Shown: positions 1 through 32,110 of the stretch, piece by piece
Numbering within the stretch: the first letter of the stretch is position 1
Layout: each line of letters begins with the position of its first letter
Origin: Candidatus Magasanikbacteria bacterium RIFCSPHIGHO2_02_FULL_48_18
GTDB lineage: Bacteria; Patescibacteriota; Patescibacteriia; Magasanikbacterales; UBA922
Assembly: GCA_001784285.1 (NCBI GenBank)
Contig: MFQC01000001.1
Coordinates: forward strand, 93,780 to 125,889
Reading direction: 5' to 3'
Length of the DNA: 32,110 nt
The notes under the pieces: generated by a model
The model's database searches: none
What the model was told of the DNA's origin: nothing
What the model saw: only the letters and a program-made list of their open reading frames with translations
Made by a program: the position numbers and the translations under genes

Positions 1-621
1 AATGCTATTCATATGAACAAGCGACGCAATCCCGAGATCTTTTAAAAAATGATATGCAACGCTCACGAGCTCGGCGTCAATGGCCGGATCGCGTACGCCG
101 AAACTTTCGCAATTAAACTGGTGAAACTGGCGGTAGCGGCCGGCCTGAGGGCGATCATGACGAAAGAGCGGCCCGATATTCCAGAGCTTTACCGGCTGGG
201 AGAGAGAATGCATGCCATGAGAAATATACGCGCGAGCAAACGCGGCAGTCATCTCTGGGCGCAGACACAATCTGTTTCCATCATGATCTTCAAAAAAATA
301 CATTTCTTTTTCAACGACATCGGTTCCTTTCCCGAGGGATCGCACAAAAAGTGCAGCTTGTTCCACGATTGGTGTTTCCGCATAGACAAATTCATAGGCC
401 TCGGCAATAGCCGCCGCTTTCGTGGATACCAGGCGCCAATATCCCCCTTCTTTCGGCACAATATCCTTCATGCCGCGAACCAGCTGAAATCCCTTTTTCG
501 CCGCAACCGCTTTTGTTTCTTTCTCAGCGGTTTTTGGGCTTTCTTGTTTTCCTTTTTTGGGAATAATTTTTCCGGTTTTGTTTTTCGCTTTCTTCCTGAG
601 CGCTTCTTTCTTACGAGGCAT
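1..621 (-). CDS. hisS: Histidyl-tRNA synthetase, N-terminal part (runs off left edge; absent from ORF track)
   Basis: Minus-strand reading from ATG at 621: MPRKKEALRKK...FQLVRGMKDIVPKEG...LCLRPEMTAAFARAYISHGM...GPLFRHDRPQAGRYRQFHQFNCESFGVRDPAIDAELVS; class II aaRS motif 2 FRHDRPQAGRYRQFHQ. Confidence 0.93.
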   Translation of the reverse strand, partial: MPRKKEALRKKAKNKTGKIIPKKGKQESPKTAEKETKAVAAKKGFQLVRGMKDIVPKEGGYWRLVSTKAAAIAEAYEFVYAETPIVEQAALFVRSLGKGTDVVEKEMYFFEDHDGNRLCLRPEMTAAFARAYISHGMHSLSQPVKLWNIGPLFRHDRPQAGRYRQFHQFNCESFGVRDPAIDAELVSVAYHFLKDLGIASLVHMNSI

Positions 622-647
622 AGAGTGCATGCAATAAAAGGTTGTGA

Positions 648-1286
648 CTAAAAATTATACTCCGGGGTTGAAAACGTACTGATGCGAGAAAACGGCCATC
701 CGCGAAAAACCGTTCGTCCGATAATATCAGAACGCGGAATCGGGCCAAAACGGCGGGAATCAAAACTGGCTTCTCGGTTGTCTCCGAGCACAAAATATTC
801 ATCCGCGCCGAGCGTAAAAATGACAGAACCGGATGTTTTTTTGGAAATGGGCAAATATGATTCTTCTACCACGACACCCTCGGGATATTTTTCGTTGTAA
901 ATGACTATTTTGTTATCATCAACGCGCACTCGCTCGCCCGGCAAACCAATCACTCGCTTGAGATAAAAATCTTTTTCATCAATCGGCGCCCGAAATACAA
1001 TTACTTCTCCGCGCTCCGGCTCGCGAAAACGGTAGGTAATCTCGTCGACAATAAGATATTCTCGCTCATAAAATGTGGGCACCATCGACTGCCCCTTGAC
1101 GTAGAACGGTTTGAACAAAAAATATCGCACCAAACCAATGGTGAGTCCTGCCAATAATGCCACCTTGATAAATTCCAAAAAAAACAAGCCAACCTTTCCT
1201 AAGGTCGATTGTTCCTGGTCGGAATCTTCCGGTTGCGTTATATCCAATAGGTCGTCGGTATGTTTTGTATTTTTTTCATCGGTCAT
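648..1286 (-). CDS. lepB: Signal peptidase I
   Basis: N-terminal TM, then KGQSMVPT (catalytic Ser), YLKRVIGLPGE (Lys), FVLGDNREASFDSR. Confidence 0.93.
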   Translation of the reverse strand: MTDEKNTKHTDDLLDITQPEDSDQEQSTLGKVGLFFLEFIKVALLAGLTIGLVRYFLFKPFYVKGQSMVPTFYEREYLIVDEITYRFREPERGEVIVFRAPIDEKDFYLKRVIGLPGERVRVDDNKIVIYNEKYPEGVVVEESYLPISKKTSGSVIFTLGADEYFVLGDNREASFDSRRFGPIPRSDIIGRTVFRGWPFSRISTFSTPEYNF

Positions 1287-1470
1287 ACATGTGCTTTGGC
1301 AGATCTCTTCTTTCGTTTTTGGGGTTTCTGGAAAGAGAAAGAAACAACAGCGAAATATGTTGAGCGGGTGACGAAAAATAAGCTATAAACTTATAGGTAT
1401 GTGTATAGAGTACCACAGAATAATAAGAAAGTAAACATCTTTTTTTGCAAAGACACCCTGTGACTCCCCC

Positions 1471-1499
1471 TTGCGGGATCGCCTCTCATTCGATATACT
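1471..1499 (+). promoter_or_regulatory. Putative sigma70 promoter of the tRNA cluster (TTGCGG-17-TATACT)
   Basis: TTGCGG 1471-1476, 17-nt spacer, TATACT 1494-1499, just upstream of the first tRNA-like sequence. Confidence 0.5.
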
Positions 1500-1516
1500 T
1501 ATCTCGGCAAAAAGAA

Positions 1517-1586
1517 GGGTTTATAGCTCAGTTGGTTACCTGCCTGCCGGCAGGCAGGGAGCGCCCCGCTGAATAGCGGGGAGGTC
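1517..1586 (+). pseudogene. Degenerate tRNA-like sequence interrupted by a 20-bp palindrome and lacking a T-arm
   Basis: gggtttatagctcagttggtta, then CCTGCCTGCCGGCAGGCAGG, then gagcgccccgctgaatagcggggaggtc; no GTTCGATTCC T-arm or matching 3' acceptor follows. Confidence 0.6.
1539..1558. repeat. 20-bp perfect palindrome CCTGCCTGCCGGCAGGCAGG
   Basis: Read directly; sits at the D-loop position of the tRNA-like sequence. Confidence 0.9.
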
Positions 1587-1609
1587 AGAGGATGATTTTC
1601 AATAATAAT

Positions 1610-1683
1610 GGGCGATTAGCTCAGATGGTTAGAGCGCTACATTGACATTGTAGAGGTCACTGGTTCGATTCCAGTATCGCCCA
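1610..1683 (+). tRNA. tRNA-Val(GAC)
   Basis: Acceptor GGGCGAT/ATCGCCC, anticodon arm CTACA-TTGACAT-TGTAG, T-arm with GGTTCGATTCC. Confidence 0.93.
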
Positions 1684-1717
1684 CTATGGGGCGATATAGG
1701 TTGTGTTCCATTTACAC

Positions 1718-1775
1718 GGGCGTGTAGCTCAGTTGGTTAGAGCGCCCCGCTGAATAGCGGGGAGGTCCCTGGTTC
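1718..1775 (+). pseudogene. 3'-truncated tRNA-like sequence with an 8-nt anticodon loop
   Basis: gggcgtgtagctcagttggttagagcg matches the 5' half of the adjacent tRNA-Ile; anticodon arm CCCCG-CTGAATAG-CGGGG; homology lost after ccctggttc. Confidence 0.65.
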
Positions 1776-1802
1776 ATTGCAAAAGGTAATCATAAAATAT
1801 GA

Positions 1803-1876
1803 GGGCGTGTAGCTCAGTTGGTTAGAGCGTTACACTGATAATGTAAAGGTCCCTGGTTCGATTCCAGGCACGCCCA
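1803..1876 (+). tRNA. tRNA-Ile(GAT)
   Basis: Acceptor GGGCGTG/CACGCCC, anticodon arm TTACA-CTGATAA-TGTAA, complete T-arm. Confidence 0.93.
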
Positions 1877-1877
1877 C

Positions 1878-2156
1878 ATGAAAATAGGAGGAACAATCTA
1901 TCTACTCCAAAGCCTGAACGGAAAACACAGGTATCTTGGCGTTACCTCTGATTTGCAATCCCGTCTCATTGAACATACACGGGGGAGCACACAAACAACA
2001 CGCGATAAAGGACCGTGGCGTCTTTTGCAATGTTGGCATTTTGATTCGTTGCAACGTGCAAAACAAATTGAATATAAAATCAAAAAAATGAAACACAAAC
2101 TCACTGTCGAATATGTAACCTACATAATTGATAGGTTAGAGCGCCCCGCTGAATAG
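1878..2156 (+). CDS. GIY-YIG domain endonuclease-like protein (92 aa)
   Basis: GGTIYLLQSLNGKHRYLGVTSDLQSRLIEHTRGSTQTTRDKGPWRLLQCWHFDSLQRAKQIEYKIKKMKH matches the small single-domain GIY-YIG pattern. Confidence 0.85.
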   Translation: MKIGGTIYLLQSLNGKHRYLGVTSDLQSRLIEHTRGSTQTTRDKGPWRLLQCWHFDSLQRAKQIEYKIKKMKHKLTVEYVTYIIDRLERPAE

Positions 2157-2191
2157 CGGGGAGGTCCCTGGTTCGATTCCAGGCACGCCCA
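2134..2191 (+). pseudogene. 3' portion of a tRNA-like sequence, overlapping the 3' end of the GIY-YIG ORF
   Basis: ggttagagcgccccgctgaatagcggggaggtccctggttcgattccaggcacgccca; no 5' acceptor or complete D-arm. Confidence 0.7.
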
Positions 2192-2235
2192 CATATTGTC
2201 TCTCTAAGATATCCCCAGCAAAACTATTTTTTCAC

Positions 2236-2277
2236 TTGACACTCTGTTTGTTCTCTGATAACCTATACCCTAGGTAT
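2236..2277 (+). promoter_or_regulatory. Putative csoR promoter and CsoR-type operator
   Basis: TTGACA at 2236-2241; ATACC-CTA-GGTAT inverted repeat at 2265-2277, resembling known CsoR operators (ATACCC..GGGTAT type). Confidence 0.5.
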
Positions 2278-2301
2278 AAGGTTTAACTTTTTCTTTTCTG
2301 T

Positions 2302-2577
2302 ATGAGAGCCCATCACCATATTTCTCTTGAGAGACAAAAAACATCGAAAACCATAAAACAAGCGCAAGGGACGCTCGCAAAAGTTATGGCAATGATCGAA
2401 GAAGATCGGTATTGCCCGGAAATTATTCAGCAGGTGGATAGTGTGATTGGTCTTCTCAAAACGACAAAACGGACACTGCTTGCAGGGCACCTCGACACCT
2501 GCGTGGCGCACCAAATGATTGAAAACAAAAAAAAGGCCATCGAAGAACTTTTAAAAATTTATAATTTATCCCACTAA
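2302..2577 (+). CDS. csoR: CsoR/RcnR/FrmR-family metal-sensing repressor (probably Cu-responsive)
   Basis: DUF156-type all-helical protein: IKQAQGTLAKVMAMIEEDRYCPEIIQQVDSVIGLLKTTKRTLLAGHLDTCV with C...H..xC ligand pattern; next to copA. Confidence 0.85.
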   Translation: MRAHHHISLERQKTSKTIKQAQGTLAKVMAMIEEDRYCPEIIQQVDSVIGLLKTTKRTLLAGHLDTCVAHQMIENKKKAIEELLKIYNLSH

Positions 2578-2588
2578 TCCCCTTTTTT

Positions 2589-2792
2589 ATGGCCACAACC
2601 CCATTTACGATAACCAATCTGACATGCGACGCATGCGTCAAACTTTCTACCGCGGCCTTGCGCGCTCTCCCCGGCGTCACAAACGTCGTCATTGATTTGG
2701 CAAGCGGACACGGAGAGCTTACCGCCGAACGTGACATTCCAAAACAAGAAATTATTATGGCTTTAAAATCGGTCAATAAAGAAGTCCTTTGA
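2589..2792 (+). CDS. Heavy-metal-associated (HMA) domain metallochaperone, CopZ-like
   Basis: 67 aa; TITNLTCDACVKLSTAALRALPGV with CxxC motif; between csoR and copA. Confidence 0.82.
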   Translation: MATTPFTITNLTCDACVKLSTAALRALPGVTNVVIDLASGHGELTAERDIPKQEIIMALKSVNKEVL

Positions 2793-2804
2793 TATCTATT
2801 TTCT

Positions 2805-5744
2805 ATGCAAGAAAAAATATATCTTACCATTGAAGGCATGCATTGCGAGTCGTGCGAAAAAATCATTGGCATAGAACTTGCGGGCGTGCCTGGAATAAAA
2901 AACAGCAGTATCCATGCGCAAAGCGGCACGGCTGAAATTGAAGCAGATGCCACGGTGCCCGATGAGGCAATTATCAATGCCATTACCGCCGCCGGCTATC
3001 GCGCGGCCGTTGTGCGGCGGGATCCTGTAACAGCGGCCCAAGAAACGACCGCTCTTCCCGCAAGCATTGAACAAAAAACCGTGTCACCCTCGGCGCCGCT
3101 CAGAATTCGACTGCAATCTATCCGTAGCGGAGAAGGAACGATTGATCTCCAAGGCAATCCTCGTTTTTCCGGCACGGTGACCGAGCGTCAATACGGAGAA
3201 TTTGAAATACCGGAGGGACGAAAAGATATGCAGACCGTCGTGAACGACATGATCGGATCGGCAAAATTGAAAAATCTTTTTGGAATTTTTTCATCGGCCC
3301 CTGTTCTCACTGCAGTCTCTTCCGGCGGTTCTGCCGCCTCTCTCCCAGTGGAAGAATCAGCCGCGTCTTCGGAAGAGGCCAAACGCAAAGAAGAACACAT
3401 CCAATTGTCGCTCTTTGGGATGCATTGTGCTTCATGCGCCGGACTTATCGAGCGAGGACTCAAAAAAGTCCCCGGCGTTCTCTCTGCCAATGTCAACTTT
3501 GCGGCGGAAAAAGCGCGCGTCGTCTTTGACACATCTCGCACTGATCAAGAGGCGCTCATCGGGGCGGTAGAAAAGGCCGGCTATAGGGCGAGCATCGCCA
3601 CAGCTGGAAACAGCGACGCTGAACGCGAACAGCGTGAACGCGGCATGAAAGAATATTGGAAAAAATTCTGGTGGGGTTTCGGGCTCTCTGTGCCGATGCT
3701 GTATTTCATGTTGCTTGATTTTTTCCCGTTTCTCCCTGCCCGAGCGGCGCTTTTGCCATATATCGGCATTGTCTCGCTTGTACTCACCACCCCAGTCCAA
3801 TTCATCATGGGTGCCGGATTTTATAAGGGCATGTGGTCGAGCTTGCGCATGAAAACATTCAACATGGACAGTCTTATAGCGATTGGCACAAGCACGGCAT
3901 TTTTCTATAGCGTATGGCAATTTGCGCAATATGTCACTGAAACAAGAAGTATTATTGGAATAAACGGAGCAAAAATTCCAGAGCTTTACTTTGAGACTGC
4001 CGCGTTCCTTATTACCTTTGTCCTCCTTGGCAAATGGCTGGAAGCGCGCACAAAGGGAAGAACATCGGAAGCCATTAAAAAATTGATCGGCCTCCAGCCA
4101 AAAACCGCGCGGGTGAATACAAACGGCGTCACGAAAGACCTGCCAATTGAGCAGGTGGTTGTCGGGGATATCATTGTGGTCCGTCCGGGAGAAAAAATCC
4201 CGGTCGACGGTATGGTGACAAAAGGCCAGTCGAGTGTGGACGAATCAATGATTACCGGAGAAAGCATTCCGGTCGAAAAAACGGTCGGGGCGGCCGTCAT
4301 TGGCGCGACGATCAATAAGCACGGCAGTTTTGAATTTACCGCGACAAAAGTCGGAAGCGAAACCACCCTCGCGCAAATTATCCGTGTTGTGGAAGAAGCC
4401 CAAGGTAGCAAAGCGCCGATCCAAGCATTCGCCGACAAAATTTCCGCCTACTTTGTCCCTATTGTTATTGGGCTTGCCATCCTCACGTTTGGAGTTTGGT
4501 TTTTTGCGCTTGGCGCGTCGCTTTCGTTTAGCCTCATGGCCTTTACGGCCGTTATTGTGATTGCCTGCCCCTGCGCGCTTGGTCTTGCAACGCCAACTGC
4601 GATTATGGTAGGGACAGGCAAGGGCGCGGAATACGGCATTCTTATCAAAGGCGGAGAGCCTCTTGAGGCGGCCTGCAAAATTAAGGCGATTGTCTTTGAT
4701 AAAACAGGGACGCTGACAAAAGGGAAACCGGAAGTGACCGACATCGTCAGCGCCGGACTCACGGATGAAGAAGAAATCATCACTCTTGCGGGAAGCCTGG
4801 AAAAATTATCCGAACATCCGCTTGCCGAAGCGATTGTCTCCTACGCGGAAGAAGAAACCATTTCGCTCGCGGACGCGACGGAATTTCGCGCTATTCCCGG
4901 ACATGGGGTTGAGGGAATCCTCAATGGCAAAAAATATTTCTTTGGCAATCGAAAATTGATGACGGATATCGTAGGTCTAAACGGACTTGTCGTTGAAAAA
5001 ATGGAACGAAAAATCCGCCGCCTTGAAGAGGCTGGCAAAACCGTGATGATCCTTGCGTCTCAACAAGAAATTCTCGGCCTCGTTGCCGTTGCCGACACCA
5101 TCAAAGAAACCACGGTTGAGGCGGTGCAAGCGCTTGAAAAGCGGGGCATTGAGGTATTTATGATTACCGGCGACAACCGGCGGACGGCAGAGGCAATTGC
5201 GCGACAAGCGGGAATACGAAATGTCTTGGCAGAAGTGTTGCCGGAAGACAAAGCGAACGAGGTGAAAAAACTCCAAGGAAAGGGCATCAAGGTCGCAATG
5301 GTTGGCGATGGCATCAATGACGCGCCAGCGCTCGCGCAAGCTGATCTTGGCATTGCTATGGGTTCAGGAACGGATGTGGCCATGGAAACCGGCGGCATTG
5401 TCATTATCAAAAATGATTTGCGCGATGTGTTGACCGCCATGAAATTGAGCCACGAAACCATGGGCAAGATCAAGCAAAACATGTTCTTCGCGCTTTTCTA
5501 CAACGTTATTGGCATTCCTATCGCGGCGCGCGTCTTTATGGCGTTTGGACTTGTGTTGAAGCCAGAATTGGCGGGGCTTGCCATGGCATTCAGCTCGGTA
5601 TCGGTGGTATCAAACTCCCTGTTTCTCCGCCGTTTCAAACCGGGAAAGAAAAATTGGCTTTCGCTCGTCGCTCCATGGGCCATGGGTCTCTTGTTCACCG
5701 GCGTATTTATTCTCTTTGCGCGACTGAGCCGAATGGGCGTATAA
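2805..5744 (+). CDS. copA: Cu+-translocating P1B-type ATPase with two N-terminal HMA domains
   Basis: GMHCESC and GMHCASC HMA motifs; CPC motif [41 protein letters not shown]. Confidence 0.95.
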
Positions 5745-5776
5745 GGTCTGTCGCAACGTATCGCAACTCAATCGCC

Positions 5777-5844
5777 ATGTATCGCAATGTATGTAAAATA
5801 ATCTGTGTGATAATATGATAAAATAGCAATACATCGCGATACAT
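5777..5844. repeat. Inverted repeat ATGTATCGCAATGTAT / ATACATCGCGATACAT upstream of a small membrane ORF
   Basis: 16-nt arms at 5777-5792 and 5829-5844, 15/16 complementary. Confidence 0.7.
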
Positions 5845-5875
5845 TGATAATAATAATTCATTTAGTGTAAAATAT

Positions 5876-6136
5876 ATGGGAAAACTTTCCATTGGAAAAT
5901 ATGCCGGGCTGTGCGTGCTCGGCGGCGAAATCGCCTATACGGCGTGCCTTCTCTACGGCACAACGCTCACAGGCAAAGCGGCAGAATTTCATCATGCGCT
6001 TTTTGAACTCTTGCCAGGGTTCACCTGGGTTGGCTTTGGCAGTTGGTTTGCCGGCGCCATATCAATTGCAATCTGGTCCGGCATTGGCGGGGCGTATATC
6101 GCGTGGATGCATAATGCGAGCATCAAAAAAACATGA
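5876..6136 (+). CDS. Small two-TM membrane protein (86 aa), function unknown
   Basis: Two hydrophobic segments (YAGLCVLGGEIAYTACLLYG; FGSWFAGAISIAIWSGIGGAYIAWM); downstream of copA on the same strand. Confidence 0.65.
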   Translation: MGKLSIGKYAGLCVLGGEIAYTACLLYGTTLTGKAAEFHHALFELLPGFTWVGFGSWFAGAISIAIWSGIGGAYIAWMHNASIKKT

Positions 6137-6151
6137 AAGAAAAAAACTCAT

Positions 6152-6191
6152 ATAACAAAACCCTGTACGATGCGGTACAGGGTTTTGTTAT
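6152..6191. terminator. Bidirectional intrinsic terminator
   Basis: ATAACAAAACCCTGTAC-gatgcg-GTACAGGGTTTTGTTAT between convergent genes. Confidence 0.85.
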
Positions 6192-6204
6192 TTTGAGAGC
6201 AAGT

Positions 6205-6570
6205 TTAGATATTCAAATTTTCAACCGCGCTGGTATCAATATCGTCGTTCATTGAAGACGACGATGACAGAGAAGATGAGCTTGACGCTCCTTGTGACAT
6301 CGGACCTGCGCCATATCCACGGCCACCTTCCGGTTCATTAATCTTCAAATTGACACGCGCGTTGTTCTTGGCACCGACAATCTTCAAAAGGGTGCGCAGA
6401 GAACGAGCGGTTTGACCGCGACGACCGATCACATAGCCCATATCGCTTGGATTGACATCCAACGTAATAAGAACACCCCGTTCGTCCACGGTACGTGTTG
6501 CCTTGACTTCGCCAGGATTATTGACGATCGCCTTGACCACGAACTCGACAAAAGCTTGATCTGCTTCCAT
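6205..6570 (-). CDS. khpA: KH-domain RNA-binding protein (KhpA/YlqC-like) with Ser-rich C-terminal tail
   Basis: MEADQAFVEFVVKAIVNNPGEVKATRTVDERGVLITLDVNPSDMGYVIGRRGQTARSLRTLLKIVG; downstream of rpsP, a common order; ORF track opens at a TTG at 6597. Confidence 0.85.
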   Translation of the reverse strand: MEADQAFVEFVVKAIVNNPGEVKATRTVDERGVLITLDVNPSDMGYVIGRRGQTARSLRTLLKIVGAKNNARVNLKINEPEGGRGYGAGPMSQGASSSSSLSSSSSMNDDIDTSAVENLNI

Positions 6571-6776
6571 ACGTACTTCATTACTGAGTAAATACAATGA
6601 ACTGAACTGCCGACAGCACCCCGTTGGCTATCGGGGAACGCAGTTCTTTGGTGAGGCGAAGTATAGAAAAAAAAGAGACGTATGTCAACCGCAATGTGCA
6701 TAACCGCGTCCATGCACGAGGTTCTGCCGCCCTGTTGCCGTTATCACATCAAAATGATGAGCATAAAAAGAAAAAA

Positions 6777-6804
6777 CCCTATGCCATTTTGGCACAGGGA
6801 AAAA
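6777..6804 (-). terminator. Hairpin between rpsP and khpA, probable rpsP terminator
   Basis: Minus strand ccctgtgcc-aaaat-ggcatagggttttttc. Confidence 0.6.
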
Positions 6805-6816
6805 TAGAGGAAAATT

Positions 6817-7302
6817 TTATGCCGCTTCTGCTTCTTTTGCTTCAGGCGGTTGTTCTTGGCCAGAAGGAGTGGGTTCCGCGACTGGAGGTTCAACTGCCGA
6901 CTGTTCTGCCGCGACCGCAGTTGCCTTTTGCGCTACTTCTGCCGCTTTCGCGTCCCCTGCCGCTTTTTGAGATGCTTCTTCTTTTGCCGCAAGGGCAGCT
7001 TTCTTTTCGTCAAGTTTCTTTTGTCTTTTTTGAGATATCGCGACCGATTTTTTCTTTTGGCCGGTGAGAACGCCCGCGTTTACCAACAAATTGTGAACCG
7101 TGGGAGATGCCTGGGCGCCAAGCGACAGCCAGTGCATAATCCGTTCTTTTTTCAATTCAATCATGGTTTCTTTTTGGACCGGGTGGTACAGCCCGAGAAT
7201 TTCAAGATTTTTTGCTTGCGGATCTTTGGATTTTTCAGAAACAATCAGCCGGTAGCTTGGTTTTTTCTTTTTTCCAATACGTTGAAGACGAAGGACGAGC
7301 AT
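6817..7302 (-). CDS. rpsP: 30S ribosomal protein S16 with long Ala/Glu/Lys/Pro-rich C-terminal extension
   Basis: MLVLRLQRIGKKKKPSYRLIVSEKSKDPQAKNLEILGLYHPVQKETMIELKKERIMHWLSLGAQASPTVHNLL; start placed at 7302. Confidence 0.93.
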   Translation of the reverse strand: MLVLRLQRIGKKKKPSYRLIVSEKSKDPQAKNLEILGLYHPVQKETMIELKKERIMHWLSLGAQASPTVHNLLVNAGVLTGQKKKSVAISQKRQKKLDEKKAALAAKEEASQKAAGDAKAAEVAQKATAVAAEQSAVEPPVAEPTPSGQEQPPEAKEAEAA

Positions 7303-7401
7303 ACGAAAATCGAAAACTAAAAATACAGCTAATGACATGAATATCCGAACAATAGAGCGTTTGACGGATGGCTTCAAGTATAGAATAGACGCGCTCTTTT
7401 G

Positions 7402-8643
7402 TCAAGAGAAAGAGACATGACCGAATTGAGCAAGAAGCGTGCCAAACGTTTGACGCGGTCGAATCTCGGTGACGCGGTCTTCATCAACCAATACTTCGGC
7501 CGGAAGGGGCCGGAATTGATAGTTGCTTGCCATGGCCATGCCATAGGCGCCAGCGGTTTCAATGCTCAAGATGTCCCCTTCCCGCACTTCCGGAAGCATT
7601 CTATTTTTTGCAAAAAAATCCGCGCATTCGCAGATATTGCCCGTGACGTCATATTCCTGATGCATGCCGTCCGGGTTCGTTATATTCACAATTTCATGAT
7701 ACGACCCGTACATGGCTGTACGCACCAAATGGTGCATGCCGGTATCGGTGCCAACAATCGTTCGGCGGCTAATGGATTGTTTCATGCCGCTCACTGTGGT
7801 CAAAAGATGCCCGGCTTCGGCAATAATATATCTGCCCGGCTCAAAGCGGAGCGCAACGTCCGAGCCGTACGACGCGCAAAACTGTTCCATGCGTTTTGCA
7901 ATTTGTCTGCCCAATGTTTTCATGTCGAGCCGATGTTCTTTCGGCCGATACGGTACGCCAAATCCGCCACCCACATCAATAAATTCCAAACCGTCACATT
8001 GTTTTGCAATATCCAAAATAACATCAAGCGCCAAAATTGGTTCGCGCAATCTGAGCCACCCGGACCCGATATGCTGATGAATGCCAACCAGGCGCAACTG
8101 ATATTGGTCAATCAATCCTTTCACGCGATCCACGTCTTGAAATGAAATGCCAAATTTGGAATCCGCGCCGCCTGTGATATTAGATTCATGCGACGCAATG
8201 CCAATGTTGGGGTTAAACCGGACACACACGCGTGATCCCGGATGCGCGCGGCCAAATCGCCCCAAATGAGACAATGAGCCCACATTGATCAATACCCCCA
8301 AATCAAACACCTCATCAATCTGCGCGTCGGTCGCGTTGTTTTCGGTAAAGAGTATCTGTTCCGGTTTCGCGCCGCACAATAATCCCAGGCGAACCTCTTC
8401 GGGAGAGACCGCATCAACCCCCAACCCTTTTTTCACAATATGATGAATAAGAAACGGGTTGTAGTTTGCTTTGACCGCGTATAAAAATTCCGTTTTTGGA
8501 TACACGCCTGCTTCGGTTTTTACATCATAAATCCGCGCGCGGATTATTTCCGCGTCATACACATACAGTGGCGTCCCAAATCTGCAACAGAGTTCGTCGA
8601 CGCGGTGAGGGCCAATATAATATTGATTGTCTTTGATAATCAT
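7402..8643 (-). CDS. lysA: Diaminopimelate decarboxylase
   Basis: PLYVYDAEIIRARI...FLYAVKANYNPF (PLP Lys); HQHIGSG; DVGGGFGVPY; RFEPGRYIIAEAG; CECADFFAKNR. Confidence 0.9.
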   Translation of the reverse strand: MIIKDNQYYIGPHRVDELCCRFGTPLYVYDAEIIRARIYDVKTEAGVYPKTEFLYAVKANYNPFLIHHIVKKGLGVDAVSPEEVRLGLLCGAKPEQILFTENNATDAQIDEVFDLGVLINVGSLSHLGRFGRAHPGSRVCVRFNPNIGIASHESNITGGADSKFGISFQDVDRVKGLIDQYQLRLVGIHQHIGSGWLRLREPILALDVILDIAKQCDGLEFIDVGGGFGVPYRPKEHRLDMKTLGRQIAKRMEQFCASYGSDVALRFEPGRYIIAEAGHLLTTVSGMKQSISRRTIVGTDTGMHHLVRTAMYGSYHEIVNITNPDGMHQEYDVTGNICECADFFAKNRMLPEVREGDILSIETAGAYGMAMASNYQFRPLPAEVLVDEDRVTEIRPRQTFGTLLAQFGHVSFS

Positions 8644-8704
8644 AAAAAATAAGGCGTTCGCGCAGCGCTCCGGCGGCAGAGCGCTGGCGACCTCCTTGCG
8701 CGGG

Positions 8705-9016
8705 CTATTCGGGCTTCGTCAACGTGACCTCACCGCCGCCGGTGAGGCCGAACCAGCCGGAGATGTAGTCCCCCTCGATGCCCGACGTACTGCCCGGGCC
8801 GCACCGCGCTCCGTCCGTGAAGATGGCCCTGGCCAACGGCTTGTTCGGATCCGGCAAGCAAGAATCTGCCATGACCACGCCATCCAGCCACACCTGGTCC
8901 TGGGGATCCTCGGGGGGTGGAGTCAGAAGAAGACGGAAGTGGAAGAGAGACAGCCCCTGATTGGAAATCCGAAAAACAAACTGCTGAACGACAAAACTTG
9001 CCTGCAGTGCCATCAT
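8705..9016 (-). CDS. Hypothetical protein (103 aa) in a GC-rich patch upstream of lysA
   Basis: ATG at 9016 preceded by a strong SD (aaggaggtgt); TTGACA-18-TATGCT promoter at 9088..9059; no family recognised. Confidence 0.6.
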   Translation of the reverse strand: MMALQASFVVQQFVFRISNQGLSLFHFRLLLTPPPEDPQDQVWLDGVVMADSCLPDPNKPLARAIFTDGARCGPGSTSGIEGDYISGWFGLTGGGEVTLTKPE

Positions 9017-9058
9017 ACACCTCCTTTTTTTGGTTGATGGCAGTTTCAAACTTCACTG

Positions 9059-9088
9059 AGCATAAAAGAAAAGGTGAGCGGTTGTCAA
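9059..9088 (-). promoter_or_regulatory. Putative sigma70 promoter (TTGACA-18-TATGCT) for the 8705-9016 ORF
   Basis: Plus-strand TGTCAA 9083-9088 and AGCATA 9059-9064. Confidence 0.5.
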
Positions 9089-9115
9089 ATAATGTGTCCA
9101 ATGTGCATAACTCTA

Positions 9116-9144
9116 TTGACAGCCAAAATGAAGCATGGTACGGT
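9116..9144 (+). promoter_or_regulatory. Putative plus-strand promoter (TTGACA-17-TACGGT)
   Basis: TTGACA 9116-9121, TACGGT 9139-9144. Confidence 0.4.
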
Positions 9145-9191
9145 TAAAAAAGATATGATGTCTTTCAATATAAAAACAAAAAAAACCAAGA

Positions 9192-9219
9192 AGACTTCTC
9201 TCCTCTGAAGGGTCTTTTT
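9192..9219 (+). terminator. Putative intrinsic terminator/attenuator
   Basis: AGACTTC...GAAGGGTCT then TTTTT. Confidence 0.5.
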
Positions 9220-9255
9220 GTCTGTTCTCAATCGTACGCGCGAAACATCATACAC

Positions 9256-9285
9256 AAAAAACCCTTCACAAAAGGGATTTTTTAT
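9256..9285. terminator. Second terminator-like hairpin
   Basis: aaaaaACCCTTcacaaAAGGGAtttttt. Confidence 0.55.
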
Positions 9286-9486
9286 TTCTTGCTCATTCCC
9301 GTTCTTTTACAATTCAGCGACGTATCAGTGTGGAGTTCTGCCCGATCGGGCGGAACAATATCCAGACGCATGGCAGGACCTTTGTGTGGCCAGAGATGAT
9401 GTTTAGAACATAAACAGTATCTTTGGCTACACAGGCTAGGGGGGTATCTCTAGCCTGGGCCCTACAGAGGGCCCAAAGGACGGAAG

Positions 9487-10467
9487 TTGGCAGTTTTTTC
9501 CCAACCCCCCAATCCCCCCTCGATCGGGTCAGTGTTTGGATCGCCGGAGGAGGTGCCGAATGGCGCCCTCTTCGACGAGACAAATGCCCGACTCAAGGGG
9601 ACTTTCACGATCCCGGTCCTGTCTGACCGGGATCTCAACGACAGACTGCAGGAGGTTTCTCAAACCACGTGGTCCGATCTTCGGGCGGATCGAATCACGG
9701 TAAAGTTCCTCGTGGGGCCCGGTGTTGACTACCGCCTTCATGGGGAAAAAGTCGCCTGGCGGAGAAACGCCGCCATCGAGTTCGAAGGTTTCGTGCCGGT
9801 CAACGGTCACCCCACCGTTGCCGGCATCGCGTACTATGGGGCAGTTGATCCTCGCCGGATGCCTCCCGTTGACACGGAAATCTCGGAGCGTAATCTGCAT
9901 CGACAGGCGCTCGCGAACCCGAGCTGGCGGGACACGTCCCATGTCCGGTGCGAGGTTCTCACCCCCATCGGAAACCAGGACGTGTGCGGCCTGGTGGATC
10001 TCTACAACCAGAGATTCGATCGGTACCTCGTGCGCTTCACGCATGAGACCGTTCGTTTCATGGTTGGGGGGTCCCTCACCATGGTCATTCGGGAAACCGG
10101 CAAGATCGTCTCGGTCGCCATCGCCGAGCGCGTGGTCTTCGCGGTTCCGGGAGCGGCGTCGATCTCGTTCTACGAGATCAGTGACGTCGCGACCGATACC
10201 GCGTGCGGAGGCAGGGGCTACGCCCTTGCGCTCTACCGCGCGCTCATCGGCCGCATTCGGCGTGAGGAGCCGAACGCGGTCGTGACGACCGAGATCCGGG
10301 CCTGCTGGGCCCCCCTCTACCGAATCATGGTCGCATCAGGATTCGTAGAGGGTGGGTACCTGCCTGCCCACTGCCTCATCCGAAGCGTCGGTGCCGAAAC
10401 GATCCACCAGGCGGGAGACTTCGGCGATCTGGCGCTTTTTTTCCACAACCCTAACCCTGTCACCTGA
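9487..10467 (+). CDS. GNAT-family N-acetyltransferase, C-terminal region resembling beta-lysine acetyltransferase AblB
   Basis: C-terminal FYEISDVATDTACGGRGYALALYRALIGRIRREEPNAVVTTEIRACWAPLYRIMVASGFVEGGYLPAHCLI; TTG start with AAAGGA upstream; GC-rich. Confidence 0.65.
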   Translation: MAVFSQPPNPPSIGSVFGSPEEVPNGALFDETNARLKGTFTIPVLSDRDLNDRLQEVSQTTWSDLRADRITVKFLVGPGVDYRLHGEKVAWRRNAAIEFEGFVPVNGHPTVAGIAYYGAVDPRRMPPVDTEISERNLHRQALANPSWRDTSHVRCEVLTPIGNQDVCGLVDLYNQRFDRYLVRFTHETVRFMVGGSLTMVIRETGKIVSVAIAERVVFAVPGAASISFYEISDVATDTACGGRGYALALYRALIGRIRREEPNAVVTTEIRACWAPLYRIMVASGFVEGGYLPAHCLIRSVGAETIHQAGDFGDLALFFHNPNPVT

Positions 10468-10473
10468 TACCTC

Positions 10474-10540
10474 GCTGTTGCCGGCCGCAGTTCGAGCCTG
10501 TCACTCGTTCTGCGGCCCGGCCTCAGCTCTTTAAAAAAAA
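10474..10540 (+). terminator. GC-rich hairpin downstream of the GNAT gene
   Basis: GCCGGCCGCAG ... CTGCGGCCCGGC, one-nt bulge, then ctcagctcttt. Confidence 0.45.
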
Positions 10541-10608
10541 CATACGATCTGTCCAAAAGAATACACACGAGAGTATTCGACTGCATTCTTTTGTCCATAT
10601 CTTTTTTT

Positions 10609-12135
10609 ATGCATCTCTTTACCAATGGCTTTATCTTTTTTTCAAAAGAAACCGCGTGGGCCAAAGAACTCCTCACAGATGACAACGGAACCATTGTCGC
10701 GATAAGCAAAACCGAACACGGGCTCAAGCATAGTGAAAGAGACGCAGAGATTGTTGATCTCAAGGGAGGATACCTTTTCCCGGCGTTTGAAGACGCCCAC
10801 AACCACCCGGCCATGATGTGCCGGCTTTTTTCTGACCTGAACATTAATGGTGTTCAATCATGGACAGAAGCCCAAGCCGCCATTCGCTCGTATATTGCCG
10901 CGCATCCGAGAAAAGAATGGTATAGCGTCTATGGCTGGAACAACGCCACCTGGGGTGATTTGAAAGATACGGATATTGATCCCCTTACCGAAAAACCGCT
11001 GTTTATTATGAACATTTCATTTCATGGCGGCGTCTTGAATACTGCGGCGCAACGCAAACTTCGAGAGGATCGTGTGGAGGTCGCGCACGATCATGGCGTT
11101 GTCGAGGAAGAGCAATTTCAAATTGTGGAAGCCCTGACGTTGCCCAAATACGACGAACTCTTGTCTCTTATCCCGCAATTCGAACGTGAACTGCACACGC
11201 AAGGCATTGTTTCCGTTCATGATATGTGGATCGCCACTATGGATCAGCTTGAGGCATATATGGATCTTGACCGGACGGGGAAACTGTCTCTCAACGTCGC
11301 CGGCCATATCAGCTCCGACCTCCTTAATCACCCGAAAATTCACGCCGCGCTCGCGCATACAGGGCCTCATTTCAGCGTGGCGGGCATCAAAATTTTTCTT
11401 GACGGCGCGATTGGCGTCCATACCGCATTTATGAGCAATCCCTACAAAGACGTGCGCCATCGGGGCATTCCTCGCGGATCATTTCCGGACGTTGCAACCA
11501 AAATCGCAAAAGCCTATCACGCCGGGCTTCGCAGTTTTGCCATCCACGCGATTGGCGACGCGGCAATTTCGACCGTGCTTACCATTTGTGAAAAATTATC
11601 ACGAAAATACACCGACGCGTCGTGGCGCATTGAACACAGCGAAGTGATTCACCCGCGCGATATTCAACGCATGGTTCATCTCCCTATAACGCTTGTCATG
11701 CAACCCAACTTTAGCTGGGATATTGGCAATTACAAAGATCGTCTCGGCGACATGGTCCGCTGGATCAATCCGTTTCGGCTGTTATTGAACGGCAACGTCG
11801 CTGTCGCGTTTGGGTCGGACAATATGCCAACCAATCCTTTCCAAGGCATCGCGTGGGCGCTCGAGTATGGCGCCTACCCGGAACAAAAAATCACCCGGAA
11901 AGAGGCAATGGCTCTCTATACGGCCGGCGGGGCAAAACTGGCGCAGGAAAAAAAAACGCGCGGCTCGATAGACGTGGGGAAAAAAGCGAACCTTATGCTT
12001 CTTGATCAAAATCCGTTCGACGAGACGGTGTCTCTTGAACGCATCCGTGTTTTGGAAACATGGTTTGAAGGAAAGCCACAGCTTTCCTCCCGCGTTATGG
12101 AACGTCATCCCGCGCACGCGCAACACATAGCCTAA
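10609..12135 (+). CDS. Amidohydrolase family 3 (YtcJ-like)
   Basis: GGYLFPAFEDAHNHPAM metal-binding motif; FAIHAIGDAAISTVL; IEHSEVIHPRDI; VAFGSDNMPTNP; start at ATG 10609. Confidence 0.85.
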   Translation: MHLFTNGFIFFSKETAWAKELLTDDNGTIVAISKTEHGLKHSERDAEIVDLKGGYLFPAFEDAHNHPAMMCRLFSDLNINGVQSWTEAQAAIRSYIAAHPRKEWYSVYGWNNATWGDLKDTDIDPLTEKPLFIMNISFHGGVLNTAAQRKLREDRVEVAHDHGVVEEEQFQIVEALTLPKYDELLSLIPQFERELHTQGIVSVHDMWIATMDQLEAYMDLDRTGKLSLNVAGHISSDLLNHPKIHAALAHTGPHFSVAGIKIFLDGAIGVHTAFMSNPYKDVRHRGIPRGSFPDVATKIAKAYHAGLRSFAIHAIGDAAISTVLTICEKLSRKYTDASWRIEHSEVIHPRDIQRMVHLPITLVMQPNFSWDIGNYKDRLGDMVRWINPFRLLLNGNVAVAFGSDNMPTNPFQGIAWALEYGAYPEQKITRKEAMALYTAGGAKLAQEKKTRGSIDVGKKANLMLLDQNPFDETVSLERIRVLETWFEGKPQLSSRVMERHPAHAQHIA

Positions 12136-15100
12136 GGGCGGCGCTCTTCTTTTTCCTCTTCCAATTGCACGCTCAGCAAATGACTCGTACCGCCTCCCCC
12201 CATGGTCACGCCATACAGGGCGTTGGCCGCGTGCATCGTGGCGCGGTTGTGCGTAATCAAAATAAATTGCGATTGCTTTGCCAGCTCGCGCAAAATGTCC
12301 GTAAATCGAAGCGTGTTGGCTTCGTCAAGCGCCGCTTCCACTTCGTCAAGAACAACAAAAGGCGGCGGATTGGTATGCAAAATGGCGCACACCAATGCCA
12401 ATGACGTCAGCGTGCGCTCCCCGCCGGAGAGCGCCTGAATATCGCGAATTTTTTTTCCGGGCGGGCACGCGACAATATCAATGCCTTGTAAAATCTTTTT
12501 GCCTCGTTTTGTTTTTTGCGTTTCTTCTTCACTGTCATCCGAAAGAGCTCCGCCATTCCCCTCTTCCCCTTCATCTTCCGGAACCTCCCGACCGTAAATT
12601 TCAACGAGGTCGGCTTTCCCGCCTTCAAACAAAATGGAAAAATATCGGGCAAATTCTTTGGTAATGCGCTGAAACGCGGTTTGCCGTTTCTTTTTCATGA
12701 TGGTGTCCAATTCGGCGATAAGCGTTTCCAAATCATCGGCCGCGGTATTGAGATCGTCAAGCTCGGCCGCGAGCGCGTCATGGCGTGTTTTGGTTTCGTG
12801 GTATTCGGCAATCACGTCGTCATCAATGCCGCCAATCAAGCTGAGCGTGTATTTCAATTTTTGAATCTGCGCCTGCGTGCGCTCGAGGGCCTCGACCGGA
12901 AGAACCGTCTCAACGCGCGCCACAATGGACACAATGGTCTCGCGCAACTCCTGGTACACTTCCGTTTCCAAATCCTCCTGTTTCGTTTCAAGCTTCGCAA
13001 TATCCACATTGAACGCGTTTTTTTCTTCCGTCACCGCATGAAGCAGTTGCTGTTCCGTCTGCATGGCATCTTGAAGCGCAAAAACGCGCTGGCGTTTTGC
13101 TTCTTGGTCGGAATTAAACGCATTCATTTTTTTCTCGGCCGCTTCCACCTGTTTTTCAATACCCGCGAGCATCGTCTCCACCCGCTCTTTTTCCGCGGCG
13201 ATATCCTTCATCACCGAATCGTATTCCGACTTGCTCATGGAATACAGCGACCGCTCTTGTGCAAGACTGGCATATTCTTTTTCGGTTTCTTGCTTGGCGC
13301 TCGCAAGAAAAAGCACCTTTCCTCTTGCCACTTCCACTTCTGCTTGAAGTCCGCGGATCGTTTCTTGGGTTGCTTCGCATGCCATTTCGATCTTTTCCAA
13401 AGACCGGCGTTTTTCATCAATGGCGCCTTCAATATCAGCCGGACTGCGCGGAGTAAACGAGGCTGACCCGTGGGCAAAACTCAGGCCCTCTCGTCCGCGC
13501 TCCGATCGAAATCCTCCCTTCATGCTCCCGCTCGTCTCCAACATATCGCCATCAAGCGTTACCATGCGGATTCGTCCAATGCCAATGCGCCGCGCGACCT
13601 CAATCGTGTCAACCACGAGGGTATTTCCCAAAACATAAGAAAAAATGTGTTCAAATTTTGGATCAAAAGAAATGCAGTCAACGGCAAATCCATGAACCCC
13701 TTTTTCCTGCAAAAAATTGCTCACACCCTGCGGCAGAATGCGGGGCTGAATTTTGTTCAGGGGCAAAAATGTGGCAACGCCCAATCGTTCGCGGCGAAGG
13801 AATTGGATACAGCGTTCCGCGACCCCTTCGTCTTCGACGACAAGAGACGACAAGCGCCCGCCCGCGGCGACGTCTAGCGCCAAATGATACGGCGTCTTCA
13901 CATCGCCAAGCTGGGCGACCACGCCATAAATCGCACCCAAACGGCGGCGTTCCGCCAAAACAGCCTGAACCGCTTTCATGCCCGTGATATGCCACAGCGA
14001 CTCCTGGCTTTTGGACTCCATCATGTCTTGTTGCAGGGAAGCAATCGCCGAACGGAGCGTTGCCCGTTCAATCTGAAGATCCTCCGCTTGTTTTTTCTGC
14101 TCCAAAATACGCGCGTCAAGAGCCGTTGCTTTTTTTTCTGCGTCCGCAATCTCGCGATCCAACTTTGCGCTTTGCGCCTTCAGCTCTTCAATTTTCTTTT
14201 CCAGCCAAGCAACATTTTGTTTTCCCACTTTGGAATATTCTATTTCTAGCCGGCCCTGAAGCGTGGCGCGCTCCCGTTCGACAGTATTTTTTTCGCGGAC
14301 TTTTTCCTGATATGCCGCCTGAAGCGCGGCAAAAATATCCTGTCGCGATTCTTCTTTTGCCAATACTGCCAATTCTTCCTGAATGATATGCAGACGATGA
14401 GCAATCTCCTGATATATTTTTTCTTTTCCGCGCAACACGGCTTCTATTTTTTTTCGCTCAGACTCCGCCCGCGTCCAAAGCGTGGCGTAATACGACTCTT
14501 GCGCCGCCAAAAGTTCGCTTTCCACTTCTTGACGCTGTTCCAATTTTTTTACCTGGCGCGAAAGAGTTTTGAGCCGAGGCGCAATTTCTTCAAGAAGCAC
14601 GGATGCCTGAGCAATATGTTCCCGGCTTCGCGTCAATTTCAAAAACGCGTGGTGCCGCTTGATTTGAAATTCTTTAATCCCGGCCGCTTCATCAAAAAAA
14701 TCTTTTCGTTCTTCCATGGATTGAAGGAGCATTCGGTCAATCATTCCTTGGCCGATAATGGCATACGAACCCTGCCCAAACTGCGCTTTGGCAAGCAATA
14801 ACTGGACATCGAGCAAACGAACCGGCGAGCCATTGACAAGATACTCGCTCTCTCCGGAACGGTAGAGCCGCCGCGTGAGAACCAATTCGTCGTATTCCAA
14901 ATCGGCTCGCTTGTCCCGATTATCAATCGTCACGGTCACAGACGCCATGCCCATTTGCCCCTTCGATTCGGAACCGGAAAAAATCATGTCCGCGCTTTTT
15001 TTGCCTCGGATCTGCTTCAAGCTTTGCTCTCCCATCACCCAGCGCAAAGCATCCACAATGTTGGACTTGCCACTGCCATTTGGACCCACAATTGCCGTGA

Positions 15101-15194
15101 CGCTTTGCGACATCTTGTCTCCGGGGAAAAACTCCAAAACCGTCTTCTCAGCAAAAGACTTAAATCCGGAAATTTCAATGGATTTGAGATACAT
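12132..15194 (-). CDS. smc: Chromosome segregation ATPase SMC
   Basis: MYLKSIEISGFKSFAEKT...VGPNGSGKSNIVDALRWVMGEQSLKQIRG (Walker A); coiled coils; hinge; LSGGERTLTSLALVCAILHTNPPPFVVLDEVEAALDEAN. Confidence 0.95.
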   Translation of the reverse strand: MYLKSIEISGFKSFAEKTVLEFFPGDKMSQSVTAIVGPNGSGKSNIVDALRWVMGEQSLKQIRGKKSADMIFSGSESKGQMGMASVTVTIDNRDKRADLEYDELVLTRRLYRSGESEYLVNGSPVRLLDVQLLLAKAQFGQGSYAIIGQGMIDRMLLQSMEERKDFFDEAAGIKEFQIKRHHAFLKLTRSREHIAQASVLLEEIAPRLKTLSRQVKKLEQRQEVESELLAAQESYYATLWTRAESERKKIEAVLRGKEKIYQEIAHRLHIIQEELAVLAKEESRQDIFAALQAAYQEKVREKNTVERERATLQGRLEIEYSKVGKQNVAWLEKKIEELKAQSAKLDREIADAEKKATALDARILEQKKQAEDLQIERATLRSAIASLQQDMMESKSQESLWHITGMKAVQAVLAERRRLGAIYGVVAQLGDVKTPYHLALDVAAGGRLSSLVVEDEGVAERCIQFLRRERLGVATFLPLNKIQPRILPQGVSNFLQEKGVHGFAVDCISFDPKFEHIFSYVLGNTLVVDTIEVARRIGIGRIRMVTLDGDMLETSGSMKGGFRSERGREGLSFAHGSASFTPRSPADIEGAIDEKRRSLEKIEMACEATQETIRGLQAEVEVARGKVLFLASAKQETEKEYASLAQERSLYSMSKSEYDSVMKDIAAEKERVETMLAGIEKQVEAAEKKMNAFNSDQEAKRQRVFALQDAMQTEQQLLHAVTEEKNAFNVDIAKLETKQEDLETEVYQELRETIVSIVARVETVLPVEALERTQAQIQKLKYTLSLIGGIDDDVIAEYHETKTRHDALAAELDDLNTAADDLETLIAELDTIMKKKRQTAFQRITKEFARYFSILFEGGKADLVEIYGREVPEDEGEEGNGGALSDDSEEETQKTKRGKKILQGIDIVACPPGKKIRDIQALSGGERTLTSLALVCAILHTNPPPFVVLDEVEAALDEANTLRFTDILRELAKQSQFILITHNRATMHAANALYGVTMGGGGTSHLLSVQLEEEKEERRP

Positions 15195-15276
15195 AATCGG
15201 AAGACAGTATACCATCCTTGACAACGAAGAACAAGCGCTCTATACTGCCTTGTTCTATAGAAAAACAAAAACGTTT

Positions 15277-16266
15277 ATGCCAAAAATAGCCGCCCGAATG
15301 ATTCACCGCGTGATTCACGAGGCAAACAAAATTCTCCTCATCCCCCACCAGCACCCGGACGGCGACACGCTCGGATCTCTTTCGGCATGCATGGGATTTT
15401 TGCGCGCGATCGGAAAGCCGCACGAGGCCTATTGCCGCACTGCCATTCCGGACGCGTATGCTTTTCTTCCGCATGTGGATCGTATCGCGACCGAAGAGAA
15501 CACCGGCGTATGGCGCGACCCCGCCATTGACGTCATTATTGTTTTTGACGCCGGAGATTTGCATTACGCGGGCGTAGACGATTATATCAAACGCATGGAA
15601 CAGCGTCCGATCATTGTGAACATTGACCACCACGCAACCAACGAACATTTTGGACACCACAATCTTGTTATTCCCACCGCATCGTCAACCACGGAAATTC
15701 TCTACCGTTTTTTTATCTTCAATCATATCCCCATTGATGAATACATGGCGACCGCGCTCTTGACCGGCCTTATCACCGATACCGATCATTTTACCAATGC
15801 CGCGACCTCGTCCGCGTCGCTCAAATTTGCAGGCGATCTTATCAAACGCGGTGCGAATTTGCATCGCATCCGCCTTTCCAGTTTAAAAAATAAAACCGTG
15901 GGCGGACTGAAGGTATGGGGCGTTGTCCTTTCTCGTCTCGAAACGGACAAAGAAACGGATACGGTCTACACCTACATCACGCGCGAAGACACCGTACGAC
16001 ACGACGTGTCGGAAGAAGAAATCGAGGGAGTCGCAAACTTTATGAATGTGCTTGGCGAAGGCCGCGCTTCCCTCATCTTGAAAGAGCGTGAAAATGGGCA
16101 AGTCAAAGGAAGCTTTCGGACGACGAAAGACGACGTGGATGTTTCCCTGTATGCAAAAGCGCTTGGCGGAGGAGGTCATAAAAAGGCGGCAGGATTTTTG
16201 ATTGACGGCCCCATCGAGACCGCGGCAAAAAGAGTACTGGGATCCATGAAACATGGCCCGTCTTAG
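15277..16266 (+). CDS. DHH/DHHA1 phosphoesterase, NrnA-type
   Basis: HQHPDGDTLGSLSAC; FDAGDLHYAG; NIDHHATNEHFG; C-terminal GGGGHKKAAGF; start at ATG 15277. Confidence 0.88.
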   Translation: MPKIAARMIHRVIHEANKILLIPHQHPDGDTLGSLSACMGFLRAIGKPHEAYCRTAIPDAYAFLPHVDRIATEENTGVWRDPAIDVIIVFDAGDLHYAGVDDYIKRMEQRPIIVNIDHHATNEHFGHHNLVIPTASSTTEILYRFFIFNHIPIDEYMATALLTGLITDTDHFTNAATSSASLKFAGDLIKRGANLHRIRLSSLKNKTVGGLKVWGVVLSRLETDKETDTVYTYITREDTVRHDVSEEEIEGVANFMNVLGEGRASLILKERENGQVKGSFRTTKDDVDVSLYAKALGGGGHKKAAGFLIDGPIETAAKRVLGSMKHGPS

Positions 16267-16332
16267 ACCATTCATGCTGAACGTTTGCTTTACCTCCTTG
16301 CGTATCTTTGATATACTTTCTTTAACCCTTCT

Positions 16333-16926
16333 ATGAATACACCACTCTTTCAACATCTTATCCCAACCGTTATTGAAAAAACAACATACGGCGAGCGCGC
16401 CTATGATATTTACTCCCGACTCATGAAAGATCGGATTATTTTTCTTGGAACCGGCATTAATGACGCGGTTGCCAATACGGTTATCGCACAGCTTTTGTTT
16501 TTAGAAAATCAAAGTCCGGAGAAAGACATCAAACTCTACATCAATTCTCCCGGCGGCTCGGTCACTGCGGGCATGGCCATTTATGACACCATGCAGTACA
16601 TCAAACCGGATGTCTCGACCATCTGTATCGGCATTGCCGCAAGCATGGGGTCCCTGCTTTTGGCGGCAGGCGCGCATGGCAAACGATTCTGCCTTCCAAA
16701 TTCCGAAGTGATGATCCATCAGGTGATGGGCGGCGCCGAAGGACAAGCGAGCGACATCCAAATTCACGCGGAACGAATTATCAAAATGAAGCGGCGTCTC
16801 AATGAGATGCTGGCACAGCACAGTGGCAAGCCGTTCGAACAAGTGGAAAAAGATTCGGATCGAGACCGATTTATGTCAGCAAAAGAAGCAGTGGAATATG
16901 GGCTTGTTGATAAAGTGATTGAATAA
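16333..16926 (+). CDS. clpP: ATP-dependent Clp protease proteolytic subunit
   Basis: [53 protein letters not shown]. Confidence 0.96.
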
Positions 16927-16931
16927 TATAA

Positions 16932-16957
16932 AAAAAATCCCCGAACGGGGATTTTTT
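16932..16957. terminator. Bidirectional terminator shared by clpP and the opposing putative ncRNA
   Basis: AAAAAATCCCC-GAAC-GGGGATTTTTT. Confidence 0.85.
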
Positions 16958-17296
16958 ATAGTTTCTTAGGAATACTCTTCCTAAACCTGCACCCAAGAAG
17001 GTGTGTTCTTGGATATTCACGAGCCGAAGCCTGTGTATACCGAGGACACACCCCCATGCTTGTCGTGGGCACAGAACAATATCTACTTTGGTTATAACTT
17101 CAAAATCAAGTAAATACATGTTCTATGTCTCGAATTCCCCCGAAGCATGCCAGGGGTGAGGGCACAGAGAAATGTTTGCTCAAACACGGACAAGCCGTGG
17201 AAGCAAACACTTCTCTGTCTCCAATATGATGCCCTTTCGGGCACGGCGTTATAGCCGCATATTGGTTTCACCTGTCTGATTCCTTCCCAATCAAAA
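16932..17296 (-). ncRNA. Putative structured non-coding RNA, family not recognised
   Basis: Promoter TTGACA-17-TATAGT (17331..17303, minus); 17-bp hairpin arms 17164-17180/17202-17218; three-way junction 17221-17265; shared terminator; no plausible CDS. Confidence 0.65.
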
Positions 17297-17302
17297 CAGC
17301 AT

Positions 17303-17331
17303 ACTATACCACAAAAACCCATTCTTGTCAA
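17303..17331 (-). promoter_or_regulatory. Near-consensus sigma70 promoter for the putative ncRNA
   Basis: Plus strand TGTCAA 17326-17331, ACTATA 17303-17308; 17-nt spacer. Confidence 0.75.
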
Positions 17332-17381
17332 GAGATGGGTGAATTTTTTAAAAAAAATAGCTTAACAAAGCAAAATTTTTA

Positions 17382-17450
17382 CACTTCGACTCCGGAGACT
17401 CGCCCCCGCGTAAGGAGGCGAAGTGCCCTGAGCGAAGCGAGTCGAAGGGC
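17382..17450. repeat. Imperfect inverted-repeat element (cttcgactc...gagtcgaag)
   Basis: CTTCGACTC 17384-17392 and GAGTCGAAG 17439-17447; nested CACTTCG/CGAAGTG. Confidence 0.7.
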
Positions 17451-17471
17451 GTTCCGCTCAGAAAAAACCAC

Positions 17472-19496
17472 TTACTCCTCAATCGGTTCAGTTGGCGACG
17501 CTTCTGCCGAAGGACTTCCCTCCTCTACTTCCGGAAGAATCGGCTCTTCCACTTCCGGAAGAGGAGATACCTCTTCTGCCCCATCAGACGACGGCGCTTC
17601 TTCAATAGATTCAACGCCCACCAAACAAATTTTTGGAAGGGCGCGATAATGGCTCTCAAACACGCGTTCTTCTTCTTGCCCATCCGGCAATACGCGCGTG
17701 TAGACAAATGACGCGACCGCCCCGCTATGAGCGCTTTGGCAATTTTCTTCTCCGGGTTTCATGTCGGTCGTCTCAATGACGCGCGGCTCCCCCGCGGGAA
17801 TCCAGCTTTTGACGACGGGTTCGCTGTACGATCCTTTGCGGCCGTCATTGGTTCCCCACAACGTAAAAAATAAATCGCCATTTTTTTCGTTCATTTCAGT
17901 CGTCAACAGCATATATTTTCCGGTGTCATTATGAAAACGAAAATCAGGAGCAGGATCATAAATCGTGGCATCGGTTCCGGGATTATCATTGCGCGGATCA
18001 TTGTAATACCGCACCACGAGTGAATGGTTTCTGCGCTCAACAATGGGCATAGCCGCATTCATGGCGGTGCGGAACATGGTGCTCCCGATTTGGCACAAGC
18101 CCCCGCCTACTTCGGGGATAATTTTATCGCCCTTAATAACCAGCTCGGGCAGGTACCCCCCACCAATGGTGAGCGGACGAAGCGCGTTGAGCAGTGAAAA
18201 TGTTTCGTCTGGTTGAATAAGAATGCCATTCAATTTATTGACGACGGCATGGCGGATATTTTTGACGCGATTGACCGGACTGCCGGAAAAATTGGAATAC
18301 CCCACGCCCAATGCTTCTTCAATGCCCAAATCGTTCACTTCTCCGGTTTTGATATCGGGTTCTGTCTGTTCCACGACCAATCCGACGGATGTTACGACAC
18401 CCTCCTTGTCCCCACTGCGTTGCAAAAATACGGCATTGATCGCATGGTAGGTGGCAGAGATCTGAAGCGCAATACCCGGACTCGATCCTTGGAATTCTGT
18501 TACTTTTCCGGTTTCGCCAATGGAAAACTTCGCGTTTTGCGCTTCTTTATTCACCTCTGCGGCAACCGTCTGTTCTAAAAACGCACGCGTTGACGAAGCG
18601 GACAAACCAAACCCAAAATCGCCGGATTCATTTTTCTGAACATCAATCCACGCGGCGATGTGCTCCTCATCAATGACCCAGCTCCGATCCCATTTGGTAT
18701 GCGAATCCGTATACGTGATGGTCAATGAACCTTGCGACAACACAGATGGAAGACTGCTCTCAAGAGAAAGGACATCCGTTTCGATCACTGCCGGCTCTTG
18801 CACGGAAGACGCAAGCAAAATAACAGGCTGTTTGAGCGATGCCCATGCCCGGCGGGCCGATACGACGAATTCGCTCGTATCAAACACGTGCCCGACCGAC
18901 GAGGTAACCATGGTATACGAAAGAGGGTCAAGCGACTGAATAACAAGAGAGGCGTTCCGCGGTTCTTGCGTTAGGGGTTTGAGCTCGGCCTCCAGCTGAT
19001 CACTGATATATTCCTCATGAGGAACTACATACTGGAGATGCGTCTTGGTTGGAATAAGACGGCTATATGCTGTTTGATATCCTCGTACGAGGATATTCCC
19101 CTTTTTGCGATATGACAAAAAATAGTTCACTTCCTTTTGAATATCATCATCAAAAAATTCCAAAACATCCTCATCGGCAAGAACCGCCGGATACAGCGTC
19201 ATTCTTTTTTGCCCGCTGTCCCCTTTGACGACCACGCCAATGCCCTGGTCTGACAGCTTGGCATACATGCTCTCCAAATACTGCCTCAGCGCCGCTTCGT
19301 CCAAGCCGCCAATCGCCATATCGCCAATAAACACACCGGGAAGAACACGAGCAGTATACGCATTCCCATAAGCAATAAGCGCACCAAAAAAAATCCCTGC
19401 GCACACAATAAGGAATACGCCAACAAGCCAGAAACGGCGCCAGGAAATATGTTGTATGAACCAATCCTTAACCGGTGTCATATCATGCATCGACAC
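17472..19496 (-). CDS. VanW-family protein with N-terminal TM and peptidoglycan-binding-type region; acidic/Pro-rich C-tail
   Basis: VGYSNFSGSPVNRVKNIRHAVVNKLNGILIQPDETFSLLNALRPLTIGGGYLPELVIKGDKIIPEVGGGLCQIGSTMFRTAMNAAMPIVERRNHS. Confidence 0.92.
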   Translation of the reverse strand: MSMHDMTPVKDWFIQHISWRRFWLVGVFLIVCAGIFFGALIAYGNAYTARVLPGVFIGDMAIGGLDEAALRQYLESMYAKLSDQGIGVVVKGDSGQKRMTLYPAVLADEDVLEFFDDDIQKEVNYFLSYRKKGNILVRGYQTAYSRLIPTKTHLQYVVPHEEYISDQLEAELKPLTQEPRNASLVIQSLDPLSYTMVTSSVGHVFDTSEFVVSARRAWASLKQPVILLASSVQEPAVIETDVLSLESSLPSVLSQGSLTITYTDSHTKWDRSWVIDEEHIAAWIDVQKNESGDFGFGLSASSTRAFLEQTVAAEVNKEAQNAKFSIGETGKVTEFQGSSPGIALQISATYHAINAVFLQRSGDKEGVVTSVGLVVEQTEPDIKTGEVNDLGIEEALGVGYSNFSGSPVNRVKNIRHAVVNKLNGILIQPDETFSLLNALRPLTIGGGYLPELVIKGDKIIPEVGGGLCQIGSTMFRTAMNAAMPIVERRNHSLVVRYYNDPRNDNPGTDATIYDPAPDFRFHNDTGKYMLLTTEMNEKNGDLFFTLWGTNDGRKGSYSEPVVKSWIPAGEPRVIETTDMKPGEENCQSAHSGAVASFVYTRVLPDGQEEERVFESHYRALPKICLVGVESIEEAPSSDGAEEVSPLPEVEEPILPEVEEGSPSAEASPTEPIEE

Positions 19497-19522
19497 GCCG
19501 ATGAATCACGAAAAAACAATCA

Positions 19523-19984
19523 TTATTCTTCTACAACGAGAATCGGGATGCTCCCCCTCTGTTCTTGCTTTGGTATGGTGATCGTGACAATGCCGTTTTT
19601 GTATTCGGCTCGCGCCAGATACCCTTTGACGTCAACCGGCAACACAATGGTGCGCGAAAATTTTCCCCAAAAACATTCTTGATGCAAAAAAACAGCTCCT
19701 CCTTGAATGGGCGACAATCGAACGCCACGAACGGTTAAGAGGTCGTTATGCAAAAAAATCTCCAATTTGTCCGTTTCCGCTCCCGCCATGGTGGATACCA
19801 CCACAAGGCGATCACCCGCGTCAATAACATCAACCGCGAGTTGTCCTTCTTGGTGATCTTCATGCCAGTCGGACGAGACCGGAGTCTCGGAGGGAACAGC
19901 GGAAGACACAACATACGGCTCGTCGCCGACCTGCTTCAACATCATTTCAAATACGGGGAGTTTGTCATTCCGCGGCTGTTTCAT
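19523..19984 (-). CDS. Hsp20/alpha-crystallin small heat shock protein
   Basis: DRLVVVSTMAGAETDKLEIFLHNDLLTVRG...GKFSRTIVLPVDVKGYLARAEYKNGIVTITIPK. Confidence 0.85.
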   Translation of the reverse strand: MKQPRNDKLPVFEMMLKQVGDEPYVVSSAVPSETPVSSDWHEDHQEGQLAVDVIDAGDRLVVVSTMAGAETDKLEIFLHNDLLTVRGVRLSPIQGGAVFLHQECFWGKFSRTIVLPVDVKGYLARAEYKNGIVTITIPKQEQRGSIPILVVEE

Positions 19985-20066
19985 ACAAAAAGAAATACAT
20001 TGCGTCGAGTATATCAAAAACCAGGCTTGACAAGCAAGCCGGAAAACTCAAGCCACTTTCATGGAC

Positions 20067-21164
20067 TTATACACTATCCACCCCAACCGCGTCCGCGAGA
20101 GAAGAAAATCCATCCCGTTTCATACAACGAACCAACCCTCGATTGATCTCCCCAATCACTTGGGGACCTTGAAAAATCATCCCCGTGACCATCTGGACCA
20201 GCGATGCCCCGAGCCGAATTTTTTTATATGCGTCTTCTGCGGTAAAAACGCCGCCACACCCGATAAGGATATACTGCCCTTTCGTTTTTTGATAAAGCGT
20301 CTTCAGCAGATTATCCGATGATTGTTCAACGACTTTTCCGCTCATGCCGCCGACCAAAGGAAGGTATGGGTCTGCCTTGTGTTTTGGCAAGCGTTTTTTG
20401 GTCAAATTCGTACAGATAAATCCAAGGACGCGATGAGAATGACACACGCGGAGAATAGCATCAATCTCTGCTGAAGAAAGGTCGGGCGACAGCTTCAAAA
20501 AAACAGGTTTTTGCGAGGGAACAGCGTCGAGACTGTCGAGGAGCGCGTCCAATTTTTGAGGATCGGTAAACGGCTGGCCGCCAAACGCGTTTGGACAGCT
20601 GATATTGACCGTCGTATACGCCCCGATATTGACAAAGAGCCGGTACGCTTTTGTATAATCATCAATACCGGCCTGCGTCTCCACGGTTTTCTCGCAATTT
20701 GTTTTTGCCACACTGATGCCAAGGGGGATGGAAAATTTTTTTTCTCGCAAACGGTCCGCGATGGCAACGGCGCCGTCATTTTTCAATCCATAATGAACCA
20801 GAATGGCACGGTCTTTTTTGAGTCGCCACAGCCGAGGTTTTAGATTTCCAACACAGGGTTCTCCGGTAATAGAACCCACTTCGGCAAACCCAAACCCAAG
20901 CGATGGAAGAATGCCCGTCAGTTCGGCATTTTTATCAAACCCTGCCGCGAGACCGATTGGATTTTTAAAATGAATGTTGGAAATGGTTTGTTCCAACATG
21001 GGATGTTGATACAGAAGGCACCGCCGAACCAGCCGCCTCGCGCTTGGATGCGAGCCCAAAAAAACGCCAAATCGAATCATGCGGTCATGGACGGTTTCCG
21101 GGTCAAACAGAAAAAAAACTTTTTTCAGAATGTGCCTATAGAATAATCCAATAATGACGTGCAT
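20067..21164 (-). CDS. pyrD: Dihydroorotate dehydrogenase, class 2 (quinone)
   Basis: IHFKNPIGLAAGFDKNAELTGILPSLGFGFAEVGSIT; TVNISCPNAFGGQPF; LIGCGGVFTAEDAYKKIRLGASLVQMVTGMIFQGP. Confidence 0.93.
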   Translation of the reverse strand: MHVIIGLFYRHILKKVFFLFDPETVHDRMIRFGVFLGSHPSARRLVRRCLLYQHPMLEQTISNIHFKNPIGLAAGFDKNAELTGILPSLGFGFAEVGSITGEPCVGNLKPRLWRLKKDRAILVHYGLKNDGAVAIADRLREKKFSIPLGISVAKTNCEKTVETQAGIDDYTKAYRLFVNIGAYTTVNISCPNAFGGQPFTDPQKLDALLDSLDAVPSQKPVFLKLSPDLSSAEIDAILRVCHSHRVLGFICTNLTKKRLPKHKADPYLPLVGGMSGKVVEQSSDNLLKTLYQKTKGQYILIGCGGVFTAEDAYKKIRLGASLVQMVTGMIFQGPQVIGEINRGLVRCMKRDGFSSLADAVGVDSV

Positions 21165-21203
21165 AGTCTCCAAATCGGAAACGATCAAACTCAAAATACC
21201 GCA

Positions 21204-21696
21204 CTATTTCAGAAAAGGCAAACGCCTGATGAGAGCGGCCTCTTCCCATTGTTTTCCAAAACCAAGACAGCGCCCTGCGTTTGCAAAAATAAAAAGCAAA
21301 AGCAGGAAGGCATAGATGATGTGTTCATCCAAAACCGGATGATGTTCTGGCGGAAAGGCCGCACCCCAAATCAACAGCATGAGCAAAGCGCCCGCATAAC
21401 CGGAAAGACGCATGGCAATGCCCAATATGAGACAAACGCCAACCAAAAGAAGGCCGAGCATAAAAAGCCAGTCAACCGCCATATTTCCCGCGATCGATTG
21501 ATAGAGCGGCGCAAACGGCCCTCGTGTGCCTTGCGACAAAAAACCGAACGTGGGAGAAACACCCGCAAGCCAAGAGCGGTCGGCCGCGGTCGCGAACCCC
21601 AGCCCGAACACTTTGTCAAAAAATGCCCAAAGAAACACCAGCCCAAGACTGATGCGCAATAAACCGAACAACACAAACGTTTTTTTGGTATTCATA
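21204..21696 (-). CDS. DoxX-family membrane protein
   Basis: ISLGLVFLWAFFDKVFGLGF; four hydrophobic helices; start at ATG 21696. Confidence 0.8.
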
Positions 21697-21741
21697 TGTT
21701 TGAAAAATATACGGACAGTATATCGTGATCCCCAAGAAATC

Positions 21742-22443
21742 TCAACGAATAACCACTTTCGCGACCGTTCTTTCAAAAAGAGCCTGTATGCGTTCCATCT
21801 CTTTCCCGGAAAACGCGTGATACGCAGAAAACGATTCATCGAGCGTGTGGCCGGGACGAAACGACTGCAAAAACAAACATGCCGCGCCGGCGATCAGTTG
21901 CGCCATATTCTCGAGGATCTCCTCCGAATGAATTTCTTTGATCAGCGTCGAGCGAAATTCATAAGGAACGGATGATTGCATGAGAAGGGCAATGCTTTGT
22001 TGCAGTGCCTGAGTTTTTGCCCGAGGACCGACCAAGCCGAGATATGCGGCAAGACTTATCTTCACATCCATGGCGACATAATCCAGAAGGCCTTCGTCCA
22101 TGATTTGTTTCAGCCGCTCCGGATTGTTTCCATTGGTATCGAGCTTCACCAAAAAACCCCGCGCGCGAATACGGCGTATAAAATCCAAAAGATCTCCCTG
22201 CATGGTGGGCTCTCCGCCGGAAATAACCACGCCCTCGAGAAACCCCACCCGCTCTTCCAAAAAATGAAAGAACGTTTCTTCCGGAATAAAGCTCGATCGT
22301 ATAGCCTGAATCTTCTCCGGCAAAACAAACTCCGGATTATGACAATACCCGCATCGAAAATTACAGCCTGGCGTAAAAACGACACAGGCTGTTTTTTCGG
22401 GATAATCCAATATCGTAAATTTTTGAATACCGCTTATCAACAT
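21742..22443 (-). CDS. nrdG: Anaerobic RNR activating protein, radical SAM
   Basis: PGCNFRCGYCHNPEFV (CxxxCxxC); VVISGGEPTMQGDL; next to nrdD. Confidence 0.92.
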   Translation of the reverse strand: MLISGIQKFTILDYPEKTACVVFTPGCNFRCGYCHNPEFVLPEKIQAIRSSFIPEETFFHFLEERVGFLEGVVISGGEPTMQGDLLDFIRRIRARGFLVKLDTNGNNPERLKQIMDEGLLDYVAMDVKISLAAYLGLVGPRAKTQALQQSIALLMQSSVPYEFRSTLIKEIHSEEILENMAQLIAGAACLFLQSFRPGHTLDESFSAYHAFSGKEMERIQALFERTVAKVVIR

Positions 22444-22467
22444 ACCATGAGCGAGAGCCGGCCTCTG

Positions 22468-22752
22468 TTATTCGGCGGAATATTGCTCAATAAATTGCTG
22501 GTTCATGACAACGCATTCCTGAAAATGCTTCCGCGAATAATGCTCGGCTTTTTTCCCGGTATTAAAATGAGAAACCGGACGATGGTACCCCATAACGCGG
22601 GTCCACACTTCACAGCGCGTCCGCTTTAATTCTCCGACGGATTCCGGCGCGCTCTGTGATGCCGATACCGCCTGGCTCCCAGATTGAGGAGAAAACACGT
22701 TTTGCGGAGCGCCTCCCTGAGAAGCTCCTGCTGAGAAAAATGTCTGAGACAT
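22468..22752 (-). CDS. Stand-alone class III RNR glycyl-radical domain (NrdD C-terminus) with Ser/Ala/Gln/Gly-rich N-terminal linker
   Basis: RTRCEVWTRVMGYHRPVSHFNTGKKAEHYSRKHF matches the extreme NrdD C-terminus (RVxGY glycyl-radical motif), which the adjacent NrdD ORF lacks. Confidence 0.85.
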   Translation of the reverse strand: MSQTFFSAGASQGGAPQNVFSPQSGSQAVSASQSAPESVGELKRTRCEVWTRVMGYHRPVSHFNTGKKAEHYSRKHFQECVVMNQQFIEQYSAE

Positions 22753-22769
22753 AGGATAAAAATAAAAAA

Positions 22770-24887
22770 TTATCGTTCTGGAGTGAGCGAGGCATAGGTC
22801 GCTCGATATGCGTGATCAAACGATGTCGTCGCGATAACGCCATTTTCTTCATCGCATTTCGGACAAAAATCAAATTCGCCCGCGAGATATCCATGTTTGG
22901 GACAAATGGAAAACGTGGGTGTAATTGTAATATAAGGCAGACGAAAATTGGTCAGAACTTTGCGCACGATGTTGGCGCAGGTTTTGGCGTTGCTGATGCG
23001 CTCGCCCATATAGCAGTGAAGAACGGTGCCGCCGGTATAGCGGGTTTGCAAATCATCCTGAAGGCGCAAGGCTTCAAATACATCGTCGGTAAAACCTACC
23101 GGAAGCTGGGATGAATTCGTGTAATAAGGTGCTTCCTTCGTTCCCGCTTGGATAATGTCGGAAAAACGTTTCTGGTCTTCTTTGGCAAACCGATACGTCG
23201 TTCCTTCGGCAGGCGTTGCTTCCAAATTATAGAGATTCCCGGTTTCATACTGAAAAACTTTAAGCATGTCCCGCATAAAATCAAGGACATCTTTCGCAAA
23301 TGCCTGTCCTGCCGCGGTCGCAACCGTTTCCTGATCGTACGTAAAATTGCGAATGGCTTCGTTTAAGCCATTGATGCCAATAGTGGAAAAATGATTATTG
23401 AGATGCCCCAAATAGCGCTTCGTATACGGAAACAACCCTCTATCCATCCACCGCTGTATTTCTTTCCGCTTGATTTCCAAAGATGTTTTCGCCAATTCCA
23501 TAAGCTGAGCAATGCGGCGAAAAAATTGCTCCCGGCTTCCTTTGTAGAGATACCCGATCCGTGCCGCATTGATCGTTACGACGCCAATTGAGCCGGTCAT
23601 CTCCGCCGATCCAAACAACCCGCCTCCTCGTTTTTTGAGTTCGGTCAGATCAAGTTGGAGCCGACAGCACATAGAGCGGACATCGCCGGGATTGAGATCG
23701 GAATTTATAAAATTTTGAAAATAGGGCGTTCCATATTTGGCGGTCATTTCAAACAACCCTTCATATTTGGGATTATCCCAATCAAAATCTTTGGTGATAT
23801 TGTATGTAGGGATCGGAAACGTAAAGGTGCGCCCTTTGGCGTCGCCCTTGGTCATGACACTCACAAAAGCTCGGTTGATCATGTCCATTTCTTTTTGGAG
23901 CTGATCATACGTATAAGCGAATGGTTCTCCCCCGAGAAGAGGCCTTTTCCCTTTCAGATCTTCCGGACAAGAAAGATCGAGCGTGATATTGGTAAAGGGC
24001 GTCTGCGTCCCCCACCGAGATGGGATATTCAAATTAAATACGAACGATTGCATGTTTTGGTACACATAGTTGTATACCTTCTGTTCCATAAATGCTTCTT
24101 TTTGCTGTTCGGACCAAAATGTCACCCCCGAACGCTGGAGCATGTCGCGGGCCTCGATTTCATATTTTTTAACGAATGGCGCGAGATACGTGTCAAAACT
24201 CGAAAATGCCTGCGCGCCTGCCCATTCATTTTGCAGGGTGCCCAAAAAGTTGACCATTTGCGCCACGGCAGAACTGAGATGTTTCGGCGGCCCGGATTCA
24301 ATTTTATTCGGCACGCCGTTGAATCCCTCTTCCAAAAGCGCGCGCAGGCTCCATCCCGCGCAATAGCCGGAAAACATATCCAGATCATGAATATGAAAAT
24401 CCGCATTCCGGTGGGCGTCGCCAACCGCGCTCGGATACACATGAGACAGCCAATAGTTGGCCGTCACTTTTCCGGCCGTATTCAAAATCATCCCTCCCAG
24501 CGAATACCCCTGATTGGAATTGGCATTCACCCGCCAATCCACCTTTTCCAGATATTCGCTGATTGTCTTTTCCACCTCGACCACGACGTCCTTTTGCTCC
24601 CGCATCTCTTTTCGCTTTTGCCGATACAGAATGTATGCTTTGGCGATATCGGCATACCCAAACTGAATCAAAATTTGCTCCACCGCGTCTTGAATTTGTT
24701 CCACGGTCGGGACAGTGTCGCCAAACTGCTCCTCAAGCTGAACCAACACTTCTTTTGCCAATGTAAAAGGAATCGCCTCGTCGGCATTGCCGATTGCTTT
24801 GGCGGCGCTCCCAATTGCGCGCTGGATCTTGGAAAGGTCAAAATCAACGATTGTCCCGTTTCGTTTTTGAATTTTGTAAAGGGGCAT
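22770..24887 (-). CDS. nrdD: Anaerobic ribonucleoside-triphosphate reductase: ATP-cone and catalytic barrel, ends after the Zn-binding region
   Basis: ATP-cone YKIQKRNGTIVDFDLSKIQRAI; NADFHIHDLDM; SLGGMILNTAGK; ends TFSICPKHGYLAGEFDFCPKCDEENG... then stop with no glycyl-radical motif. Confidence 0.93.
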   Translation of the reverse strand: MPLYKIQKRNGTIVDFDLSKIQRAIGSAAKAIGNADEAIPFTLAKEVLVQLEEQFGDTVPTVEQIQDAVEQILIQFGYADIAKAYILYRQKRKEMREQKDVVVEVEKTISEYLEKVDWRVNANSNQGYSLGGMILNTAGKVTANYWLSHVYPSAVGDAHRNADFHIHDLDMFSGYCAGWSLRALLEEGFNGVPNKIESGPPKHLSSAVAQMVNFLGTLQNEWAGAQAFSSFDTYLAPFVKKYEIEARDMLQRSGVTFWSEQQKEAFMEQKVYNYVYQNMQSFVFNLNIPSRWGTQTPFTNITLDLSCPEDLKGKRPLLGGEPFAYTYDQLQKEMDMINRAFVSVMTKGDAKGRTFTFPIPTYNITKDFDWDNPKYEGLFEMTAKYGTPYFQNFINSDLNPGDVRSMCCRLQLDLTELKKRGGGLFGSAEMTGSIGVVTINAARIGYLYKGSREQFFRRIAQLMELAKTSLEIKRKEIQRWMDRGLFPYTKRYLGHLNNHFSTIGINGLNEAIRNFTYDQETVATAAGQAFAKDVLDFMRDMLKVFQYETGNLYNLEATPAEGTTYRFAKEDQKRFSDIIQAGTKEAPYYTNSSQLPVGFTDDVFEALRLQDDLQTRYTGGTVLHCYMGERISNAKTCANIVRKVLTNFRLPYITITPTFSICPKHGYLAGEFDFCPKCDEENGVIATTSFDHAYRATYASLTPER

Positions 24888-24950
24888 AAAAAAATGTTTA
24901 AAATATTTTATAGGTTCTACTCTCTTAAACACGGAAAAACAAAAAAGGTG

Positions 24951-26039
24951 TCAAAAGACACCAATAGCCTCCGAGAGTTTTTTCCTGGCTCTACCCAGAT
25001 GCAATTTCACGGCATTTTCACTTTTGTCCAGGAGTGCCGCTATTTCCGCAACTTTTAATCCATCGCGATACTTCATTAAAATAACATACTGTTCCACATC
25101 CGATAACACACCCAAAAGATCCCATACCTCTGCCGCAATCGCTCCGGCCCAGCCATCGATTGCCGGTTCGCTGTCAGACAAATCCAACCGCTGTTTTTCT
25201 TGAGACATCGTTGCAGTCTTTCGATAATAATTAACCAATAAATTGTGCGCAATGCGCAATAAATAGGTGAGGTAGGTCGCATTTCGAATGCGAAATGACG
25301 GCATATAGCGAAAAGCGCGCGCAAATGTTTCTTGAGTCAAATCATCGGCCGACTGCGGATCATGGGAAACACGAGAAAGAAAATACTGGCGGATACGATC
25401 TTTGTACTTGGTATAGAGCGCGCCAAATAATTCAGGATCTTCTTGAGCGGATTCAATCAGCGCCGCATCATCATACCGTGGAAGATATCGCGCCTGTGCC
25501 GGCTCCACAAAAACAGCACGGATATATTCCGGGAGAGCGCGGGCGCGGACTGAAAAATGTGATACATCAAGAGAAACCCAGCGACTCATCCAAGGCAAAA
25601 AATCCGCATACGTCTGTGCTTGATTGGAAAAAAAAGAAACAAACTCCTGTTCAAATTGCTTATGCATCCGAAAGGCGGGATTGGGGTGCACTTCAACAAA
25701 ATAGCGGACAGTCGCATCCTTGTCGAGAATAGGGGCGACGTGAATGGATTCAAAGACAACGTCACCGCTTTTTTTTCTGTTCTCTACAGAGGCCACAAAC
25801 GGACGCTTTTCCTTTTTCACCGTTTGCCGCATTGTTCTATAAAAAGAGTCATCCATTGATCCACCCCACAAATTGCCAGGGCGGTTCCCCATGGCTTCAT
25901 GCGGTGAAAAGCCGAGACGTCCTTCAAGACCCTGACTCGCGTATACAATGGTTTCCTGGTCATCCGTAACCAAAAATGAACCCTGATCCGAAAAGGATGG
26001 GGATGCAGAAGAAAAATGAGTGCTTTGTCCTAAGGCCAT
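24951..26039 (-). CDS. PAS-domain/sigma70-family (ECF-like) sigma factor fusion
   Basis: N-terminal PAS-like FLVTDDQETIVYASQGLEGRLGFSPHEAMGNRPGNLWGG...; C-terminal sigma2 FGALYTKYKDRIRQYFLSRV...DDLTQETFARAFRYMPSFRIRNATYLTYLLRIAHNLLVNYYRK; sigma4 LGVLSDVEQYVILMKYRDGLKVAEIAALLDKSENAVKLHLGRARKKL. Confidence 0.88.
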   Translation of the reverse strand: MALGQSTHFSSASPSFSDQGSFLVTDDQETIVYASQGLEGRLGFSPHEAMGNRPGNLWGGSMDDSFYRTMRQTVKKEKRPFVASVENRKKSGDVVFESIHVAPILDKDATVRYFVEVHPNPAFRMHKQFEQEFVSFFSNQAQTYADFLPWMSRWVSLDVSHFSVRARALPEYIRAVFVEPAQARYLPRYDDAALIESAQEDPELFGALYTKYKDRIRQYFLSRVSHDPQSADDLTQETFARAFRYMPSFRIRNATYLTYLLRIAHNLLVNYYRKTATMSQEKQRLDLSDSEPAIDGWAGAIAAEVWDLLGVLSDVEQYVILMKYRDGLKVAEIAALLDKSENAVKLHLGRARKKLSEAIGVF

Positions 26040-26120
26040 ATAACAAGAGTATAACAGCCGAGAAGGACATAAATCAAACCATCCCGCATCAAGGAGGAAG
26101 TGAAATTTTCCCGATCAAAG

Positions 26121-26207
26121 CGGAAGGGGCGAGATTCGAACTCGCGGAGGACTTTCATCCTCAACAGTTTTCAAGACTGCCGCCTTAAACCACTCAGCCA
26201 CCCTTCC
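26121..26207 (-). tRNA. tRNA-Ser(TGA)
   Basis: Minus: GGAAGGG tggctgagtggtttaaggcggcagtcttgaaaactgttgaggatgaaagtcctccgcgagttcgaatctcgcCCCTTCC G; long variable arm. Confidence 0.93.
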
Positions 26208-26251
26208 TGTATCAAGAACATGGCGGATCATACCATATCAGGGCCTCTTTT

Positions 26252-29200
26252 TCAAGCGGAAAGGGAAACCGTATTTTTTGGTTCCAGCCGTTCATTCCGG
26301 GCGATAATACCTCCGCGAGACTGCGGCGTATAATCAATAACATCTGTTTGTTTTTTATGGTGCGTCAATCGTTCATACGTGACATAATATTTGCTCGGAC
26401 CGACCAACGACGCATACCGTCCTTTTCTGTCCGTTACCTTTGTATCCACTAATTTATTATACACCGCGTCAAAAATACGAACCACCACTTTATCAAGCGG
26501 TTCTTTTTTTTCACTATCCAAAATAACCCCATATTGATTGCCAATCTTCACACGTGCCAAGCGTCGAAACAAAGAAAAAAAGAGTATATGGAGGCAAAGA
26601 AGAAAAAAAATAAAAAGATTTGGGCTGATAAGAAAAGACAAAAACGCGAGAAAAATCCCCAAACTGCTTATGGCGTACCGTACGATTTTTTGTGAATGAT
26701 CTTTGAGAATTTCTGAAGTGGATCGAACCATATCTCCAGGATCTAAAGGAATATTATAGGCAATAACGCGTCCATCGTCGAGAGCGGTGATCGTCTCTCC
26801 GTGATACAAATCCGTATACGATGAATCCTCATCCGCTGAATGCAGATGTTCGCTGAATCCCTGAAACCCCGATTTTGTAACCGCAATCGAGTATTTTCCT
26901 TTGGGCACAATAAAGAGATAACGCCCCTCCATGTCTGTGACGCGAGACTCTTGGATGGCGCCTGTTTTTTTGTTGATCAAACGCACCACGGCAAGATCAA
27001 TCGGCCGCTTGGTAAACGCGTGATACACAACCCCTGTTTTTCTCCGTTTGCGCAAACGGAGAAGCGTGAACGGTTGCGTAAAAAGGTACCGCATGTACGA
27101 TAATACCTGCGCCATGCCAAAGCCGGCCGCGACATTGGCAGCGCTCGCGACCGCGACCGCCGGAGCCACGTAGATCTGATTCGCGCTTTCCACGCGCGGA
27201 TCATTGATAATATCTTCCACAACCGGAGCAACCTTTTTCCCAATAGCGCTCATGGTTTTGGCAACAGATGGTGGAAGAAGCAAAAGAGAAGACGCGGACT
27301 GTTTCAACGTCTTTTTGTCTGTGTCTTCCTCGGTGTCAATACTATTATTTGATGAAGAAATTGGAAAAACGCCCTGTTCGCCTGTTGGAAGAGGTATGTC
27401 AGAAGAAAAATTGGAACCAGCTTGTTCTCCATTCGCGGGTTCTGAGAGCGGTTTGTTTTCCGGTTCTTGCAATGACTCTTCCTCAAGTATTTGTTGCGGT
27501 TCTTCTTTGGATTTTTCTGGCTGTTCTTCTTCGGTTTGTTCTGAAACGTTGACCGTATACGAAGCGATAGCGCTCTTGTTTCCCGCAACATCTGCCGCTT
27601 GAAGCGTAAATGTATAGGCCCCTGGAGAAAACACTACCGGAATTGATAATGACCACGTGCCGCTCAAACTCGCCGTGGTCGTATAACCCTCCAGCGCCGC
27701 AACCCACAGTCTGGGAAACCCATAAAACGCACCTTCTGAAACAGAGGATACTTGTATGGTTGGCTGAGAGAGAAAAACAGTGACGCCCGGTTCTGCCGTC
27801 CCCAAAAAAGTTACGTTCATACCGTTTCCGTTTGGATCCGGTTCAAACGAAGATTTTAAAAAAACAGGCACAGCCGGAGCAATGGTGTCGAGATAGGCGC
27901 ACGCATAGGTATCGTAGGTAAACTGTTCTGATGTGTTGCGAAATCGCGCGTGAATACATTTTTTTCCATCTTGACCTTCCAGAAAAAATGGGAGTTGAGA
28001 AACGATTGGCATAAAACTTGCATCGCCAAAATTTGGAGCAAGCATGTCTGAAGAAAGCGTCAGCGCAACCTGATCCGCGTAGGAAACGTCAAATTTTATA
28101 GTGACATCGGGTATCTTGGTAAAAGACACCGGTTCGCCATTATCCCCAACAATGGTAATCAACCCTGTCGGTTGGAGTATTTCTTCTGAACAGAGTGGAT
28201 CGGACGGCGCGCACTCCTCTTCCGGTTCTTCTTCTTCCGATTCAACGGGCGGTTGCTGGAGGGGTTCAGCGGGCGGAGCAGGCGGCACGACCGGAATGGG
28301 CACTGCCCCGCATGCATTCGTCGTTACCGTCATGTTCGACGACCAGGCCGAAACACTCCCGACGCTATTGCGCGACGTTACATGAAAGGTATAATCCGTT
28401 CCACAATTTAATGAGGAAAATGTGTAGGCGGTCGCAGACGTCCACCCGGACGTCATTGCGGTATTTGATATATGTTCAATACGATACTCCGTTCCATTTG
28501 GATTTCCATTTTGAGCCCAAGAAATCGTCGCGGCCTCCCCGGACACATCGGACGCAGTCAACACGTTTGGAACGGCAGAAAGCGTGGTTGTGGAAATTTC
28601 TGTTGTTGAGGAAACGACGTGTCCCCATGCGTCATACGTAAAAAGATTGAAATAATAGACGGTGTTTGGCGTGAGGCCGGAAAATGCCACGCTTATGTCT
28701 TCCTCATTAAAATCGTCATCACCAAGCGCAGGATCGGTGGAAGAGGTAAAGGCGCTATCTGTCACCGAAACAATCGCGACAGTATCGTAATAAATTTTAT
28801 ATTCTTGAAAATTGGCATCCGTCGATGTCACTGATGGATATACAAATGAGATGCTGGCAGGAGAAACCGTATTCAAAACAAGATCTCCTGGCACACTTGG
28901 CGCTTTGGTATCAATGAGAAATGCAGAAGAGGTTTGAAGCGTGCCATTTTCTAATCCGTCATTGGGGACAAACCGAAGAAAGACTCCCGCGTCTTCGGTG
29001 TTGGGGAGATCTGCCTCAATGTTCCATGAGATAGTGAGATTGACGGCGTAATCAGGATTTGTACCTGCACTGTCTGTATCTATTCCTGTAATGCTTCCAG
29101 TTCCAGGAATAGACGCGCCATAGTCTGCAACCACGTCTGAAATCGTTGAGCTTGTCCAGCTTGTGCCGTTGGTCGAGTGTTCGATGGTGAGGGAGGTGAT

Positions 29201-31108
29201 ATCGGCGTCGGCATCAGTGATGGTTGTTGTTACGGTGACGGTGGAGAAGGTAGTTTGGGATGGGAAACCGAGAATGGCGGTGGGGGTGGAGTTTGAATTT
29301 AATTTTGACAAAAAAATATCATCACTGCCATTATGAATGGGGTCATAACTGACTGCAGGAAAGTCTGCTCCTCTTGTGTATCCGCCGACGTACATATTTT
29401 TATTATATATACAAATAGCGTCAGCCCGTTCATTTGAAGAACCGCCAAGGTAAGAGGAACCAAGTAAAGTTCCAAGACTCGAATTTAATTTTGCGACAAA
29501 GACCTCATCGCCACCGCTATTACTTTGCCCATATACTCCTGTAGACGTTGGGAAATTAGTGCTCACGGTGTAGCCGGTGATGTAGACATTATCCGCTGAA
29601 TCCAATACCAGTGCATTCGCCTGATCCGCGTCACTGCCACCAACGAAAGTTGAAGCGGAAAGTGTGGTCAAATCCGCAGATAATTTTGAAACAAAAACAT
29701 CTTGTAATCCGGCGAGTGAATTATCATAGGCGCCAATCGTAGGAAAACTGCCACTCCATGTATATCCCGTAACGTACACACTCGATTCATCAGCAGATAG
29801 TGCCAGTGAACTTGCTCTTTCATTGCCGGAATTGCCGAGATATGTCGCAGCAGATAATGAAGAAAGACTCGAATTTAATTTTGCGACAAAGACCTCATCG
29901 CCACCGCTATTACTTTGCCCATATACTCCTGTAGACGTTGGGAAATTAGTGCTCACGGTGTAGCCGGTGATGTAGACATTGCCAGATGAGTCCAAGGCAA
30001 TAGCACCAGCTTGATCTGTGTCAGCGCCCCCGATAAACGTTGAAGCCGATAGCGTAGCCAGATCAGAAGAAAATTTTGAAACAAAAACATCCGTTACTCC
30101 ATTGAAAACTTCATCATACGCCTCTGTGGTTGTAGGAAAAATAAAACTCCATGTATACCCGGTGATGTATATGTTACCAGTCACATCACTTACCAATCCG
30201 TTTAGAACATCAGAGGATGACCCGCCCAAAAATGTCGACGCCGCCAAACTGGAAAAAGTCGGATCAATAATAACATCTCTTGACAGATCATATTGACCAA
30301 AATTTATACTCACTGTGTTATCCCTATTCACCACATACGATGCAGAAACTGAAATGTTGCTCCCGCCATCTTGTTGATATGTGTGTGGCGCTTCATGCAC
30401 AACTGTTTCAGCATCCGTTTTAAGCAATAATTTTCCTGTGTGGTCCACGGTCAATTCATCAATCCCCTCAAAGGCAAGCTGAATATCCTCAGGGTTTCCG
30501 TTTGGATGTATGACAATGTCATACTTAAGTTTGTTATCTGCAAAGAAAAAAACTGCATCAATATGTGGGTATATATTTCTAAAAATAATTTTTCCATACG
30601 TGGGAATGTCTGTCACATCCACACCCGAGACAAAATAATTCAAGGTCGCTTCTTGTTTATCCTCGGCACTAATCATCACGTCGTCTTGCTGACCTTCAAA
30701 ACGCATTTGATGCACCACCTCACGAACCAGTAACGTGGTAGTACTGGATTCTTCGCTCGCTATAGGATATTTATTTTGAAATACTATTTTTTCTTTCGTG
30801 AAATACACTGCGCCATTATTTCCTTGAAAATAATACAAAATATCTTCCGGCGCTTGCCCCTTGTTTTTGATGAAAAAAGGATTGATTTGTTCGACTTGTT
30901 GTCGTATCTTATCCAAATCTGTTTCTTCTAAATCAGTCTTTGAAAATGGCGGTACAGAATCTCTACGAAGTTTAGTATATGACAAAAACAAAAAAATAAT
31001 ACCAAAAAATAGTATTAATGCGCTCAATACCGCAGTTCGTGGTATGTATTTCATCATAGCTTCCAATCTCAGGCCAAATTGAGTATAATATAGCAGTTTA
31101 TCCGGCAT
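26252..31108 (-). CDS. Large surface protein: N-terminal TM, SBBP beta-propeller-like repeats, FN3/Ig-like domains, Pro/Glu linker, TM segments and two carboxypeptidase-regulatory-like domains
   Basis: Repeats such as ASTFIGGADTDQAGAIALDSSGNVYITGYTVSTNFPTSTGVYGQ; FN3-like blocks; C-terminal VDTKVTDRKGRYASLVGPSKYYVTY; start may be ATG near 31054-31057. Confidence 0.85.
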   Translation of the reverse strand: MPDKLLYYTQFGLRLEAMMKYIPRTAVLSALILFFGIIFLFLSYTKLRRDSVPPFSKTDLEETDLDKIRQQVEQINPFFIKNKGQAPEDILYYFQGNNGAVYFTKEKIVFQNKYPIASEESSTTTLLVREVVHQMRFEGQQDDVMISAEDKQEATLNYFVSGVDVTDIPTYGKIIFRNIYPHIDAVFFFADNKLKYDIVIHPNGNPEDIQLAFEGIDELTVDHTGKLLLKTDAETVVHEAPHTYQQDGGSNISVSASYVVNRDNTVSINFGQYDLSRDVIIDPTFSSLAASTFLGGSSSDVLNGLVSDVTGNIYITGYTWSFIFPTTTEAYDEVFNGVTDVFVSKFSSDLATLSASTFIGGADTDQAGAIALDSSGNVYITGYTVSTNFPTSTGVYGQSNSGGDEVFVAKLNSSLSSLSAATYLGNSGNERASSLALSADESSVYVTGYTWSGSFPTIGAYDNSLAGLQDVFVSKLSADLTTLSASTFVGGSDADQANALVLDSADNVYITGYTVSTNFPTSTGVYGQSNSGGDEVFVAKLNSSLGTLLGSSYLGGSSNERADAICIYNKNMYVGGYTRGADFPAVSYDPIHNGSDDIFLSKLNSNSTPTAILGFPSQTTFSTVTVTTTITDADADITSLTIEHSTNGTSWTSSTISDVVADYGASIPGTGSITGIDTDSAGTNPDYAVNLTISWNIEADLPNTEDAGVFLRFVPNDGLENGTLQTSSAFLIDTKAPSVPGDLVLNTVSPASISFVYPSVTSTDANFQEYKIYYDTVAIVSVTDSAFTSSTDPALGDDDFNEEDISVAFSGLTPNTVYYFNLFTYDAWGHVVSSTTEISTTTLSAVPNVLTASDVSGEAATISWAQNGNPNGTEYRIEHISNTAMTSGWTSATAYTFSSLNCGTDYTFHVTSRNSVGSVSAWSSNMTVTTNACGAVPIPVVPPAPPAEPLQQPPVESEEEEPEEECAPSDPLCSEEILQPTGLITIVGDNGEPVSFTKIPDVTIKFDVSYADQVALTLSSDMLAPNFGDASFMPIVSQLPFFLEGQDGKKCIHARFRNTSEQFTYDTYACAYLDTIAPAVPVFLKSSFEPDPNGNGMNVTFLGTAEPGVTVFLSQPTIQVSSVSEGAFYGFPRLWVAALEGYTTTASLSGTWSLSIPVVFSPGAYTFTLQAADVAGNKSAIASYTVNVSEQTEEEQPEKSKEEPQQILEEESLQEPENKPLSEPANGEQAGSNFSSDIPLPTGEQGVFPISSSNNSIDTEEDTDKKTLKQSASSLLLLPPSVAKTMSAIGKKVAPVVEDIINDPRVESANQIYVAPAVAVASAANVAAGFGMAQVLSYMRYLFTQPFTLLRLRKRRKTGVVYHAFTKRPIDLAVVRLINKKTGAIQESRVTDMEGRYLFIVPKGKYSIAVTKSGFQGFSEHLHSADEDSSYTDLYHGETITALDDGRVIAYNIPLDPGDMVRSTSEILKDHSQKIVRYAISSLGIFLAFLSFLISPNLFIFFLLCLHILFFSLFRRLARVKIGNQYGVILDSEKKEPLDKVVVRIFDAVYNKLVDTKVTDRKGRYASLVGPSKYYVTYERLTHHKKQTDVIDYTPQSRGGIIARNERLEPKNTVSLSA
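29474..29590. repeat. 117-bp exact direct repeat, copy 1 (within SBBP repeats)
   Basis: Identical to 29864-29980, offset 390 bp. Confidence 0.93.
29864..29980. repeat. 117-bp exact direct repeat, copy 2
   Basis: Identical to 29474-29590. Confidence 0.93.
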
Positions 31109-31176
31109 TTTCCAACCGACACGTAGCTTATAATACCCCTATTTACATATTATCCACATTGTATATATATTTTTTG

Positions 31177-31205
31177 TTGACCTAAGGCTATACTTATGGT
31201 ATCTT
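31177..31205 (+). promoter_or_regulatory. Putative promoter (TTGACC-17-TATCTT) for the downstream lipoprotein
   Basis: TTGACC 31177-31182, TATCTT 31200-31205. Confidence 0.45.
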
Positions 31206-31282
31206 AAGAAGTTTTAAACTCAATTTTTGGGTTAAGATATTTTTTTGTTCTTTTCAATTTACGACATTTGTAATTCTTCCAC

Positions 31283-31334
31283 AAATCTTACCCATTTTTT
31301 GTAAAAATATTTTTATGAAGTATGGGTAAGATTT
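31283..31334 (+). promoter_or_regulatory. Leader inverted repeat AAATCTTACCCAT...ATGGGTAAGATTT
   Basis: 13-bp perfect arms 31283-31295 and 31322-31334, 40 nt upstream of the SD. Confidence 0.7.
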
Positions 31335-31384
31335 CCCCTTTTTCTCTTTTTCCCCCGGCACAACAGTCGGGGTGGAGGTTTGTC

Positions 31385-32110
31385 ATGAAGAAGAATTTGT
31401 TGATCGTTGTGTCTTTTTTTTCTTTCTTTTCTGCTTGTGTAGACATGCAGGCGGCGAAGCGGGTTGATTGGGACACGACGGGGGGTGACGTTCTCACCGA
31501 TGGCGGTGGTGAGGACGTTTGGGGGGAGGATACCGCCGACGAAATGAGCTGGGAGGTGAAGTTCATCACGCGTGGTGAAAACTCATCAATTCCACCTCCC
31601 AAAAAAAGACGGGAATGGGTCGTCATCGAGCCGGCATGCGTGCCGGCCAGCTGCGTCGACGACAATTCGTGCACCGACGACGCCTGTGATCCGACGACGG
31701 GTTGCGTGTTCACTCCGAACACACAGCTCTGCGACGACGGCAACGCCTGCACCGCGGGCGATACCTGCGACGACGGCACGTGCGCGGGCACGGTCGTCGA
31801 GTGCGGCGATGGGAACGCCTGTACCGACGACATTTGCGACCCGGCCGTGGGCTGCACCCACAAAGCACTATCAGGATGTGGGGAAGAAGTCGCAGTTGAC
31901 CTCTGCAAACAGGTTAACTGCGACGACGGCGACATCTGCACCATCGACGGGTGCGACCCCGCCACCGGCTGCACCACGCAGCCGGCCGACTGCGACGACG
32001 GCAACGTCTGCACGGTCGACACCTGCAACAACGCGGACGGGTGCTTCCACGCACCCGCCAACTGCGACGACGGCGACCTGTGCACGGCGGACGCCTGCGA
32101 CCCGGCCGTG
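31385..32110 (+). CDS. Lipoprotein with Cys-rich CDDGNxCTxDxCDPxxGC repeats (runs off right edge; absent from ORF track)
   Basis: SD ggagg at 31374; MKKNLLIVVSFFSFFSACVDMQ lipobox-type signal; repeats such as DDNSCTDDACDPTTGCVF, CGDGNACTDDICDPAVGCTH, CDDGDICTIDGCDPATGCTT, CDDGNVCTVDTCNNADGCFH. Confidence 0.85.
   Translation, partial: MKKNLLIVVSFFSFFSACVDMQAAKRVDWDTTGGDVLTDGGGEDVWGEDTADEMSWEVKFITRGENSSIPPPKKRREWVVIEPACVPASCVDDNSCTDDACDPTTGCVFTPNTQLCDDGNACTAGDTCDDGTCAGTVVECGDGNACTDDICDPAVGCTHKALSGCGEEVAVDLCKQVNCDDGDICTIDGCDPATGCTTQPADCDDGNVCTVDTCNNADGCFHAPANCDDGDLCTADACDPAV

Follow-up and report, generated by a model that had tools for sequence, protein, structure and literature searches.

Small GIY-YIG nuclease genes beside live and dead tRNA copies in Patescibacteria and Bacteroidota: a probable family of minimal homing-type cassettes

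Analysis of the window, the whole 32,110-nt stretch of DNA considered here, revealed a live tRNA-Ile gene followed on the same strand by the ORF of a small GIY-YIG nuclease, with pieces of disrupted tRNA genes on either side (Table 1). The sequence AGGTCCCTGGTTCGATTCCAGGCACGCCCACAT occurs twice, identically, at 1847-1879 and 2162-2194, a spacing of 315, in agreement with an earlier note on this DNA that had reported 33-bp direct repeats of the tRNA-Ile 3' end. For an exact 33-nt repeat within 32 kb, chance is ruled out by length. The same note had the ORF starting 2 nt past the tRNA discriminator, with its ATG overlapping the first repeat, and its C-terminus encoded by the second tRNA-like copy; the positions of the discriminator and start codon bear out the former, and the final seven codons and the stop, all of which lie inside the second copy, the latter. 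As a description of the repeat, the 33 exact nucleotides stand but are incomplete, the distal copy being longer and carrying a hairpin in place of the anticodon arm.

Table 1. Features of the tRNA-Val/tRNA-Ile region of the window
Feature	Position	Strand	Remarks
Dead tRNA-Val, 5' piece, decayed	1517-1594	+	GGGTTTATAGCTCAGTTGGTTA (1517-1538), CCTGCCTGCCGGCAGGCAGG, GAGCG, hairpin, AGGTCAGAGG
D-loop palindrome of dead tRNA-Val, CCTGCCTGCCGGCAGGCAGG	1539-1558	+	From sequence
Swapped-arm hairpin of dead tRNA-Val	1564-1581	+	Same as in the tRNA-Ile pieces; followed by AGGTCAGAGG at 1582-1591
Live tRNA-Val (GAC)	1610-1684	+	84% identical to the window tRNA-Ile; body differs from the dead tRNA-Val piece
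Dead tRNA-Ile, 5' part ending in T-loop	1718-1775	+	Hairpin CCCCGCTGAATAGCGGGG (1745-1762) substitutes for anticodon arm; sub-threshold Rfam tRNA match, 21.8 bits
41-nt repeat, left copy	1735-1775	+	GGTTAGAGCG-hairpin-AGGTCCCTGGTTC; repeat analysis
A+T-rich spacer	1776-1802	+	From sequence; similar spacers in loci L040, L043, L049 and L056
Live tRNA-Ile (GAT)	1803-1877	+	ARAGORN; Rfam RF00005, 78 bits; discriminator A1876
GIY-YIG nuclease ORF, 92 aa	1878-2156	+	ATG at 1878, at the tRNA 3' end; terminates within dead tRNA copy
Dead tRNA-Ile, D-loop to 3' end	2134-2194	+	Hairpin 2144-2161; 2162-2194 identical to 1847-1879
41-nt repeat, right copy	2134-2174	+	Repeat analysis

The sequence replacing the anticodon arm is a perfect 18-nt GC hairpin, CCCCGCT-GAAT-AGCGGGG, identical in both dead tRNA-Ile pieces and with no further occurrence in the window's genome beyond the window. 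Joined together, the left and right pieces would make one complete tRNA-Ile lacking an anticodon, split by the spacer, the live tRNA-Ile and the ORF, with a 41-nt duplication. The dead tRNA-Val piece upstream contains tRNA segments of 22 nt and 10 nt that are identical to the tRNA-Val of a relative (G028) and is, to judge from its sequence, a relic of an earlier event at tRNA-Val. The live tRNA-Val is unlike this adjoining piece and closely resembles the tRNA-Ile, a sign that the tRNA-Val gene of the window has itself been replaced. At locus L040 the live tRNA-Ile reads GGGCGAC...GTCGCCC, but the dead ends read GGGCGTG and CACGCCC, are able to pair together and come from a different tRNA-Ile; the live gene is thus distinct from the gene that was split.

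The ORF product matches PF01541 with an E-value of 6e-11 and a score of 43 bits, against a cut-off of 22.6 bits. Profile score, catalytic Tyr/Tyr/Arg/Glu and fold all assign it to the GIY-YIG superfamily, and Y8, Y19, R29 and E65 do not vary among 41 sequences drawn from several phyla. The best matches of the predicted model (pLDDT 87) are UPF0213 protein BH0048 and Slx1, and sequence searching agrees; a profile search of the window protein detected no recognised DNA-binding domain. Values of dN/dS for six measurable pairs range from 0.08 to 0.19, and by this measure the protein is under purifying selection. No site-specific recombinase is present between the repeats, where the nuclease is the sole plus-strand ORF of at least 60 aa. 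Neither a group I nor a group II intron ribozyme was found when positions 1400-2400 of the window were compared with Rfam, which returned only tRNA, YrlA and Plastid-ycf2 matches, and a group I intron was accordingly discarded as an explanation. Carriage as phage or plasmid cargo was likewise set aside, similarity searches having found no phage, plasmid or viral-contig relative that might serve as a vehicle.

A search of 59 related genomes with the window protein gave 94 non-redundant GIY-YIG ORFs. At 58 of these, from related Patescibacteria, a tRNA gene lies on the same strand within 160 bp of the GIY-YIG domain; on the opposite strand the number is 0. About 1.5% would be expected by chance, a rough estimate based on about 45 tRNAs per Mb, giving p of about 1e-80. 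ORFs of the ParE family (PF05016) in the same genomes, a small control, are tRNA-adjacent in 0 of 23 cases. A cross-phylum scan by protein similarity, taking one genome per species, produced a similar picture: at 61 of 80 loci a tRNA gene lies within 160 bp on the same strand, and at none does one lie on the opposite strand. These loci span Bacteroidota isolates including Flavobacteriaceae, Ignavibacteria, Chlorobiota and several Patescibacteria lineages, and the closest relatives among named records are Candidatus Magasanikbacteria. With duplicates removed, the pooled set comprises 168 ORFs, of which 113 are tRNA-adjacent; the other 55 lack a tRNA on their own strand within that distance. The cassette, for which the earlier note had suggested looking at other tRNA genes, is thus present at genes of 18 isotypes in several phyla.

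The majority of loci are in metagenome-assembled genomes. An identical layout is nevertheless found in deposited isolate genomes, among them Flavobacterium ranwuense, Xanthomarina spongicola and Mangrovibacterium marinum, which argues against an assembly artefact. Many GIY-YIG matches fall within a few hundred bases of contig ends (for example, G029:C17:180, G022:C29:241 and G019:C2:81), as expected if such repeats break assemblies. In the protein tree, target isotypes are grouped, with 47 changes compared with a mean of 80 and a minimum of 75 in 300 shuffles, and repeated target switches are apparent. Site-specific elements that now and then move to a new target would be expected to cluster in this way. 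Because the alignment is short, no weight was placed on individual branches.

The tRNA-adjacent loci adopt two layouts. The first, seen at 37 loci, has the live tRNA upstream, with the ORF starting near its 3' end; the second, partial copy, where found, is usually the 3' part and lies downstream. The other layout, seen at 76 loci, has the live tRNA downstream and the dead copy, usually the 5' part, upstream. One tRNA copy is live and the other is partial or bears palindromes, partial copies being present at most adjacent loci, and the matched segments of the two are frequently identical over 20-75 nt. Dead pieces occur on both sides at some loci (the window, L040, L049 and L056), and one locus (L019) consists of two tandem 302-bp units. 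The duplicated part is the tRNA itself, partial or, in one case, whole.

These layouts bear on the likeness to an att duplication drawn in the earlier note. The direct repeat of the tRNA 3' end would be accounted for if an integrase-type element had duplicated an att site there and then decayed, its ORF surviving by chance. We consider this origin very improbable and have rejected it, since the thing duplicated is a tRNA in live and dead copies, many relatives duplicate the 5' part instead, the inserts hold a GIY-YIG ORF only, and the repeats themselves carry hairpin-swapped anticodon arms. Plain tandem duplication of a tRNA gene is insufficient alone, given the same-strand association with GIY-YIG ORFs. 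The second repeat of the window is not an ordinary tandem tRNA, an outcome that would have told against the note's account of the locus; it belongs to a type of dead copy seen with GIY-YIG ORFs across phyla.

Comparison of two genomes of the same genus provides an empty site. In G036, downstream of tRNA-Val come the ORF and a 3' part of tRNA-Val with a hairpin; in G022, the same tRNA-Val is joined directly to the homologous flank. The difference is a 328-bp insert, with flank identities of 482/539 and 536/696. For a homing endonuclease element, a given site should be found both filled and empty among close relatives, as it is here. This tRNA-Val pair is the one clean same-genus empty site found; the tRNA-Thr locus of the two genomes, considered as a second pair, is actually an ORF-less relic. 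A tally made by eye of 27 relatives with comparable tRNA-Val/Ile loci gave 16 empty sites, 5 occupied ones and 6 relics lacking an intact ORF; the window adds one more occupied locus. Empty alleles, whose absence from relatives the earlier note would have taken as a refutation, do therefore exist, and inserts of a few hundred bases holding the GIY-YIG ORF only agree with its view of an element without an integrase. Its proposal of homing-type insertion into a tRNA gene gains from the empty site, the patchy occupancy and the other tRNA targets; for cleavage and mobility it keeps the standing of an inference.

Truncated GIY-YIG ORFs are also found among the loci. A simple BLAST search of the window's genome placed partial copies, mostly ORF-less, near about 8 of its 45 tRNA genes, some of these matches being short or possibly belonging to a neighbouring tRNA. 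A tRNA-Trp relic in this genome retains an apparent start of a GIY-YIG ORF.

The strict same-strand adjacency and the purifying selection could also reflect small GIY-YIG genes that serve the host and are co-transcribed with tRNAs, the nearby tRNA copies having arisen by ordinary tandem duplication and then been lost. Some GIY-YIG genes are indeed fixed in place across genera, downstream of tmRNA. Against such a non-mobile origin, to which we assign a low probability, stand the patchy presence, the empty site, the many tRNA targets, the replaced tRNAs, the truncated ORFs and the relics. As separate observations, GIY-YIG ORFs lie downstream of tmRNA and immediately before an apparent infC in three genomes (L127, L095 and L096), in some cases with tandem hairpin repeats between, and tmRNA is also near GIY-YIG in L123 and L175. 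A second GIY-YIG ORF in the window's genome (L002; G000:C11 around 49100-49300) is inside a 16S rRNA gene. The insert there is 306 nt long with 19-bp inverted ends, CCCCACACCTTTTATGCTT and AAGCATAAAAGGTGTGGGG, and, placed at a helix tip with complementary ends, it looks like a nuclease-encoding rRNA intervening sequence.

The anatomy of the cassettes, their recurrence at 18 isotypes, the empty site, the ORF-less relics, tRNA replacement and purifying selection are read directly from the genomes, and our confidence in anatomy and recurrence is much higher than in any mechanism. That tRNA-gene DNA is cut, that homing occurs and in what order the steps took place we infer from the sequences. Overall, we think it probable that the loci represent a widespread family of minimal homing-type cassettes that invade tRNA genes and restore the tRNA that they break. 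Each cassette would encode a GIY-YIG nuclease of one domain and would either carry or, on insertion, generate another copy of its target tRNA, in part or in full. The nuclease would cut an unoccupied allele of its own tRNA gene, and repair of the break would copy the occupied allele, bringing in the ORF. The resident tRNA gene would thereby be split or displaced, the copy flush with the ORF taking over, and the displaced copy would stay alongside in dead form, its loops usually containing palindromes. Later decay of the ORF would leave pairs of dead and live copies. A homing insertion would be expected to destroy its own recognition site; the displaced copy is disrupted, often by loop palindromes, but an intact tRNA copy still adjoins the ORF, and no change protecting this live copy from its own nuclease is visible.

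An alternative, which we judge unlikely, is a cleave-and-rescue drive in which the nuclease destroys resident copies of an essential tRNA so that the linked rescue tRNA becomes necessary, spread occurring by addiction rather than gene conversion. The nuclease always shares its strand with a live tRNA, a further copy of which is dead or partial; the resident tRNA has been replaced by one of different body at L040 and in the window; and ORF-less dead/live pairs persist, all of which such a drive would explain. Rescue copies nevertheless often match the dead copy outside its inserts, leaving no visible resistance to cleavage.

Homing alone does not account for the palindromes or for the precise swap of the anticodon arm. 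Among 49 palindromic insertions in dead copies, 43 are in, or border, the D-, anticodon- or T-loop (p about 3e-14 relative to uniform placement). In many dead copies a hairpin of 16-19 nt substitutes exactly for the anticodon arm. In Patescibacteria and in Bacteroidota alike, the 20-mer CCTGCCTGCCGGCAGGCAGG recurs at one and the same position of the D-loop, and one locus (L195) has a tRNA-Arg copy identical at 75/75 positions except for 20-bp palindromes in its D-loop and anticodon loop. Slx1 is a structure-specific nuclease. These placements, with UPF0213 and Slx1 as the closest structural matches, are what would be seen if the palindromes were themselves the mobile part, short hairpins inserting at the loops of DNA hairpins, the GIY-YIG protein mobilising or accepting them through its action on extruded hairpins of tRNA genes, and dead tRNAs being the product. 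We regard this too as improbable, because some cassettes have no detected palindrome and because, of eight palindrome sites in the window's genome, four are in dead tRNA copies and four are away from tRNAs and GIY-YIG genes, suggesting independent repeats. With half of the sites outside dead tRNAs, palindromes are treated here as an associated, unexplained feature of the homing-type cassettes.

Several palindromes merit separate mention. In L211 (G000:C11 ~38306) and L212 (C8 ~84886), the 20-bp palindrome lies between inverted repeat arms of the GTACGAAC type that are unrelated to tRNA, which suggests a general preference for hairpin loops. In L210 (G000:C10 1519-1536), the same palindrome falls within what seems to be an open protein-coding frame and may be an in-frame insertion. 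A Bacteroidetes contig (L189) contains three extra 94-nt tRNA-like matches around its GIY-YIG ORF, above the Rfam gathering score; these are presumably tRNA copies with loop insertions, liable to be annotated as tRNAs.

A bolder proposal, possible if doubtful, is that the cassettes constitute a cross-phylum class of chromosomal selfish elements in which a Slx1-like single-domain nuclease would recognise tRNA genes through DNA hairpins, cut their loops, spread with a rescue tRNA and leave palindrome-filled dead tRNAs. If true, this class would amount to a cleave-and-rescue system that occurs in nature, with tRNA genes as its target.

Genes for tRNAs are essential and, in small genomes such as these, often single-copy. 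A selfish nuclease that time and again broke up such genes and substituted others would account for dead tRNAs, for swapped tRNA bodies and for many small GIY-YIG genes of no assigned role in Patescibacteria and Bacteroidota, and the loop-placed palindromes point to a process dependent on DNA hairpins that is apparently undescribed. Isolate Flavobacteriaceae with the same layout make the idea testable. We found no description of tRNA-linked GIY-YIG elements in Patescibacteria or Bacteroidota in the openly licensed literature, which leaves novelty unproven.

By sequence, the closest solved relatives of the window protein are of the UPF0213/YhbQ type (PDB 1zg2 and 1ywl), 1zg2 being also the best fold match. 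Like it, these are single GIY-YIG domains of about 90-107 aa, and both were deposited as hypothetical proteins. Short, dispersed hairpin and double-hairpin elements, some inside genes, are repetitive components of mitochondrial DNA (PMC2800124); their likeness to the palindromes described here is one of form, and the latter are bacterial and are found in dead-tRNA loops beside GIY-YIG ORFs. At a Caldiarchaeum tRNA-Thr, a partial tRNA copy and the live tRNA flank the inserted ORF of a pNOB8-type element (PMC3293823). That element encodes a putative recombinase and involves archaeal tRNA introns, whereas the cassettes encode a GIY-YIG nuclease.

SegB of phages T4 and T6 and its relatives are free-standing GIY-YIG homing endonucleases located near tRNA genes and implicated in the cutting of tRNA-containing DNA (PMC13096335). 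Co-location of a GIY-YIG nuclease with tRNAs is shared with the cassettes, but the SegB setting is a phage genome, and the account consulted describes no paired live and dead tRNAs or loop palindromes (PMC13096335). Searching found no phage relative of the window protein.

The closest established logic, by analogy, is that of the mobile ORFs (mORFs) of fungal mitochondria, for example Glomus atp9 (GIY-YIG), atp6, cox2 and nad3 (LAGLIDADG), and Allomyces atp6. There an endonuclease ORF has entered an essential gene along with a substitute for its 3' part, and the native 3' end is displaced downstream (PMC3630166). The tRNA cassettes likewise duplicate part of the host gene and keep the displaced native part, live and displaced parts being distinguishable at L040. 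They differ in that mORFs occupy protein-coding mitochondrial genes, whereas the cassettes are found at bacterial chromosomal tRNA genes of many isotypes, in both 3'-part and 5'-part layouts, and are accompanied by dead copies with palindromes in their loops.

Follow-up and report, generated by a model that had tools for sequence, protein, structure and literature searches.

A predicted structured RNA with a near-invariant bulge is encoded in most genomes of a class of Patescibacteria

Non-coding RNAs that almost every member of a bacterial class carries are few, and the well-known examples (tmRNA, RNase P RNA, SRP RNA and 6S RNA) each mark a central machine. A near-invariant internal loop set between interchangeable helices, a strong promoter and a single gene copy are traits that recall the RNA components of housekeeping ribonucleoproteins. 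Here we describe a locus with these traits in the window, the whole stretch of 32,110 nt that was analysed. It lies between clpP (16333–16926, plus strand) and vanW (17472–19496, minus strand) and is predicted to be read from the minus strand. Its 3′ part holds a conserved 91-nt module, from which we built two covariance models, R1 from the order-level module and R2 from 64 class-wide copies; the E-values of both are rough.

The gene begins with a near-consensus promoter on the minus strand (17331 to 17303), matching at 11 of 12 positions, in which a TTGACA −35 box (17326–17331) stands 17 nt from a TATAGT −10 box (17303–17308) with TG in front. It ends at a bidirectional intrinsic terminator (16932–16957) that is common to the RNA gene and clpP. 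Both signals had been called correctly in the original prediction, and together they delimit a predicted RNA of about 369 nt, running from 17296 to ~16928, with the start placed by the promoter and the 3′ end by the terminator. A hairpin, TTAGGAA/TTCCTAA (16966–16984, minus strand), sits between the module and the terminator, and many relatives within the family have a comparable hairpin downstream of the module. At 83 of 96 loci a promoter with at least 10 of 12 matches lies upstream of the module, against 7.6 expected from mononucleotide shuffling, and TTGACA is near-invariant there in relatives. A protein-coding function was rejected, as the strand has just two chance open reading frames of 79 and 82 aa and the length of the module differs by single bases among relatives. 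Elsewhere in the window, a palindromic GC-rich stretch, CGACTCCGGAGACTCG... CCCTGAGCGAAGCGAGTCGAAGGG (17383–17450), is located between vanW and the RNA promoter and resembles intergenic sequence of relatives, for example CCTGAGTGAAGCGAAGGATCC near locus L019. A predicted protein of 1618 aa (26252–31108, minus strand), which combines repeats resembling beta-propeller segments (STFLGGSSSD...NVYITGYT) with fibronectin-like parts, is probably a large surface protein. The window also encodes a KH-domain-like protein (6205–6597).

The conserved 3′ module (16985–17076, minus strand; 93.2 bits to R1) forms a rod that comprises, from the outside in, helix P1, the 10-nt bulge CGACAAGCAU, helix P2, an inner GG/CC, helix P3 and a GGC-UNCG-GCU cap. 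P1 spans 9 bp of very variable sequence and joins CTGTGCCCA (17066–17074) to TGGGTGCAG (16987–16995), with one unpaired T at 16996; eight of its nine pairs show two-sided changes and 99.5% of cells are paired. P2 spans 10 bp, the first of which is an invariant G-C pair, and joins GGGGGTGTGT (17046–17055) to ACACACCTTC (16997–17006), with two-sided changes at 7 of 10 pairs in the covariation test. The apical hairpin GGC-TTCG-GCT (17022–17031) carries a tetraloop of the UNCG type, which caps the third helix in most class members, and its G-U pair is nearly invariant (62 of 64 class-wide sequences). The one-sided bulge, CGACAAGCAT in the window (17056–17065), is shared letter for letter by 59 of 64 class-wide sequences although the flanking helices vary freely, and the UUCUUG strand opposite it is nearly invariant too. 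Because both strands are nearly invariant, an alternative CAAG/CUUG pairing within the bulge is indistinguishable from the one drawn here.

This anatomy revises the 3′ half of the original prediction, in which the stretch from 17076 to 16985 went unrecognised as a unit; the proposal of an independent gene stands, and the secondary-structure details given for that half do not. A CCAAGAA/TTCTTGG hairpin had been proposed, which keeps all seven pairs in 2 of 56 relatives (mean 4.9) and is not conserved. The supposed pseudoknot between GGTGTG and CACACC is really the nested conserved helix P2 (GGUGUGU/ACACACC), with a mean of 6.9 of 7 pairs formed. The suggested stem CACAGAACA/TGTTCTATG has about 5 nt in common with P1, at whose expense alone it could form fully.

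The helices of the module covary at both levels of divergence. In an order-level MAFFT alignment of 56 copies, which carries a hand-drawn structure and was not fitted to a covariance model, 18 of 28 pairs show two-sided changes and 96.3% of cells are paired, and 0 of 500 shuffles reach any of these values. Across 64 divergent class-wide sequences (mean identity 60%), two-sided changes appear at 22 of 28 pairs, 95.9% of cells are paired, and the covariation score is 0.636, compared with 0.201 for shuffled alignments and at most 0.147 for slid structures. The class-wide alignment, having been fitted to the model, is biased in its favour; the MAFFT alignment gives the same answer. The covariation analysis that the original prediction called for thus returns a strong signal, above controls. 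Wobble cells on the minus strand of the 64 class-wide sequences hold 239 G-U and 23 A-C combinations, and the excess of G-U identifies the minus strand as the functional one. Helices that covary above controls, a conserved promoter and strand-specific wobble are the marks of a structured non-coding RNA gene. Together with the absence of the RNA from Rfam, they uphold the idea of a structured RNA that had gone unannotated and is transcribed independently, from its own promoter to its own terminator, and support a minus-strand gene whose expression is predicted from sequence.

The whole predicted RNA has a minimum free energy of −148.7 kcal/mol. Dinucleotide-shuffled sequences lie at −101.2 ± 5.3 kcal/mol (z = −9.0), and none of 100 reaches the stability of the RNA; the plus strand of the region likewise folds stably, which its palindromic make-up would predict. 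Two elements of the original prediction recur in the 5′ domain of this minimum-energy fold on the minus strand: a long hairpin with a 17-bp stem and a CACGG/CCGTG cap (17164–17218; leader fold z = −6.2), and a three-way junction in which the stem CCAATATG/CATATTGG encloses two inner hairpins (17221–17265). The latter domain is specific to the lineage of the window, and blastn against relatives returns no match to it. Leaders are longer in the order of the window than elsewhere (median 142 nt versus 45 nt), and these grown leaders form extra hairpins, with z below −2 in 18 of 40 tested. Near-copies of the 5′ end of the module, CTGTATCCACGAC, occur in 5 of 56 leaders against 0.1 expected, and a GGRTAYAGA-like strand, the partner of CTGTATCCACGAC, in 15 of 56 against 0.4 expected. 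At loci L007, L025, L020 and L021, the leaders contain tandem near-copies of the 5′ half of the module (CTGTATCCACGAC...) upstream of it, and from their look it is as if the RNA had grown by partial duplication.

In most of the class outside the order of the window, the leader and tail pair with each other next to P1 (mean −13.7 kcal/mol, compared with −5.1 ± 2.9 kcal/mol for swapped partners), and at several loci this closing arm continues into a U-tract. The whole RNA is therefore one rod of roughly 130–180 nt. In the order of the window this pairing is lost, and extra 5′ hairpins are present. The unaided fold of six compact relatives is the rod, with the 10-nt bulge unpaired. In the genome of the window (G000:C5:16734-16770), an inverted repeat, AAAGTTTTTAC...GTAAAAACTTT, has a loop, ATGACAAGCATGGAC, in which 11 nt of the RNA core (GACAAGCATGG) recur; it could be a mimic of that core or a chance match.

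We then turn to the distribution of the gene. With the whole RNA as a blastn query, 61 of 97 relatives give some match, mostly to the 3′ third and in a minority to terminator-like sequence alone. Of 389 class genomes searched with R1, 335 contain the module, in most cases once, and they span 260 of 297 genera. Laxer filters recover 4 more among 20 R1-negative class genomes, which places presence at about 87% of sampled class genomes. About a tenth of class genomes have no match under laxer filters, some of them 98–100% complete (G003, G106, G148 and G204), so the RNA is either not strictly essential in these genomes or divergent. Class genomes G178 and G225 have no match either. In a sample of the phylum, R2 has matches in 34 of the 36 class members; among about 353 genomes of other classes a single one (G536) matches, and this match is weak, lacks the core and was rejected. 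We take the class to be ABY1 in GTDB, with Magasanikbacteria as the order of the window. In family f41 the module is present twice in tandem, with a spacing of about 130 nt at L180 and L202, and the class search gives mostly two matches per f41 genome. A pattern scan of GTDB species genomes yields 41 matches, named mostly Candidatus Magasanikbacteria or Patescibacteria, of which 40 are confirmed by R2; an Acidobacteria match (L089) fails R2 and is a chance hit. A viral origin was rejected, as viral contigs lack the pattern.

The RNA region of the window has no match in Rfam 15 at the gathering score, in line with the original prediction, which had proposed this search; at E ≤ 10 it draws only weak, inconsistent, scattered sub-threshold matches. 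Twenty class loci are equally without a match at the gathering cut-off, and in ten class loci the module has none down to E 1. Searches of open-licence papers turned up no description of such an RNA from Patescibacteria, and an earlier account may exist elsewhere. Identity with RNase P RNA was rejected, as the locus matches neither RF00010 nor RF00011 and the real gene lies at G000:C11:132118-132611 (146.4 bits). The same applies to tmRNA, where the locus has no RF00023 match and the real gene is found at G000:C11:23030-23428 (minus strand; 122.7 bits). The smpB gene (G000:C11:23524-24144, minus strand) directly adjoins this tmRNA gene. RF00013 (6S RNA) matches neither the locus nor the loci of relatives, and the whole genome of the window has no stretch that matches RF00169 or RF01854 (SRP domain IV) at E ≤ 0.001, so both identities were rejected. 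A weak 6S candidate is present elsewhere in this genome (G000:C11:101246-101424, minus strand, equivalent to L206 747-925), at 31.7 bits against a cut-off of 46.4, and adjoins two tRNA genes.

What the RNA does can be approached through its bulge. We hold it about as probable as its opposite that the locus is an undescribed, constitutively transcribed structured RNA acting in trans, a standard gene of its class, which would serve as a ribonucleoprotein scaffold or regulator with a protein or machine engaged at the CGACAAGCAU bulge. In such a model, the RNA would be abundant and long-lived. A conserved protein or machine would recognise the helix where the CGACAAGCAU bulge distorts it, and the helices flanking the bulge would be interchangeable spacers. 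Protein binding at this site is suggested by the anatomy of the rod alone. There is an even chance that this RNA, carried by most genomes of one Patescibacteria class, is the first known member of a new class of housekeeping RNAs in bacteria, serving as the RNA part of a ribonucleoprotein that recognises the invariant bulge.

The single-stranded CGACAAGCAU bulge might instead pair with target mRNAs, which would make this a trans-acting antisense small RNA. The bulge is near-invariant and exposed in predicted folds, and its complement, AUGCUUGUCG, begins with AUG and so could cover start codons. Genome-wide, however, sites complementary to the bulge are near chance (for 10-mers, 19 hits, the RNA gene itself among them, where 10.5 would be expected), and no clear start-codon pattern is seen in the flanks inspected. 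The complement has no match of at least 8 nt in E. coli 16S or 23S rRNA and one 8-nt match, within chance, in 5S rRNA. Seeds also usually occupy open loops rather than the inside of a helix with an equally conserved opposing strand, and we regard the antisense reading as unlikely, though deserving of some weight. Given a complement at chance in the genome and no such match in 16S or 23S rRNA, recognition by a protein or machine, or of a ligand, is favoured over pairing. A ligand-binding or catalytic RNA, with the invariant internal loop as aptamer or active site, is a decidedly doubtful reading: an invariant loop between freely covarying helices, together with a capped hairpin, has the classic look of an aptamer or small ribozyme, but the predicted transcript stands alone, ends in a terminator and controls no coding gene, and the gene is neither repeated nor mobile.

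Two known machines offer further readings. A functional counterpart of 6S RNA, binding RNA polymerase holoenzyme through the distorted centre of the rod, is unlikely and merits little weight. The size of the rod, its closure by leader and tail in most of the class, the strong promoter and the single copy would suit it, as would the lack of any 6S RNA above the cut-off of the Rfam model in 31 relatives. Against it stand the absence of 6S similarity, a bulge that is one-sided rather than a two-sided bubble, and the separate 31.7-bit candidate on C11 (101246–101424) of the same genome. The RNA could also stand in for SRP RNA, on the view that the classical signal recognition particle was lost from this lineage. 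Both the small and large SRP RNA models are silent in 21 relatives and the small model in 157 genomes of the phylum, compared with control genomes, where the small model matches 11 of 14 and the large 6 of 14. The Ffh M domain (PF02978) is found in 0 of 31 relatives versus 14 of 14 controls, and E. coli Ffh and FtsY queries find no match in the fully fetched genome of the window, where SmpB is found. A classical SRP role is therefore unlikely, and a replacement very improbable, as the module lacks any SRP domain IV core, the SRP losses appear phylum-wide while the RNA is class-restricted, and without Ffh there is no known protein for it to bind. The least probable reading, to which we attach almost no credence, is a cis element that belongs to clpP or vanW, either as a 3′ UTR or as an embellishment of the terminator. 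One or both of these genes adjoin the RNA at most loci, most commonly with clpP upstream on the same strand as the RNA and vanW convergent downstream. In the family of the window the RNA lies between these two genes in the opposite orientation, and at some loci the neighbours are different genes. Families differ in the downstream gene, which is mostly convergent, whereas a cis-regulatory leader would have a constant gene on the same strand. Since the orientation flips between families, the RNA is neither leader nor tail of clpP or vanW, and its own promoter at 83 of 96 loci argues the same way.

A fold and a 10-nt sequence that have hardly changed, in an RNA that matches no Rfam family, point to an important task that is so far undescribed. 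A further class-wide RNA, in reduced and mostly uncultured bacteria without detectable SRP, raises the question of which core process needs an RNA of its own. A covariance model for this RNA could annotate a currently unannotated gene in many genomes.

Among described systems, tmRNA (RF00023) and RNase P RNA (RF00010) are close in length to the RNA as it occurs in the window (about 369 nt), which has a similarly housekeeping-like distribution; it has no motifs in common with either, and both are encoded elsewhere in the same genome. Like orphan structured RNAs from comparative screens (for example PMC2864571 and PMC8632094), it was discovered by covariation and has an undescribed role; those orphans are Rfam families, whereas the window RNA matches no family of Rfam 15. 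Where 6S RNA (RF00013) has a large bubble, the window RNA has a one-sided, near-invariant 10-nt bulge and no match to the 6S model, yet both are rods closed by their 5′ and 3′ ends, distorted in mid-helix and encoded by stand-alone genes. The small SRP RNA (4.5S, RF00169) differs in its domain IV core, which the window RNA lacks along with any Rfam match, and in its partners, as no Ffh or FtsY is detected in this host. It nevertheless resembles the window RNA, whose size in most of the class is comparable, in being one long hairpin with a strong promoter, one gene copy and conserved internal loops.
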